From assembly GCA_016200325.1 (NCBI GenBank), contig JACQEZ010000020.1:310001-374000 (forward strand): DNA of 64,000 bases. Direction: 5' to 3'. The notes beneath the pieces were generated by a model. It did not search any database. It saw nothing but the letters and a program-made list of their open reading frames with translations, and was not told the origin of the DNA. This DNA comes from Candidatus Manganitrophaceae bacterium. GTDB taxonomy: Bacteria; Nitrospirota; Nitrospiria; SBBL01; Manganitrophaceae. Both the position numbers and the translations under genes were made by a program. This document shows, in pieces, positions 1-64,000 of the stretch; within the stretch, counting starts at the first letter, position 1; each line of letters opens with the position of its first letter.

Positions 1-1
1 G

Positions 2-1081
2 GGCTCCGTAGAGGACACCGCTTCGTCTCTTCTTCAAATGTCGGGATCGATCAAGCAGGTCGTCGAACACGTTGATGCGTTGTCGATGAATGCCGAGGCC
101 ACGACCGCTTCCATTAATGAGGTCAACGCCTCGATTCGCGAGGTGGAGAAGAATGCAAAAGAGTCTGCCCTGATGACAGAGAAGGTGAGCCAAGATGCCG
201 CCGAACTTGGGATGGGCGCGATTGAGAAGACCATCGAGGGGATGGAGAAGATTAAAAGAACGGTGGAAAAATCTGAGAACGTCATCAAAAAACTGGATGA
301 AAGAACAGAGCACATCGGGAAAATCCTGACCGTTATTGATGAGGTGACGCGACAGACGAACCTTCTTGCATTAAATGCGGCTATTTTAGCCGCTCAGGCC
401 GGTGAGCAAGGGAAAGGATTTGCAGTCGTTGCAGATGAAATCAAAAATTTGGCCGACCGGACCGCCTCGTCGACAAAAGAGATTGCGCAACTGATCGTCG
501 ATGTACAGACGGAGGCGAAAGATGCGGTTGTTTCAATCAACGAAGGGGCCCTGAGTGTAGAGGAGGGGGTCCGCCTTTCGGTCAATGCGCGCGAATCGCT
601 GAACAAAATTCTCGAGACGTCGAAACAGTCGTCATCGATGTCCCGACAGATTGAAAAAGCCACGTATGAGCAGGTTCAAGCAATTAATCAGGTCAGCCAA
701 GCGATGGAAAAGATGAATGTCATGGTTCAACAAATTAACCGGGCCATGCAGGAACAGATGGAGGGGATCGAACATATTACCGAGGCATCCGAGAAGATGC
801 GGGTCATCACCCGACAGGTAAAAAGCTCGACGGAAGAGCAAGCCAATGGAAGCAAGCAGATCAGTGATGCGGTTGAGGATGTCACCCTCCGAATCCAGCA
901 GATCGGCCGTGGCATGAGCGAGCACAAAAAAGGGAGCGAAGTCATTGTCAAATCGATCCTGGAGATTCACCAGATCACGCAGGTCAGCATGCAGATGGCG
1001 CTCCAAATGAGAGATGCCGTCGAGGGCCTGATTACTCAGGCCAACGGGCTCAAAGATGAGATTGATCGGTTTAAGGTGTAA
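2..1081 (+). CDS. Methyl-accepting chemotaxis protein, C-terminal part (5' end outside window)
   Basis: The reading frame is open from base 2, so the first in-frame ATG (base 38) is internal and the true start lies upstream of the window. What remains is the long coiled-coil cytoplasmic signalling domain of a chemoreceptor. The highly conserved hairpin tip that binds CheA and CheW is visible at about bases 350-480 ([10 protein letters not shown], then [14 protein letters not shown]). The tail has repeated glutamine/glutamate-rich heptads typical of methylation helices. It ends 9 bases before a cheW, so the two are probably co-transcribed. The sensor domain and membrane topology cannot be seen. 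Confidence 0.93.
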
Positions 1082-1090
1082 CGGAATCCG

Positions 1091-1585
1091 ATGAGTTCCT
1101 TTAAAGGGATCGAAAATAAAAATGAGCCGTCCGCCACCCAGAGAAGAATCGTCCATTTTTTTGTCGCCGGAGAGGAATATGGGGTGCCGATCGAATCGGT
1201 TAAAGAGATCATTTATGCAAAATCGATTCGGCCTTTGCCGGGCGCCGCAAATGGGATAGAAGGAATCATCGATTTGAGAGGTCGGGTCGTTCCTGTAATC
1301 GATTTGCGAAAAAAACTGAAGGCTTCTTCCGCCGCCGAATCGGCGCAACATATCTTAATCCTGGATGTGCGTCGGCAAAAGATCGGGTTGCTTGTCGACC
1401 GGGTGGTCCAGGTGATGGTGATCGGCGAAGAGATCCAAAGCGTTGAAGCCATTTTGGATAAAAATGCTCCCTACATCAAGGGGGTTTATCGGATGAATAC
1501 CCAGCTGATTGTATTGCTCGGTCTCGAACAGCTCTGGACGGAAATGGAACTATCTCAGATCGAATCGGCCCTCAGCCGGGGCTGA
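1091..1585 (+). CDS. cheW: CheW-like chemotaxis coupling protein
   Basis: A 164-residue CheW-domain protein that would link chemoreceptors to the CheA kinase in a cytoplasmic array. The SH3-like beta fold is recognisable: VHFFVAGEEYGVPIESVKEI near the N-terminus, PLPGAANGIEGIIDLRGRVVPVIDLR in the middle (residues about 50-75), and LILDVRRQKIGLLVDRV further on. About 15 N-terminal residues precede the domain. It sits between two receptor genes, 9 bases after the first and 40 before the second, which fits one operon. A second CheW (63016) lies at the other end of the window, so the two probably serve different arrays or outputs. Confidence 0.93.
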   Translation: MSSFKGIENKNEPSATQRRIVHFFVAGEEYGVPIESVKEIIYAKSIRPLPGAANGIEGIIDLRGRVVPVIDLRKKLKASSAAESAQHILILDVRRQKIGLLVDRVVQVMVIGEEIQSVEAILDKNAPYIKGVYRMNTQLIVLLGLEQLWTEMELSQIESALSRG

Positions 1586-1625
1586 ATCGAACTGAGAATT
1601 ATTCTTCCCAAAACACGAGAGAAAA

Positions 1626-3848
1626 ATGAAACAGTTGAGAGTCTATTTCGCGAATCACCTGCAGGCAAAGATCCTGGCGATCATCTTGACCTTTTTGCTG
1701 TGTGGATTTGGATTTCTCTATTATCTTCTCTCGGAGCGAATCGAGAAATATGCGATCTCACAATCGCACGATAAATCCGAAATGCTCGCATCGTCGATTC
1801 ATCGAACGCTGGACCGAAGCATGGTCAACTTCAGAGCCGATATCGCAAGACACATCATCCAAGACTTAAAAGATATTCCAGGCATGGTCCGAATTCAAAT
1901 CATACGGGGAAAAACCGGAAATGGCACCCAGGAAGCCTTTCAAGATTTCACGACATTGGAGGATGTGAAGACAAGGGTTCCGGGAGGTCTTCGTCCGGAA
2001 TGGATCGGCAATCACCCGAATAAAGAGCATAATTTGGCGGACGGCGTGACCACGACCGAATTCCGGACCGCGTTCCGCGAGTATCAGCAGGATCCGACGC
2101 GCCCCGACACCTATTACTTCGAGAAAATCGGCGACCAAAATGTGATGACCTACTTAAAGGCCCTTCCCAATTTTGACCGTTGTTTTCTTTGCCATAACTC
2201 GGACCATAAGCTTCGCGGCGTTTTGATGATTTCCACCTCAATCGATGGAACCTATCAAGACATCCGGGAGCAAAAGAGGAATCTCTTCATCATTTCGATG
2301 GCCACCCTCTTAACCACCGGATTCTTGCTGAAGTTCTCGATGGGGCGGCTCGCGATGAAGCCGCTGATTAAGGTGTCGGAGCGAATTCAAGATATTGCAG
2401 GGGGTGAGGGGGATCTTTCGAAAAGATTGGAGGTGAAAAGCAGTGATGAAATTGGAAAGCTCGCGGGCGGGTTCAACCTGTTTGCTGAAAAGCTCGCAAA
2501 CCTGATCTCCCAGATCTTGGGAGCGGCGCGAAAGGTCTCATCCACCTCCAGCGGCGTTTTACAAGGAAGCCGAGAAATCATGCAAGGGGCGGAGATTCAA
2601 ATCAATGCCACGGAGGCCACCTCCGTCTCGATTGAGCAGATGAACAGCAGCATTCGCAACGTCGCGGAAACAAGCGAGAGCTTGGCGGGCATCTCCAAAG
2701 AGAGTGCCGAAGCGATCCAACAGATGAGCGTTGCGATGGATGAAATTGCAAAGAATATGACGGTCCTTAATTTGTCGGTGGAAGAGACCTCCTCTTCAAT
2801 TCTATGGATGTCCTCTTCCGTAAAAAAGATCGACGAGAATGTGGAGACGCTGCTGGGAGAAGCCGAGACGACCTCCTCGGCGATGATCCAGATGGACCAG
2901 TCGCTCAAGGAGATGCGGGACAGTATTCATCAAACAGTCGACCTCTCGAATCAAGTGAGCGTGAATGCCGACACCGGAAAGAGAACCGTTGAGATGACGA
3001 TGGAGGGGATGGCACGAATTAAGGAATACTCCATGGAAGTATTTGAAGTCATCCGCAATCTCCAGAAACAAACTGAGAACATCGGTCGGTTCCTCAGCGT
3101 CATCGATGAGGTTGCGGAGCAGACCAACCTTTTGGCATTGAATGCGGCGATTATCGCGGCGCAGGCGGGAGAGCATGGAAAGGGATTCGGCGTGGTCGCA
3201 AACGAGATCAAGGAACTCTCCGACCGGACCGCCTCTTCCACGCATGAGATCCATGAAATTATCAAAGCGCTGCAATCCGAAGGGAAAGTGGCCGTTCAGG
3301 CGATCGAGGTCGGAACGACTCGCGTCGAAGAAGGGGTTCAGTTTTCGAAATCGGCCCATGAAGCCCTCGGCAAGATTGTCGAGAGCATCAGCCATTCCAC
3401 GCATCGGGTGAATTTCGTGGCCAATACGATGGAAGAGCAATCGAAGGCTGTCAAGCGGGTAACCACCTCGATGGAACGGGTCAACCAGATGGTGCATCAA
3501 ATTGCGAGAGCGACCAATGAGCAGAGCAAGGGATCTGAAAAAATCATTGAAGTCACCCATAAGATGAAATCGATCACGCAAGGATTGCAATCGGTCTTAT
3601 TGAGTCATTCGAAAGGGATGAAAAAAGTCCGAGAAACGGTGGAGGAGGTCTCTCGCCTGGCCCAGGAGATTGCCAATTCGACCTTTGATCAGAAAGGGCA
3701 AAGCGAAGAGATTATGCATGCGGTCGATCAGATTAAAAAGGTGACGCACGAAAATGTCGACACGGTCGGCAAGGTTGGTTTTGCGGTCGAAGAGTTGATG
3801 CAGCAGGCCCAACAGTTGGAAGCGGAGATTTCAAGGTTTAAGCTCTAG
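1626..3848 (+). CDS. Methyl-accepting chemotaxis protein with periplasmic CxxCH (heme c) sensor domain
   Basis: A 740-residue transmembrane chemoreceptor. Membrane helix 1 is at residues about 14-36 and helix 2 at about 218-236, enclosing a periplasmic domain of about 180 residues. That domain holds C186-F-L-C189-H190, a c-type heme attachment motif, in the setting [18 protein letters not shown] just before helix 2. This resembles the heme-binding (DUF3365/Tll0287-like) sensors of receptors in Geobacter-type bacteria. A HAMP domain (about 240-290) follows, then the signalling coiled coil with its conserved tip near residues 497-540. The heme would let the receptor sense redox state, oxygen or NO; the ligand is inference. 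It belongs to the chemosensory operon. Confidence 0.92.
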
Positions 3849-3895
3849 CGCAGAAAGATCGATACTGATTTCGAAAAGGAATTTCTAAGCGGGAC

Positions 3896-3924
3896 TTCCG
3901 GGGAGAATCACCGCTCTCCCGGAA
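3896..3924 (+). other. Intra-operon hairpin
   Basis: TTCCGGGGAGA and TCTCCCGGAA form a 10-bp stem with one bulged G and an 8-base loop, in the 101-base gap between the heme MCP and the zinc-ribbon gene. No T-run follows, so it is not a clear intrinsic terminator. It may mark RNA processing or partial attenuation. Confidence 0.4.
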
Positions 3925-3949
3925 TTCCGTTGGTGAGAAGGAGTAGGGA

Positions 3950-5101
3950 ATGACTATACTTTGTCCGAAGTGTCAATTAAAGCTGACCATTGATATGAAG
4001 CATCTCGACGATGATACGGCGCTCGTCTGCATCGGGTGTCGCTCCATATTAAAGGCGAGATTGGAGATCGATATCCTGGCAGAGCCCAAGGAAGCCTTGC
4101 CGACTAGGAAATCGCCCCCTTCGGTGGAACGGTCCGGTTCTTTGGCGGAGCGGTCCATCCCTCCCGCCGCCGAGAGATCCATTCCTCCTCCTGCTCTGGA
4201 GAGATCCCTTCCCCCGGAGAGGTTGTCCAGAGAGGAGACCTCTCAAAACGGGGTCGTTTCTTCAACGGGTGATCCCCGAAAAGTGGTCGTGGCGATTGAT
4301 GGCGAAGGGACCAAAGAGTTGGTCCGTGAGATTCTCGCCAGCGCGTCCTTCAATATGATCGAAGCGAATTCAGGAAAGGAGATCCTCTCGTTATTGAATC
4401 GTCATCATCCTGCAGTGGCCCTGATCGATATCGGCCTTCCGGATGGTCTTGGAAGCGACTTTTGTAATTTGATCAAGAAAGATTCGCGGTTGAAGGGAAC
4501 GATCGTAATTCTGCTGGCGTCTATCTATGACAAGAACAATAAATATCGTCGGGAACCGAGCTCTCTTTTCGGGGCGGATGATTATATCGAGCGGCACAAT
4601 GTTGAGAAGGACCTTCTGGTCCAAATTAAAAAACATCTGAATCGGATGGGTGGCCGGCCGATCTTGGCGACCGCTGAGCCGCTCGAAATGGAGCCGACCG
4701 CCGATCCTCTCATGGAGAAAGAGACTTCCTTTACCCCTTCTAAACCGGCCATTGAAGATCGGGAAAGTACATTTGATTTAGAGCAAACATCCGATTCGGT
4801 GACGGAAGAGAGCTTTTCCCCTCCCCCGGTAGAGGCGCCTCCGCCGGTGAAGGAACCCAAAGAGGTTGAGGATGCCCGACGGCTGGCACGCATTATCGTT
4901 TCGGACATCGTGTTGTACAACAAAAAGAAGGTCGAGGAGGGACTCCGGTCCGATCGATTTTTTGAATTACTCAAAGAAGAGATTGAGGAAGGGAGGAAAC
5001 ACTATCACTCCCGGGTTGCGGAGGAACTAGAGAGAAGAGACGATTTTTATAAAGAAGCTTTTGATGATTTTATTCTGAAGAAGAAGGGAGCGCCTTCCTG
5101 A
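3950..5101 (+). CDS. Zinc-ribbon and receiver-domain protein of a chemosensory cluster
   Basis: A 383-residue protein with an unusual architecture. An N-terminal MJ0042-type zinc ribbon has C5-P-K-C8 and C27-I-G-C30. A linker (about residues 55-95) carries a repeated ERS-x-PP pattern. A receiver-like domain (about 110-230) has D117/E119 as acidic pocket and D160 in ALIDIGLPDG as probable phosphoacceptor; the usual switch lysine position reads YIERHN, so the lysine seems replaced. An acidic proline-rich linker leads to a helical C-terminal part (about 310-383). ATG follows GAAGGAG at good spacing. Similar zinc-finger/receiver proteins occur in gliding and social-motility chemosensory systems; a function here is inferred from context only. 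Confidence 0.75.
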   Translation: MTILCPKCQLKLTIDMKHLDDDTALVCIGCRSILKARLEIDILAEPKEALPTRKSPPSVERSGSLAERSIPPAAERSIPPPALERSLPPERLSREETSQNGVVSSTGDPRKVVVAIDGEGTKELVREILASASFNMIEANSGKEILSLLNRHHPAVALIDIGLPDGLGSDFCNLIKKDSRLKGTIVILLASIYDKNNKYRREPSSLFGADDYIERHNVEKDLLVQIKKHLNRMGGRPILATAEPLEMEPTADPLMEKETSFTPSKPAIEDRESTFDLEQTSDSVTEESFSPPPVEAPPPVKEPKEVEDARRLARIIVSDIVLYNKKKVEEGLRSDRFFELLKEEIEEGRKHYHSRVAEELERRDDFYKEAFDDFILKKKGAPS

Positions 5102-5126
5102 CCCTTGTCGATCAGATCGGGCATCG

Positions 5127-7196
5127 ATGAAATCGATTCAAGAAGAAATAGCGAACTTGAAGAGCGACCAGGTTGAAACCCGGCTCTGCGCCCTAAACGC
5201 GTTGGCCGGACTCCCGGCCGGGGGCGCGATTGATTATGCCATTGCTGCCTTGTCAGATGGAGAGTGGCGGGTTCGGAAAGCAGCAGTGACCATCTTGGCG
5301 GAGCAGGTCGACCGGAATCGGATTGTCGGTCAGCTGATCGACCGGCTCGGCCAGGAGAAGCAGGCCGATGAGAAAGGCATCGGCGAGAAAAATATCGGAA
5401 TGAGAAATGCCGTGGTCGAAGTCTTTATTCAAATCGGCAATGCGGCCGTGCAGCCGCTGCTTCTGTCTCTGACCGGGGCTGATGCCGATATCCGGAAATT
5501 GATCATCGACACGCTCGGAGAAATCGGGGATAAGCGGTCGGTGCCCGACCTGATGAAATTTCTCGCGGACGAAAATGAAAATGTGGCGGCATCGGCCGTG
5601 GAGGCGTTGGGAAAGTTAAGAGATCCCGCCGCGGTGCTGCCGCTGGTGGAGATATTAAAAAAGGATAACCCTCTCCTCGTTTTCTCGGCAATGCGGGCGC
5701 TTCAACAGATCAGGGATATCCGGGCGGTCGAACCGCTTATCGAGATTTCAAGTAAACAGATCTACCGGAAGGGTGCGCTGGCGGCCTTAGGCGCTCTCGG
5801 CAATATGGAAGCGGTCCTTACCATCCTTTCGGCGCTCCAATCGGGGCCAAAGGGAACCCGGTACGCGGCCCTTAAGGCGCTTATCGCCTTGGCAGGAAGG
5901 CAATCGGAGGCCGATCGGATTCGCATTCAAAAGGCGACCCGGAAAATCTATGGCGAAGAGATCTATTCTCTATTAATGGGAACCCTTCAAGACCCAGATC
6001 CATCTTTGCAACGGGCGGGAATCTGCGTGCTCGGATGGGTGGAAGAGGTCCGGGCGACCTCGCCGCTTCTTGCACTGGCTCTCAGTGAATGTCAAGAAGA
6101 GGTGATAACGGCCCTTGTGGAGATCGGGAAAAAAGGGGTTGATCGGCTGATTTTGCATTCCAAGAGCCAAGAAGAGGGGGTTCGAGAGGTCATCGCCAAG
6201 GTCCTCGGGAGGGTGGAAGATCGCAAATCGGTTCCGACGCTGCTGGAGTTGATCCGAGACAGCAACGGCCATATCCGCCAGGCCGCAGCGATCGCATTGG
6301 GAAGGATGAAAGATCCCTCAGCCATTGAGCCGCTGCTGCCACTGCTGGGAGATCCCTATCCAAATGTCCAAGAAGCGGTGGTAAAGGCACTCCTTCAAAT
6401 GAAGGGGGATTTGTCGAGGGAGATTCTCCTCCCATTTCTCAGAGATGAGAGCCCCGCCCTTCGCTCCAGTGCACTCTTTATTCTTGGGCAGCTCGGGGCA
6501 CCGGAAATGATTCCGTTATTAGGGTTGCTGCTGAGAGACCCGGAGACGGAAATTCGCAAGATCGCAGTGGAAGTATTAGGCGCTTTCGATTTGCCGGAGC
6601 TGTCGGAACATCTTCTGCTGGCGCTCGGAGATGAATCGGCGGAAGTCCGATTGGCGGCGCTCAAAATGCTTTTCCGGAAAGAATGCCAGCAGCTTCCCGA
6701 TTTGATCGAGAACCTTCAGCCGCTTTTGAACGACGAGAATATTTGGGTTCGATCGGCAATTCCTCCTCTCCTCGCGCGCCTGGAGGGAGAGAAGACGCAG
6801 CGGCTGCTTCTCGAATTGCTGGCAGATCGGGTGGGGGTCGTAAAAATTGCCGCCTTGTCTGTGCTTGGAGAGCGCAGAGAGAAGGTCTTCCTCCCGCTCG
6901 CTCTGGCCGAAACGAATAACCGGGACATCGATGTCAGGAAGGCCGCGATCCTCGCGCTCGGCCGCCTTGGGGAGCCCTCTGTCCTCCCGCTGCTTCAACG
7001 TTTCTTGAGCGATCCCAACTGGACGATACGGGTGGCGGCCATCCATGCCATCGGCTCTCTCCGCGACCGCGCCTCGATCCCTTTTCTGAAAGCGATTGCT
7101 CATTCAGACGAAGACATGATGGTGAAAGAGGCGGCGCAGGCGATCCTATTGCAGATTGGATCAGGGCAGGGGCCGACGCTGGCTGGGAACGAATGA
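5127..7196 (+). CDS. HEAT-repeat protein of the chemosensory cluster
   Basis: A 689-residue protein built almost wholly of about twenty HEAT-like repeats of roughly 31 residues (PBS-lyase HEAT type). Typical units read VRKAAVTIL, VPDLMKFLADENENVAASAVEALGKL and AVEPLIEISS. There is no signal peptide, membrane segment or catalytic motif, so it should act as a cytoplasmic protein-protein scaffold. It overlaps cheR by 4 bases (ATGA), which implies translational coupling, and lies 25 bases after the zinc-ribbon gene. HEAT proteins are found in some alternative chemosensory operons; its partner could be CheR, a receptor or a response regulator. Despite the family name there is no sign of phycobilin chemistry. 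Confidence 0.85.
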   Translation: MKSIQEEIANLKSDQVETRLCALNALAGLPAGGAIDYAIAALSDGEWRVRKAAVTILAEQVDRNRIVGQLIDRLGQEKQADEKGIGEKNIGMRNAVVEVFIQIGNAAVQPLLLSLTGADADIRKLIIDTLGEIGDKRSVPDLMKFLADENENVAASAVEALGKLRDPAAVLPLVEILKKDNPLLVFSAMRALQQIRDIRAVEPLIEISSKQIYRKGALAALGALGNMEAVLTILSALQSGPKGTRYAALKALIALAGRQSEADRIRIQKATRKIYGEEIYSLLMGTLQDPDPSLQRAGICVLGWVEEVRATSPLLALALSECQEEVITALVEIGKKGVDRLILHSKSQEEGVREVIAKVLGRVEDRKSVPTLLELIRDSNGHIRQAAAIALGRMKDPSAIEPLLPLLGDPYPNVQEAVVKALLQMKGDLSREILLPFLRDESPALRSSALFILGQLGAPEMIPLLGLLLRDPETEIRKIAVEVLGAFDLPELSEHLLLALGDESAEVRLAALKMLFRKECQQLPDLIENLQPLLNDENIWVRSAIPPLLARLEGEKTQRLLLELLADRVGVVKIAALSVLGERREKVFLPLALAETNNRDIDVRKAAILALGRLGEPSVLPLLQRFLSDPNWTIRVAAIHAIGSLRDRASIPFLKAIAHSDEDMMVKEAAQAILLQIGSGQGPTLAGNE

Positions 7197-8047
7197 ATAT
7201 TGGAGAGAAACAGATCGTTCTCAGCGAGGAGGTATTTCGCCTTCTTCGAGACATGATTTATGAGCTCTCCGGCGTCTATTTCTCGGAAGATTCTAAATAC
7301 ATCATGGAGAGCCGGCTACAGCAGAGCGCGCGAAGACGGCAGTTTGACAACTTTCGCGACTATTACTACTTCCTCAAATACGATCAGAAGCGGGAGGAGG
7401 AGCTCGCTTCGCTGATCGATATCTTGACGATCCATGAGACCTACTTCTTTCGGGAAAATCAACAGCTGGAGACCTTCCGGCAGGAGGTTCTTCCCGAGTT
7501 GCTTCAGGTTGAAGCCAAGAAGAAACGATTGAAGGTCTGGAGCGCTGGCTGTTCGACCGGTGAGGAGCCGTATACATTATCGATGTTGTTCTTGGAGAAT
7601 CCCTCCCTTCAGAATTGGACCGTCGACATCTACGCGAGTGATATCAGCCAGAATGTGTTGCAATTTGCACGGAGGGGGATTTATCAGCCTTCCGCTTTTC
7701 GTGCGACCGATGCCTATTTTCAAAAGAAATATTTTACAAAGGAAGGAGCCGGTTATAAAATCAGTGATCAGGTAAAAAAAAATGTCTCTTTTCTTTATCT
7801 CAACCTGAACGACCAAGACAAATGGATTCTGCTCTCCGGTATCAACATTATTTTTTGCCGGAATGTAATCATCTATTTCGACCTGCCGGCCAAGAAGCGG
7901 GTCATTGAGGGGTTCTATGAAAAACTGAAAGCGGGCGGATATCTCTTTCTCGGCCACTCCGAGTCGCTGATGAACCTTTCGACGCGGTATGCATTAAAGC
8001 ACTTTAAAAACGACCTGATTTACCAAAAACCGTTTCTTTCGAAGTAG
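7193..8047 (+). CDS. cheR: Chemotaxis protein methyltransferase CheR
   Basis: A 284-residue CheR that would methylate glutamates on chemoreceptor coiled coils using S-adenosylmethionine. The N-terminal helical domain (about 1-75) is followed by the methyltransferase domain, with the SAM-binding WSAGCSTGEEPYTLSML segment, the IYASDISQ acidic loop and the FCRNVIIYF motif. Length matches the family. The ATG overlaps the HEAT stop codon, and cheB begins 13 bases downstream, so the two opposing adaptation enzymes are made together. Confidence 0.96.
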   Translation: MNIGEKQIVLSEEVFRLLRDMIYELSGVYFSEDSKYIMESRLQQSARRRQFDNFRDYYYFLKYDQKREEELASLIDILTIHETYFFRENQQLETFRQEVLPELLQVEAKKKRLKVWSAGCSTGEEPYTLSMLFLENPSLQNWTVDIYASDISQNVLQFARRGIYQPSAFRATDAYFQKKYFTKEGAGYKISDQVKKNVSFLYLNLNDQDKWILLSGINIIFCRNVIIYFDLPAKKRVIEGFYEKLKAGGYLFLGHSESLMNLSTRYALKHFKNDLIYQKPFLSK

Positions 8048-8060
8048 GGGTAAGAAGCAT

Positions 8061-9143
8061 ATGGAAAGAAAAAGCCTGTCCCGTCCCGAGGTCAATCTCC
8101 TCATCGTTGATGATTCGCCGTTGTTCAGGCAGTTGGTCAACGTGGTCGTTCAGAGATTTAAAAATCTCAGCGTGATTGGATTGGCCGAGAACGGGGAGAA
8201 GGCGATGAAGAGCGTCGTGGAAAACAAGCCGGATGTGATCCTCCTCGACCTGGAGATGCCGCATATCGATGGGTTTACCTTTCTGCGTTGGCTCATGGTT
8301 TATTATCCAACCCCCGTACTGGTGATTTCAGCCCGGTCGGACGGCTATAGCGTATTTAGAGCGCTTGAATTGGGGGCGTGTGATTTTTATGAAAAGCCGT
8401 CGGGTAACGCCTCTTTGCTGGATGATCCGATGGAGTTGATCACCAAAATTGAAACCATCTCAAGCATCTCGCGTGAAAGCTTGTCAAAGAAATATGCGAA
8501 GATGGCAAAGATCCAATCCAAAGATGAATTGTCGAAGCCGTTGTCCAAAAAGAAGGAGGGGGTCTCACGGATTCTCGCGATCGGCGCCTCGACCGGCGGG
8601 CCGCCGGCCTTGGTGGAAATTATTTCGAATCTTCCCAAAACATTTCCGATGCCGGTGGTCGTCTCTCAACATATGCCGGCGGGATTTACCAAGTCTTTTT
8701 CAGAGCGTCTGAATAAGCTCTCGCACCTGCCGGTTTCCGAGGTCGACGGGGGAGAGCCGCTCGAACCGGGCCGCGTCTACATCGCTCCCGGGGGACACCA
8801 TCTCATTTTCGAGAAGCGGGGTTCTCGGATTTATACCTGTTTGAAGAAGAAGGGAGATGGAGATCGGTATGCTCCATCGGTCGACCTGATGATGTCCTCT
8901 GCCTCCGACATTTTCGGTCGCGGGGTATTGGGTCTCCTTCTCACCGGCATGGGAGATGATGGAAAAGTAGGACTGAGTAAGGTCAAGGAAAAAGGGGGGA
9001 TGACGATTGCAGAATCGGAAGAGACTGCGGTCGTATTCGGAATGCCTCGCGAGGCGATAGAAGCCGGGGTGGTCGACCGGATTTTGCCGCTTCACAAAAT
9101 GGTTGCTGAGATTAATCGGTATGGCCGGTCGGTTCCCAAATAG
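8061..9143 (+). CDS. cheB: Protein-glutamate methylesterase/response regulator CheB
   Basis: A 360-residue CheB. The receiver domain (about 12-130) has acidic D17/D18 and phosphoacceptor D63 in LLDLEMPHIDG. The C-terminal methylesterase domain has the catalytic triad: S177 in IGASTGGPPAL, H204 in VSQHMPAGFT, and D299 or D300 in LTGMGDDG. It removes receptor methyl groups and may deamidate glutamines, as feedback controlled by CheA. It follows cheR at 13 bases. A separate promoter begins right after its stop codon, so it probably closes the first transcript block. Confidence 0.96.
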   Translation: MERKSLSRPEVNLLIVDDSPLFRQLVNVVVQRFKNLSVIGLAENGEKAMKSVVENKPDVILLDLEMPHIDGFTFLRWLMVYYPTPVLVISARSDGYSVFRALELGACDFYEKPSGNASLLDDPMELITKIETISSISRESLSKKYAKMAKIQSKDELSKPLSKKKEGVSRILAIGASTGGPPALVEIISNLPKTFPMPVVVSQHMPAGFTKSFSERLNKLSHLPVSEVDGGEPLEPGRVYIAPGGHHLIFEKRGSRIYTCLKKKGDGDRYAPSVDLMMSSASDIFGRGVLGLLLTGMGDDGKVGLSKVKEKGGMTIAESEETAVVFGMPREAIEAGVVDRILPLHKMVAEINRYGRSVPK

Positions 9144-9145
9144 GG

Positions 9146-9174
9146 TTGGCGTTTGAATGGGGGTGTGATATAAT
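9146..9174 (+). promoter_or_regulatory. Sigma-70 promoter for GAF protein, cheY and perhaps purQ
   Basis: TTGGCG and a perfect TATAAT are separated by exactly 17 bases, starting 3 bases after the cheB stop codon. Transcription would start near 9181, and an AAGGAG ribosome site precedes the ATG at 9208. The downstream genes follow with an 8-base overlap and a 31-base gap, so this promoter could also carry purine genes. Confidence 0.75.
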
Positions 9175-9207
9175 CCACCGGCCTTCCCACCTCGAAGGTA
9201 AGGAGAT

Positions 9208-10056
9208 ATGGAGCGAAGAGAAAACGACCTGTCGAAAAAAGCGGAAGAATTCCTCCGCGTTTTCAAAAAAGGGGAGGAGTTTACACAAGAGCTGCTCAAG
9301 GAAAATGAGCGGCTCCGCTATAAGCTTTTGAAGCTTGAGGAAGAGAACAATGCGCTGAGCCAGCAATACAGCCAACCTCAAATTCAGCAGTTACAAGAAC
9401 GTCTCGCCGAGGCGGAAGAGGAGCGAAAGCGTCTCTCCGATCATTTCAGGGTGGTTGAGGAGGAGAACAAGAATTTCGCAACCAAATACGTAGAGGTCGA
9501 AGAAGAAAACAACAATTTGGCGAACCTCTATGTGGCGAGCAATCAGCTCCATTCGACGCTCGATTTCGAAGAGGTCTTGCGGACCATCATCGAAATTATG
9601 ATCAATCTCGTCGGTGCGGAGCGATTTGCCCTGATGTTATTGGACGAGGCATCCGGAGTCCTCTCTACCATTGCATCCGAAGGGATGGAAGCAAAAAGCC
9701 CTAAAAAGGTTCGGATCGGCGAGGGAATCATCGGCCGGGCATTTCAAAGCGGCGAAAACTTTTTTGAGGAAGATTTAAGCAGAACCGAGACGGAAGGGGA
9801 GATCCATCCGATCGTCTGCGTTCCGTTAAAGATTAAAGATCAGACCCTGGGGGTCATTGCCGTCTTCACGCTTCTCGAGCAAAAGAAGAAAAAATTGACT
9901 CGGGTCGACGAAGAGCTCTTCGGGATGCTGGCGGGACATGCCGCTACCGCAATTTTCAGCGCCAAGCTTTACTCCCAGTCGGCGAGGAAGTTATCGACGA
10001 TCCAAGGCTTTATTGACCTTCTGAGCGGGCAAGATTCACGGGGGCAAAATGGCTGA
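9208..10056 (+). CDS. Coiled-coil GAF-domain signalling protein
   Basis: A 282-residue soluble protein. Residues about 1-105 form a long charged coiled coil (many LEEENN, LAEAEEER and VEEENNN heptads). Residues about 115-265 are a GAF domain, beginning near LHSTLDFEEVLRTIIEIMIN and including GEGIIGRAFQSGE and VCVPLKIKDQTLGVIAVF. There is no output domain, so it is probably a regulatory ligand-binding partner. Its 3' end overlaps cheY by 8 bases, indicating translational coupling and probably functional pairing. The ligand cannot be predicted. Confidence 0.85.
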   Translation: MERRENDLSKKAEEFLRVFKKGEEFTQELLKENERLRYKLLKLEEENNALSQQYSQPQIQQLQERLAEAEEERKRLSDHFRVVEEENKNFATKYVEVEEENNNLANLYVASNQLHSTLDFEEVLRTIIEIMINLVGAERFALMLLDEASGVLSTIASEGMEAKSPKKVRIGEGIIGRAFQSGENFFEEDLSRTETEGEIHPIVCVPLKIKDQTLGVIAVFTLLEQKKKKLTRVDEELFGMLAGHAATAIFSAKLYSQSARKLSTIQGFIDLLSGQDSRGQNG

Positions 10057-10426
10057 GATTCGTTTCCTCGTGGTAGAAGATTCGCCGACGATGCGGCAGC
10101 TGATCACATTCAGCTTAAAGAGAATTCCGAATTCAAAGATCGTGGAGGCGAGCGACGGCGTTGATGCGCTGAAGAAGTTAAGGGAGAATCGCTATGACCT
10201 GATCGTCTCGGATATCAACATGCCGTTGATGGACGGTCTAAAGCTGGTCAGCATGATCCGGAATGATCCGACCTACCGTTCTATTCCGATCGTCATTGTA
10301 ACGACGGAAGGGTCTCAAGCCGACCGGGATAAAGGGCTTGCTTTAGGCGCCAACGCGTATCTGTCAAAACCGATTCAGACCAATGAGCTATTGAAGATCG
10401 TGAAGGAGCTCCTAAAAACGGAATAG
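10049..10426 (+). CDS. cheY: CheY-type single-domain response regulator
   Basis: A 125-residue stand-alone receiver. Acidic pocket residues E10/D11 are in VVEDSPTMR, phosphoacceptor D55 in [10 protein letters not shown], a switch threonine in IVTTEG, and K107 in LSKPIQ. All catalytic positions are present, so it should be phosphorylated by a CheA. It overlaps the GAF gene by 8 bases. Whether it drives a flagellar switch or another output such as type IV pili cannot be told from sequence alone. Confidence 0.93.
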
Positions 10427-10457
10427 AAATTTAATAAATTTACAAATTGAGGAGAGA

Positions 10458-11177
10458 ATGCGTTTCGGAATCGTTGTCTTCCCCGGCTCTAATTGTGACC
10501 GCGACTGCCACTATGTGACGCAAGGGGTTCTCAAAGAGCCGACCACCTTTATTTGGCATAAAGAGACCCGGCTTCCCGAAATTGACGCACTGATCATACC
10601 CGGCGGATTTTCTTACGGTGATTATCTGCGGGCCGGTGCCATCGCCCGCTTCTCGCCGATTATGAAAGCGGTGGTTGACTTCGCCGCGCGGGGAGGCCAT
10701 GTACTCGGGATCTGCAACGGCTTCCAAATTTTGGTGGAAGCGGGGTTGTTGCCGGGGGCGCTCCGGCGCAACCGTTCACTTAAGTTCATCTGCAAGACGG
10801 TCCATGTCCGGGTCGAAAACAACCAGACCCCTTTCACGTCGCTCTATCAGCCGGGGCAGATCCTCACCCTTCCGATCGCCCACGCCGAGGGGAATTACTT
10901 TATCGATGATGCCGGTCTGGCGCGCCTCCGCGAGCGAAACCAGATCATCTTTCGGTATACGAGCGCGGACGGGGTCGATTCAGAAGCGGCCAACCCGAAC
11001 GGATCGATCGATCAAATCGCCGGCCTCTCAAACGAAGCGGGAAATGTCCTCGGCATGATGCCCCATCCGGAACGGGTCTCCGATCCTCTGTTAGGCGGTG
11101 AAGATGGTATCAAGCTTTTTCAATCCCTACAACGCGCCCTCCCCTCCCCGGTAGGAGGAACAACGGGGCGCAAATAG
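10458..11177 (+). CDS. purQ: Phosphoribosylformylglycinamidine synthase, glutaminase subunit PurQ
   Basis: A 239-residue class I glutamine amidotransferase that supplies ammonia to PurL for conversion of FGAR to FGAM in purine synthesis. The nucleophile is C86 in [10 protein letters not shown], and the histidine/glutamate pair is in MPHPERV near the C-terminus. [10 protein letters not shown] at the N-terminus and [12 protein letters not shown] are family hallmarks. ATG follows GAGGAGAG. It lies 31 bases after cheY. The small partner PurS, normally needed with this two-subunit enzyme type, is not adjacent. Confidence 0.96.
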
Positions 11178-11202
11178 TTTTGTTCAATTGATATCGACCC
11201 AT

Positions 11203-11218
11203 CCCCAGCAGCCTGGGG
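11203..11218 (+). other. Small hairpin in purQ-purL gap
   Basis: CCCCAG and CTGGGG pair around a CAGC loop within the 80-base gap between purQ and purL. The stem is only 6 bp and is followed by TCCTTTAA, so at most it is a weak attenuator or processing site. Confidence 0.3.
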
Positions 11219-11257
11219 TCCTTTAATCAACCCTTCTAACCACAACGGCAGGCATCC

Positions 11258-13480
11258 ATGGCAGACGTTCAGCAACGCCGACCTTCTTCTCATCCGTTAA
11301 CGGATGAAGAGTACAAAAAAATTCTTGATTTGCTCGGACGAGAACCGAATTCGACCGAGCTTGCGATCTTTTCGGTTATGTGGAGCGAGCACTGCAGCTA
11401 TAAAAGCTCCAAGGTGCATCTCCGGAAATTCCCGACGCAGGGAGAGCATGTCATTGAAGGCCCCGGAGAAAATGCGGGGGTCGTCGATATCGGGGACGGA
11501 TGGGTCGCCGTTTTCAAGATCGAAAGCCACAACCATCCCTCCTTTATCGAGCCGTTTCAAGGGGCGGCAACCGGCGTCGGCGGGATTCTTCGAGATGTGT
11601 TCACGATGGGGGCGCGGCCGATTGCATTGATGAACTCCCTTCGCTTCGGATCGCTCGAACAGCCGAAGAACCGCTATCTGCTCGACCGGGTGATCGAGGG
11701 GATTGCCGCCTATGGAAATTGCATGGGGGTGCCGACGGTCGGAGGGGAGATCTACTTCAACGACATCTACTCCAAGAATCCGCTCGTCAATGTATTCTGC
11801 CTTGGGATCGCCAAGCGGGAAGACATCGTCAAAGCGGCGGCCGGCGGGGTCGGAAACCCGGTCATTTACGTCGGATCGAAGACCGGTCGAGACGGCATTC
11901 ATGGGGCGACGATGGCGAGCGCCGAGCTCGGCCAGTCGGAAGAAAAGCGGCACACGGTTCAGGTGGGAGATCCCTTCACCGAGAAGCTCCTGCTGGAGGC
12001 CTGCCTGGAGGTGATGCGGACCGGTGCGGTCATCGGCATTCAAGACATGGGGGCGGCCGGCCTGACGAGCTCCTCTTCCGAGATGGCGCATCGCGGCGGA
12101 ACGGGGATTGAAATCGATGTCTCGAAGGTCCCGAGTCGCGAGCCGGGAATGACGCCGGAAGAGTTTATGATCTCGGAATCGCAGGAGCGAATGCTCCTGG
12201 TGGCAACAAAGGGGAGGGAGGCGGAGGTCGAAGCGATCTTCCGGAAGTGGGACCTCGATATCGCTGTCATCGGAAAGGTGACCGCCGATCGGATGCTGAC
12301 GATCAAGAATGGAGATCAAATGGTCGCGCAGATTCCGGTGGCTGCGCTGACTGCCGAGGCCCCGGTCTATGAACGTCCGATTGAGACCCCCCGTTTTCAA
12401 GAGCTCATCCAATCCTTTAACATTGATTCCCTTCAGGAGCCGAAATCTTATTCCGAGGCGCTCAAAAAACTCCTTTCATCGACCACCATCGCAAGCAAAG
12501 AGTGGATCTATCGCCAATACGACCACATGGTCCAGACCAACACGGTGATCGGGCCGGGCGGGGGGGATGCGGCGGTGGTTCGAATCAAAGGGACCGATCG
12601 CTCCCTGGCGATGACGGTCGATGGGAACAGCCTCTACTGTCTTCTCAACCCCTATTACGGCGGGGCGATTGTCGTCGCCGAGGCGGCGCGCAATCTGGTC
12701 TGCGTCGGGGCCAGACCGATCGCGCTGACCGACTGTCTGAATTTCGGCAATCCGGAGCGCCCCGAGACGATGTGGCACTTTGCCGTCTGCATTGACGGAA
12801 TGAGCGACGCCTGCAACCGGTTCGGTATCCCGGTCGTCAGCGGTAACGTCAGCTTTTATAACGAGACGCGGGGGCTTGGGATCTATCCGACGCCGATCAT
12901 CGGCATGGTCGGATTGATTGAAGGGATGAAAACGCCCCTGACGGCCGGGTTTAAGGCGCCGCATGAGGTGGTGGTTTTGGTTGGAGAAACGCTGGAAGAG
13001 CTCGGAGGAACCGAGTACCTCCGGTTTTTCCATAATCAAGAACGGGGGTATCCCCCGCTGCTCCACTTCGAGAAGGAAAAGGGGGTCCAAAAGGTGGTCT
13101 TAACCGCCGCCCGGGAGGGGATTCTCTCCTCCGCGCATGATTGTTCCGAGGGGGGATTGGCCGTTGCGCTCGCCGAATCTTGTATCTTGTCATCGGCCTC
13201 GGTGGGTGCTATGATTGCGCTAGATCCGGGGGCTGTCCGGACCGATGCCTTCCTTTTTGGGGAGTCTCAATCGCGGATTGTGGTTAGCCTCCAGGAGCGG
13301 CATCTGGACAGATTGCGAAGCTTGATCGAAGAGGCCGGCGTCGCCTATTCGATCTTGGGGACCACCGAAGGAAACGCGCTCAAGATCCATTTGCCGGGCA
13401 AGAAAGATCCTTTGATCGACCTCTCCCTCCCTGAGATGAAGGAAGCCTATTCGAGGGGCTTAACAACCTATTTGGAATAA
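11258..13480 (+). CDS. purL: Phosphoribosylformylglycinamidine synthase subunit PurL
   Basis: A 740-residue small-type PurL, the ATP-dependent synthetase subunit that makes FGAM. The length matches the Bacillus-type enzyme rather than the fused ~1300-residue form. Recognisable segments are [12 protein letters not shown] near residue 45, [25 protein letters not shown], and the second-half [11 protein letters not shown] and VDGNSLYC motifs, reflecting two tandem PurM-like folds. The start is ATG at 11258. It is followed after 5 bases by purF and preceded by purQ, giving a purQLF block. Confidence 0.97.
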
Positions 13481-13485
13481 GCCGG

Positions 13486-14922
13486 GTGAAGCAATTGGAC
13501 GAATTGGTTTTCGATAAATTACAGGAAGAATGCGCGATCTTCGGGGTCTACGGACATCCTGAGGCGGGCAACCTGACCTATCTCGGCCTCTACGCACTCC
13601 AACATCGCGGCCAGGAGGCGAGCGGCATCGTCACCTATGATGGGAATGACTTCCATCAAGAAAAGGGAACCGGGTTGGTCGCCGACATTTTCTCGGAAGA
13701 TCGGTTGAAGCGATTGAAAGGACATGCTGCGATCGGTCACAATCGCTACTCGACCACCGGAGACAACTGCCTGGAGAATGTCCAGCCATTGATGGTCAAT
13801 TACGCCTTGGGCCGGCTGGGGATGGTGCACAACGGCAATTTGATCAATGCGAGCTTTCTTCGGGATGAGATGGAAGCCTACGGCGCCATCTTTCAATCTT
13901 CCATGGACAGCGAGGTCATCATCCATCTGATCGCCCACTCCCGCCAGGAGCGTCTGATTCAGCGGATTGTCGACGCCTGCGAGCGGGTGCGGGGGGCGTA
14001 TTCTCTCCTTTTTCTTTCGGAAGAAGGGCTCATCGGCGTCCGCGATCCGTACGGTGTCCGTCCCCTCTGCCTCGGAAAGATAAAGGAGGGGTATGTTTTA
14101 GCCTCGGAGACCTGTGCTTTTGATTTGATCGATGCGGAATATGTCCGGGATGTCGAGCCGGGAGAGGTGATTCAGATCAATGAGAAGGGGATTTTTTCGT
14201 TTAAGCCCTTCTCCAAAGTCTCCCCATCGCAGTGCGTCTTCGAATATATCTACTTTGCGAGGCCGGACAGCCGTATCTTTAACAAGAATGTCTACCAGAT
14301 CCGCAAGCGCCTTGGAATGGAATTGGCCCGTGAGGGAAAGGTGCAGGCTGATATCGTCATTGCGGTCCCCGACTCCGGCGTCCCCGCCGCATTGGGGTAT
14401 TCGGAGGCCTCGGACGTTCCCTATGATACCGGATTGATTCGTAATCACTACGTCGGCCGGACCTTTATCGAGCCGCAGCAGTCGATCCGTCACTTCGGTG
14501 TGAAGATCAAGCTCAATGCGGTGCGGGAAATCTTGGAGGGGAAGCGGGTGGTGGTGGTCGACGACTCGATCGTCAGAGGAACCACCAGCCGAAAGATCGT
14601 CAAGATGATCCGGGCGGCCGGGGCGAAGGAGATCCATGTCCGGATCAGCTCTCCGCCGATTGTCTCGCCCTGTTTTTATGGGATCGACACGCCGACCCGG
14701 CAAGAGCTCGTGGCATCAAGCCACAGCGTCGAAGAAATCCGAAAGTATATTACCGCAGACAGCCTCTCTTACCTCTCGATGGAAGGGCTTTTTCGCGCTG
14801 TCTACAATTCGGAAGAGGGAGAGAATCGGCATTTCTGCACCGCTTGTTTCTCCGGCAATTATCCGATCCCTTTCACCGGCGAGGAGATCATTCAGCTGGG
14901 GCTCTTCGAGGAGAGCAAGTAA
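13486..14922 (+). CDS. purF: Amidophosphoribosyltransferase PurF
   Basis: A 478-residue enzyme catalysing the first committed purine step, PRPP + glutamine to phosphoribosylamine. It starts with GTG 5 bases after purL. A short propeptide precedes the N-terminal nucleophile C16 ([10 protein letters not shown]), exposed after processing. The glutaminase domain is followed by a phosphoribosyltransferase domain with PRPP-binding [13 protein letters not shown]. The C-terminal cysteines ([12 protein letters not shown]) and others fit the Bacillus-type form with an oxygen-sensitive [4Fe-4S] cluster. A strong terminator lies 28 bases after the stop. Confidence 0.97.
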
Positions 14923-14949
14923 CGGCCGCGCCGGCTGAAACAGACTTCA

Positions 14950-14990
14950 TCAAAAAAAAGGGATGGATTCACTCCATCCCTTTTTTTTGA
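14950..14990. terminator. Bidirectional intrinsic terminator between purF and moaE
   Basis: A perfect 18-bp stem (GGGATGGA/TCCATCCC core flanked by A8/T8) encloses a TTCAC loop. The A-run and T-run make it work on both strands, ending the convergent purine (+) and moaDE (-) transcripts. Confidence 0.93.
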
Positions 14991-15012
14991 TCCTCGATCC
15001 AAAGCATGTCGT

Positions 15013-15453
15013 TTATGGATGCTCTTCGACCCAGACCTCCCCTTGGGGGGTCGTCTCTTTTTTCCAGATCGGCGTGATCCGCTTTAATTCATCGATGCAC
15101 CAGGAGCAGGCCCGAAAGGCGTCCTTCCGGTGCTCCGCGCCGACCACGATCAGAACGATATTGTCGCCCACCGGAATTTCACCGACCCGGTGAATGATCG
15201 AGACCTCAATGATGTCATAATCCTTTAATGCCTGCTCCCGGATCTCTGCGAGGCGCTTCTGGGCCATGCCGGGGTAATGCTCAAAATCGATCTTGTTGAT
15301 GTCCCGACCTTTGGAGAAGTCCCGCGCCGTGCCGAGAAAGGTGACGATGCCACCGATCCGTTTGGAGCTGTTCTTCACCTTATTGGTCTCTGCTTCGACA
15401 CTGAAATCTTCGGTCTGAATCCGGATTCTTTCGGAAAGCTGTTTTGTATCCAT
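15013..15453 (-). CDS. moaE: Molybdopterin synthase catalytic subunit MoaE
   Basis: A 146-residue MoaE, which with thiocarboxylated MoaD inserts two sulfurs into precursor Z (cPMP) to make molybdopterin. Family segments include GGIVTFLGTARDFSKGRDI, HYPGMAQKRLAEI, IIEVSIIHRVGEIPVGDNIVLI and the HRKDAFRACSWCIDELK active-site helix, followed by PIWKKE. It is downstream of moaD on the same strand with a 61-base gap. No other molybdenum cofactor genes are in the window. Confidence 0.95.
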   Translation of the reverse strand: MDTKQLSERIRIQTEDFSVEAETNKVKNSSKRIGGIVTFLGTARDFSKGRDINKIDFEHYPGMAQKRLAEIREQALKDYDIIEVSIIHRVGEIPVGDNIVLIVVGAEHRKDAFRACSWCIDELKRITPIWKKETTPQGEVWVEEHP

Positions 15454-15500
15454 CGATGCGATTCCTTATCCATCAGGGGATTATAAAGGACACCGGTCTA

Positions 15501-15520
15501 TCCTAGCATCCGCGCTAGGA
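15501..15520. other. Inverted repeat over the moaD stop codon
   Basis: TCCTAGC and GCTAGGA form a perfect 7-bp stem with a 6-base loop. The moaD stop codon (15515-15517) lies within the stem. It could modulate moaD-moaE coupling or mark RNA processing. Confidence 0.4.
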
Positions 15521-15766
15521 TCCGCCGGCGAACGGGGGGAGAAAAGCGATCTCATCCCCATTTTGAATCAGGCATTCTTTGGGAACGACTTCCTGGTTGA
15601 CGGAGATGAGAATTCTCCCCTCCTTCAAAATATCTTTCAAGGGGGGGAGCTCCCGCTCCAGCCGACCGAGAAGCTGCTCCAAGGTGGTTCCTTTTTCAAC
15701 GTCCAGGACCACCTCTTCTTTCCCAACAATTTTTTTAAGGACCGCGAAAAAACGAACTTTTACCAT
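15515..15766 (-). CDS. moaD: Molybdopterin synthase sulfur carrier subunit MoaD
   Basis: An 83-residue ubiquitin-fold sulfur carrier (MVKVRFFAVLKKIVG at the start). The usual C-terminal Gly-Gly is present, but the frame ends PPFAGGS: one serine follows the diglycine before the TAG stop. Activation as a thiocarboxylate normally needs a free terminal glycine, so the serine must be trimmed, tolerated, or bypassed. It precedes moaE and has a near-consensus promoter on the minus strand. It could be another ThiS/MoaD-family carrier, but adjacency to moaE favours MoaD. Confidence 0.9.
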   Translation of the reverse strand: MVKVRFFAVLKKIVGKEEVVLDVEKGTTLEQLLGRLERELPPLKDILKEGRILISVNQEVVPKECLIQNGDEIAFLPPFAGGS

Positions 15767-15795
15767 GTCTATTTTGCTCCAGAAAAGTTAAAAAA

Positions 15796-15824
15796 AGGAT
15801 ACCTTTTTCAATAGTGGCTGTCAA
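15796..15824 (-). promoter_or_regulatory. Sigma-70 promoter for moaD-moaE
   Basis: On the minus strand a perfect TTGACA is followed after 17 bases by TATCCT. A GGAG ribosome site and the moaD ATG at 15766 follow at normal distance. Confidence 0.75.
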
Positions 15825-15964
15825 GGATTTTATCGAGGTTCTTACACCCTTTTCGGGAGGAAATCGCCCGAAAAGCGGCCGTTTGCTTCACGTTTGTTTC
15901 GATCCCCCTCAGCCGACCGGACCCTGTCGAATTTGAACGAGAACTCCCCAAAATAGATCGGTGC

Positions 15965-15993
15965 TTGTCTGTCTCATCAAAACAGGGTAAAAT
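15965..15993 (+). promoter_or_regulatory. Sigma-70 promoter for the NYN-domain gene
   Basis: TTGTCT and TAAAAT are 17 bases apart. Transcription from about 16000 would exclude the upstream in-frame start at 15965 and supports the ATG at 16025, which has an AAAGGAG site 10 bases before it. Confidence 0.65.
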
Positions 15994-16024
15994 GGCCTGT
16001 CATTTTGAAAGGAGTGCTGAATCG

Positions 16025-16981
16025 ATGGCGACCAATACTGAGAATACATTCAATATGGCTGTTTTTTGTGATCTGGAGAACGTTGCGCTCGGCGTACGCG
16101 ATGCCCGCTATGCCAAATTCGATATCGATAAGGTATTGGAGCGGCTTCTGCTTAAAGGGAACATCGTGGTCAAGAAGGGGTACTGTGATTGGGACCGGTA
16201 TAAGGAGTTTAAAGCCGGCATGCATGAGGCCGCGTTTGAATTGATCGAGATTCCACACATTCGACAGTCGGGGAAGAATTCCGCCGACATCCGAATGGTG
16301 GTCGATGCCCTCGACCTCTGCTATACGAAGTCGCACATCAACGCGTTTGTAATTATCAGCGGTGATTCCGATTTCTCACCGCTGGTCAGCAAGCTGCGGG
16401 AGAACAACAAGGCGGTGATCGGGGTGGGGGTGAAAAAATCGACCTCAGACCTCCTTATCTCCAATTGCGATGAGTTTATCTTCTATGACGACCTGGTCCG
16501 GGAGACCGGCCGGCGCAAGCCGAAGCCGGCCCCGGCCCGACCGACCACAACCACCAAAGCGCCGGTCGTCAAGACCGAGGTGAAAGAGGATGAAGAGAAG
16601 CGGGAGACGAAGCGGAACGAGGCGCTGAACCTGGTCCTAGAGACAGTCGAAGCGATCTTCAACGAGCGGGGCGAGCGAAAAGTCTGGGGCTCCATGGTCA
16701 AGCAGACGCTGCGTCGCCGGAAGCCCGGCTTCAACGAGTCGTATTACGGCTTCCGGAATTTCAATCAGCTTTTGGAAGAGGCTGAGAGCCGGAAGTGGCT
16801 CGTGCTGGAAAAGGATCAAACCTCGGGTGGATATATCATCCTCGATTTCGGTCCGGGATGGAGTCAGACGGAAGGTTCAACGGAGAGTCCGACGGAAGGA
16901 TCGACCGAGGGGGAGGAGACCCCGGTGGCTGCGGTTGGGTCGACAGCACCCCCTTCTCCACCGATCGAAGGCGAATCTTGA
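16025..16981 (+). CDS. NYN-domain (LabA/DUF88-type) protein with C-terminal LOTUS/OST-HTH domain
   Basis: A 318-residue protein, taking the ATG at 16025 because a promoter covers the upstream start. The N-terminal NYN/PIN-like ribonuclease fold has acidic motifs in FCDLENV, DIRMVVDAL and ISGDSDFSPL. A basic/proline-rich linker follows. Residues about 195-275 look like a LOTUS/OST-HTH module (EAIFNERGERKVWGSMVK, then SYYGFRNFNQLLEEA), an RNA-binding winged helix. The C-terminal tail has repeated STE-xx-PTEGSTEG units. It is probably an RNA-processing or RNA-binding protein; the target is unknown. It lies 55 bases before recQ. Confidence 0.85.
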   Translation: MATNTENTFNMAVFCDLENVALGVRDARYAKFDIDKVLERLLLKGNIVVKKGYCDWDRYKEFKAGMHEAAFELIEIPHIRQSGKNSADIRMVVDALDLCYTKSHINAFVIISGDSDFSPLVSKLRENNKAVIGVGVKKSTSDLLISNCDEFIFYDDLVRETGRRKPKPAPARPTTTTKAPVVKTEVKEDEEKRETKRNEALNLVLETVEAIFNERGERKVWGSMVKQTLRRRKPGFNESYYGFRNFNQLLEEAESRKWLVLEKDQTSGGYIILDFGPGWSQTEGSTESPTEGSTEGEETPVAAVGSTAPPSPPIEGES

Positions 16982-17036
16982 AGCCGCTCCGTTTCCCCCT
17001 TGAGTTTTTTGCCGATCTCCATTAAGCTCACCGGCA

Positions 17037-18767
17037 ATGGCTCAAACATGGACAAAGGACCGGGTGGCGGAAGAAGTGGAAGCGCTGGCGCGCTTCGTCG
17101 CATTGGGGCAAACCGACCCAGGCGAGGGGGCGCGCCTCTTCCACCAACGCCTTGATTTTCTTCGGGCGCTCTTCCGGGCGGAGCCGTCTCTTTTTACGGC
17201 GTCGTTGGTCGCTTCCCTGAAGCGGTTGGCGGCGACGACCCCGGCCGACCTCGGCGCGCGCACCTCACCGCAGTCGATTCTCGAATCGATCTTCGGCTAC
17301 ACCCATTTTCGCCCCGGACAGGAAGAGATCATTCAGGCCGTTCTCTCCGGACGCGACTGCATCGGCGTGATGCCGACCGGGGCCGGCAAATCATTGACCT
17401 ATCAGATCCCGGCCCGGATTCTTCCCGGCACCACCCTCGTCATCTCTCCCCTGATTGCATTGATGAAAGACCAGGTCGACGCATTGACCGAAGTCGGCAT
17501 TCCGGCCACCTTTGTCAATTCGAGCCTCACGCTCGAAGAACGGCGCGAGCGGATCGCCCGTCTGAAGGGGGGCGAATACCGTCTGATCTATGCCGCTCCC
17601 GAGGGGCTCGAGGGCTTTCTGCTCGAGCTGCTCATGACCTGTCAAATCAGCCTCATTGCGGTCGATGAGGCGCACTGCATCAGCCATTGGGGGCACGATT
17701 TCCGCCCTTCCTATCGAAGTCTCTCCGGTCTCAAATCCCGCTTCGGACAGGTGCCGGTTTTGGCATTGACGGCGACCGCCACCGAGGCGGTGGTCTCGGA
17801 CATCGTCGAGCAGCTCGGGATGATTGCGCCGCGCCGCCTCCGCGGGTCGTCTTTCCGGCCGAACCTCCGCCTGCATGGCTATAAGAAGGGGGGAGGGCTG
17901 GAGACGAAAGAGGAGATTCTCAATCTGGTTCGATCTCGCGCCGGGCAGCCGGGAATTATCTACTGCCTCAGCCGCAAATCGGCGGAGCAGACCGCCGCCT
18001 TCTTAAAAGAGAACGGCGTCCGGACCCTCGCTTACCATGCCGGGATGGAGACCGCAGAGAGAAGCACGGCGCAGGAGGCGTTTCGCCGGGACGATATTGA
18101 CGTGATTGTCGCGACCGTCGCCTTCGGGATGGGGATCGACAAGCCGAACGTCCGCTATGTCATCCACCGCGACATGCCGAAGAGCATCGAGTCTTATTAT
18201 CAGGAGATCGGCCGCGCCGGCCGCGACGGGGTGGAGAGCGACTGCGTCCTTTTCTACTCCTGGTCGGAGGTGATCAATTACGATCGATTCTCCGACGCGG
18301 CGAACGATCCGCAGGTCCGGGAGAAGAGCCGGGCGCAGGCACGGGAGATGTTTTCGTTTGCCGAGGGGAAGGGGTGTCGCCATCAGCGGCTTGTCGGCTA
18401 CTTCGGCGAGACGATTGCCGCCTGCGGCAGCGCATGCGACCTCTGCGCCAAATGGGATCTGCTCGAAGAGATCCGTCCCACGCACCGAGCGGCGTCGGTT
18501 CTCCGGGGGAAAAAGCGGCCGCTCCCGGCGCGCGAGGAGGTCCTCCAAGAGGGAGGAGAGCTCTTCGCCCGGCTCCGGGCGCTTCGAAAGCGGATCGCCG
18601 ATGAGCGGGGACTGCCGGCCTATCTGGTCTTCAGCGACGCGGTGTTGCTCCAGATGGCGGCGCAGCGTCCTCACACCGAAGCCGAGCTCCTTCAGATCAG
18701 CGGCATCGGGCCGAAAAAGTTGGCCCAGTATGGCGCCCTCTTCCTGGAGGAGATCGAGCGGGGATGA
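17037..18767 (+). CDS. recQ: RecQ-family ATP-dependent DNA helicase, short form
   Basis: A 576-residue 3'-5' superfamily 2 helicase. About 80 unassigned N-terminal residues precede the helicase core. Walker A is MPTGAGKS (about 112-119), the DEAH box is [16 protein letters not shown], and motif VI is [13 protein letters not shown] four-cysteine zinc site follows ([11 protein letters not shown], then [11 protein letters not shown]). The protein then passes through a short linker straight into an HRDC domain (about 510-576), with no RQC winged helix visible between. Enough of the family is present for a helicase call, but substrate range may differ from E. coli RecQ. Confidence 0.9.
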
Positions 18768-18864
18768 GGGAGGGGGATAGAATGCGGGGTGCGGATTTCG
18801 GATTGCGGAGTGAACGTCCTGATCCAGCTCCTAAACCGGGCCTGCTCCCTCTGAGCGTTCGGTT

Positions 18865-19830
18865 ATGATTTCGGTTCTGGTTTACTCGGAAGAAGCAGGG
18901 CTGCGCTCTTTCAAAGAGGTCTCCCTTCTCTCCGATCTCCTCAAAGATTCGAAAAACCAGGTCTGGGTCGATCTGGAAGCGGCGACAGCGGCGGAATCGG
19001 AGATCCTCTCCTCGGTTTTTCATTTTCATCCGCTCGCCATTGAAGATTGCATCTCGGAGACCCTCCTTCCCAAAATTGACGACTACCGCGATTACATCTT
19101 TCTCGTCCTCCATGGATCGCGCGCGGGGGATGACCAGCGGTTCGCCACCGCCGAGATGAATTTCTTTCTCGGTCCGAATTATCTCGTCAGCTACCACGAC
19201 GAGCCCTCCCGCAGCATCGCCAAAGCGAAGGAGCGCTGCGTGAAGCAGGGGCCGTCGATCACGCACGGCGTCGATTTTCTCCTGCATGAAATTCTCGACA
19301 CGATGGTCGACAATTACTTTCCGGTGCTCGATCAATTCGATTCGGCGATCGACCGGATCGAAGAGGAGGTCTTCTCGCACCCGGACCGGGCGACGCTGAA
19401 CAAAATTTTTACCCTCAAGAAAGAGATCATGCATCTCCGTCGGGTCGCCAGTCCCCAGCGGGAGATCCTCAATCGGCTGAGCCGGGACAATTTTCCGGTG
19501 ATCAGCCCGAAGGCGGCGATCTATTTCCGCGACATCTATGATCACCTCGCCCGGATCACCGACCTCGCCGAATCGTACCGCGACCTGATCACCAGCGCCC
19601 TCGATGCCTATCTCTCGGTGATCTCGAATCGCCTCAATGAAATCATGAAAGTCTTGACGATCTTCACGGCGACGTTGATGCCGCTCACCCTGATCACCGG
19701 AATTTATGGAATGAATTTCGACAACATTCCAGAGCTCCACACCCGGTACGGTTACTTCGTCGTCCTGGGCATCATGCTCATCGTCACCGCCGGGATGCTC
19801 CATTTCTTCAGAAAAAAGAAATGGCTTTAA
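18865..19830 (+). CDS. corA: CorA-family divalent metal ion (Mg2+/Co2+) transporter
   Basis: A 321-residue inner-membrane channel. A long acidic and helical cytoplasmic domain is followed by two C-terminal transmembrane helices (about 258-280 and 295-313). The signature YGMNF lies between them and forms the selectivity filter of the pentamer. The C-terminus is basic (RKKKWL), as in the family. It is a single gene, 97 bases after recQ. Confidence 0.94.
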   Translation: MISVLVYSEEAGLRSFKEVSLLSDLLKDSKNQVWVDLEAATAAESEILSSVFHFHPLAIEDCISETLLPKIDDYRDYIFLVLHGSRAGDDQRFATAEMNFFLGPNYLVSYHDEPSRSIAKAKERCVKQGPSITHGVDFLLHEILDTMVDNYFPVLDQFDSAIDRIEEEVFSHPDRATLNKIFTLKKEIMHLRRVASPQREILNRLSRDNFPVISPKAAIYFRDIYDHLARITDLAESYRDLITSALDAYLSVISNRLNEIMKVLTIFTATLMPLTLITGIYGMNFDNIPELHTRYGYFVVLGIMLIVTAGMLHFFRKKKWL

Positions 19831-19899
19831 AGAAAGTCTTATGCTAAACTCCGCCAAAATTGTCACGGTTGGAATGCTGGAATAAAAGGGGAGGGGACG

Positions 19900-20931
19900 A
19901 TGCGGGATTTTATCCGTCGGATGGAAGAGAAGGCGATTGCCGGAGAGCGGCTGACCTATGAAGAAGGATGCCGGCTGATGCAGGTGGCCGGGCCCGATCT
20001 CTTCGATCTCATCGCCTCGGCCAATCGCGTTCGGCATCACCACCGGGGCGATCAGATCAACCTCTGCTCGATCGTCAATGCGAAGGCGGGAAATTGCTCG
20101 GAAAACTGCAACTTCTGCGCGCAATCGGCGTATCACGACACCGGGGTCCCGACCTATCCTCTGATGGATTCGGACGGGATCATCCAGGCGGCCAAGGAGG
20201 CGGGAAGCAACGGCGCCGAGGCGTTCGGCATCGTCGCCGCCTGGTGGGGACTGCGTGAAGGGCGGGAGCTCGAAGCGGTGTTGCAGCGGATTCGGGAGCT
20301 GGTTGCCGCCGGACATACCCGGACCGATGCCTCGCTCGGGATCATTGCCGACCGGCAGATCGCCTTCAAATTAAGAGAGGCGGGACTCGCCTATTATAAC
20401 CACAACCTCGAGACCGCCCGATCGCACTTCCCCAATATCTGTACCACCCATACCTATGACGACCGGGTCCGGACGATTCAATATTGTAAGGAAGCGGGGA
20501 TCGGGATCTGCTCCGGCGGGATCTTTGGAATGGGAGAGAATCCGGATCAGAGAGTCGAGCTCGCCGTCGCCCTCCAGGAGCTCGACGCCGATGTCGTGCC
20601 GCTCAACTTCCTCCATGCGATCAAGGGGACGCCGTTCGAGAATCTGCCGCCGCTCCGTCCGATGGAAATCTTAAAAATTATCGCCGTCTATCGGCTGATG
20701 CTCCCGTCGAAAGACATCATGACCGCCGGGGGGCGGGAAGTCCATCTGCGCGATTTGCAGTCGTGGATGTTCGCCGCCGGCGCGAGCCACACCCTCATTG
20801 GAAACTACCTCACGACGCTCGGCCGAACGCCGGAAGACGACCTGAAGATGATCGACGATCTCGGCCTGCGTGCCGTCGCCTACTGCGGCGAGTCGGTTCC
20901 GGAGTCGCCGGAATCGAAGGTAAAAGCGTAA
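19900..20931 (+). CDS. bioB: Biotin synthase BioB, lacking the classical [2Fe-2S] ligands (Type II-like)
   Basis: A 343-residue radical SAM enzyme converting desthiobiotin to biotin. C66-x3-C70-x2-C73 (GNCSENCNFC) binds the SAM [4Fe-4S] cluster, and YYNHNLET, CSGGIFGMGE and GNYLTTLGR are BioB hallmarks. By alignment from memory, the E. coli [2Fe-2S] ligands C97, C128 and R260 correspond here to G110 (EAFGIVAAW), D143 (TDASLG) and M274 (DIMTAGGRE), while C188 is kept as C204. Extra cysteines occur at C56, C181 and C196. This fits the anaerobe-type (Type II) BioB reported to use a [4Fe-5S] auxiliary cluster. ATG follows GGGGAGGGG. No other bio genes are adjacent; the 3' end overlaps the converging gene by 52 bases. 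Confidence 0.9.
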   Translation: MRDFIRRMEEKAIAGERLTYEEGCRLMQVAGPDLFDLIASANRVRHHHRGDQINLCSIVNAKAGNCSENCNFCAQSAYHDTGVPTYPLMDSDGIIQAAKEAGSNGAEAFGIVAAWWGLREGRELEAVLQRIRELVAAGHTRTDASLGIIADRQIAFKLREAGLAYYNHNLETARSHFPNICTTHTYDDRVRTIQYCKEAGIGICSGGIFGMGENPDQRVELAVALQELDADVVPLNFLHAIKGTPFENLPPLRPMEILKIIAVYRLMLPSKDIMTAGGREVHLRDLQSWMFAAGASHTLIGNYLTTLGRTPEDDLKMIDDLGLRAVAYCGESVPESPESKVKA

Positions 20932-21383
20932 AGGGAGAGCCCCCGCGCCTGAGTAAAGAGCCGGAGCTCGTGTTGTTCAGCGCCGGGATTTCGGATCAGC
21001 CGATAGTTCCGATGCGCCGTGACCCGGACCCACGCGCGCCCCTTATCATCGATCATCCCATCCGGACCGAGTTCCTCCCGCCGCATCTTTCGCCGATCGT
21101 GATTGATCCAGATGACCGCTTCTTCCTCCGACGACATCACCAGACAGACCTCCTTCGCCGTATACCGAATATAGATCGCGCCGCCGCCGGGGCCTGAAAA
21201 GGTCAACCGGTCGGAGAAGCGCCGCCACGGTCCTTCTAGATAGAGCAGATCGTCCTTCAATCCTCCCGGAAGAAGATATTCGATTGCCATTCCCTCCGGC
21301 GCGCCTTTCGGATTGCCGATCCGCTCTCCTCGATCGGCGCTGAGGTTAAGCGCCGCGGTTGTGGGTTTTCGATCTATCGACAT
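20880..21383 (-). CDS. Stand-alone DipZ C-terminal-like (thioredoxin-associated) domain protein
   Basis: A 167-residue protein without signal peptide. It resembles the beta-rich C-terminal domain that follows thioredoxin in DipZ-type proteins: YLEGPWRRFSD, YIRYTAKEVCLVMSS, a YRLI near residue 128, and a final LSLYAFTFDS. The thioredoxin domain itself is absent. It follows bcp at 30 bases with a GGGAGGGAG ribosome site, so it is probably part of a peroxiredoxin operon and may bind or assist a redox partner. Its last 52 bases overlap the 3' end of bioB on the other strand. The family assignment is by recall of motif pattern. Confidence 0.7.
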   Translation of the reverse strand: MSIDRKPTTAALNLSADRGERIGNPKGAPEGMAIEYLLPGGLKDDLLYLEGPWRRFSDRLTFSGPGGGAIYIRYTAKEVCLVMSSEEEAVIWINHDRRKMRREELGPDGMIDDKGRAWVRVTAHRNYRLIRNPGAEQHELRLFTQARGLSLYAFTFDSGDSGTDSPQ

Positions 21384-21413
21384 CGGGACACCGTCTCCCT
21401 CCCGGTCGAACCA

Positions 21414-21890
21414 CTAATCGATCGGGAGGGTGGGGGCGAGCGCTTTGACCGCCCGCTGCAGCTCTTCGCTGTGTCCGTCGACCTGGACGGCGGGAATGAT
21501 CCGACGGATGATTCCCGCTTTGTCGATCAGATAAGTCATCCGCTTGGCATATCCCTTTTCGGGGTTCAGCGCGCCGTAAAGCTGGGCGACCTCTTTCTTG
21601 TCGTCGGCGAGGAGCGGAAAATTCAGCTGATATTTCTGCGCGAAGACCTGGTGCGAGGCGACCGGATCGGTGCTGACGCCGAGGATCTCAACGTCGGCCG
21701 CCCGAAACTTGCTGATGTCATCCCTAAAATTGCAGGCCTCTTTGGTGCAGCCGGGGGTGTCGTCCTTCGGATAAAAATAGAGGATCACATTTTTCTTTCC
21801 TTTGTAGTCGGAAAGCCGAATGCTTTTTCCCTCCTGGGTGGGAAGGTTAAAATCGGGGGCCGGTACCCCTTCCGCAAGATGTCTCTCCAT
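21414..21890 (-). CDS. bcp: Thioredoxin-dependent peroxiredoxin, Bcp/PrxQ type
   Basis: A 158-residue thiol peroxidase reducing hydrogen peroxide and organic hydroperoxides. The start at 21890 (MERHLAEGVPAPDF) is preferred over an upstream in-frame start because AAAGGAGG lies just before it and the family begins here. Peroxidatic C48 is in DDTPGCTKEAC, and resolving C53 is five residues later, as in PrxQ. It follows the DUF1841 gene by 16 bases and precedes the DipZ-like gene. Confidence 0.95.
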   Translation of the reverse strand: MERHLAEGVPAPDFNLPTQEGKSIRLSDYKGKKNVILYFYPKDDTPGCTKEACNFRDDISKFRAADVEILGVSTDPVASHQVFAQKYQLNFPLLADDKKEVAQLYGALNPEKGYAKRMTYLIDKAGIIRRIIPAVQVDGHSEELQRAVKALAPTLPID

Positions 21891-21906
21891 GGTCCCTCCT
21901 TTTAGA

Positions 21907-22350
21907 TTAGCGGATGAATTCGCGAAGGCCTGACAGATACCGGGCCTCGTCGATCGATTTGTTCTGCGTGACGGCCTCATGAATCGTCTGAGCAAGCAGC
22001 CCGCCGATCCGGTGGAGCGCCTCGTGTCGAGACTCTCCGCGGGAGAGGAGCGACAGCAGCGCCTGTTCGACCTCGACCGGCTGATGCGATCGGATCTGCT
22101 GCTCCACCATCGCGTGGAGCGCCGTGTGGAGAAAGGGATTGGTCTGGCGGCGGGCGGCGAAGTCGATATTGAACGCCCCCTCGCCGAGATCGAAGAGTGA
22201 ATGGTGCTCGCGATGCTCCAGCATGATTTCGGCGAAGAGCGCCTCTTCTCCCTCGATCGGTTGGTTCTCTTTTGCTTTCTTCCAGATTTCGAAAAAACGC
22301 GCCCGGTTCTGGGCGGTCATAAAGTCCATGGCATTTTGCTCAGAAATCAC
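21907..22350 (-). CDS. DUF1841 family protein
   Basis: A 147-residue soluble protein of the conserved DUF1841 family. Recognisable parts are NRARFFEIWKKAKEN, HREHHSLFDLG and NPFLHTALHAMVEQQI. The start is uncertain: GTG at 22350 or ATGs at 22329 and 22320 are all in frame and none has a strong ribosome site. It heads a probable operon with bcp and the DipZ-like gene. Function is unknown; histidine-rich motifs suggest possible metal binding, which is inference. Confidence 0.8.
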   Translation of the reverse strand: MISEQNAMDFMTAQNRARFFEIWKKAKENQPIEGEEALFAEIMLEHREHHSLFDLGEGAFNIDFAARRQTNPFLHTALHAMVEQQIRSHQPVEVEQALLSLLSRGESRHEALHRIGGLLAQTIHEAVTQNKSIDEARYLSGLREFIR

Positions 22351-22410
22351 TTTCGACGGAGAAGATTCAGCTTATAACGGGGGATTGATTGAAGTCAAAT
22401 TTGGAGAATC

Positions 22411-23045
22411 ATGGGCAGCGTCTTATTTGAAGGCATAGGGCGTGGGGTTTCGCCCCACCCCCCACCGTGGGGGCCGACTGCCCGGCCGTTTATCATCTGT
22501 GGGGCCGGCGCAAGGAGAAGAAGATGGATTTCTGATCGTTACACCAGGTGCGCCTTGCCCCACCCCAAGGCCTCCCCGTGCAGCCGGGGGGAGAGATCCC
22601 CCCCGCTCCCCCCTTACGGTCACAACTTGCACCACGCACGAAAGAGCATCGTGGATGGTGCTTCGACAGGTGACCTGATTCGGTCGGTGAGACATCTGAT
22701 ATAAAACGCAGCAGCGTGGGGGGGCGTAGTACGCCCTTGTCGCGCAGTCGCTTACGATCTTTTTTAATTCAAACACAAACAGTACTAGATTTGGGTTTAT
22801 CTCCTCGGTGGCACGCTGTGTCGGAGCGCAAGGGCCCCACTGGGGGATGGGTGGAGCGAGGACGCAGTGTGCCACCGCTATAAATGAAATGTTCCATCTA
22901 CCTTTACAGGGCGCCTGTCTGAGGCACAGTCCGCACTGCTCTTTGTGCGGTCGCGCCGAGTTCGGCCGTGGGGGGGTAAAACCCCACGAACTTAATACAG
23001 GGGGTCTGGGGCCATTACCATTCCCAAGTTTTTGGTATTTGATTA
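22411..23045 (+). ncRNA. Candidate large structured RNA or decayed element, hairpin-dense non-coding region
   Basis: The 705 bases between DUF1841 and the aminotransferase hold no credible gene. Hairpins crowd 22442-22989: GTGGGG/CCCCAC (22442-22458), CCCCCAC/GTGGGGG (22459-22473), GGGGGGA/TCCCCCC with a GAGA tetraloop (22586-22603), GGGCG/CGCCC (22722-22736), CCGCAC/GTGCGG (22931-22950), GCCGA/TCGGC (22955-22966) and CGTGGGG/CCCCACG (22967-22989). The longest stem pairs 22807-22822 with 22861-22876, 16 bp including two pairs that are G-U only if the plus strand is transcribed. No reverse transcriptase, transposase or nuclease gene adjoins. No known RNA family was recognised, and strand is inferred from the wobble pairs. 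Confidence 0.45.
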
Positions 23046-23055
23046 GGTAACAACA

Positions 23056-24240
23056 TTAGAGATGGCTCCCTGAGTTTATGAAGACATTGAGTCTATTTAG
23101 GGCTTCTTCGAGCAGGGGAGGGGCTGAGACAAAACTTAAGATCAGATGCGCCGGATCGAGATCATAAAAGTAGCCGGGGTGGACGAGGATCCGTTCCCGG
23201 CGCAGGAGCTCGAGTGCGATCTCTTCTTCGTCGGCGTTTGAATTATTCAATCGCAAGGTGGCATAGAAGCCCCCTTCCGGCGGGATCAAAGAGAGTCGGC
23301 GGGATGGGGAGAGGATCCGAACCGCACGCTGCGCACGCTCTGCGATGGCGGCCTGATATTCGGCCGAGAAGGTCTTTCCTCCTTCGAAGATCGCGGGGAT
23401 GGCGAATTGGGCGGCTTCGTTCACCGGAAGAAAAGTATCGGAGATCGTCTCCAGCGCCATCATCGCCTTCTCGACCTCCGGCGCTCTGCCGGTAACCGCC
23501 ATCCAGCCGATCTTCATTCCCGGCAGGGCGAACATCTTCGAGAAGCCGTTCAACGTCAGAACGAGCGGTCCGTCGGCCGCGGCCGGGCGGGGAAGCCGAT
23601 GCTCCTTAAAGAGAAACGGACTAAAGACCTCGTCTGAAATGATGGCCAACTGATGACGTCCGGCGATCTCGGCAATCCGCGCGATCTCCGTCTCAGTCGC
23701 GACGGCGCCGGTCGGGTTGTGAGGGGAGATCAGGATGATTGCGCGTGATCGCGGCGTGATCTGAGATTCGAGCTGATCGAAGTCGATCTCCCATCGCGCC
23801 CCCTCTCTCAGTCGATAGCCGATCATTCGGACCCCTGCGAGCGTAGCGATCGCATCGAAGAGGGGATAGGAGGGACGCGGGGAGAGGATCTCATCCCCCG
23901 GATCGGCCAACAATCGAAAGGCATACCAGTAGGAGAGGCTCGTGCCGGGGGTCAAGAGAATCTGCTCGGGCGGGATCGAGAGCCCTTCATTTAGATAGGA
24001 CCGGCTGATCGCCTCGCGGGCGGTCTGTTGGCCGAGCGGGTCAGGCCGATAGGTCTGGGCGAGGCGCGCTCCTTCTTGCAGCGCCCGCTCCAATGTGCCT
24101 TGGGGGTAAACCAAATCATGATGGTGGACATTTCCGGAGACAAGATCGATGATCTTCTCTCCGCGGGCTTGGAGCGCGTTTCGCTCGCGGTAGAGCGGAT
24201 TGGTTTCACCTTGGAAATCGTTCGCGAGGTCTGAGAACAT
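23056..24240 (-). CDS. Class I/II pyridoxal-phosphate aminotransferase
   Basis: A 394-residue fold-type I aminotransferase. The PLP lysine is K235 in LNGFSKMFALPGMKIGW, with N175 in SPHNPTGAV and D203 in IISDEVF. The pattern is closest to aspartate/aromatic or alanine aminotransferases; substrate cannot be fixed. It is 75 bases downstream of an alpha/beta hydrolase gene on the same strand, so the two may be co-transcribed. The last gene base is 11 bases from the hairpin-rich interval. Confidence 0.9.
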   Translation of the reverse strand: MFSDLANDFQGETNPLYRERNALQARGEKIIDLVSGNVHHHDLVYPQGTLERALQEGARLAQTYRPDPLGQQTAREAISRSYLNEGLSIPPEQILLTPGTSLSYWYAFRLLADPGDEILSPRPSYPLFDAIATLAGVRMIGYRLREGARWEIDFDQLESQITPRSRAIILISPHNPTGAVATETEIARIAEIAGRHQLAIISDEVFSPFLFKEHRLPRPAAADGPLVLTLNGFSKMFALPGMKIGWMAVTGRAPEVEKAMMALETISDTFLPVNEAAQFAIPAIFEGGKTFSAEYQAAIAERAQRAVRILSPSRRLSLIPPEGGFYATLRLNNSNADEEEIALELLRRERILVHPGYFYDLDPAHLILSFVSAPPLLEEALNRLNVFINSGSHL

Positions 24241-24315
24241 GACGGTATTTTATGAGGAATCGATGAAAAGATCAAATGACGGGAGTGACTTTCCCTTCCC
24301 CGGCGACGGCGTCGA

Positions 24316-25122
24316 TTATCTCTTTATAAATTCATGGATCGCTTCCGCCACCACTTTGGGTTTGTCCATCTGCGGGAGATGGCCACAGTCGGGGATTGTG
24401 ATCAATCGGCTGTTTGGAAGATGTTGATGGAGCCGGTTGGCATGCTCCATCGTCAGCCAGCGGTCGTTTATACCCCATACGATCAGCACCGGCTGACGAA
24501 TCTGGGGCAAGAGCGCATCGATTTCCCGCATCTCGACGGCGGAGATACCGCGTAAGAATCGGAAAAGATCCCGGCGCTGCCGGAGGGTGGCGAACGGCGC
24601 GGTCACCCGCTCGATCAAAACGTCGGAGATCAATTGAGGGTCGTGAAGGGAGCGTTGGAAGATCGATCGGGCACAGCGCTTCAGTGTCGGTTCTCGAAGG
24701 AGAAAAGGGAGGAGCCGGCCCAAGATGCGGCTTCGCGCGACCTCGACCGCATAGGGGGTCGAGGGGAAACCGTATGGATTGAGCAACACAATCCGGTCGA
24801 CCCGGTCGGGGTGCCTCCCGGCCACGCCGAGGGCGATTCCCCCTCCCATCGAGCTCCCGACGATCGAGACCTTGTCGAGCCCGCGGGCATCGAGAAATTG
24901 AACCACCGCTTCAATCATTCCCGAAAGACTCTCTTCCCATGCGGCGGGAAGGGGGCTCTTTCCGAAGCCGGGAAGGTCGATTGCGATCGTCCTAAATTGA
25001 TCCGATAAGAGGGGAATCAGCCGTTCCCAGGTCTCCAGAAGATCGAAGAGTCCGTGAATCAGCAGCAGCGGCGGACCGGAGCCTCCGTCGATGCAGTGAA
25101 GGGGGAGAGATGATTCCGCCAT
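24316..25122 (-). CDS. Alpha/beta-fold hydrolase
   Basis: A 268-residue cytoplasmic hydrolase. Oxyanion HGLFD is near residue 23, nucleophile S91 sits in the elbow GSSMGG, an acidic residue lies in VIWGINDRW, and the histidine is in IPDCGHLPQMDKP. Such enzymes include esterases, haloperoxidase-like enzymes and BioH; the substrate is not predictable. Upstream on the minus strand TATAGT (25148-25153) makes a plausible -10. A divergent lipoprotein gene begins 128 bases away. Confidence 0.88.
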   Translation of the reverse strand: MAESSLPLHCIDGGSGPPLLLIHGLFDLLETWERLIPLLSDQFRTIAIDLPGFGKSPLPAAWEESLSGMIEAVVQFLDARGLDKVSIVGSSMGGGIALGVAGRHPDRVDRIVLLNPYGFPSTPYAVEVARSRILGRLLPFLLREPTLKRCARSIFQRSLHDPQLISDVLIERVTAPFATLRQRRDLFRFLRGISAVEMREIDALLPQIRQPVLIVWGINDRWLTMEHANRLHQHLPNSRLITIPDCGHLPQMDKPKVVAEAIHEFIKR

Positions 25123-25193
25123 TGAACGTTCTTCTCCAATTTTTGGAACTATAACAGATCAGAATCCGATTGAGAAGCCGCACCGGGGCCCGC

Positions 25194-25223
25194 TTGTGCT
25201 TCCCTCCGAAAATTCCTTACAAT
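25194..25223 (+). promoter_or_regulatory. Promoter for the OB-fold lipoprotein gene
   Basis: TTGTGC and TACAAT are separated by 18 bases. A GGAGG site and ATG at 25251 follow. A -10-like TATAGT on the opposite strand at 25148-25153 makes this a divergent control region. Confidence 0.55.
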
Positions 25224-25250
25224 GGAGAGAGGCGTTTTGGAGGAAAACAG

Positions 25251-25607
25251 ATGAAGAAACAACGTTCCGGCAGGGTTCTTTTGATCTTGATCACGCTGTT
25301 TTTCGTCGGGGCCGGCTGCGCCTCGATGTCGAAAGAGAAGAAAAATCCGGAGGTGCCGATCGGCGAAATCCAGGGCCATCCGCGCGATTGGGTCGGCAAA
25401 ACGGTCCAGGTCGCCGGAGAGGTCAAAGATGCCTATTCGTTGGTCCTCTACAAATATTTTATTTTGACCGACGGTACCGGAGAGATTCAGGTCGTGACCT
25501 CCAAGCCGCTTCCCCGCAAAGGGGAGAGACTCAATATTCAAGGGAAGGTGGAAGAGGGCTTTTCGTTCGGCAGCGAGTCGCGGACCATCCTCCGCGAGCA
25601 GGGTTAG
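25251..25607 (+). CDS. OB-fold lipoprotein
   Basis: A 118-residue secreted lipoprotein. The start MKKQRSG at 25251 follows TTTTGGAGGAAAACAG. Its signal peptide ends in the lipobox FFVGAGC, so the cysteine would be lipidated. The mature part reads as a small OB-fold: IGEIQGHPRDWVGKTVQVAG, then YFILTDGTGEIQVVT and RLNIQGKVEEG. Similar domains bind nucleic acid or ligands in periplasmic proteins; no specific role can be given. Confidence 0.8.
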   Translation: MKKQRSGRVLLILITLFFVGAGCASMSKEKKNPEVPIGEIQGHPRDWVGKTVQVAGEVKDAYSLVLYKYFILTDGTGEIQVVTSKPLPRKGERLNIQGKVEEGFSFGSESRTILREQG

Positions 25608-25741
25608 CGGCCCGTTTTTTTTCTCTCGCCTTGACAGGGAACCGACCTCTGCTACCTTTGCACCGAGAGACCGGATCGGTACCTGCTCCGGTCATTCGAG
25701 GGATAGACCGCTTTAGCGCTTTAGTGAGGAAGATAGGTGAA

Positions 25742-26242
25742 ATGATGGGATGGAAAAACGATCTGAAGGAATGGATGCGAATCGTCCCCGGTGTGGCCGG
25801 TCATCAGGACCGAGAGGCGATTCGGGAGCGAGACCGGGTGGTCCGCTTGAGTCTCGTTTCAGAGTTACAAGGGTGCGGTCGTGGACTGGAGAAGATCAAG
25901 CCGGCGCTGGATGCTTTAATAGAAAAAAAAGAGCTCGGCCTGTTGCAAGGGATCGACTATCTTTCGGTCAAGATCGACAAGCTGGGGAACCTGATCCGGT
26001 ATGCAGGCCAAAATGACCGGGGACGCTTCGATCCCTGGTCGATCGACCCGCTCGAGCAGCTTCTCGCCTTCGATGAAGACCTGTTCGTCGAAGTCGAGTC
26101 GATTAAAGAGCAGGTGCATGCCTTGGAAGCGGCCATCGACGATCCGGAGAGGCTGAACCGGGAGATGCACCAGGTTGATCGGGCCCTCGATCAATTAGAA
26201 AAGACATTCTCCATCCGCTGCGGTCTCTTTATGCAGCGTTAG
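25742..26242 (+). CDS. Hypothetical helical protein
   Basis: A 166-residue protein of unknown family. The start is ATG at 25742 or the adjacent one at 25745; the longer upstream frame is a shadow of the lipoprotein gene. It is highly charged and helical, with a likely coiled coil (LEKIKPALDALIEKKELG, and VEVESIKEQVHALEAAIDD). It has no signal peptide, membrane helix or catalytic motif. The ORF is supported by AGGTGA before the start and consistent codon use. Confidence 0.6.
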   Translation: MMGWKNDLKEWMRIVPGVAGHQDREAIRERDRVVRLSLVSELQGCGRGLEKIKPALDALIEKKELGLLQGIDYLSVKIDKLGNLIRYAGQNDRGRFDPWSIDPLEQLLAFDEDLFVEVESIKEQVHALEAAIDDPERLNREMHQVDRALDQLEKTFSIRCGLFMQR

Positions 26243-26296
26243 GGTCCGCTTTCCTCAAAACTGATTCCATCAGAAGCGATCGGCTCCATCGGTAGA

Positions 26297-26326
26297 TTGT
26301 TTGCCCGACCTCGACGATGTTATAAT
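26297..26326 (+). promoter_or_regulatory. Promoter abutting the YdjM-like start (leaderless)
   Basis: TTGTTT and a perfect TATAAT are 18 bases apart. The ATG at 26333 is only 7 bases after the -10, which is where transcription would begin, and no ribosome site precedes it. Confidence 0.6.
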
Positions 26327-26332
26327 CCTCAG

Positions 26333-27271
26333 ATGGATAACGTCACTCACACCCTCGTCGGCGTCGTCATGGCGAATGCGTTCTTCCGGAAGCGGATCGG
26401 CAAGCCGGCGGTGCCGATCCTGGCGCTCGCCAACAACCTTCCCGACATTGATGCCGCTGTGGTCCTCACCGGCGACCCGACCGCCATCCTGATGCGGCGC
26501 ACCTTCGGGCACTCCCTTCTGCTCTTGCCGATCTGGGTTTTCATCCTAAGTGCAATCTTGCGGCGGTTCTATCCGCAGCTTCGGTGGCCGACGGTGATCG
26601 GTTTGACCCTCCTCGGCGCGTTGGTCCACCTCTTCTTCGACCTGATCAACTCCTTCGGCGTGGTGCTCTTCTGGCCATGGCGCGATTGGCGTCCGGAGCT
26701 CGGCATCGTCTTCATCATCGATCTGATTTTAACCGGATTGCTGGCGATGCCGCTCCTCTTGGTTCGCCTTCGTCGGTTTAAAGAATCGCTGATCGGACTT
26801 TCGCAGATTTCAGCGGCGATGGTTCTTCTCTACCTTGCCTTTTGCGGTTGGAGCCGGCTACGGGCGCAGGAGATCGTCAACGCCGCGGCGGGTACTCCGG
26901 TCGACTTCAGCTATGTCTTTCCGGAGCCGCTCGGTCCGCACCGGTGGCGGGGGGTCACGCGGGAGGGGAAGCAATATCGGATCTACCTCGTCCACCCCTG
27001 GACAGCCGGAATCGATCTGCGCGAAGAGGTGGTGACCGAGGTCGGCCATCCGGTCGTCGAAGAAGCGCGGCGGACCCCGTTGGCGCATCGTTTGGAGTGG
27101 TTCTTCAAAGCGCCGGTTTGGAATCTCACGGAGCAAACGGCGGAGGCGATTGTCTATGACCTGCGGTTTCGGACATTGGTCCTCCCGCGCATGACCCCCT
27201 TTATCTTCCGATTTCCGGTTGGGCAGGAGCGGACCGCGCTGCCGACCGCAACCCCCCTCCGGTCACCCTGA
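26333..27271 (+). CDS. YdjM/DUF457-like membrane-bound metal-dependent hydrolase
   Basis: A 312-residue inner-membrane protein. The start MDNVTHTLVGVVMANAF fits the family, which begins with a histidine-containing motif, rather than the upstream in-frame ATG. Conserved LANNLPDIDAAVV and RRTFGHSLLLLP match the YdjM/LexA-regulated hydrolase family, whose Asp and His residues sit at the membrane face. About four membrane helices lie in residues 60-180. A soluble C-terminal domain of about 125 residues follows. Substrate is unknown. Confidence 0.82.
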   Translation: MDNVTHTLVGVVMANAFFRKRIGKPAVPILALANNLPDIDAAVVLTGDPTAILMRRTFGHSLLLLPIWVFILSAILRRFYPQLRWPTVIGLTLLGALVHLFFDLINSFGVVLFWPWRDWRPELGIVFIIDLILTGLLAMPLLLVRLRRFKESLIGLSQISAAMVLLYLAFCGWSRLRAQEIVNAAAGTPVDFSYVFPEPLGPHRWRGVTREGKQYRIYLVHPWTAGIDLREEVVTEVGHPVVEEARRTPLAHRLEWFFKAPVWNLTEQTAEAIVYDLRFRTLVLPRMTPFIFRFPVGQERTALPTATPLRSP

Positions 27272-27386
27272 CCGGCAGCGAGGGGAGAATCGGATGAAGC
27301 TCGACCTCTTCCGCCATCCCTCGGATAGGGGAGCGGACGTGAGGCAGCCTCGGAATATCGGATCGTGGGATGTGTTATCATTGGAT

Positions 27387-27402
27387 GAAGTCAAATGACT
27401 TC
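27387..27402. promoter_or_regulatory. Palindrome upstream of radical SAM gene
   Basis: GAAGTCA and TGACTTC form a perfect 7-bp inverted repeat separated by AA. It lies 65 bases upstream of the extended -10 element and is placed like an operator. Confidence 0.4.
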
Positions 27403-27466
27403 CTCTAAATTCACCTGGATAATTCTTTCTACAGAGCAAATTCCTCTGGTTTCTTTTTTAGAAACT

Positions 27467-27474
27467 GCTATACT
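27467..27474 (+). promoter_or_regulatory. Extended -10 promoter element
   Basis: TGCTATACT is an extended -10 (TGn-TATACT) with no good -35 at 17 bases. It would give a leader of about 90 bases for the radical SAM gene at 27571. Confidence 0.45.
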
Positions 27475-27570
27475 GCAAATGCCAATCCACATTTCCACCG
27501 GCATTGGTTCTCCGGCCCCTCCCCTCTAGAGGGACGTCTGGTTTAAAGACTTTCTGTATAAGGAGCTGAT

Positions 27571-29307
27571 TTGAAGCGATCTTTCCGCGTTGTCCTGATC
27601 AAGCCGTCTCATTATGACGATGAAGGGTATGTCATCCGATGGATGCGGTCGGCGATTCCGAGCAATACGATGGCCTGTCTCTACACCATCACCGAGCAGG
27701 TGCGGACTTCGGGACGGTTGGGGGCCGATGTCGATCTCGCGATCGATGTCTATGACGAGATCAATCAGCGAATTCCGGTTCAAAAAATCATTCAGCAACT
27801 GAAGGCGCCGAATGAATCGGGGGTCATCTGTTTTGCAGGGGTCCAGTCGAACCAGTTCCCGCGGTCCATCGATCTGGCGCGGCCGTTTCGGGCCGCCGGC
27901 CTGACGGTGATGATCGGCGGGTTTCATGTCAGCGGCTGCCTCTCGATGCTGAAGGAACTTCCCGAAGATCTCAAGGCAGCGATGGACGAGGGGATCACGC
28001 TGGTGGCTGGGGAGGTGGAGGAGCGGATGGGGGATCTGCTCGAAGATGCGCTGCACGGCCGCCTGAAACCGCTATACAACTTTATGAAGGACCTCCCGTC
28101 GCTCGAAGGCCAGCCGATGCCGATCTTGCCGGTGGAGACGGTGACGCGGGTCGTCGGCAACATGACGACCTTCGATGCCGGACGGGGATGTCCCTTCGAG
28201 TGCAGCTTCTGCACCATCATCAACGTGCAGGGGAGAAAGTCCCGCTGGCGGACCGCCGACGACGTCGAAGCGATCATCCGGGAGAATCACCGGCGCGGCC
28301 TCAACTGCTACTTCATCACCGACGACGATTTCGCCCGGAACCGAAATTGGGAGGCGATCCTCGACCGGATTATTCTCCTCCGCGAGCGGGAGAAGATCCG
28401 GATCTCGCTCTTAATTCAGGTCGACACCGCCTGCCACCGGCTCCCCCGCTTTATCGAAAAAGCGGCGAAGGCCGGCTGCAAGAAGGTCTTTATCGGATTG
28501 GAGAGTGTCAACAGCGCGACGCTGAAGGAGACCGGGAAGAAGCAGAATAACGTCGAAGAGTACCGGACGATGCTCCAGGCGTGGCGGAAGACGAAGGCGG
28601 TCACCTATGCCGGCTACATCATCGGCTTTCCGAACGACACTTATGAGTCGGTGATGCGCGACGTCGAGGTCCTCAAGAACGAGCTGCCGCTCGACCTGGT
28701 CGAATTTTTTGTTCTCACGCCGCTCCCCGGTTCGGAGGACCATCAGATTTTGGTCAATCAAGGGGTCTGGCTCGATCCCGACATGAACAAATACGACTCC
28801 GAACATCCCTGCACGGCCCATTCAAAGATGTCGCAGGAAGAGTGGATGCGGGCTTATCACGACGCCTGGAAGACCTTTTATACCTTTGAGCATATCGAAA
28901 CGATCTTCCGCCGCCGGATGGCCGACGGGGAGCGGAACGTCGGAAAGATGGTCAGCCAGATGCTCTGGTTCCGCGGATCGATGTTTGTCGAGGGGGTTCA
29001 TCCGCTTCAGGCGGGAATCATCCGGAGAAAGCACCGCTCCGAGCGGCGTCCGTCGCTGCCGCAGGAGGGCCGACTCGTCTTTGCTTGGCGGCGCCTTCGG
29101 GAGGTCGGATCAACCATCTTCGGCATGGCGGCGTTGTATTGGAAGCTCTCTCGGATCGCCCGAAAAGTAGAGAAGGATCCCACCCCAAAAACCGGCCCCG
29201 ATCTCGCGATGACCCCGGTCGTCAAGGCGCAGCCGTTGAAAGTTCTCCCCTCCACCCCGGAGCGCGGCGTTCCGGAAGCGATCGGGATCGGAGAGGGACG
29301 CAAATAG
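27571..29307 (+). CDS. B12-binding-domain-like radical SAM protein
   Basis: A 578-residue protein starting with TTG after AAGGAGC. The N-terminal part (about 1-160) looks like the Rossmann-type cobalamin-binding domain that often precedes radical SAM, but I see no DxHxxG cobalamin ligand motif. The radical SAM core has C-x3-C-x2-C as GRGCPFECSFCTIINVQGRKSR, followed by YFITDDDFARNRNW and VFIGLESVNSATLKETGK. The C-terminal 130 residues are unassigned. It is found alone here with no neighbouring pathway. Methyltransferase or lipid-modification roles are known for relatives; the substrate is unknown. Confidence 0.85.
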   Translation: MKRSFRVVLIKPSHYDDEGYVIRWMRSAIPSNTMACLYTITEQVRTSGRLGADVDLAIDVYDEINQRIPVQKIIQQLKAPNESGVICFAGVQSNQFPRSIDLARPFRAAGLTVMIGGFHVSGCLSMLKELPEDLKAAMDEGITLVAGEVEERMGDLLEDALHGRLKPLYNFMKDLPSLEGQPMPILPVETVTRVVGNMTTFDAGRGCPFECSFCTIINVQGRKSRWRTADDVEAIIRENHRRGLNCYFITDDDFARNRNWEAILDRIILLREREKIRISLLIQVDTACHRLPRFIEKAAKAGCKKVFIGLESVNSATLKETGKKQNNVEEYRTMLQAWRKTKAVTYAGYIIGFPNDTYESVMRDVEVLKNELPLDLVEFFVLTPLPGSEDHQILVNQGVWLDPDMNKYDSEHPCTAHSKMSQEEWMRAYHDAWKTFYTFEHIETIFRRRMADGERNVGKMVSQMLWFRGSMFVEGVHPLQAGIIRRKHRSERRPSLPQEGRLVFAWRRLREVGSTIFGMAALYWKLSRIARKVEKDPTPKTGPDLAMTPVVKAQPLKVLPSTPERGVPEAIGIGEGRK

Positions 29308-29319
29308 TTCGAAAGGGGA

Positions 29320-29348
29320 TTGTTCCCCCTCCTCCGCTTCGTTATAAT
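29320..29348 (+). promoter_or_regulatory. Sigma-70 promoter for exoD
   Basis: TTGTTC and a perfect TATAAT are spaced 17 bases. The resulting mRNA would begin near 29355, just before a 15-codon upstream ORF. Confidence 0.7.
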
Positions 29349-29357
29349 CATCCGATC

Positions 29358-29405
29358 ATGCGAAAGAGCACGCAGGCCGGATCAACGGAGGAGCGGGAAT
29401 TTTGA
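29358..29405 (+). other. Possible 15-codon upstream ORF coupled to exoD
   Basis: ATG at 29358 opens 15 codons (MRKSTQAGSTEEREF) ending at TGA 29403-29405, which overlaps the TTG start of exoD (29402-29404). No strong ribosome site precedes it, so it is a modest possibility for translational coupling. Confidence 0.25.
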
Positions 29406-30025
29406 CATCGAATGCGGGAACCCATCCCACGCGGCTTTCGGAGGATCTTCGGTTCATTCTGAGGGAAGCGGGCCGCAAGGGGATGACGGTCGGGAAGATC
29501 ATCGAGATCCTCCACGGCCGCGGGCTCGATGTCTTGGTCATTCTTCTTACCCTTCCGTTTTGCACGCCGATCCCCTTGCCAGGCCTGTCGACCCCGTTCG
29601 GCCTGATCTTGATGTTCTTCGGCCTGCGGATCGCCCTGCGGCAGCGGCCGTGGCTGCCGCGGCGGCTCCTCGCCATTGAGATTCCATATTCGACCCTCGA
29701 AAAAATTATTCACGCCGCGCTGGCGATCGCCACCCGTCTGGAGAAGATCCTCCATCCCCGGCTCCGCTTTTTCAAAGAGTGGCCCTCGCTGAATTTCTTC
29801 AACGGCCTCTCCATCCTGATCAGCGGCTTTGTCTTGGCGCTCCCGCTTCCGATCCCGTTCACCAACACCCTGCCGGCCTGGTCGATCCTGCTTACCGCCG
29901 CGGGAATGATGGAGAACGACGGCCTCGTCATCGTCGCCGGCTACCTGATGGCCGGCCTGACCTGGATTTATCTTGTCTCGCTGGTGTGGGTCGGAAAAGC
30001 AGGATTAAGTTGGTTGGGATTTTAA
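29402..30025 (+). CDS. ExoD-like membrane protein
   Basis: A 207-residue protein of the exopolysaccharide-synthesis ExoD family. It starts with TTG after GGAGGAG. Several hydrophobic segments (about 42-75, 135-160 and 175-200) and the conserved LPFCTPIPLPGLSTPFGLILM and IPFTNTLPAWSILLTAAGMMENDG mark the family. ExoD affects polysaccharide output in rhizobia, with unknown mechanism. It converges on the diguanylate cyclase with a 31-base gap. Confidence 0.85.
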   Translation: MTSNAGTHPTRLSEDLRFILREAGRKGMTVGKIIEILHGRGLDVLVILLTLPFCTPIPLPGLSTPFGLILMFFGLRIALRQRPWLPRRLLAIEIPYSTLEKIIHAALAIATRLEKILHPRLRFFKEWPSLNFFNGLSILISGFVLALPLPIPFTNTLPAWSILLTAAGMMENDGLVIVAGYLMAGLTWIYLVSLVWVGKAGLSWLGF

Positions 30026-30056
30026 GCGGATTCTTCGTTCAGGCTTGGAAAGAGTG

Positions 30057-31592
30057 TTACAGCGCGGAGATGCGGTTTTTCCCCATCCGTTTGGAATGAT
30101 AGAGGGCGGCGTCGGCGGCGGCGATGAGCGTGGTCAAATCGGTTGCATCTTCGGGATAGGTCGCCATCCCGATGCTGAGCGACAGCGGGATCTCCTTGCC
30201 GCCCGACTCAAAGTGAAGGCCGGCAACGGCGGCCCGCAAATGCTCCGCGACATTCTGCGTCGCCTCCTTCGTCGTCTCCGGAAGAACGACCGTAAATTCA
30301 TCGCCGCCGTACCGTGCGCAGAGGTCGGTGTTGCGGACCGCCGCTTGGATCGTCCGGGCGATCTCTTTCAAAGCGGCGTCGCCGGCCGGATGACCGTAGG
30401 TGTCGTTAATCGGCTTGAAATCGTCAACATCGATAATCAATAGAGAGCAGCAGTGAAGATACCGCGATGCCCGCTCGATCTCGTCTTTCGAGCGTTCGTA
30501 GAAGTGTCGATGGTTTGAGAGCCCGGTCAACTCGTCGGTGATTACCATCGTCTGAATCTTTTTCAGCAACCGTCTCTTTTCAATCTCGATTGCGATGTCG
30601 CGGCTCAGGCGAACCAGCATGATCTGATCTTCCGCGCTGAAGGGGGCCCCGTCCCATTTGTCGGCGACGCAGATCCGCCCAATCGGCTTCTCTTCCAAGA
30701 TCAACAGTTCGAGGTGACCTTCTCCGACATGAAGTGTCCAAGGGCTCTTCGACTCGGAGAAGACTTCTTCCACCGCTTCTTCCGGCGGATCGGTCCACCC
30801 GACCGGATGGAAGGGGCGAAGATCCAATCGAAGTTTTTCTAAAGAGTCGCTGTCGCCCGCGGAGGGACCGGCTTTAGAAAAGCAGAGGAGGTGTCCGGTC
30901 TCGTCGAGAATTTCCAGAATCGCCGACCGTGCCCGCGTGGCCCGTCGGCCGAGCTCCAAAATCAGCCCAAAGGGGAGCTGCTTCATCGGCTCGGTATGAA
31001 GGAGTTGCGAGGCTTCGTAGAGCGTTTCGAGCTGCTCCGCCGCACGCTGGGCCTGGTCTGATTTTCGATAGAGGTCTTTCAGGAGCAGGTTGGTCACCAG
31101 TGCCGCGACAGCATAGACCGAAATAGAAAGAAGGTATTGGAGGTCAAAGTGCGGGCGCGGTCCGAAGAAAAAGCCGTTCGCCGAGACGACCACGACCGAG
31201 AGGACCACGGAGAGGAGCGGAAGTCCGGTGAAAAAAGCGCCCGATAAAATGATCACGAAAAGATAGAGCGAGAAAAAGGGGCTGGCGCTTTCACCGGTGA
31301 CGGAGATCAGCAGACGGATCTTGACCACCGAGAGAAAGGCCATGATCAGCAGCCAGTCGGGGCGGAGCCGGTGCCAGGGGACGGCAATCAGGGCGAGAAT
31401 CGAGAAAATGCCGCTGACCAGAATAAAGATGACGCCGGGCCAGGAGACCTGTTCCGGCGGAAGGGTTCTGGAGACGGCAAAGATCAGAAAGAGGCTGAAG
31501 ATGTATACCGAGGCGGAGAGGTAAATAAGGCGCTTTCGGTAGGCCTGGAGGCTGCTTTGAATATGGATTTCATTTTGGGAGTAGAGCGACAT
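30057..31592 (-). CDS. Membrane-bound GAF-GGDEF diguanylate cyclase
   Basis: A 511-residue protein. Five to six membrane helices occupy residues about 25-180. A GAF-like region (about 200-340) follows, then a GGDEF domain with an intact active site CARYGGDEFTVVLPE. RNTD five residues before it fits the product-binding RxxD inhibitory site. It should make cyclic di-GMP in response to an unknown signal, favouring surface life over motility, which is relevant to the motility genes in the window. A minus-strand promoter sits 60 bases upstream. Confidence 0.92.
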   Translation of the reverse strand: MSLYSQNEIHIQSSLQAYRKRLIYLSASVYIFSLFLIFAVSRTLPPEQVSWPGVIFILVSGIFSILALIAVPWHRLRPDWLLIMAFLSVVKIRLLISVTGESASPFFSLYLFVIILSGAFFTGLPLLSVVLSVVVVSANGFFFGPRPHFDLQYLLSISVYAVAALVTNLLLKDLYRKSDQAQRAAEQLETLYEASQLLHTEPMKQLPFGLILELGRRATRARSAILEILDETGHLLCFSKAGPSAGDSDSLEKLRLDLRPFHPVGWTDPPEEAVEEVFSESKSPWTLHVGEGHLELLILEEKPIGRICVADKWDGAPFSAEDQIMLVRLSRDIAIEIEKRRLLKKIQTMVITDELTGLSNHRHFYERSKDEIERASRYLHCCSLLIIDVDDFKPINDTYGHPAGDAALKEIARTIQAAVRNTDLCARYGGDEFTVVLPETTKEATQNVAEHLRAAVAGLHFESGGKEIPLSLSIGMATYPEDATDLTTLIAAADAALYHSKRMGKNRISAL

Positions 31593-31651
31593 CGGCCTTT
31601 TCTGTGAGGACTCGGGATTCGTCGGGTCGAGCAGGAAAATAAAGTATGCGA

Positions 31652-31679
31652 ATTATAACACCGATCTTTTAAACTTCAA
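31652..31679 (-). promoter_or_regulatory. Promoter for the diguanylate cyclase gene
   Basis: On the minus strand TTGAAG and a perfect TATAAT are 16 bases apart. Transcription would start near 31645. Confidence 0.65.
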
Positions 31680-31742
31680 CCTCTTTTTTATATCGAGATT
31701 ATTTCTCAAACCAGGCCAAAACGGTCAGGTAAAAAAGAGAGG

Positions 31743-34223
31743 TTATTTGGACTTTTTCCCCGGTTTGCGAACGACATCTCCCTCGACATTGAACTTCTGC
31801 GTCTCGCCGCGGGTATAGAGCTCAATCCACTCGGAAGGGATGACGCGAAAGATGAAGTGAGGACGGAAGGTCATGACGACGGCGGGAATCAGCACCACGG
31901 CGGCGGCACCGCTCGTCAGCATGGCGAGCGGCATCAGGAGCCCTTCCATATGGAAGTAGTAGCCGGTAAAAGTGACGAGGAAGGTGCCGGCGGCGAACGC
32001 GCCGGAGATCAGAAGAATGGCTTTTCCGGCGGTGGTCAGGGTGACGTGCAGCACCCGTTCAAGGTGACGGTTGAGCGCGAGCTCCTCCCGAAGCCGATAG
32101 AGGAGGTAGATCGCATAATCGGCCCCCATCCCGACCGCCATCGCGGAGACCGCCGCCGTCGAGATCCCGAGCGGAATACCGGTCAATCCCATAAATCCGA
32201 AGTTCCAGATGACGGCGATCAGAAGCGGAATGACGACGACGACCCCGCCCCAGAACGATCGAAAGATGATCGAGGAGAGGATAAAGGTGATGGCGATCAT
32301 CTGGACGATGTTCAAGAGCTTCCCGCGGATGATTACTTCATTGAGCGCGAGGGTCGTCGGGACACTTCCAGCGATGCCGATCGTCACATCGGGGGGAAAG
32401 TGCGCCGCTTTATATTCGTTGATTGTCTGGACCAGCTGCTCGGCGAGACGGGTCGTATCCGATTTTAGGAAGGTCAAAATCACCGCGTTCTGATATCCGA
32501 TATCGGCAAGCCGCTTGAAATCATCCGGATTGCCGGAGACGGAGTAGAGAAAGAGGAACTGCGCCGCTTCTTCGGGGCTGTCTGGAATCTGCTCCGACTT
32601 CGGGTCGTCCTGATAGAACGTCCGCCGCATCCGCTTGACGTAGTCAACATACGACTCGGTCCGGCCGACCGCCGGATTCTCCTTCAGCCGGGTCTGGAGC
32701 CCCTCGATCGCCCGCATGATCTTCGGATCTTTCAGGCCATCCGGCTGAGGGGTGCTGACGAGGATGTTCAGCGTCGAGGTGCCGCCGAACTTTTCATTTA
32801 ACACCCGGTCGTCTTTGCGCAGCGCGGTATGCTGGAAAAAGAGATCGCGCAGTGAATTGGTCAAGACGATTCGGTCGGCGAAAAGAAATGCGATCAACAC
32901 CGTACCGACCCCGCCGATCAAGATCCACTTCGCCTGAGGGCCGAGGGTCCAAGCGGCGACTTTCGAGAGAAGGCGGTCGGCGAAGGTCTTCCGCAAGACC
33001 ACTTCCAGCTCTTCTCCGCTCGGCGGCGGAATCAGCGAGCGGAGCGCCGGGACAAGGGTCATCTCCAGGACGAGGGCGCTGACGATGCCGAAGGCGGTCA
33101 TCAATCCGAACGACTGGAAGGTGGAGAGTTTAAAGGTGATCAGCGAAGCAAAGCTCGCCGCGGCGACGAGGCCGGCGGTGAGGAGCACCGGCGCCATTTT
33201 GGAGTTCGCCTCGACCACGGCGGTCTTCTGCGCCGGGTCGGGGATGTCCATCCCGATCGCATACTCGAGCTCATCATAGAATCGGCGGAGGATCTGCACC
33301 GAGTGGCCGGCGGCCATCGCCACGATTAAGATCGGCGTCAGCCCCTTCGTCCAAAGGTCGAGCTTCATCCCGGTGAAGCTGATAAACCCGAGCGCCCAGA
33401 TGACGCTGAGGAGCGCCGTCAGCGGCGGGATGATCATCCCTTGAAAGGTCCGGAACGAGAGGTAATGAATCAGCATGATGATCACGAAGGCCGCCGGGAA
33501 GACCCATCGGTTCATGACGGCGGTGTCTTTCTCTAAAAAGGCGAGGGAGACCGGCAGTCCGCCGAGGTGGATGGAAGTGGTCCCGTCGCTCTCTTTGTCG
33601 GCGATTGCTTTCAGCTGGTTGTAGATCGCCAGGTCGCTCACCGGCTCGGCGGCCGGCCCCTCCGCAATCGCGGCGGTCGCCTTTCGGATCTTCTCCGCCG
33701 CTTCGGTGTCTTGGACATCGATCACGATCGCCGCGGCGCTTGCGTCGGCCGAGACGAGCGAGCCGACAAAAAGGGGGTTGGCAAAGACCCGCTGACGAAT
33801 CGCCTCGGCCTGCTCCGGCGTGCCCGGGACCTCGGGCATTAACCGCTCGACGTTGAATCCTTGGTCATTGACATGAAGGTGTTTGACCCTTCGCGAGGCG
33901 AGGCTGAGGACGTTGTCGGGGTAGACGCCGGGGATCTTCTCGATCTCACGGGTCATCCGATCGATTTTGGCCAGGAGCGGCGGGGTAAAGATGGTGCCGT
34001 TTTTGGAGACGACGCCGACGACTACCGTGCGGCCCCCTCCGAAGAGCTGCTCGATCTTGTTGTTCATCTGGATATAGGGATGGTCTTGCGGAAGAATCCG
34101 TTTTGGATCGAGCTCGGTTTTGAGGAGGGGAAGTCTCAGAAGAAAAAGGAGGGTAATAATCACCACCCCCGCCATCACGGCATAGGCGTGGTTCGTGATC
34201 CACTCGAAGTACTTTCTCGCCAT
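31743..34223 (-). CDS. RND-superfamily exporter (MMPL/SSD type)
   Basis: An 826-residue inner-membrane protein with twelve predicted helices in two homologous halves. Each half has one helix, a large periplasmic loop, then five helices. Helical signatures include GLTPILIVAMAAGHSVQILRR in the first half and AVSAMAVGMGADYAIYLLYRL in the second, typical of COG1033 predicted exporters. Relatives move lipids or hopanoids, driven by the proton gradient. There is no membrane-fusion protein or TolC-type gene adjacent, so it probably acts alone. The C-terminus is basic (KPGKKSK). Confidence 0.88.
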   Translation of the reverse strand: MARKYFEWITNHAYAVMAGVVIITLLFLLRLPLLKTELDPKRILPQDHPYIQMNNKIEQLFGGGRTVVVGVVSKNGTIFTPPLLAKIDRMTREIEKIPGVYPDNVLSLASRRVKHLHVNDQGFNVERLMPEVPGTPEQAEAIRQRVFANPLFVGSLVSADASAAAIVIDVQDTEAAEKIRKATAAIAEGPAAEPVSDLAIYNQLKAIADKESDGTTSIHLGGLPVSLAFLEKDTAVMNRWVFPAAFVIIMLIHYLSFRTFQGMIIPPLTALLSVIWALGFISFTGMKLDLWTKGLTPILIVAMAAGHSVQILRRFYDELEYAIGMDIPDPAQKTAVVEANSKMAPVLLTAGLVAAASFASLITFKLSTFQSFGLMTAFGIVSALVLEMTLVPALRSLIPPPSGEELEVVLRKTFADRLLSKVAAWTLGPQAKWILIGGVGTVLIAFLFADRIVLTNSLRDLFFQHTALRKDDRVLNEKFGGTSTLNILVSTPQPDGLKDPKIMRAIEGLQTRLKENPAVGRTESYVDYVKRMRRTFYQDDPKSEQIPDSPEEAAQFLFLYSVSGNPDDFKRLADIGYQNAVILTFLKSDTTRLAEQLVQTINEYKAAHFPPDVTIGIAGSVPTTLALNEVIIRGKLLNIVQMIAITFILSSIIFRSFWGGVVVVIPLLIAVIWNFGFMGLTGIPLGISTAAVSAMAVGMGADYAIYLLYRLREELALNRHLERVLHVTLTTAGKAILLISGAFAAGTFLVTFTGYYFHMEGLLMPLAMLTSGAAAVVLIPAVVMTFRPHFIFRVIPSEWIELYTRGETQKFNVEGDVVRKPGKKSK

Positions 34224-34360
34224 TGATCTCCCAAGCCCTCATTTCGAAACGGTGCGGCGCCGAAACCATGCCGCGGCGAGGGCAAAAAGCTTTTAAAGAA
34301 TACCATTTTATACGGAAGAGTGCAAATCGGTCCGGCTTCCTCCGGCTCCGAACGATCGGA

Positions 34361-34975
34361 TCAAACCCCGTCCGGCCGGACGGCCAAAAGGGAGGCCACC
34401 GCTGAATGGCTCGTGGTCCCTTGCGGAGGAGCCTCCTGGTAGGAGAGCACCCGAAGTGATTTAAAGGCATGCAGAAGCTCGTTGGGATCGAGACACCACT
34501 CCTTCGGAAAGTTCGGATTGATCTTCAGCTCCTCCGTCGTGACACTTTGGTAGACGATCGCGCCGCCCGATCGAAGCCCTTGCGCCATCGCGGAGAAGAG
34601 GGGACGCGCCAAAAAGAAGAAACAGCAGATCAGATCGTATGACTTGGGCCGAATCGAGAAGTGATTGAGGTCGGCGACGATCGGGTGAATGGTCGCACGG
34701 TGGGAGCGGGCAAGCGCCGTTGCCTTTCGGACGGCCTCTTCAGAGAGATCGACGCCGTCGACCTGGAAGCCATTTTGGGCGAGGTAGAGGGCGTTCCGCC
34801 CCTCTCCCATCGCAAGATCGAGCGCCCGTCCTTTTTTGAGACGGGGGAGGCTCTCCATCAGAAAAGGGACCGGCGGGTCTCCCTCATATTCTCGGATGTC
34901 TTTTAGGATCAGCGAATCGGCCAAGGCGGGTCCTTCGATTTCGGCCAGTATAGACCGGGTCGGATCGAAGATCAA
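34361..34975 (-). CDS. Class I SAM-dependent methyltransferase, TehB-like
   Basis: A 204-residue enzyme. Motif I is GRALDLAMGEGRNALYLAQ, followed by the acidic VDGVDLSEEAV at the end of strand 2 and YDLICCFFFLARP at the post-I region. These resemble tellurite-resistance and thiol methyltransferases of the TehB type. Substrate cannot be assigned. It is followed on the minus strand by the RND exporter after 137 bases, which may share transcription. Confidence 0.85.
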   Translation of the reverse strand: MIFDPTRSILAEIEGPALADSLILKDIREYEGDPPVPFLMESLPRLKKGRALDLAMGEGRNALYLAQNGFQVDGVDLSEEAVRKATALARSHRATIHPIVADLNHFSIRPKSYDLICCFFFLARPLFSAMAQGLRSGGAIVYQSVTTEELKINPNFPKEWCLDPNELLHAFKSLRVLSYQEAPPQGTTSHSAVASLLAVRPDGV

Positions 34976-35113
34976 GGACCTTCCTGGAAGGGGGTGCTTG
35001 CGGCGACTGGATAAAAAAGAATAACATTTTTATATTAGCCCATATTTTGTGGTGATCAAAAAGGGGTGGGGGATGAGGATCGAGAGGACTCGATAATGAG
35101 AGGAGAAATGTAG

Positions 35114-35518
35114 ATGAGACCTAAATTCGGTACGATCGGACAGATTAAAAAGGGAAATCCTCTGTATGCAAGGGAGGGAAGCTCCGCCTTTGACGTCGCG
35201 ACGCGGCTGCTCGATACCGGACATACCGGCATGCCGGTGATCGATGAAACCGACCGGGTGATCGGGGTCGTCAGCGAACAGGATATCCTCCGCGCCCTTC
35301 GTGGGTCACAGCCGTTGGAAACGCTTCAGGTAAATGAGATTATGACCCCGATCGCCATCGTGGTCGATGAGACGGCGACCTTGGAAGAGGCGAGTGAAGC
35401 GATGGAAGATCTTCAGATCCACCGTCTGCCGGTGGTCCGGGGGGAAAAGCTCGTCGGGACCATCACCCGCCACGATCTGATCCGAGCCTGGCTTGGTCTG
35501 AACGTGGAGGCCGCTTAA
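35114..35518 (+). CDS. Two-CBS-domain protein
   Basis: A 134-residue protein consisting of a CBS-domain pair: DTGHTGMPVIDETDRVIGVVSEQDILRA (about 35-62) and LQIHRLPVVRGEKLVGTITRHDLIRAW (about 99-126). CBS pairs bind adenine nucleotides and act as energy-state sensors, usually regulating a partner protein. None is adjacent. The start is ATG after GAGAGGAGAAATGTAG. Confidence 0.9.
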   Translation: MRPKFGTIGQIKKGNPLYAREGSSAFDVATRLLDTGHTGMPVIDETDRVIGVVSEQDILRALRGSQPLETLQVNEIMTPIAIVVDETATLEEASEAMEDLQIHRLPVVRGEKLVGTITRHDLIRAWLGLNVEAA

Positions 35519-35535
35519 CGCTAGAACTGAAATAG

Positions 35536-35576
35536 AGCGGCCTTATCCATCGCCGATACAAAAGGATAGGGCCGCT
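35536..35576 (+). terminator. Hairpin terminator after the CBS gene
   Basis: AGCGGCCTTATCC pairs with GGATAGGGCCGCT (13 bp, one G-U) across a 15-base loop, 17 bases after the stop codon. The downstream sequence is not T-rich, so termination strength is uncertain. Confidence 0.5.
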
Positions 35577-35617
35577 TCATTGATTTCGTGCTTTCTTCTC
35601 CTGCGGTCCTATCTTGT

Positions 35618-35682
35618 TTTCCCGGCCCGCTTTCCCGTCTGGATTTCCTGTCTTGCTTTCCTGTTTTGCTTTCCTATTGATC
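35618..35682. repeat. Five imperfect 13-bp tandem repeats overlapping the mtnB -35
   Basis: Units of 13 bases start at 35618, 35631, 35644, 35657 and 35670; examples are TTTCCCGTCTGGA, TTTCCTGTCTTGC and TTTCCTGTTTTGC. All begin TTTCC and are almost pure pyrimidine on the left. The last unit runs into the -35 box at 35677. Confidence 0.7.
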
Positions 35683-35705
35683 GGCCCGGAGAAGCATGTT
35701 ATCCT
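35677..35705 (+). promoter_or_regulatory. Promoter for mtnB
   Basis: TTGATC and TATCCT are 17 bases apart. The GGAGGAGGAGG ribosome site and ATG at 35735 follow. Confidence 0.6.
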
Positions 35706-35734
35706 CTTGCCGTTTTGTTTGGAGGAGGAGGTCG

Positions 35735-36397
35735 ATGTCGAAAGAAACCGCTTCTGAGGAGATAGTCCGCGCCCAGCTCTGTGAGTTCCTCACCCTCTTC
35801 TATGAGAAGGGATGGGTCGCCGGAACCGGCGGTGGGATCTGCGCCGGGCTCGATGCCGATCGCTTTTTAATGGCGCCGACCGGCGTTCATAAGGAGCGGG
35901 TGCAACCGGACGATCTCTTCATCGTCGATCGCCGCGGGGGAGGCGTTCTTCAACCGCCGAAGAACACCACCCTTCGTCTTTCTGAATGCGCGACGATTTT
36001 TTGCCTGTTGATCAATCAAAGGGGGGCCGGATCGGTGATGCACAGTCACGGCCTCTCATCGGTGTTGGCAGCCGATTTGGCCGACGGTGCCGGGGAGGCC
36101 GATCGGATTGTCTTTAAAAACCTGGAGATGCTCAAGGGGATTCGCGGGGTGAGCAACCTCGATCGTCACGCGGTTCCGGTCATCCGGAACACGCCGCGTG
36201 AGCCGGAGCTGGTGGGACAGATTAAAACCGCGATCGAAGATCCCGACTTTGCGCGGGCGCACTGCATTCTCGTTCGGGATCATGGGGCCTATATCTGGGG
36301 GGCCGACCTTTGGGAGACGAAGCGGCACGCGGAGGTCTATCACTTCTTGTTCGAGGCGACGGTGGCGCGGGGACATCATCGAGCGGATAAAAAATAG
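35735..36397 (+). CDS. mtnB: Methylthioribulose-1-phosphate dehydratase-like class II aldolase
   Basis: A 220-residue class II aldolase/adducin-type protein. The start MSKETASEEI at 35735 follows a strong GGAGGAGGAGG site, so the longer upstream frame is not used. WVAGTGGGICAG, then LMAPTGVHKERVQPDDLF and HSHGLSSVLAADL, match MtnB of the methionine salvage pathway, which dehydrates methylthioribulose-1-phosphate. Zinc ligands would be the two histidines of HSH and H-x-E-x-Y-H near the C-terminus. No other mtn genes are in the window, so a related sugar-phosphate role cannot be excluded. Confidence 0.85.
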   Translation: MSKETASEEIVRAQLCEFLTLFYEKGWVAGTGGGICAGLDADRFLMAPTGVHKERVQPDDLFIVDRRGGGVLQPPKNTTLRLSECATIFCLLINQRGAGSVMHSHGLSSVLAADLADGAGEADRIVFKNLEMLKGIRGVSNLDRHAVPVIRNTPREPELVGQIKTAIEDPDFARAHCILVRDHGAYIWGADLWETKRHAEVYHFLFEATVARGHHRADKK

Positions 36398-36462
36398 GGG
36401 AGCAAGGCGGATGAGCCGCCCTTCCTCTACCCGTCGTTTTTTGCCGCGTTGGGTTTGTCATA

Positions 36463-36498
36463 AAAGACGGGCCGTCTTTTTCGGGACGGCCCGTCTTT
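36463..36498. terminator. Bidirectional terminator between mtnB and the DUF1059 gene
   Basis: A perfect 14-bp stem AAAGACGGGCCGTC/GACGGCCCGTCTTT has an 8-base loop and T-rich flanks on both strands. It separates convergent genes. Confidence 0.88.
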
Positions 36499-36514
36499 CT
36501 TTATCTTTTCTAGA

Positions 36515-36694
36515 TTATTTTTTCTCGTCCCGAATGAGCGTTTTCATCTTTTGTTGGAGTTCGGGTGGGATGTTGGTCATCCCATGTTTCTGACGTCCAT
36601 GCTCGGCCGCGGCCTTCATCACCTCTTCGTTGGTCTGTCCGCGTGCCACAAAATCACAGTCCACACCTGCATCTCTACAGTTGATCGTCTTCAT
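36515..36694 (-). CDS. DUF1059 family small protein
   Basis: A 59-residue protein read from ATG at 36694 after GGAGGTCGAG. The sequence starts MKTINCRDAGVDCDFVARGQ and continues with TNEEVMKAAAEHGRQKHG, a clear match to DUF1059 with its two N-terminal cysteines. Function is unknown; the cysteines may bind metal. A TTGAAT-18-TAACCT candidate promoter lies upstream on the minus strand. Confidence 0.85.
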   Translation of the reverse strand: MKTINCRDAGVDCDFVARGQTNEEVMKAAAEHGRQKHGMTNIPPELQQKMKTLIRDEKK

Positions 36695-36727
36695 CTCGAC
36701 CTCCTTGTTTGATGATAAATCTCACCT

Positions 36728-36757
36728 AGGTTATCAAAGGGAGGAGAGAAGATTCAA
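36728..36757 (-). promoter_or_regulatory. Candidate promoter for the DUF1059 gene
   Basis: On the minus strand TTGAAT and TAACCT are 18 bases apart, placing the transcription start near 36721 and the ATG 27 bases further on. Confidence 0.45.
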
Positions 36758-36780
36758 GTGAAAATTGGGGAACCTGGGAA

Positions 36781-36809
36781 TTGAAATCGAGGAGATTAAA
36801 TGCTATGAA
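36781..36809 (+). promoter_or_regulatory. Promoter for xthA
   Basis: TTGAAA and TATGAA are 17 bases apart with a TG two bases before the -10 (extended -10). The TTG start of xthA at 36843 follows a GGAGGA site. Confidence 0.6.
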
Positions 36810-36842
36810 GAGAGACGAAGAAACAGTCGGAGGATTTAGGTT

Positions 36843-37613
36843 TTGATCAAGGTTGCAACCTGGAACGTCAATTCAGTTCGGAGCCGTCAGGAGGCGATTT
36901 TGAGCTGGCTTCGTAAGCACGAGCCCGACCTCCTCTGCCTTCAAGAGACGAAGGTGGAAGATGAGAAGTTCCCGATGGACGGTTTTCGTGCGGCAGGGTA
37001 TGAGCCGACTGTCGCCGGGCAGAAAAGCTATAATGGGGTCGCAATATTATCAAAGCGGCCGCTCACCGATGTTCGGATCGGCTTTCCAGACCTTCCTTTA
37101 GACGAGCAGAAGCGGTTGATGGCGGCGACGATCGATGGGATCCGGGTGATCAACGTCTACATGCCGAACGGCCAAGCGGTCGGCTCCGCGAAATTCATCT
37201 ACAAGCTCGGCTTCATCGCAAGGTTGAAAACCTATCTCGATCAATGTCACAAACCGGACGAGCCGCTCGTGATGGTGGGCGACTTCAATGTGGCGCCCGA
37301 GCCGATCGATGTATATGACCCGGCGGGGTGGGAAGGGGAGGTGCTCTTCCATCCGGAAGCGCGGGCCGCGCTGGCCCACCTGAAGTCGTGGGGGCTGGAG
37401 GATCTTTTCCGTCTTCACCATCCGGAGGGGAATGCCTACAGCTGGTGGGATTATCGGATCGCGGCCTTCCGCCGCAACCTCGGTCTTCGGATCGACCACA
37501 TCTGGGCGACCCCCTCGGTGGCGGCCCGCTGCCGCGCCTGCGAGATTGATAAAGGACCGCGCGGCGAGGAGCGTCCGTCGGACCATGCGCCGGTCGTCGC
37601 GGTCATTGAATAA
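36843..37613 (+). CDS. xthA: Exodeoxyribonuclease III
   Basis: A 256-residue apurinic/apyrimidinic endonuclease and 3'-exonuclease for base-excision repair. The frame starts with TTG. VATWNVNSVRSR supplies the N-terminal Asn, LCLQETKVEDEKFP the metal-binding Glu, YNGVAILSKRPL, VGDFNVAPEPIDV the catalytic Asp/Asn, and RIDHIWATP with the final SDHAP histidine. All family active-site motifs are intact. An HNH nuclease gene follows 16 bases later. Confidence 0.95.
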   Translation: MIKVATWNVNSVRSRQEAILSWLRKHEPDLLCLQETKVEDEKFPMDGFRAAGYEPTVAGQKSYNGVAILSKRPLTDVRIGFPDLPLDEQKRLMAATIDGIRVINVYMPNGQAVGSAKFIYKLGFIARLKTYLDQCHKPDEPLVMVGDFNVAPEPIDVYDPAGWEGEVLFHPEARAALAHLKSWGLEDLFRLHHPEGNAYSWWDYRIAAFRRNLGLRIDHIWATPSVAARCRACEIDKGPRGEERPSDHAPVVAVIE

Positions 37614-37629
37614 GGAATCAGAAGCGGAG

Positions 37630-37923
37630 ATGGTCGAACCGTTCTATACAGAGGTCGATGACGACGAGATCAAGCGGGAGAAGGCAAAGGCGCGCGCGCT
37701 GCGAAACAGCCAGTGGTGGAAGCGCCGCCGCAGCAACGGGATCTGTCACTACTGCGGCCGGAAGTTCAAGCCGACCGAGCTGACGATGGACCACATCGTT
37801 CCGATCGGCCGCGGTGGGAAAAGCACCAAGGGAAATGTGGTTCCTGCCTGCAAGGAGTGTAATACGAATAAAAAATATATGCTTCTCATGGAGTGGGAGG
37901 CCTATCTGAAGTCGCTCCGGTAA
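37630..37923 (+). CDS. Small HNH endonuclease-like protein
   Basis: A 97-residue protein starting MVEPFYTEVDDDEI at 37630; the longer open frame upstream is a shadow of xthA. The HNH domain has zinc cysteines CHYCGRKF and CKEC, plus catalytic LTMDHIVPIGRGGKS and GNVVPAC-x-ECN. It is 16 bases after xthA, hence probably co-transcribed. HNH proteins of this size occur in DNA repair, restriction or housekeeping; the pairing with ExoIII suggests a DNA-processing role. Confidence 0.88.
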   Translation: MVEPFYTEVDDDEIKREKAKARALRNSQWWKRRRSNGICHYCGRKFKPTELTMDHIVPIGRGGKSTKGNVVPACKECNTNKKYMLLMEWEAYLKSLR

Positions 37924-38219
37924 CCTTTTTTCCCTCCTGAAATTTTTCCAGATCCTCCTTCCAGAGAACCGATCTTTATCCTTATAAATATCTCGGATCG
38001 CTCTATCTAGAAATAGTGTTCTAATTGCAGGTTTTTACACATTTAGAGCAATTCCTTTCGAACCATCCTCTCTTTCTTCTCCGTAGTTTTTCTCAAATTA
38101 ATCTTAAAATCGAGAAAAGGATATGCTGGGAAAGGCTATATGGAATTGGCCTGTTTCTTGCGTTTCTGTTCTGTATGACTTGGGATATTCGGATGAACAA
38201 ACTCAGGAGGAGAAGATCG

Positions 38220-38741
38220 ATGAAAAGGCTCATTCTGCTTTTTCTATTCATTGCTTTCGTCGGATCGGGCTGCAGCACCACCCACCCTAAAGAGCGGGCG
38301 GGAGTGGCCCCCTCCAACAAAGCGATTGAGGCACAGGTTCGAGCGAAATTAAAGAGCGACCCATTGACCGCGCCATGGGAAATTACCCCGCACATCGAAG
38401 GGAATAACGTGACTCTGACCGGCCTCGTCGAAAAAGAAGAGGAGCGCCGCCGCGCCGAGGATGTGACCCGGCAAATCGTCGGCGAGCTTCGAAAGGTCAA
38501 CAATCAGATTGTCCTGACCGACGAGGTGGTTTTGGACAAGTCGATCATCGCGAAGTTGAGCACGGAGCTGATCACGAATCCGGTGACACGCCTTGCGAAT
38601 ATCGAAGTTCAAAGCAACAAAGGGGTTGTGAAGCTGAATGGGTTGGTCAAAACGGACGAGCAGAAGCGGGAGGCGGAGCGGCTCGCAACCACCACCGCCG
38701 GCGTGAAGAGTGTCGAGAATAATCTGAGGGTCGGTGGATAG
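38220..38741 (+). CDS. BON-domain lipoprotein
   Basis: A 173-residue secreted lipoprotein. The start at 38220 follows CAGGAGGAGAAG; the frame extending upstream to 38025 is unlikely to be coding. The signal peptide ends in the lipobox FVGSGC. Two BON domains follow (about 35-105 and 108-173), each with the alternating VTLTGLVEKEEERRRAE and VKLNGLVKTDEQKREAE pattern of OsmY-type proteins. BON domains bind phospholipid surfaces, so an outer-membrane or periplasmic stress role is likely. Confidence 0.88.
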   Translation: MKRLILLFLFIAFVGSGCSTTHPKERAGVAPSNKAIEAQVRAKLKSDPLTAPWEITPHIEGNNVTLTGLVEKEEERRRAEDVTRQIVGELRKVNNQIVLTDEVVLDKSIIAKLSTELITNPVTRLANIEVQSNKGVVKLNGLVKTDEQKREAERLATTTAGVKSVENNLRVGG

Positions 38742-38797
38742 CCGCCAAACGGTTGCTATTGGGGTTCACGTCGGAGAGTCGATGAATGGAGGGGGAG

Positions 38798-40390
38798 ATG
38801 ACGAGAAGGGCTTTTAAACGTTCTACCCGGCTTCTCATCGCATGGGTCGGCCCGATCGGCTTCATGTTGTTGATTGCGTTGCCGTCGGCGCGGGCCCAGA
38901 GCAATCCCTTTCCGGACGGCGTGGCCAGCGCGGAGGTGACTTCTCGGGAGGCGATCGTCTGGACCCGGTTGGCGGAGCCGGGCCTGGTAACGGCGGAGGT
39001 CTCTACCGATCCGACCTTTTCCCATGGGATCCAGCGGAAATTCGGGCAAGCCCGCGTCGAAGATGATCTCACCGTTCAGCTTCAGGTAAATCGGCTCACT
39101 CCTCAGACCACTTATTACTACCGGTTCGGCACCCCGGCCGGGGCCGTCAGCGAAGTCGGCGTTTTTAAAACCGCCCCCCGACAGACGGTCTCGGCGCCGG
39201 TCCGGTTTGTCTTTACCGGTGATTCCGACGGCACCCGCATCCCCGGAACCGACCAGCGGATCTTCGGCGATTTTAAGGTGCTCGATGCGGCCCGTCGAGA
39301 CAACCCCGACTTCTTCGTCTATCTCGGCGACACGATCTACGCCGACTCCGAGGCGGGGGCGGCGTTGGGAATCCCACCGGCGTCGGACCTCAACGGGTTC
39401 CGCGCCCGCTATAAAGAAAACCGGCAGGTGCCGGCGTTGCGCTCTCTCCTCGCCAGCACATCGACCTACGCGATTTGGGACGACCATGAGGTCCGGGACA
39501 ATTTCTCCGGGACGGCGACCGACCCGAACCTCGTCGCGGCCGGGTTGAAGGCATTTAAAGAATATTTTCCGATTCGAGAGAATCCCTTCTCACCGAACAT
39601 TCTTTATCGAAAGTTTCGCTGGGGAAAAGATGCGGAGCTCTTTATATTGGACGAGCGGATGTTCAGAAGCCCCAATGTTCCGAACGCCTGCCTGACCGCC
39701 GCCGGCACCCCTGATCTGGCGCCGACGTTGGGACTCGGCAGCCTGCCGTCCGAGGTGACCCGACTGCGCCTGCCGTTCGGGCTGCCTGAGCTGACCAGTC
39801 CCGATTGTATTGCCGCGCTGGCCGATCCGGCCCGGACCTTCCTCGGCAAAGCCCAATTTTATTGGCTTCTCTTTTCCCTCTCCCTCTCCGACGCCACCTT
39901 TAAATTTATCGTGAACGAACTGCCGGTCTCGGAGCTGTTCCTCATGCCGTACGACCGATGGGAAGGATACCTGGCGGAGCGGACGCAGCTGCTCGAGTTG
40001 ATCCGGGCGCTCCCGATCAAAAATGTCATCTTTCTCACCACCGACCTTCATGGAAATATCATTCTCGATGTTCGGATCAACCGATTCTTGGACCCGAAGC
40101 CGGTGGCCAAGGAGGTGATCGCCGGCCCGATCGCGACAACGACCTTTAAGACGGAGCTTCAAAAGGCGGGGGCCGACCCGGCGCTGGTCGAAACGTTGTT
40201 GGCGACATTAGACCAGCCGAGCTGCATCCAGATCGATCAGTATAGCTATGGGTTGGTCGAGGTCGATGTTGCGAGTCAGCCGAAGAAGGTGACCATCACC
40301 GTTAAAGATGAAAATGGTCAGACCGTCATGAGCACGACACCGCCGGGGCCCTGTCAGGTTGTGATTACCGAGGGTGAGTTTCCGAATTAG
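38798..40390 (+). CDS. phoD: PhoD-type alkaline phosphatase
   Basis: A 530-residue secreted phosphodiesterase/phosphomonoesterase. The ATG at 38798 is chosen over 38786 because GGAGGGGGAG lies directly before it. The signal peptide starts MTRRAFKRSTRLL and has an RRxFK pattern, which may direct Tat export as is usual for PhoD, and ends SARAQ. An N-terminal beta domain is followed by the metallophosphatase core: VFTGDSDG, VYLGDTIYADSE and WDDHEVRDNFSG, then TTDLHGNI. Ca2+/Fe3+ binding is known for the family. Phosphate scavenging is the likely role; no Pho box was identified. Confidence 0.9.
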   Translation: MTRRAFKRSTRLLIAWVGPIGFMLLIALPSARAQSNPFPDGVASAEVTSREAIVWTRLAEPGLVTAEVSTDPTFSHGIQRKFGQARVEDDLTVQLQVNRLTPQTTYYYRFGTPAGAVSEVGVFKTAPRQTVSAPVRFVFTGDSDGTRIPGTDQRIFGDFKVLDAARRDNPDFFVYLGDTIYADSEAGAALGIPPASDLNGFRARYKENRQVPALRSLLASTSTYAIWDDHEVRDNFSGTATDPNLVAAGLKAFKEYFPIRENPFSPNILYRKFRWGKDAELFILDERMFRSPNVPNACLTAAGTPDLAPTLGLGSLPSEVTRLRLPFGLPELTSPDCIAALADPARTFLGKAQFYWLLFSLSLSDATFKFIVNELPVSELFLMPYDRWEGYLAERTQLLELIRALPIKNVIFLTTDLHGNIILDVRINRFLDPKPVAKEVIAGPIATTTFKTELQKAGADPALVETLLATLDQPSCIQIDQYSYGLVEVDVASQPKKVTITVKDENGQTVMSTTPPGPCQVVITEGEFPN

Positions 40391-40969
40391 CGCCGGTTTA
40401 TGTGAGAGTCCGTTTTTAAGGGAGCAAGATAAATCCTCTCCGACTCTCTTCAACTGATTCGAGTTTCTGTTTCTGGGCCGCTCTAAAGGAACGTCCTGTT
40501 TTTTCTTCGGAGCTTCTCCCACCGATCACTCATAAGCGGCGGTTGCAATCGCAGCCGAATGAATCCCGAATCAAATCGGTTCCTCTTCTATTTGTATTTG
40601 CTTGTATTTGCCAAAAACCGCGCTGCTTCCTGTCGAGAAGGAGACAAATCGCTCACCCGATGCTTGCAACTAAGTTGCAAGAACAGTTCATGCAGGAGGC
40701 GCATCTAACGCGGCTCCGATCCCGGAATGTTGAAAAAAACGGCCGGCTCGATTCCTTCCAATGTCAGAAATTCTAACCAGAACCTCATCCATATCCATAC
40801 GCGCCAAGATAGGAACAATCGCTCCATTGATCCTTCCACATTCTCCCTCCTATTCCTAAATGAGATTTCGATCATAACGCCGGGCATTTTACTTGCAGTA
40901 TGTCTCCGATGTGGATTTACCCGATTTTCGGGATTTAAATTTTATTTAACTTTAAAAGGGAGGCCATAG
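40391..40969 (+). other. 579-base gap with a 19-bp palindrome, no convincing gene
   Basis: The stretch between phoD and the 24-residue peptide has scattered short ORFs without ribosome sites or recognisable sequence. Its clear feature is the palindrome at 40663-40681. A small CCCGA/TCGGG hairpin followed by an AT-rich stretch lies at about 40920-40945. Confidence 0.5.
40663..40681. promoter_or_regulatory. Perfect 19-bp palindrome, operator-like
   Basis: CTTGCAACT and AGTTGCAAG are perfect 9-bp arms around a central A. The symmetry and length suit a dimeric regulator. It lies 289 bases before the small membrane peptide and 273 after phoD, in a stretch without a recognisable gene. The regulator is unknown. 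Confidence 0.6.
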
Positions 40970-41044
40970 ATGGGCATCGTCATCGGTGTTTTGGTGGTAG
41001 TTGCTTTAGTCCTTTTAATCGTCTTTTTGGCTCAACGGACATAG
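40970..41044 (+). CDS. Single-pass membrane peptide, 24 residues
   Basis: ATG at 40970 follows AAAAGGGAGG at ideal spacing, and TAG ends the frame at 41044. The predicted peptide has a continuous hydrophobic core of V, I, L, A and G from residue 3 to about 21, then AQRT, which fits one transmembrane helix with a positively charged end. Such peptides (for example KdpF- or CydX-like) often stabilise membrane complexes, but neither family is identifiable here. It is too short for ordinary gene calling. Confidence 0.55.
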   Translation: MGIVIGVLVVVALVLLIVFLAQRT

Positions 41045-41340
41045 CACCCCTTTCCGGCAGGATCGTCTGCCGAAGAATCTTCCCTGCGCTCTGAATTGAC
41101 ACATCGCAGGTGGAATCGTCAGCGAGGATGATTCCTTTACGGTTGTTCCCATTGGCGGTCGATGATTCCTTTTTCCGGTTCATGGCCAGGACAACGAGGA
41201 CAATGGCGGAGCTCTCATTTTGAAATCAGAGAGAGAACAAAGGTCCATCAAGATGGACCGTCGTTCCTGCTTTGGGTTGATCTACAGCGCAGGGGGGATG
41301 GTCTCTCTCCGACGAACCCCGTCGCACTGGAAAACATCCG

Positions 41341-42018
41341 ATGCTTGAGGTCGACAAGCTGACCAAAGTCTACAAGGGGAAACGGGGGCTTTCGCCTCTT
41401 TCCTTTAACGTAGGGGAGGGGGAATCGGTGGCGGTGATCGGGCACAATGGCGCGGGCAAATCGACATTGATGAAAATCCTCGCCGGCTGGCTTGTTCCCG
41501 ACAGCGGGGCGGTGCGGATCGACGGGATCGATCTAAAAGACCGGTTGGCGCTTGTTAGAAAAGTCGGCTTTGTCCCTGAGACCCCCAACCTTTTTGACTT
41601 CTTCTCTGTCGCATATAATCTCACTCTCTTTGCCCGCCTCTTTGAAATCCCCTTTACACGGGTGGAAGATACTTTAAAGGGATTTAATCTGTCGGCCTTT
41701 CGAAATAACAAGGTGCGGGTCCTCTCCAAAGGGTTGAAGCAGCGGGTCAGCATCGGCCGTTCGCTCCTGGCAGACCCGCCGCTCCTTCTTTTTGATGAAC
41801 CGACCTCCGGTCTCGATTTTGAAATGACCCGTGAGATCTATCGGCTCCTCAAAAACATCCACGCTTCAGGAAAAACAATCCTGTTTACCTCCCATCGGCC
41901 GGAAGAGATCAAAACGCTTGCAACCCGGATGCTGGTGCTCCATCAAGGGAATCTGGTCTTCGACGGAGTGCCGGAGGAGTACTTCAAATCAGAGCTTCAT
42001 GAGACCCTCTACGCATGA
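41341..42018 (+). CDS. ABC transporter ATP-binding protein
   Basis: A 225-residue nucleotide-binding subunit. Walker A is GHNGAGKST (about 37-45), the signature reads LSKGLKQRVSIGRSL, Walker B is LLLFDEPTSGLD, and the switch histidine is in TSHRPEE. It overlaps the permease gene by 4 bases (ATGA), so the two are coupled. The pattern is that of ABC-2 type exporters (CcmA/NatA-like). Cargo is unknown. Confidence 0.93.
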   Translation: MLEVDKLTKVYKGKRGLSPLSFNVGEGESVAVIGHNGAGKSTLMKILAGWLVPDSGAVRIDGIDLKDRLALVRKVGFVPETPNLFDFFSVAYNLTLFARLFEIPFTRVEDTLKGFNLSAFRNNKVRVLSKGLKQRVSIGRSLLADPPLLLFDEPTSGLDFEMTREIYRLLKNIHASGKTILFTSHRPEEIKTLATRMLVLHQGNLVFDGVPEEYFKSELHETLYA

Positions 42019-43049
42019 TCAGAAATATTCTCATCCTCTCATGGAACGATCTGGCGATCGCGTTTAAGAATAAGACGATCTATCTCATTTTTTTTATCCC
42101 GCTTTTTGTTTTTTTAACCTTGAAGTTCGTCGATCAAACCGATACAACCCCCCAAAAAATAAAAATCGGACTGATCGAAAAAGAAAACTATGCGCCGGTG
42201 ATCTTAAAGAGCATTCAGTCGGCCGATCAAGCCTTTTCCTTTATTTGGCTTTCGAGCCGAGAGGCGGGAAAACGGGGATTGAAGGAAAAAAAGGTAGATG
42301 GTATTTTGATTCCGTCTGAAAAAGAGCCGAAGCGCTTGGAGCTGGTCGTTTTAACGAAAACCTCGCTCCAAACGGTTGCCATTGTCGAAAGTCTCTCTGC
42401 GCTACAAATCGCCGTCGAGGGAAAGAATCCGAATTGGCTCTCCAGTATTCAGCCTCTCCAAGAGAACGGGATTCAAAAACAGACGCTGCCGACCTGGATT
42501 TTAATGCTGGCTTTGATGGTCAGCTTCATCATCCTTCCGGCGCAGGTGGCCGAGGAGAAGGAGAAAAATCTACTGCTCGGTCTCTTACAAACGCCGATTC
42601 GAGAGACCGAGTGGTTGGTTGCCAAACTCATTTTGGGGATGTGCCTCATCGGTATTTCGGTGATCTTTCTCCATCTCCTTGGAAAATTCGATCTCGGTTT
42701 TAGCCTCGGGCTCGGTTACGCCCTTTTTGTAATGATCGGCAGCTTCTGTTTTAGCGCGGTCGGCGTATTTCTCGGTTTTCTCTGCCGTAATCAGGCGAGC
42801 GCCCGAACGTTGGGCGTGCTTGTTTATCTTCCGCATCTTCTCCCGTCCGCATTGTCTGATTTTTCACAAAAACTCAATAAGTTCGCTCCGCTCCTCCCTT
42901 CCTTCCAATTTTATGCTCCGATCAAGTCGATTCTCTTCGAAGGGATCGGCATATCCCATTTTTACTGGGAAGTCATTTATCTCCTTTCCGTCGGAATCGC
43001 CGCCCATCTTTTCTCGTATAAGCTGATGAAAATACGTTGGCTGATGTAG
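42015..43049 (+). CDS. ABC-2 type transporter permease
   Basis: A 344-residue membrane protein. One N-terminal helix (about 15-37), a periplasmic region of about 130 residues, then five C-terminal helices (from about 160), the usual ABC-2 layout. Segments such as LPTWILMLALMVSFIILPAQ and EEKEKNLLLGLLQTPI match the family (NatB/YhaP-like). It overlaps the ATPase gene. The substrate could be a peptide, ion or drug. Confidence 0.88.
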   Translation: MIRNILILSWNDLAIAFKNKTIYLIFFIPLFVFLTLKFVDQTDTTPQKIKIGLIEKENYAPVILKSIQSADQAFSFIWLSSREAGKRGLKEKKVDGILIPSEKEPKRLELVVLTKTSLQTVAIVESLSALQIAVEGKNPNWLSSIQPLQENGIQKQTLPTWILMLALMVSFIILPAQVAEEKEKNLLLGLLQTPIRETEWLVAKLILGMCLIGISVIFLHLLGKFDLGFSLGLGYALFVMIGSFCFSAVGVFLGFLCRNQASARTLGVLVYLPHLLPSALSDFSQKLNKFAPLLPSFQFYAPIKSILFEGIGISHFYWEVIYLLSVGIAAHLFSYKLMKIRWLM

Positions 43050-43306
43050 TCCGGCGCGAATCGCCGCGATGATCTGCTTTGGTGCGCACGCATCCCCATC
43101 CCCGTTTTACCCAAGATCGTTTTCTCCCAAAGGATCAGACACAAATTGTTACAACTCGTTACGCTTCAGCAAAGCATCTCCGGACCGATTCTGGTAGTTT
43201 GAGTCTGTTTGGGCGAGCGGTCAGGATCTGCTCGTCAAGGCCGGATAAACGATCTGCTGATCGTCGGTCCTCAAGATTCGGATATCGCATTGTCGGAGAT
43301 GAGAGA

Positions 43307-44179
43307 ATGAATAAATTTTGCGGGATCGTGGGAATGCTTTTCGTATTGACCGGTTGTGGAAGTCCACAATCGACGTTAGCCGATCCGGCCGGGAGCGTCA
43401 CGTCGAGTCTAGAGAAAGACGGCCAGGGCCAGAACGCGATTAATTTCGAAACCGGCGTCGTCGAGAGCGGCGTCCTGAACACGTTTACGGAATTGTCGAT
43501 CGACGGCAACGCGAATTTTGCCGCGACGGTCGGCGTAAAAGACCTCGGCTTTGTCTCGGAATTGGGTGGAATTACGAGCCGCGACCCGTCCAACTCGGTG
43601 CTGAGCACGCCGGCCGTGGTCGGGGATGGCTATCTGGTGACGACGGTAAGCGGCTTGTTGGCCGGCGTTTACGTGGAAAATGATTTAACCGATCCGACGA
43701 ACGGATTGGTCGGTAAGACGCTGAAGTGGAGTCTCTTTTTGCCTGCGGCGGATGGAAATAATCCGTTGTCGGGGTTTTGGAGAGGACCGATCACATTCAA
43801 TATTGTGAATGGGAGTGACAGCACATCGAACGCCGCTTCCGGCCAGATCGGTCTCTACCTGATTCAAGCCGGTTCCGCTTTGGCCGGGACGGCGGTCTTG
43901 TCTGTCCCGGCCGGGGGCGGCGGGATTTGCGGCGACCATCTGACCGGCAGCAGCAGCGTGACCGGAACGGTTTCCGCGAGCGGGTTTTCGATCACCCTCG
44001 CCAATTCTCCTCTCATTTTCAGCTGCGGATTGACGACGGCCAATGCGCCGGCCCCTTTGACGATGACCGCAACCGGAGCCCTCGGTGTGGGGACCATTGC
44101 GGGAACAATGAATATGGCTGCGGACAACGGATCGGGCGGGATTACGATCACCGGTCCCCTTGCGCTGATACGCCAATAA
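43307..44179 (+). CDS. Hypothetical lipoprotein
   Basis: A 290-residue secreted lipoprotein. ATG at 43307 is chosen because a signal peptide follows immediately (MNKFCGIVGMLFVLTGC), with the lipobox LTGC. The mature protein is rich in Gly, Ser, Thr and Ala with beta-pattern segments (VTGTVSASGFSITLA, LTMTATGALGVGTIAGTMNM), consistent with a beta-sheet fold. Only two mature cysteines are seen (near ICGDH and FSCGL), which may form a disulfide. I do not recognise the family. Confidence 0.75.
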   Translation: MNKFCGIVGMLFVLTGCGSPQSTLADPAGSVTSSLEKDGQGQNAINFETGVVESGVLNTFTELSIDGNANFAATVGVKDLGFVSELGGITSRDPSNSVLSTPAVVGDGYLVTTVSGLLAGVYVENDLTDPTNGLVGKTLKWSLFLPAADGNNPLSGFWRGPITFNIVNGSDSTSNAASGQIGLYLIQAGSALAGTAVLSVPAGGGGICGDHLTGSSSVTGTVSASGFSITLANSPLIFSCGLTTANAPAPLTMTATGALGVGTIAGTMNMAADNGSGGITITGPLALIRQ

Positions 44180-44222
44180 GATTGGGAGTTCGTAACGGGG
44201 AAGTTAATGAAGGAAAGAGAAA

Positions 44223-44254
44223 GCGGGTCAAGAAGGGGAGACCCTCAGACCCGC
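44223..44254 (-). terminator. Terminator at the end of gltD
   Basis: GCGGGTC pairs with GACCCGC across an 18-base loop, and on the minus strand it is followed by TTTCTCTTTCC. The gltD stop codon lies within the structure. Confidence 0.5.
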
Positions 44255-45684
44255 TGTTCTTTCCGGAGATACCGGTCGATCCCTTTCGCCGCGTCCCGTC
44301 CTTCGCGGATCGCCCAGACGATGAGAGAGGCGCCGCGTTTCATGTCGCCGGCGGCGAAGACCCCTTCCACGCTCGTTCGATGATGGGGGTCGACCGCAAC
44401 ATTGCCGCGGGGATCGAGTTTCACTCCGAGGTCGGTCAGCAAACCGTTCTTCACCGGACCGGTGAAGCCCATCGCCAGCAGGACGAGATCGACCTGCAGC
44501 TCAAACTCGCTGCCGGCGATCTCTGCCACCTGGGGCCGGCCCTCGGCATCGGTTTTCATTTCGACGCGGACTGCTTGCAGTTTCTCGACACGGCCGTTTT
44601 CCCCCAGGAATGCTTTCGTCGAGACGCTCCATTCCCGCTGACAGCCCTCCTCATGGGCATGGGAGGTGCGGAGCTGCATCGGCCAGAGCGGCCAGGGGGT
44701 CGAGCCGGCGCGGTTCGGCGGCGGTTGGGGGAGAAGCTCAAATTGATAGACCTCGGCGGCCCCGTGACGGTGGGCGGTGCCGAGGCAGTCGGAGCCGGTG
44801 TCGCCGCCGCCGATAATGACGACCCGCTTCCCCTGGGCGTCGATCCGTTGTCCCGGATCGATCGCGTCTCCCGCATTGACCTTGTTCTGCTGCGTCAGGT
44901 ATTCCATCGCAAGATGAACGCCGTTCAGATCCCGTCCCGGAATCGGGAGCTCTCTGGCCTGCATCGCCCCGCCGGAGAGGAGAACCGCATCGAATTCGCG
45001 TCGGAGCTGGTCGACCCGAAGATCCTTACCGACCTCGACGCCGCTTTTGAAGACGACCCCTTCGGCGGCCATCTGTTCCAAGCGCCGATCGAGGACCGAT
45101 TTCTCCATCTTAAAATCGGGAATGCCGTAACGGAGGAGTCCGCCGATCCGGTCGTCTCGTTCAAAAACCGTGACGGCATGTCCCCAGCGGCGGAGCTGTT
45201 GTGCGGCGGCGAGTCCGGCCGGCCCGGAGCCGACGACGGCGACCCGCTTGCCGGTCTCTTGCTCCGGCAGAACAGGGGCGACCCATCCTTCGTTAAATCC
45301 GCGATCGATGATGTTCCACTCGATCACCCGGATCGAGACGGGATCTTCGATGAGTCCCAAGACGCAGGCCGACTCGCACGGCGCGGGGCAGAGCCGTCCG
45401 GTGAACTCCGGAAAATTGTTGGTCGAATGGAGCATCTTCAGCGCATCCCGCCAGCGGCCCCGGTGGACGAGGTCGTTCCAATCGGGAATCATGTTCTGAA
45501 CCGGGCAGCCGGTCGTCCCCTGGCAGAAGGGGGTCCCGCAATCCATGCAGCGGGCCCCTTGCACTTGAAGCGCGTCTTCGGAGATCGGCTCGTAAATTTC
45601 TCTCCAGTCGTGGACCCGCTCCGGAACCGGACGCCGCTTCGGCCCCTCGCGTTTATATTTTAAAAACCCTCGGATGTCACCCAT
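44245..45684 (-). CDS. gltD: Glutamate synthase small subunit
   Basis: A 479-residue FAD- and NAD(P)H-binding protein that passes electrons to GltB. The N-terminal cysteines in [26 protein letters not shown] bind two [4Fe-4S] clusters. FAD-binding [18 protein letters not shown] and NAD(P)-binding [21 protein letters not shown] follow, with [10 protein letters not shown] near the end. It is 11 bases downstream of gltB. Confidence 0.97.
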
Positions 45685-45695
45685 TCAACCGCCCT

Positions 45696-50237
<4,542 letters not shown>

Positions 50238-50249
50238 GAGCTTGAACTC

Positions 50250-51077
50250 CTAAGAAATCACCTCGTCATGCAACACGTCACGCAGCTTCACGTATTTCTC
50301 GCCGAATTTTTTGATCAGCTCTTTTTCAAAACGGCTGATGATCTTGGCGATGTAAATATCATGTTTGACATAATCTTCCGCGATCATCGTGAACCCTTTG
50401 TTCCGGCTCCAGGCCCCTTCGGTTCGCCCCTCGCGGCCGATGTTCCCCATCAAGACCTCTTGGGAGTCGACGACCAGGACCAGGGCGCGTCCCTGTTTCT
50501 CCGAGTAGAGGGTGTCTTCGATCGGGTGGTAATAGACCTGCCCGACGCTGATCTTCGGGGGGCCGAAGTGGACCAGGGCGATCTGAACGCCCCGCTCCTC
50601 GGCGGCGCGAAGCGGCCCTTCCAGCAAAGCGAGCTCGTCGTTCCAGAGGGAGAGAAGGGCGACCCTCTGGGTCGCCTCAATCATCTGATGGGCCTTCTCC
50701 AGCAGGCGGTCGTGGTCGACGATGTTCCAAACATAGCTCGCCTCTTTGTTCCCATTCATCCCGTTAAGGACGCCGCGCAGCGACTGAACGGTCTTCTGGA
50801 CGCCGTGCTGATATTCGGCGAGAAATTCGTCGGGATGCTGCGGGATATAGCGCTTCGTTTTGCCGTTTTCCTCCTCGACCGTCAGGATCATCCCCTTCTC
50901 CTTCAGCTTGCTGAGAACCTCATAGATCTTCGAGGAGGGAACGCCCGAATCTTTTCCGATCTCGTAGGCGGTCGAGGGGTTTTTCTGAACCAGCGCGAGA
51001 TACGATTTTGCTTCATATTCCGAAAATCCGATCTCGGACAATCGGTCAATGATCTCTTTTGTTTTTAATGTCTTCAA
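50250..51077 (-). CDS. TrmB-family transcriptional regulator upstream of gltBD
   Basis: A protein of about 275 residues. An N-terminal winged helix (LSEIGFSEYEAKSYLALVQKNPS, then GVPSSKIYEVLSKLKEKGM) is followed by a TrmB-type ligand-binding part ending in LKKFGEKY-like helices. TTG at 51077, 10 bases after GGAGGT, matches the family N-terminus; GTG at 51122 or ATG at 51119 would place a palindrome inside the start, so those are alternatives. It is 12 bases before gltB, and the whole trio reads as one operon. Regulation of glutamate synthase by TrmB-like proteins is unusual; the effector is unknown, though a 2-oxoglutarate- or sugar-linked signal is possible. Confidence 0.85.
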   Translation of the reverse strand: MKTLKTKEIIDRLSEIGFSEYEAKSYLALVQKNPSTAYEIGKDSGVPSSKIYEVLSKLKEKGMILTVEEENGKTKRYIPQHPDEFLAEYQHGVQKTVQSLRGVLNGMNGNKEASYVWNIVDHDRLLEKAHQMIEATQRVALLSLWNDELALLEGPLRAAEERGVQIALVHFGPPKISVGQVYYHPIEDTLYSEKQGRALVLVVDSQEVLMGNIGREGRTEGAWSRNKGFTMIAEDYVKHDIYIAKIISRFEKELIKKFGEKYVKLRDVLHDEVIS

Positions 51078-51118
51078 GACGATTCCGACCTCCGGGGGCG
51101 GGCGGTCTGTATAAACCA

Positions 51119-51136
51119 TCACTACTTTGGTAGTGA
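51119..51136. promoter_or_regulatory. Inverted repeat, probable operator of the trmB-gltBD operon
   Basis: TCACTAC and GTAGTGA are perfect 7-bp arms around TTTG. It lies between a TTGACA element (minus strand, 51178-51183; the matching -10 is poor) and the preferred TTG start, so it would sit early in the transcript. Adjacent location suggests autoregulation. Confidence 0.6.
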
Positions 51137-51226
51137 GCAGAAACTGATTCCTCTACGTATCATGCAGGCGAATCGGTTGTCAAGCAGAAAACTAACCTTT
51201 GCCATCTGTAGCCTCAGAATCAAATA

Positions 51227-51262
51227 TTTGCCTTCTTTCCTGGCTTCCTGTATATCTGAAGC
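51227..51262 (+). repeat. Imperfect direct repeat, copy 1
   Basis: The 36-base segment matches 52301-52336 at 29 of 36 positions, including an unbroken 15-base core GGCTTCCTGTATATC. The two copies flank the PD-(D/E)XK-like gene. Confidence 0.7.
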
Positions 51263-51450
51263 TTGGGGGAGAGTTCGATTCCAAGGAATATTTTATTTTA
51301 TTAGTTTGACGCGATTTCCAATATGTTGAACAGAAACCTGAGCCTGGCCGATATGATTCCTCCGAAAGCATTCTCGACCGGTCCAGTTGAGAGATCCAAA
51401 GGTTAAAGAATAGATGATACCCTCCCCTGGAGGGTGACCGATGACGAACG

Positions 51451-52020
51451 GTGGCTTGTCAGACAATGACGGCTGATAAATTACTGGTCATTAAATTCTT
51501 CAAAACAAAGGGTATAGAGGCTCGTCACTTTCCCAAGAAATCAGCGGGCAAACAAGCCGATTTTGAACTGTATTTAGGAAGTCAGATCTTTGGATATTGT
51601 GAACTCAAATCAATTCTCGATTATAAATTTTCCGGTTTAATCAATGACCCGACATATAACAAGGTTCAAAGTAAGATCCATCAGGCGGCGAACCAATTCC
51701 GCTCGGTCAATCCTAACCATCTGAATCCGAATATCCTCTTTTTCATCAATCACCGGGAGCGTGTTGGCTGGCAAGACTTGTGGTATGTTCTTACTGGCGA
51801 AGTGACACCCCCAGATCAAAGATCCGAACCAATTGATACTCGATACTTATCTAGGCTCTTGAGAAATGACGATCTCGCAATTGTCGACTATTTCATTTGG
51901 GCAGACACCTTTGGAACAAACATTAAGTTTTTTATTGTCGCTGATTCAGCGTTCAGCGCTGAATTAAGGGGAAAGATCAGTTCAAAAGAATATGAAAAAA
52001 TTAATATTCGAGAACTTTAA
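51451..52020 (+). CDS. PD-(D/E)XK nuclease-like hypothetical protein
   Basis: A 189-residue protein in an AT-richer stretch than its neighbours. D37 in KQADFELY and E51-L-K53 in YCELKSI give the spacing of a PD-(D/E)XK nuclease core, which also appears in restriction enzymes and transposon proteins. The start is uncertain: GTG at 51451 or ATG at 51466, neither with a clear ribosome site. An 11-codon ORF (ATG 51441, after GGAGG) overlaps the start region and could couple translation. It lies alone between direct repeats, so acquisition as a small insertion is plausible. The family is not recognised beyond the catalytic pattern. Confidence 0.6.
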   Translation: MACQTMTADKLLVIKFFKTKGIEARHFPKKSAGKQADFELYLGSQIFGYCELKSILDYKFSGLINDPTYNKVQSKIHQAANQFRSVNPNHLNPNILFFINHRERVGWQDLWYVLTGEVTPPDQRSEPIDTRYLSRLLRNDDLAIVDYFIWADTFGTNIKFFIVADSAFSAELRGKISSKEYEKINIREL

Positions 52021-52504
52021 TAAAATAAAGGCCATTTGGTTTTTGTTTTTTTTGTGGAGATGGCAGAAAAGTACTGACTTAACAACGTTTAAACGGCCTT
52101 TAAATATTCTTTAAGACAGTTCTCAAACCTCTGTTCGCATTCCTATTTCTCTTCCTGAGTTCTCAATTCTAATATTCCGGCCCTTCCGACAGAAAAGATT
52201 CTTTCCTCAAGTATTCCCGTGAGTTCCCGCCTTTTCCTGTATTCTCCCGCTTTTCTCTATTTCTCTGTCCCTTCACACCTATCCCTTTCGCCAACAAAAG
52301 TTTGCCTTTCCCCCCGGCTTCCTGTATATCCAAAGCGACTCATACGGAGGGCGCGGTCTGAGCGGTATTTTTCAAGGCACCCATTGGAGCAGATGGATCA
52401 GAAAGATTGTCTCGGAGGGGATCTTCATCATCTTCCTTCTTTCCTGCTGGCAGGGGAGGGGGTCGGCTCAAGAAAACTGGTCGGCCTCCGACTATGGCTG
52501 GCTC
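52021..52504 (+). other. Pyrimidine-rich non-coding gap with repeat copy 2
   Basis: From 52150 to 52320 the plus strand is strongly C/T-rich with runs of TTCCC and TTTCTC. The second copy of the direct repeat is at 52301-52336. In the frame of the next gene the region is open from 52223 but has no ATG, GTG or TTG. Confidence 0.55.
52301..52336 (+). repeat. Imperfect direct repeat, copy 2
   Basis: Second copy, 1,074 bases from copy 1. It lies in the 5' region of the HExxH gene and shares the 15-base core. Confidence 0.7.
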
Positions 52505-53062
52505 TTGGCGGGGGGGGCGTCGGCGTTTGTGCTGCATGAGAGCGCCCACGCGCTCATGGCGGAGTCGCTTGGGTACGGTGTTCGGATTGAATCGCGTCGC
52601 AAGCCGATTCCGTTCGTCGTCGTCAAATATGATCTCGTCGCCATCAAGGACAGCAGGGGGGAGATCGAATACCTTGACGAAAATGGACAGCCTATTCCCG
52701 AAGGGGCCGACAAGCGATTTGCCATCGCGTCGGCAGGGATTAACAGCCAGAACATCACCTCAGAGCTGATCCTGACGCTCGATCCTGAAATTCGGGAGGA
52801 GCCGCGGCCTTTTTTGAAGGGGGTGTTGGCGTTTAATATCATCACCTCGATCGGCTATGCCCTGGTCGGGCGCAAAGATCCCGATGGCGATCTGCGCGGA
52901 ATGGCGGAGTCGCTCGGAGTCAAAGACCGGTGGGTCGGGGCGCTCGTTTTCTTGCCGGCGGCGGTCGATGCCTACCGCTACTTCTACCCCGATTCGCGCT
53001 GGGCCCCCTGGGTGAGCCGCGGATCGAAGGCTTATTTATTGGGGCTGGCGCTGCGGTTCTAA
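52505..53062 (+). CDS. Membrane protein with HExxH metallopeptidase-like motif, start unclear
   Basis: At least 185 residues from TTG at 52505. H11-E12-S13-A14-H15 (FVLHESAHALMAE) matches the HExxH zinc-peptidase motif, set in a hydrophobic segment as in membrane proteases. Further hydrophobic stretches are near the C-terminus. The TTG start lacks a ribosome site; the frame continues upstream without ATG, GTG or TTG into a convincing signal sequence (RKIVSEGIFIIFLLSCWQ). So the true start may be ATC or ATT near GGAGGGG (52415), or a base change may have lost it. An 8-G tract follows at 52510-52517. Confidence 0.6.
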   Translation: MAGGASAFVLHESAHALMAESLGYGVRIESRRKPIPFVVVKYDLVAIKDSRGEIEYLDENGQPIPEGADKRFAIASAGINSQNITSELILTLDPEIREEPRPFLKGVLAFNIITSIGYALVGRKDPDGDLRGMAESLGVKDRWVGALVFLPAAVDAYRYFYPDSRWAPWVSRGSKAYLLGLALRF

Positions 53063-53239
53063 ATCCGTTCCTAGCCCTCTAGGTAGGATAGGGAGGTCCT
53101 GACTCGCCTGATCGTCCTTCCCGAAGCGCCCGAAGCAGTCATTGGGAATCCCGCATCGTTCCCTCTTTGGCGTTCCTGCATCATCCGGCTCAATCGCCGG
53201 CCTACCCTCCTCTTCCGAAATATGCTATGATCTGCCGCC

Positions 53240-54229
53240 ATGAAACGGAAAGGATTTAATCTTCTTTTTGCATTGCTTCTGATTTTGGGAACGGGGTTTC
53301 TCCTCCTCGGTTCTACCTCCGGTCAGACGGTCGGGCCGAATCTCTCCGATCCCGCTTCGCGGAAGGAGTGCCGTCTCTGCCACAAGGGGCCCTCCCGGCA
53401 TCAGATCGACGACTCTCGTGAGCCATGGTGCGCCAACTGTCATCAACTCCACCAGCTCGTAGACGTTCTCGGGTTAGAAGCGTACCGTCAGCGTGCGGTC
53501 CGCGCGGTGGAGGCGCCGAAGAAAGAAGAGATCATCGCGCAGAAGATGGTTTTAATCCCGGCGGGTGATTTCATCATGGGGGAAGATTTCTTCAAGAAGA
53601 ACGCCGGCCCGCGCCACACCGTCCACCTCGACGATTACTATATCGACCAGTATGACGTCACGAACGCGCATTACAAGCGCTTCGTCGATGCGACCCATCG
53701 AACCCCTCCTTCCCATTGGAAGGACGATCAATATCCGCCGGGAAAGGCGAATCATCCGGTGACGTTTGTGAACTGGTTTGATGCCGACGCCTACTGCAAA
53801 TGGGAGGGGAAGCACCTTCCCTCGGAGCAAGAGTGGGAGAAGGCGGCGCGGGGGAGCGATGGAAGGATGTTTCCGTGGGGAGCGAAGTACGAGGCGAAGC
53901 GGGCAAACGTGCCGATGGAAGAGATCAAAGACACGACGCCGGTGAACGCTTTCCCCGACGGCCGAAGTCCCTATGGCGTCTATGATATGTCGGGCAACGT
54001 CTTTCAGTGGACCTCGGATTGGTTTCTTCCCTATCCTGGGAATAATGTTCCTCACCCGAATTATGGAGAGAAGCTCAAGGTGCTGCGGGGGGGATCGTTC
54101 TTCGATTGCAGCTATTACAAATGCGGCCTCTCTTTCCAGACCTTCAATCGGATCTCGTTGGCGCCGGCGACCAAGGCGATCTCCGCCGGGTTCCGCTGTG
54201 CCAAGCCGGCAAAAGAGATCAAACCGTAA
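53240..54229 (+). CDS. Diheme cytochrome c fused to formylglycine-generating-enzyme (SUMF1-type) domain
   Basis: A 329-residue exported protein. The N-terminal signal segment (about 7-27) is followed by two CxxCH heme sites, C44-R-L-C47-H48 and C64-A-N-C67-H68, within 25 residues. From about 100, a FGE/SUMF1-type fold is clear: LIPAGDFIMGED, YDVTNAHYKRFVD, PVTFVNWFDADAYCKWEGKHLPSE, and YDMSGNVFQWTSDWF. C290 and C295 (FFDCSYYKC) have the same spacing as the copper-binding cysteine pair of true FGE. Heme and sulfatase-activating folds are rarely joined. It would act in the periplasm; the target is unknown. A membrane protein gene follows after 51 bases. Confidence 0.85.
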   Translation: MKRKGFNLLFALLLILGTGFLLLGSTSGQTVGPNLSDPASRKECRLCHKGPSRHQIDDSREPWCANCHQLHQLVDVLGLEAYRQRAVRAVEAPKKEEIIAQKMVLIPAGDFIMGEDFFKKNAGPRHTVHLDDYYIDQYDVTNAHYKRFVDATHRTPPSHWKDDQYPPGKANHPVTFVNWFDADAYCKWEGKHLPSEQEWEKAARGSDGRMFPWGAKYEAKRANVPMEEIKDTTPVNAFPDGRSPYGVYDMSGNVFQWTSDWFLPYPGNNVPHPNYGEKLKVLRGGSFFDCSYYKCGLSFQTFNRISLAPATKAISAGFRCAKPAKEIKP

Positions 54230-54280
54230 AGAAAAAAAAGAGACCGTCGTTTCCTCTACTTCCTGCTTGCCGGATTCTCA

Positions 54281-54730
54281 ATGGCCCGAAAAGGAGTTGA
54301 CCTGATCGCCCTGTTTTATCTGTTGACGGCGGTGGCCTGCTTTCTTCCTTATTTTCAATATGGGGATGGGCTGCTGCTCGGATCGGGTCTGGTTTATGCG
54401 ATTCCGTTTCTGACGGTCGGGGTCGGGTTGGGATTAAGGCGGGATTGGGGCCAAAAGCTCGCGGTGCTTCTCTCGCCGCTTTCGATCTTGGTCGTGATTC
54501 CCCTTTTATTCAGAGAGAAATTGACCTTTGTCTATGCCCTTCCTTGGGTCTCGGTCACCTATCCTTCCTCCTCGGCATTTGAATTTCGGGGATGTTTCGG
54601 GTTTCTGATCGCCGGCCATTTTCTGTCGCTGATTTATTTGTTGCGGGAAACGGTCAAGGCTCAGTTCCAGCCCAAAGTCATCGTTTCCATTAAAAGATCG
54701 ACTAAAAGATCGGCGCAGAGAATTCGTTAA
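54281..54730 (+). CDS. Hypothetical membrane protein
   Basis: A 149-residue integral protein with about four hydrophobic segments (7-27, 35-55, 62-82 and 103-123). The C-terminal tail is basic (KVIVSIKRSTKRSAQRIR). No family was recognised. It follows the diheme-FGE gene by 51 bases and may belong with it as membrane anchor or electron partner, which is inference. It converges on the sulfur-carrier cluster. Confidence 0.65.
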   Translation: MARKGVDLIALFYLLTAVACFLPYFQYGDGLLLGSGLVYAIPFLTVGVGLGLRRDWGQKLAVLLSPLSILVVIPLLFREKLTFVYALPWVSVTYPSSSAFEFRGCFGFLIAGHFLSLIYLLRETVKAQFQPKVIVSIKRSTKRSAQRIR

Positions 54731-54752
54731 GAATGGGGAGGGGGTGTGAGGC

Positions 54753-55166
54753 TCAGAAGGTGAGGATCATGTCGGCGTCGTCCATCTCCTCAAGGAGGAA
54801 AGAGGTGAGACCGCGCGGCTCGTCGATTTCGGGGATGAGGTCGTCTTGGGCCATCCCAATGAGCGCCATCGAGGAGGTGCAGGTATAGAGTTTTACATCT
54901 CCTTGTGATTTGACCTCTCGAATCGCTTTCTGGAGGTCGACCATTCCGGTCGCCTCGTAGTTCTTTTTCAACTCGTTCTCGACGCCGGCATAAACGTCGG
55001 AAAGGTTAAGGTCGGAGATCTTTTTCTTGGAGAGTTTGTAGACCGCCTCGTCCCGGAAGAAAATCCGGACCGACATCTCGCAGACGGCCGCGGCCATCAC
55101 CATCGTCAGGACCGTCACGAAGTTGTTGTGGGTCCCCCGGGTGACAATGATCGCCATCTTTTTCAT
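54753..55166 (-). CDS. DsrE2/DsrE-like protein
   Basis: A 137-residue cytoplasmic-type protein. VTRGTHNNFVTVLTMVMAAAVCEMSVRIFFRDEAVY is typical of the DsrE2 group, and LYTCTSSMALIG gives the second conserved cysteine. Cysteines at about 29 and 95 could carry persulfide sulfur. It begins one base after the stop codon of the TusA-like gene, so the pair is translationally coupled; TusA-DsrE2 pairs are known in sulfur-oxidising bacteria. It is the last gene of the cluster. Confidence 0.8.
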   Translation of the reverse strand: MKKMAIIVTRGTHNNFVTVLTMVMAAAVCEMSVRIFFRDEAVYKLSKKKISDLNLSDVYAGVENELKKNYEATGMVDLQKAIREVKSQGDVKLYTCTSSMALIGMAQDDLIPEIDEPRGLTSFLLEEMDDADMILTF

Positions 55167-55167
55167 T

Positions 55168-55449
55168 TCATTGACTCTGAGGTTTTTGGGGAGGCGGGGC
55201 CGGGGTGAGCCCTCCCTTTTCGATGAAGATCTTTACGAGGCCGTCGACATCTTCCACTTTTACGATCGGATGTTTGAACTTCTGCGTCCAGGCGGCGATT
55301 TCACGGTGCTGAAACCGGTTTCCATGGACTTCCAGAATCGCTCCCTTTTCCATCGTCGCCAGGGTGGTGCGGATTACCCCCAGGCTTCGACAATCGATCG
55401 GGTTGAAGTATTCGGTGACGTTTAACACTTTTGCGACGTGAATATCCAT
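55168..55449 (-). CDS. TusA-like protein with displaced cysteine
   Basis: A 93-residue small alpha/beta protein resembling TusA/SirA. The single cysteine is C20 in PIDCRSLGVIRTTL. In canonical TusA the catalytic cysteine is in a CPxP motif a few residues later (D-x-R-G-L-x-C-P), and that position is Gly/Val here. The fold pattern ALEVHGNRFQHREIAAWTQ-like section is kept. A proline-rich tail (PAPPPQKPQ) ends it. Whether it carries sulfur is uncertain. It precedes the DsrE2-like gene by one base. Confidence 0.7.
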   Translation of the reverse strand: MDIHVAKVLNVTEYFNPIDCRSLGVIRTTLATMEKGAILEVHGNRFQHREIAAWTQKFKHPIVKVEDVDGLVKIFIEKGGLTPAPPPQKPQSQ

Positions 55450-55510
55450 TCAATACAAGGTGGACAAGCCGGCCGACGGTCCGGGAACCGGGGCCGCCGG
55501 CCGGGAGACG

Positions 55511-55897
55511 TTACCATACCATGAAGGAATCGTGCTCTTCGAGCAGGCGAACGGAGTCATCTTCGGAGATGACCTCGATTCCTTGGACCAGATCTTCCTT
55601 GTTGATGCCGCGCATCTTCATGTCTTCGGAGACGGCGCGGATCTTCGCGCCATGCTCGATCATGAAGGTCATGACCTTTTCCGGGGAGGTTTCATGGAGC
55701 ATGATGTCTTGCCCGGCGATCTTGACGTTGACCTGTTGGTTCTTCACGCCATAGGTTACCGCCGAATCGCGGAGCAGCACATTCACCTCGACCGGGGTGT
55801 CGGAGACGCCGAGGGCGGTGGCGAAGACATGCGGATCGACCGGCTCAAAACTGAGATAGATCGGCTTTTCGAAGACAACCAGCACCTTATTGGCCAT
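55511..55897 (-). CDS. DsrF/TusC-like protein without cysteine
   Basis: A 128-residue protein with the DsrE/F fold pattern (LVVFEKPIYLSFEPVDPHVFATALGVSD, then VKIAGQDIMLHETSPEK). The whole sequence has no cysteine: where DsrF-type proteins have the reactive residue, it reads IRAVSEDMKMRGI. It could be a structural partner in a DsrEF-type hetero-oligomer. It lies 23 bases after the previous gene in the cluster. Confidence 0.7.
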   Translation of the reverse strand: MANKVLVVFEKPIYLSFEPVDPHVFATALGVSDTPVEVNVLLRDSAVTYGVKNQQVNVKIAGQDIMLHETSPEKVMTFMIEHGAKIRAVSEDMKMRGINKEDLVQGIEVISEDDSVRLLEEHDSFMVW

Positions 55898-55920
55898 CTA
55901 TAACCTCCGTTCAGTTCAAA

Positions 55921-56367
55921 TTATCGATAAGTCGGGATGCAGATCACCCGGTCGGCCGCCTTGACGAATTTCCAGAGATCACCGAGGGTGCCGACGATTG
56001 AGCCCCCCATCTGGTGTTTCTCGACGCCGCGCTCTTGCACGCAAAGGATGCATGAGACCCAGTCGAGCTTCGCACCGTGAAGTCCCGCGCGGATCATCTG
56101 ATCGATGAACCGGCCGATGTTCGGATGTTTTTCGCCAAGGACTTTTTGGAGCGATCCGGGCTCGTTGTGATCGATCTGATCTTTATTGGTCAGTGTGACC
56201 GCTTCCTCAAAGGCCCAGACGTTCACATCGACCCCGCGCTGCAGGAGTTTTTCAACCAGTCGAAGCACGGTGGTGGGAGCCTCGCGTTGATAAGAGCCGG
56301 TTGCCAGAACGATCGCAACCCGTTTTACTTTTGCCGGAGCGCTGCTCGGCGTCGTTTCAGTGGCCAT
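55921..56367 (-). CDS. DsrE-family protein
   Basis: A 148-residue protein. The N-terminal VAIVLATGSYQREAPTTVLRLVEKLLQRGVDV and the C106-I-L-C109-V-Q-E-R-G motif fit the DsrE/TusD persulfide-carrier family, with C109 as likely reactive cysteine; C143 is near the C-terminus. A further Ala/Ser/Pro-rich leader of about 15 residues precedes the domain. It is 29 bases downstream of the first gene of the cluster. Confidence 0.8.
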   Translation of the reverse strand: MATETTPSSAPAKVKRVAIVLATGSYQREAPTTVLRLVEKLLQRGVDVNVWAFEEAVTLTNKDQIDHNEPGSLQKVLGEKHPNIGRFIDQMIRAGLHGAKLDWVSCILCVQERGVEKHQMGGSIVGTLGDLWKFVKAADRVICIPTYR

Positions 56368-56396
56368 GGGGGTCCTCCTAAATTCCAGGTGACGTG

Positions 56397-56723
56397 TTAG
56401 TACCAGATGACCTTGTCCGATCCTTCCGTGATGAGGTCGGCGAGCTGATCGACATTCGATTGAGAGATCCCGTCGGCCAGCTGGGCCACCCCGCGCGCCT
56501 TGCAGGAGATGTCATCCACCAAGACCTTGGCGCCCCGTTTTGAAAGATCGGTTAAATTCTTCGCGATATCTCCTCCCTTTCGAGCGGCGATGACACCGTT
56601 CTCAATGAGGAAGAGGGTCACATCATTTCCATCTTCCTTTAATTTTCCGGCAACCTTTTGAATATAACGGCCGTTGGTGTATTCGGTTAAATCACGGCTG
56701 TCAACGATCAGATAACGCGCCAT
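56397..56723 (-). CDS. DsrE-family protein, first gene of the cluster
   Basis: A 108-residue small protein (MARYLIVDSRDLTEYTNGRY). C74 in LVDDISCKARGV is at the reactive-cysteine position of DsrE-like proteins. It has no signal peptide. ATG follows AGGAGGAAACC. The promoter TTGACA-18-TATAGT lies 140 bases upstream, making this the first of five genes. Confidence 0.8.
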   Translation of the reverse strand: MARYLIVDSRDLTEYTNGRYIQKVAGKLKEDGNDVTLFLIENGVIAARKGGDIAKNLTDLSKRGAKVLVDDISCKARGVAQLADGISQSNVDQLADLITEGSDKVIWY

Positions 56724-56862
56724 AGGTTTCCTCCTTCGTCCGCTGCGCTCACTATAAAAACGATACCTTTCTCTTGAGTTTCAGTAGGGGAAGTATGATG
56801 GCCGGGCCAGGACGATCCCACCAGAAAACGTCCACAATACGCTTAGGAGTGGTGATCAGGTG

Positions 56863-56892
56863 ACTATATCGAACGGTTTCCGGACTTGTCAA
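56863..56892 (-). promoter_or_regulatory. Sigma-70 promoter for the DsrE/TusA-like cluster
   Basis: On the minus strand a perfect TTGACA and TATAGT are 18 bases apart. Transcription would begin near 56856, about 130 bases before the first gene. It is near-consensus, so strong expression without an activator is likely. Confidence 0.75.
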
Positions 56893-56900
56893 GCGGTTTC

Positions 56901-56920
56901 CTCCCGCGGGGATGCGGGAG
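56901..56920. other. Hairpin upstream of the cluster promoter
   Basis: CTCCCGC and GCGGGAG form a 7-bp stem with a 6-base loop, between the regulator and the cluster promoter. It lacks a T-run and may weakly separate the transcripts. Confidence 0.35.
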
Positions 56921-56985
56921 AGAGGCGCGGGGACGATATAGATCGGGCTGAGCGTTTAATGAAGGAGGGGAGGGGTCGACGTTCG

Positions 56986-58446
56986 TTAAACGATGTCGGT
57001 GTTCGCGGCAGAGAGGGTTTCCGGATCCCGATCGGAGCCGGGCTCGGCTGGGACCGCCTCCAAGCGGTTGGAGGTTTGCGCCCAGCGGCGTTTCAGTTTC
57101 TCGACCAAGGTGGTCCGGTTCATCTTGAGGAGCTGGGCCGCCCGGTTCTTGACCCCGTTCGCCCTTAACAAGGCTTGCTGAAGGAGCTGGTTTTCGAATT
57201 CGGAGACGAGCTCGGAAAAGTTGGCCCCTTCTTCCGGCAACTCAAATTGGAAGAGGAGATGGCGCTCTTCCGATTTGGTCAGCTTATCGGGAAGGTCCGA
57301 CGGCTGAATGTATCCTTCTTGCTTGAGGGTAATAATTCGTTCGATCAGATTTTCCAGCTCACGGATATTTCCCGGCCAGGGGTACTCCATCAACAGCTTC
57401 TCGGCGTCGGGAGAGATCCCCTCGATCTTTTGTTGCTTCTTCCCGTTAAAATGGTGAATGAAATGATCGACCAGCAGGGGGATATCCTCCTTCCGCTCAC
57501 GGAGGGGAGGAATATTGATCGGGATGACATTCAGACGGTAGAAAAGGTCTTTTCGAAAACGCTTCTCGTCGACGGCGCGCTCCAAGTCTTGATTGGTCGC
57601 GGCGATGATGCGGACGTCGACATGGATCGTCTTGGTCCCACCGACCCGCTCGAACGAGCGCTCTTGAAGGACCCGGAGGAGTTTCACTTGAAGGGGCAGG
57701 GGAAGCTCGCTGATCTCATCGAGGAAGAGCGTTCCGCCATGGGCCAGCTCAAAGCGCCCAATTCGAGAGGCCACCGCACCGGTGAACGCCCCTTTTTCGT
57801 GACCGAAGAGCTCACTCTCCAAAAGCGACTCGGGAATCGCGCCGCAGTTGACCGGGATCAGCGGCTTGTCTTTTCGAGCGCTGTTGCCGTGGAGCGACTT
57901 GGCGACGACCTCTTTCCCGGTTCCGCTCTCTCCCTGAATCAAAACGGTGCTGTCGCTGTTGGCCACCCGGTCGATTAATCCATAAAGGCGTTGCATCAAG
58001 GGACTCTGGCCGACCATGTTCTCGAACCGATACTTCTCCCGAACGATCTTCTGCAAGAGAGAGTTCTCTTGCTTCAATCGGTGATACTCCAGCGCATTTT
58101 TCACCAAAGTGAGAATGGCGTCGAGCTGAAACGGTTTTTCAATAAAGTCGAACGCGCCTGCCTTCATCGCCTTTACGGAGAGCTCCACCGTTCCGAAGCC
58201 GGTCAAAATGATACAGATCGCATGGGGGTTTATTTTTTTGATCGCTTGCAGGGTGTCGATACCGACCATGCCGGGGAGATGATGATCGATCAAATAGAGG
58301 TGAAACGGCGCCTCTGTCGCCAGCGCGACCGCCTGAGGACCGTCCGAGGCGTTTTCGGTTTGATATCCGTTCCGGGTCAGGAGGTCCGATAAGATCGTAC
58401 GAATGGACGGGTCATCCTCGACGATGAGAATCCGATCAGCGCTCAC
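56986..58446 (-). CDS. NtrC-family sigma-54-dependent response regulator
   Basis: A 486-residue activator. The receiver (1-120) has acidic E10/D11 and phosphoacceptor D54 in [12 protein letters not shown]. The AAA+ domain (about 145-375) has Walker [15 protein letters not shown] (sigma-54 contact), and [14 protein letters not shown]. The C-terminal Fis-type helix-turn-helix (about 435-465) includes [22 protein letters not shown]. All functional parts are intact. It is upstream of the DsrE/TusA-like cluster on the same strand but also neighbours flagellar genes, so its regulon is open. No cognate histidine kinase is adjacent. Confidence 0.95.
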
Positions 58447-58469
58447 ATCTTCTCCGATTACGACAAGGA

Positions 58470-58495
58470 GTGTTATTCCGGGGTAGTGTTATTCC
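58470..58495. repeat. GTGTTATTCC direct repeats in regulator leader
   Basis: Two identical 10-base copies (58470-58479 and 58486-58495) have a 16-base period. They lie between the regulator's promoter and its start codon, in the transcribed leader. Confidence 0.6.
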
Positions 58496-58526
58496 TGTAA
58501 AGAATCAAGACTGTAATATGTTAAAG

Positions 58527-58554
58527 ATCATAACAGACTTTTTTCATCTGTCAA
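58527..58554 (-). promoter_or_regulatory. Promoter for the NtrC-type regulator
   Basis: On the minus strand a perfect TTGACA and TATGAT are 16 bases apart, about 75 bases from the start codon. Confidence 0.7.
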
Positions 58555-58627
58555 TGATCGAAGCCGTTTCGTTCTGTCCGGATAACGGAAGATTCGCTCG
58601 ATCCAACCGCCATCGTTTCGATCCATC

Positions 58628-58661
58628 AAAAGAGCACGCTCCTGAAAAGAGCACGCCCCTG
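58628..58661. repeat. 17-bp tandem repeat
   Basis: AAAAGAGCACGCTCCTG is followed directly by AAAAGAGCACGCCCCTG, 16 of 17 bases identical. A tandem pair of this size could be a regulator site or a replication-slippage product. Confidence 0.6.
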
Positions 58662-58933
58662 CCCGTCGTTCGAATATGTCACGATATACGTCAACGGTAT
58701 GACATTACCCCCGCCATTTTTGACGCCCCTTCGAATCGGCAATCGTGCAACGTCGGAAAACGCCTCTATATAAAGGAACAAGAGGAATGGATGCGATGAT
58801 CGCCGACCGGTCCGGTCCGGTTGATCGGTAGGCATGAACATTGCTTTGTAGTATATAGATTTATACCTTTATAGAGTAAAGTCCTGAGAGAGGGATGCGT
58901 TTGACAGTCAGAGCCGGAAGCGGACCGCCGCTC

Positions 58934-58948
58934 AAAACGGGCCTTAAA
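58934..58948. promoter_or_regulatory. Inverted repeat before flhG
   Basis: GGGCCTT and AAGGCCC are perfect 7-bp arms around a central A, 37 bases before the flhG ATG. It could be an operator or a short hairpin in the leader. Confidence 0.4.
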
Positions 58949-58985
58949 GGCCCCTTCATCTTATCGGCTTTTCAAGGGAACTCGG

Positions 58986-59879
58986 ATGGATCAGGTGAAT
59001 AAAGTCCGAGGGTGGGGCCATTCCTCTTCCAGCCCCGCTCAGCCGAGGGTGATGGCGGTGACGAGCGGCAAAGGAGGGGTCGGAAAGACCAATGTCGTCG
59101 CGAATCTCGCGATCGCTTTGTCTCGGCTGGGGCAGCGCGTTCTCATCCTCGATGCCGACCTGGGTCTCGGGAATATCGATGTTCTCTTCGGAATCATCCC
59201 CCCGTATACCCTGGAGCATGTTCTTCGCGGGCAGAAGTCCGTTTCCGAGGTCATGACCCGCGGTCCGGAGGGAATTTGGATCCTTCCGACGAGTTCCGGG
59301 ATGGAAGATCTGACACAGCTGACCTCCGAGCAGAAGCTGATTCTGCTCTCCGAGCTCGATCGTCTGGAGCAGGAGATCGACGTTTTTCTAATCGATACCG
59401 CCACCGGAATCTCCTCCAACGTCACCTATTTTAATACCGTTGCCCAAGAGATCGTTGTCGTGACCACCCCGGAGCCGACCTCCCTTACCGATGCCTATGC
59501 GTTAATGAAAGTTCTCTCCCGTCAGCACGGAGAAAAAAGATTTAACCTGCTGGTCAACATGGCCAATAACGAGCAGGAGGCGACTGATCTTTTTCGGAAG
59601 CTCAGCCGGGTCGCCGATCAATTTCTCGGTGTGGCCGTGGAATACATCGGGTCGATTCCGCACGACGCGTATCTTCCGATGGCGGTCTGCCAGCAAAAAG
59701 CGGTTGTCGAGCGCTATCCGAATGCGCGGTCGAGCCTTCGATTCAGGGAGCTTGCAAGAGAAGTGATTCAGCGACCGGTCAGCGAGCTTCCCAAGGGAAA
59801 CGTTCAATTCCTCTGGAAGACGGTCGTCTCTCGGAATGCAGAGGGTACTTCCTGTGTGGAAAAGAGGCTGGAGGACTAA
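58986..59879 (+). CDS. flhG: MinD-like ATPase FlhG (FleN)
   Basis: A 297-residue P-loop ATPase that controls flagellar number and placement. The N-terminal MDQVNKVRGW matches the DQ-x-x-x-R activation helix by which FlhG stimulates FlhF, separating it from MinD. Walker A deviant VTSGKGGVGKTN, DADLGLGNIDVLFG and a C-terminal domain are present. It precedes fliA by 10 bases. The usual flhF partner is not directly upstream. Confidence 0.92.
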   Translation: MDQVNKVRGWGHSSSSPAQPRVMAVTSGKGGVGKTNVVANLAIALSRLGQRVLILDADLGLGNIDVLFGIIPPYTLEHVLRGQKSVSEVMTRGPEGIWILPTSSGMEDLTQLTSEQKLILLSELDRLEQEIDVFLIDTATGISSNVTYFNTVAQEIVVVTTPEPTSLTDAYALMKVLSRQHGEKRFNLLVNMANNEQEATDLFRKLSRVADQFLGVAVEYIGSIPHDAYLPMAVCQQKAVVERYPNARSSLRFRELAREVIQRPVSELPKGNVQFLWKTVVSRNAEGTSCVEKRLED

Positions 59880-59889
59880 CGAGAAGAAA

Positions 59890-60633
59890 ATGTCAAAGCG
59901 TCTAACCGCGCCGCGGATCGAGACGGCGAAGATGGAAAAGTTAATCGAGGAGTTTGCACCGGTCATCCGCTTCCTGGCGCAGCGGCTCGTCTTTCGTCTT
60001 CCTCCCACGCTCGATGTCGAAGATCTCATTCATGCCGGCATCATCGGGCTCATGGACGCGTTCGAAAAATATGACCCTTCGAGAGAAGCGCAGTTTAAGA
60101 CATACGCGGAATTTCGAATCCGGGGCGCCATGCTTGATGAAATTCGGTCGCTCGATTGGATTCCACGCTCGGTTCGTGAAAAGGTCGCGCTCTTCGAGAA
60201 GACATGCAGCCGCCTGACAAAAGAATATGGCCATCCTCCCAGCGAGGCCGAGATGGCGGCCGCACTCGAAATGGATGCAAAGACGTTCGGTGCCTTTCTC
60301 CTGAGCGCGAAGGCGATTACCCTGCTGCGCTTGGAAGATTTTGCATTGGGCGAAACGGACGAGCGGCGTTTGATCGAGTCGGTTGCCGACCCCCGCGCCG
60401 AAAACCCGCTCTCTTCCCTTCTCGCCCAGGGGATGCGGGAGCGATTGATTGAGGCGATGGACCGGCTCCCTCAAAAAGAGAGGCAGGTCATCTCTCTTTA
60501 TTATTTTGAGGAGTTGACGATGAAGGAGATCGGGCTGGTCTTGCATGTGACGGAATCGCGGGTCTGTCAGCTTCACGCGCAAGCGATTGTAAAGCTGAAG
60601 GGGGCGTTGGCGGAGGCAAAGAACAAGTCATAA
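59890..60633 (+). CDS. fliA: Sigma-28 RNA polymerase factor FliA
   Basis: A 247-residue sigma factor. The start MSKRLTAPRIETAKMEKLIEE at 59890 is preferred to an in-frame ATG inside flhG. Region 2 has LRLVFRLPPTLDVEDLIHAGIIGLMDAFEKYDP-like sequence, then FKTYAEFRIRGAMLDEIRSLDW. Region 4 has LPQKERQVISLYYFEELTMKEIGLVLHVTESRVCQLHAQAI. It directs late flagellar and chemotaxis genes. It lies between flhG and cheA in one transcript. Confidence 0.95.
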   Translation: MSKRLTAPRIETAKMEKLIEEFAPVIRFLAQRLVFRLPPTLDVEDLIHAGIIGLMDAFEKYDPSREAQFKTYAEFRIRGAMLDEIRSLDWIPRSVREKVALFEKTCSRLTKEYGHPPSEAEMAAALEMDAKTFGAFLLSAKAITLLRLEDFALGETDERRLIESVADPRAENPLSSLLAQGMRERLIEAMDRLPQKERQVISLYYFEELTMKEIGLVLHVTESRVCQLHAQAIVKLKGALAEAKNKS

Positions 60634-60693
60634 GCGGCCGGTTGGGATGAGATCGGACGTTTTCAGCGAGAGGCAGGCCGGAGGTGAAAATCG

Positions 60694-62976
60694 ATGGATG
60701 AACAGGAAAGCATCCTCAGAGAGTTTCTGATTGAGTGCGCGGAGGGTCTCGGACGGCTCGATCAGGAATTTGTCGCCCTTGAAAAAGATCCGACGAACGC
60801 CGGACTCCTGGCGAGCATCTTTCGAACGGTCCATACGATTAAGGGGACCTGCGGGTTCCTTGCGCTGCCGAAGCTGGAGAATGTCGCCCACGGCGCGGAA
60901 AACATCCTGGTTCGAATGCGGGACAGAAAAATCCCAGTGACGCCGGAAGGGGTCACTCTCCTTCTGGAGGCGGTTGATGCCATCAAAGAGATTTTGGCGC
61001 ATATCGAAGCAACATTGCATGAGCCTGAAAAAAACTATGATGCCATCCGGCGGAAGTTGGATGCCTTCCTGAGCGACGCCCCCCCTCTGCCGCCGAGCGA
61101 AACAGACGGTCCGTCCCCGGCGCCGTCCGCTCCGGCTCCCAAGAGAAAAGGAAAGGGGAAAAGCAAAACGGAACCGGCCCCCAAAGCCGCACCCCCCGTC
61201 GCGACGCCTCCTCCTGCGCCGCCGACGGGCGGGGGAGGGGAGGGGAAGACGGGGGAGGAGACGGAAACGGCGTCAACCTCCTCCAAGGGTTTCTCAGCTG
61301 CGGAATCGACCCTCCGCGTCGACGTCGGTCTGCTCGACAAATTGATGAACTTGGTGAGCGAGCTTGTCCTGGTTCGTAATCAATTGCTTCAGCGGACCCG
61401 GGATCGGGAGAACGCCGCCGATACCGCCATTGCGCAGCGGATGAACCTGATTACCACACAGCTTCAAGAGAGTGTGACGCGGACGCGGATGCAGCCGATC
61501 CGAAACGTCTGGAACCAATTTCCCAGGGTCGTCAGAGACCTGGCCCGTGCGCATGGCAAAGAGGTGGAGCTGGTGATGGAAGGGGCCGAGACCGAGCTCG
61601 ATAAAACGCTCCTGGAGGCGATTAAAGATCCGCTGACACACATTGTCCGTAATGCGATCGACCATGGGCTCGAGGCGCCGGATGTCCGGAGTGAGCAGGG
61701 TAAAAATCCGAAAGGGACCCTGGCGCTGAAGGCTTATCACGAAGGAGGACAAATTAACATCGAGATCCGGGACGATGGCGGCGGCATCCATGTCGACCGG
61801 GTCAAACGCAAAGCGGTCGAGAAGGGATTGATCTCCGCCGATGCGGCAGCCGGTCTGTCGCCGACGGAGGCGCTGAATCTGATCTTCCTGCCGGGACTTT
61901 CAACCGCCGAGAAGGTCACCCACGTCTCCGGACGGGGGGTTGGGATGGATGTCGTTCGGAACAATATCGAGAAGATCAGCGGCACGATTGAGATTGAAAG
62001 CGAGAGTGGCCGAGGTACGCTTCTCAAACTGAAGATCCCACTGACCCTTGCCATCATCCCTGCGTTGATGGTCCAGGCCGGTCAAGACCTTTTTGCAATC
62101 CCCCAGGCGAATCTCATTGAGCTGGTTCGGGTCGATGTCGAAGCGGGAGAGCGGGTTGAAGTGATTCATGGCGCCGAGTTCTACCGGCTGCGCGGGGTGC
62201 TCCTTCCCCTTCTCCGCCTCAGCCGCCTCCTTCGGTTACAAAAAGGCGCCTGCGAAGCGGCGCTGGCCGAAGAGACGAATATTGTCGTCCTCGGAAGCGG
62301 CGGGAACTCGTTCGGGCTCGTGGTCGATGAGGTGAGCGATCGGGAGGAGATCGTCGTAAAACCGCTGAGCCGTCAGCTCAAAGGGCTGATGGTCTTCGCC
62401 GGTGCGACGATCCTCGGGAATGGGACCGTCGCGTTGATCCTTGACGTCTCCGGAATCGCCGAAGCAGGCGGCATCCATCAGATGGCGGCCGGAGCGGAGC
62501 TGAAGGGCGAGTTAAAGGAAGAAGAGGCGCCCTCCATTACGGAGGAGACCCTCCTTCTCTTTTCCCTTTCCGGTCAAGATCGGTATGCCATTCCACTCTC
62601 GGCGGTCGCGCGACTCGAAGAGTTTCAAGCGGCGAAGGTGGAACATGCGGCGGGACGGGAGGTCGTGCAATACCGGGGCGATTTGTTGCCGCTGATTCAT
62701 TTGGACCGCCTGATCGAGGGAGCGGTTTCATCAAATGGGAAGGAGACCCTCCCGGCGATCATTTTTTCGAAAAATCATAAAAGCATCGGTCTGGTCGTCG
62801 GGCAGATCCTCGATACCGTCAATGAGGAGATTCTTCTTCACCCTCCTCCTCAGGGCAAGACGGGGGTTCAAGGATCGCTCGTGATTCAAGGGATGACGAC
62901 CGATCTCCTCGCCATCGATCAGATCATCGAAAGTGTCGAGCCGGGATGGCTGAAGGAAGAAGCACGGGTCGGTTGA
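60694..62976 (+). CDS. cheA: Chemotaxis histidine kinase CheA with two CheW-like domains
   Basis: A 760-residue kinase. P1/Hpt has H46 in RTVHTIKGTCGF. A proline/glycine-rich linker (about 120-195) replaces an obvious P2. The dimerisation domain (about 210-265) and ATPase core include HIVRNAIDHGLEAP, IEIRDDGGGIH and SGRGVGMDVV. The first CheW-like region (about 440-585) is followed by a second (about 605-750), starting LLLFSLSGQDRYAIPL. An extra coupling domain is unusual for enteric CheA but is seen elsewhere. ATG follows a short weak GGAGG site. It precedes cheW by 39 bases. Confidence 0.95.
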   Translation: MDEQESILREFLIECAEGLGRLDQEFVALEKDPTNAGLLASIFRTVHTIKGTCGFLALPKLENVAHGAENILVRMRDRKIPVTPEGVTLLLEAVDAIKEILAHIEATLHEPEKNYDAIRRKLDAFLSDAPPLPPSETDGPSPAPSAPAPKRKGKGKSKTEPAPKAAPPVATPPPAPPTGGGGEGKTGEETETASTSSKGFSAAESTLRVDVGLLDKLMNLVSELVLVRNQLLQRTRDRENAADTAIAQRMNLITTQLQESVTRTRMQPIRNVWNQFPRVVRDLARAHGKEVELVMEGAETELDKTLLEAIKDPLTHIVRNAIDHGLEAPDVRSEQGKNPKGTLALKAYHEGGQINIEIRDDGGGIHVDRVKRKAVEKGLISADAAAGLSPTEALNLIFLPGLSTAEKVTHVSGRGVGMDVVRNNIEKISGTIEIESESGRGTLLKLKIPLTLAIIPALMVQAGQDLFAIPQANLIELVRVDVEAGERVEVIHGAEFYRLRGVLLPLLRLSRLLRLQKGACEAALAEETNIVVLGSGGNSFGLVVDEVSDREEIVVKPLSRQLKGLMVFAGATILGNGTVALILDVSGIAEAGGIHQMAAGAELKGELKEEEAPSITEETLLLFSLSGQDRYAIPLSAVARLEEFQAAKVEHAAGREVVQYRGDLLPLIHLDRLIEGAVSSNGKETLPAIIFSKNHKSIGLVVGQILDTVNEEILLHPPPQGKTGVQGSLVIQGMTTDLLAIDQIIESVEPGWLKEEARVG

Positions 62977-63015
62977 CCGCAGGCAATACAGCGACAAGCG
63001 ATTGAAGGATAAAAG

Positions 63016-63600
63016 ATGTCTGAAGAAAAATCCGAAGCGGAAAAAGAGCTAATATCGCGCGGCGCACAACGCCGCAGGGTCCGCCTGGATCTCCCCGATG
63101 AAATGGAGCGGAGAAAGACCAAGGCCGACCGGCGCCGCGAAAATAACGCGATGTATGCCACCTTTTTTATCGAAGATCACTTCTTCGGGGTCGAGGTGGA
63201 GAATGTCCAGGAGGTCTTCACTGCGCCGGCGATTACGTCGGTCCCCTTGGCCCCTTCGATCATCGCCGGATTGATTAACCTGCGCGGCGAGATTGTGACC
63301 ACGATCGACTTGCGTGTTCGGCTCGGTTTCTCTCCTCGGGCGGCCGGAGTTGAAGCAATGAGCGTGGTCGTCCGCACATTGGAAGGTCCGGTTAATTTTC
63401 TGGTCGATCAGATCGGGGATGTGATCGAGGTGTTGCCGAGCCTCTTTGAGCCTCCTCCTGAAACGGTCGATGCCCAGCTCGCCTCGGTGCTCGACGGCGT
63501 CTACAAACTCGAAGACCGGATTTTTCTCGCATTGAACACGGAAGCGGTGATTAAAGGGGTCGGCCCGTCGCCGAGTGAGATTCTTTCGAAATCGCCTTAG
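63016..63600 (+). CDS. cheW: CheW-like coupling protein
   Basis: A 194-residue CheW with a charged leader (about residues 1-45, rich in R, K and E). The CheW fold reads YATFFIEDHFFGVEVENVQEVFTAP and LAPSIIAGLINLRGEIVTTIDLRVRL. It follows cheA and probably couples receptors to that kinase. The leader is longer than in the other CheW and suggests a different partner surface. Confidence 0.93.
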   Translation: MSEEKSEAEKELISRGAQRRRVRLDLPDEMERRKTKADRRRENNAMYATFFIEDHFFGVEVENVQEVFTAPAITSVPLAPSIIAGLINLRGEIVTTIDLRVRLGFSPRAAGVEAMSVVVRTLEGPVNFLVDQIGDVIEVLPSLFEPPPETVDAQLASVLDGVYKLEDRIFLALNTEAVIKGVGPSPSEILSKSP

Positions 63601-63679
63601 CGAGGGAAGGTCCTGATACGAACGAGTAATAAGAAAGCCGAATAGGGAGATCACAACAGTTAACCAGGAGGAACCAGAA

Positions 63680-64000
63680 TGATAACCATCCAGTCGATGA
63701 AAGAGAAATACCGGTCGAAGCCAGTGTGGGGGTGGAGTGCGATTGTTCTCATTGGGCTTTGGATAGGAGGATTGTCCGTCGCAGCGACGGTCTCCGCCGA
63801 GAACTTGGAATCGAACCTCTCGGTCCACGGTTACCTCACGCAGGCTTATGCCAACTCTCACGGCGGGCAGATCTTGGGCATTCCGGACGACGGAACAACC
63901 GACTACCGGACGGCGGCCCTGCAATTCCGCTATAAAATGCCCGGCGACGACACTTTCGTCCTACAGCTCAGTCATGAGCGGATAGGGAAGAGTGTCCTCC
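63680..64000 (+). CDS. Exported outer-membrane protein, N-terminal part (3' end outside window)
   Basis: ATG at 63680 follows a strong AGGAGGAA site. The predicted product starts with a long signal peptide, with hydrophobic core IVLIGLWIGGLSVAATVS and a cleavage site near SAEN. The mature segment (NLSVHGYLTQAYANSHGG, then YRTAALQFRYKMPGDDTFVLQLSHERIG) has alternating aromatic/hydrophobic strands typical of porin-like beta-barrels. The gene continues beyond the window. It may be unrelated to the chemotaxis genes upstream. Confidence 0.8.

Follow-up and report, generated by a model that had tools for sequence, protein, structure and literature searches.

MITEs and REPs are used here in their published definitions (PMC3733652, PMC2817692). 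Bacterial MITEs, among them RUP, NEMIS/Correia, ERIC and Nezha, are short, non-coding, dispersed and intergenic, have no transposase of their own and place strong hairpins beside genes, and in all these respects they are the same as the element described here; they also have terminal inverted repeats (TIRs), which are found in several subfamilies of the element. REPs and BIMEs with RAYT (the GTAG class), together with the CGTC REPs, resemble the element as extragenic palindromes that are orientation-specific, occur in operons and often lie no more than 15 nt from a stop codon. The CGTC REPs lack a dedicated transposase (PMC3733652). HEARO/IscB omega RNAs and other mobile-element RNAs of Rfam share with the element that they are structured, covary and occur as dispersed stand-alone copies. 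The attC sites of integrons are similar again, each being a folded single-strand site with a covarying stem and a variable tip.

The first-pass annotation had drawn attention to a 635-base stretch of the window (the whole 64 kb of DNA that was analysed) as being dense in hairpins, free of any credible gene and surrounded by ordinary genes. All three points hold. The hairpins are present as described, both on reading the sequence and in an inverted-repeat listing; the long ORFs inside the stretch, two in number, have no Pfam match; and a Pfam search found the neighbouring genes to be ordinary. A DNA search of the window's own genome identifies a dispersed palindromic repeat, of which the window holds one degenerate copy at 22437-22990 (plus strand; about 550 bp, with degenerate ends). 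The search returned 69 matching pieces in total, 35 of them for 22437-22990, and the best full copies were aligned by eye. There are dozens of copies or fragments in this genome, the best matches being 89-93% identical over 404-408 bases. Full copies are about 550 bp long (range 400-560 bp) and have inverted arms of about 100 bp, and none of the copies that were read has coding content.

The left terminal arm (CGTGGGGTTTCGCCCCACCCCCCACCGTGGGGGCC..., 22437-22487, plus strand) is 90-98% identical to the arms of other copies, at the opposite end of which the same sequence stands inverted. The right terminal arm (CGTGGGGGGGTAAAACCCCACG, 22967-22988, plus strand) is worn, and was recognised as an inverted repeat and by its cross-match to the inverted left arm of other copies. 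The earlier suggestion that similar GTGGGG/CCCCAC hairpins near the two ends bound an element is borne out: those at 22441-22459 and 22970-22988 are mutually inverted (84%) and are worn terminal arms. Comparison of the copies marks out an extra hairpin module (GTGGGGCCGGCGCAAGG...CCTTGCCCCAC, 22488-22568, plus strand), missing in most copies of the same genome, present in the copy at C8:206750 and found in tandem in congeners. This module (22488-22568) is a second palindrome, about 75 bp long (GTGGGGCCGGCGC...GGTGCGCCTTGCCCCAC) and set within the left arm; it occurs as a mirror image on both arms at one locus (L013) and in tandem in a congener (L052, G001:C279). The 7-bp hairpin with a GAGA loop (22586-22603, plus strand) is also as first annotated, with GGGGGGA at 22586-22592, GAGA at 22593-22596 and TCCCCCC at 22597-22603; it is part of the long left arm, which is repeated inverted in full copies.

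The core hairpin (22806-22877, plus strand) is a long stem with two G-U pairs around a conserved apex (AAGGGCCCCACTGGGGGATGGGTGGAGCGAG, 22830-22860, plus strand), whose conservation was seen in a pattern search of Nitrospiria genomes and genome contigs. The 16-bp stem between 22807-22822 and 22861-22876 is exact, with 14 Watson-Crick and two G-U pairs, while the inverted-repeat listing gives its arms as 17 nt and 88% complementary. Covariance model R1 matches 22806-22877 over model positions 15-93 of 110 (50.1 bits, E 5.7e-9), and this is its sole match in the 64 kb. The window copy has kept the core and a P2/P3-like stem, and has lost the outermost, P1 part of the frame seen in the wider family. 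The conserved unit is about 110 nt, of which about 70 nt survive in the window, and not the 635 bases originally marked.

In the five congeners (L301-L305) the DUF1841 gene is separated by about 110-150 bp from the aminotransferase class I/II gene (23056-24240, minus strand; PF00155); in the window the gap is about 700 bp. Since the gap is short and empty in five out of five, the element was inserted in the lineage to which the window belongs, at the aminotransferase gene's 3' end. Judged by eye, the element seems to have entered at the stop codon, the present gene ending in other residues. The gene now ends NVFINSGSHL, unlike the congeners; these odd C-terminal residues are probably due to the insertion. 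The 11 bases CTTATTTGAAG (22422-22432, no strand assigned) also end the aminotransferase gene in L303 and L305, and are a probable remnant of the gene end from before the insertion, an assignment that was made by eye and is uncertain because element ends elsewhere read CTGAAGGTCG, which is partly similar.

Copies of the repeat are present in all five congeneric genomes; other families share only the core. Many contigs of the window's genome start or stop within the repeat (for example C3, C6, C8, C9, C10, C17, C19 and C20). It thus seems to set a limit to the assembly, and longer, autonomous copies could go unseen because of it. Because of the many copies and contig breaks, the presence in all congeners and the empty site in all five, we consider it likely that 22437-22990 is a degenerate non-autonomous mobile repeat of the MITE/REP kind, that is, a long imperfect palindrome whose arms serve as terminal inverted repeats and whose tip carries the conserved core of about 110 nt.

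The predicted RNA fold of the 635-base stretch is more stable than all 20 shuffles on the plus strand (z -5.9) and likewise on the minus strand (z -6.1). Overall stability therefore does not single out the plus strand, and folding so far above shuffles on both strands is as expected of a palindromic element. In an alignment of 29 diverse copies, stems P1 (GCGGGT/ACCCGC), P2 and P3 enclose the apex. Pairing is found in 91% of cells, compared to 73.5% on shuffling and less than 40% when the alignment is slid; as this alignment also served to predict the structure, the slide control is inflated, though not by as much as observed. Of the 35 pairs, 22 have changed on both sides, and there are 193 double-change cells where 68 are expected, a result given by none of 500 shuffles. 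The compensatory changes mean that the fold itself is under selection. The invariant bases of the core are GGGTGGC...GACAGGACCC, and in the apex, too, many positions are the same over several phyla. It might be supposed that the stretch is a decayed insertion sequence or a pseudogene whose hairpins arose by chance, given its terminal inverted repeats and the lack of an open gene of known family. However, the copies are non-coding and only 400-560 bp long when full, and the covariation, which marks the fold as selected, refutes this as the main explanation; we give it very little credence.

None of the 4227 Rfam families matches the window stretch: no family was found in the window at the gathering threshold, and relaxed thresholds, applied to the region and 33 related loci, gave nothing credible on the element. 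A weak miRNA-type match at one related locus (L319) was rejected, as it reflects the long perfect hairpin there. The first-pass proposal of an unrecognised structured RNA is thus right in that the fold is real, outside Rfam and selected, but what the window holds is a degraded copy of a dispersed repeat and no single-locus RNA gene.

The two strands can be told apart by their mismatches. In 38 non-redundant copies, the non-Watson-Crick steps of P2 and P3, read on the plus strand, are 26 G.T and 9 A.C (p = 0.006), counted after removal of one conserved C.A column that had dominated the first count. The excess of G.T points to the plus strand as the one that folds, as RNA or as single-stranded DNA. 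The bias is visible only by mismatch counts in the aligned arms, and total G-U in minimum-energy folds does not tell the two apart (106 on plus, 122 on minus). The G-U pairs of the long stem had been taken to suggest selection for RNA and not DNA structure; the wobbles do favour the plus strand, but a hairpin of single-stranded DNA explains the bias equally.

The core is widely but patchily distributed. With up to three mismatches, the apex AAGGGNCCCACTGGGGGATGGGTGGAGYGAG is present in 41 of 197 Nitrospiria genomes, and its reversed control in none. A degenerate 29-base version of the apex matched 111 stretches in contigs of one-per-species genomes, from Nitrospira, Manganitrophus, Rokubacteria/Methylomirabilota, Gammaproteobacteria MAGs, Omnitrophota, Aminicenantes and one Acidobacteriota record; many of these records are MAGs, of which single ones may be misbinned, and several have many copies. 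Viral contigs, plasmids and phages gave no match to the apex pattern or the core. The covariance model, built from the A1 alignment, matches 76 of 194 Nitrospiria genomes. Loci L306-L324 have the same frame with unrelated apex sequences, with up to 17 model matches per genome (families f10 and f14 of the class).

Copies are found with preference, and in one orientation, beside the stop codon of a convergent gene. The stop codon of an opposite-strand gene lies 2-14 nt from the 3' end of the element in 28 of 77 distinct copies, a figure inflated by orthologous sites, about 15 independent sites remaining by eye; the mirror arrangement is found in 2 of 77. Sites include nuoA-nuoB, gatB-eno, sucC and secD-secF, and some copies, such as those at nuoA-nuoB and gatB-eno, have kept their operon position across several genera. 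Essentially only such orthologous sites recur. At unrelated sites the copies have no neighbouring gene in common, and any enzyme therefore acts in trans.

The nuoA-nuoB gap in Nitrospira is a good example. The element is present there in some genomes and missing in most, with deletion remnants in two (L240 and L247). Five other Nitrospira loci (L246, L250, L251, L255 and L258) have a different hairpin repeat behind nuoA, with a core like GCTCGCGGAACGCGCGGCCTCGGAAGGCCCTCGTTCGACGCGCGCA. That the gap is variously occupied, empty, partly deleted or filled by another hairpin is a further reason to see the element as a mobile repeat. In the genomes where the element occupies this gap, its outer left arm repeats the 3' end of nuoA in inverted orientation, an arrangement that may have arisen by template switching at the palindrome. 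At L073, L075, L087 and L133, the outer left arm consists of the final 12-15 bases of the adjoining host gene, inverted, and the palindrome extends into coding sequence.

The retention of some copies at one operon site in several genera would also suit a functional structured RNA, either a cis-element or a small RNA, that is copied around genomes and kept for a function of its plus-strand RNA, as would the 22 covarying pairs, the invariant apex bases and the excess of G.T over A.C (26 to 9). We think this unlikely, since the element is patchy even in Nitrospiria (76 of 194 genomes) and absent from many orthologous sites, has an apex sequence that is exchangeable between lineages, and has no match in Rfam. 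Furthermore, beside stop codons the mRNA carries the minus strand, and not the plus strand that tolerates G.U pairs. The same placement recalls REPs that lie within 15 nt of stop codons (PMC12306157), and the wobble bias on one strand is what a hairpin recognised on one strand would show, as for a single-stranded-DNA element of the REP/RAYT kind with an IS200/IS605-like Y1 transposase. This is less probable still: no Y1_Tnp gene was found in four carriers (G005, G198, G199 and G200), the element does not flank any of the 20 Y1 loci that were fetched, and at more than 100 nt, with no unpaired GTAG or CGTC tag, it departs from the 20-40 bp hairpins of the definition (PMC3733652). RAYT was accordingly rejected as mobiliser, being absent in several carriers and fitting poorly with Y1 loci that have no flanking element.

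The family is modular. Its shared frame is GGGTGGC-P2-P3-SCGCARCG[apex]YGAGSACG-P3'-P2'-GACAGGACCC, in which the apex differs between lineages. In Nitrospira and Methylomirabilota the terminal arms around the core are TARCCCTAATCCGAAAATA; those of Gammaproteobacteria and Rokubacteria are TARCSCGGATTATTCATGAACG; Manganitrophus has the long GTGGGG arms; and many Nitrospira copies have no recognisable TIRs. With arms of the TARCSCGGATTATTCATGAACG type, the core is missing at L266 (118 bp) and replaced at L263, L264 and L278. These different inverted arms around the same core, and the cases in which the core is gone or exchanged between the same TIRs, also lead us to the mobile repeat. TA flanks 27 of 38 ends in two TIR-bounded subfamilies but is not universal; it would fit a TA-targeting IS630/Tc1-like enzyme. 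When flanks were joined in search of an empty site with a target duplication, none was recovered. In the window's genome no transposase or autonomous partner with the same ends was found; here TIR pairs are at most about 550 bp apart and many contigs end in the repeat.

We therefore return to the mobile repeat as the best explanation. The element is repeated and dispersed, and is absent from the syntenic site in five congeners; its core covaries across phyla, and it is placed at stop codons in one orientation (28 against 2 of 77), the last two also being grounds for this reading. The long-term retention of some copies (nuoA-nuoB and gatB-eno, across genera) could also reflect a host function, and is counted against it, together with the unsuccessful searches for a transposase or autonomous partner and for an exact empty site with target duplication, the TA flanks that are not universal, and the many Nitrospira copies in which no TIRs are recognisable. 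Three things are inferred: an enzyme that moves the element, a role for its apex, and an influence on mRNA. A transposase acting in trans may recognise the folded plus strand and/or the arms, and would place copies at the 3' ends of genes. A copy just behind a stop codon inside an operon would give a strong hairpin in the mRNA and might, in the manner of REPs, reduce translation or alter mRNA decay; for REPs no more than 15 nt from a stop codon, ribosome stalling and lowered translation have been reported (PMC12306157).

These results add a mobile-hairpin family to nitrite- and manganese-oxidising bacteria. The repeat probably explains many of the assembly breaks in the window's genome, and it occupies operons such as nuoA-nuoB and adjoins sucC. 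With its constant frame, changing tip and one-strand fold, the family allows the question of the mobiliser to be put to the test outside the REP/RAYT model. In openly licensed PMC papers on Nitrospira repeats and REPs, no description of it was found.

Of the known systems, attC sites differ in having a GTT/AAC core, which was not noticed in the element, and cassette arrays, where the element's copies are solitary. HEARO/IscB omega RNAs differ in that the element is unmatched in Rfam at relaxed thresholds and has no recurrent adjoining gene. Compared to the REP hairpin of 20-40 bp, the core is about 110 nt with 35 pairs, there is no unpaired GTAG/CGTC tag and there is no link to RAYT genes; the element thus falls outside the REP definition in palindrome size and tag and, for the GTAG class, in RAYT association. 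It has the dispersed short non-coding copies, the TIRs (worn in the window copy) and the empty sites of MITEs, but differs from them in its covarying, base-conserved core over several phyla, with arms and apex that vary by lineage, in the several copies with no recognisable TIR, and in that the parent transposase was not found. The family is apparently an undescribed, cross-phylum family of mobile hairpins, whose closest kinds are MITEs and REPs. More speculatively, it may be a modular nucleic-acid device, neither REP/RAYT nor ordinary MITE and possibly acting through RNA, made up of a conserved folded frame and an exchangeable apex that is the same throughout a lineage and differs in others, each type of apex perhaps being read by its own cognate protein. 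It would then be a mobile hairpin whose tip sets specificity.
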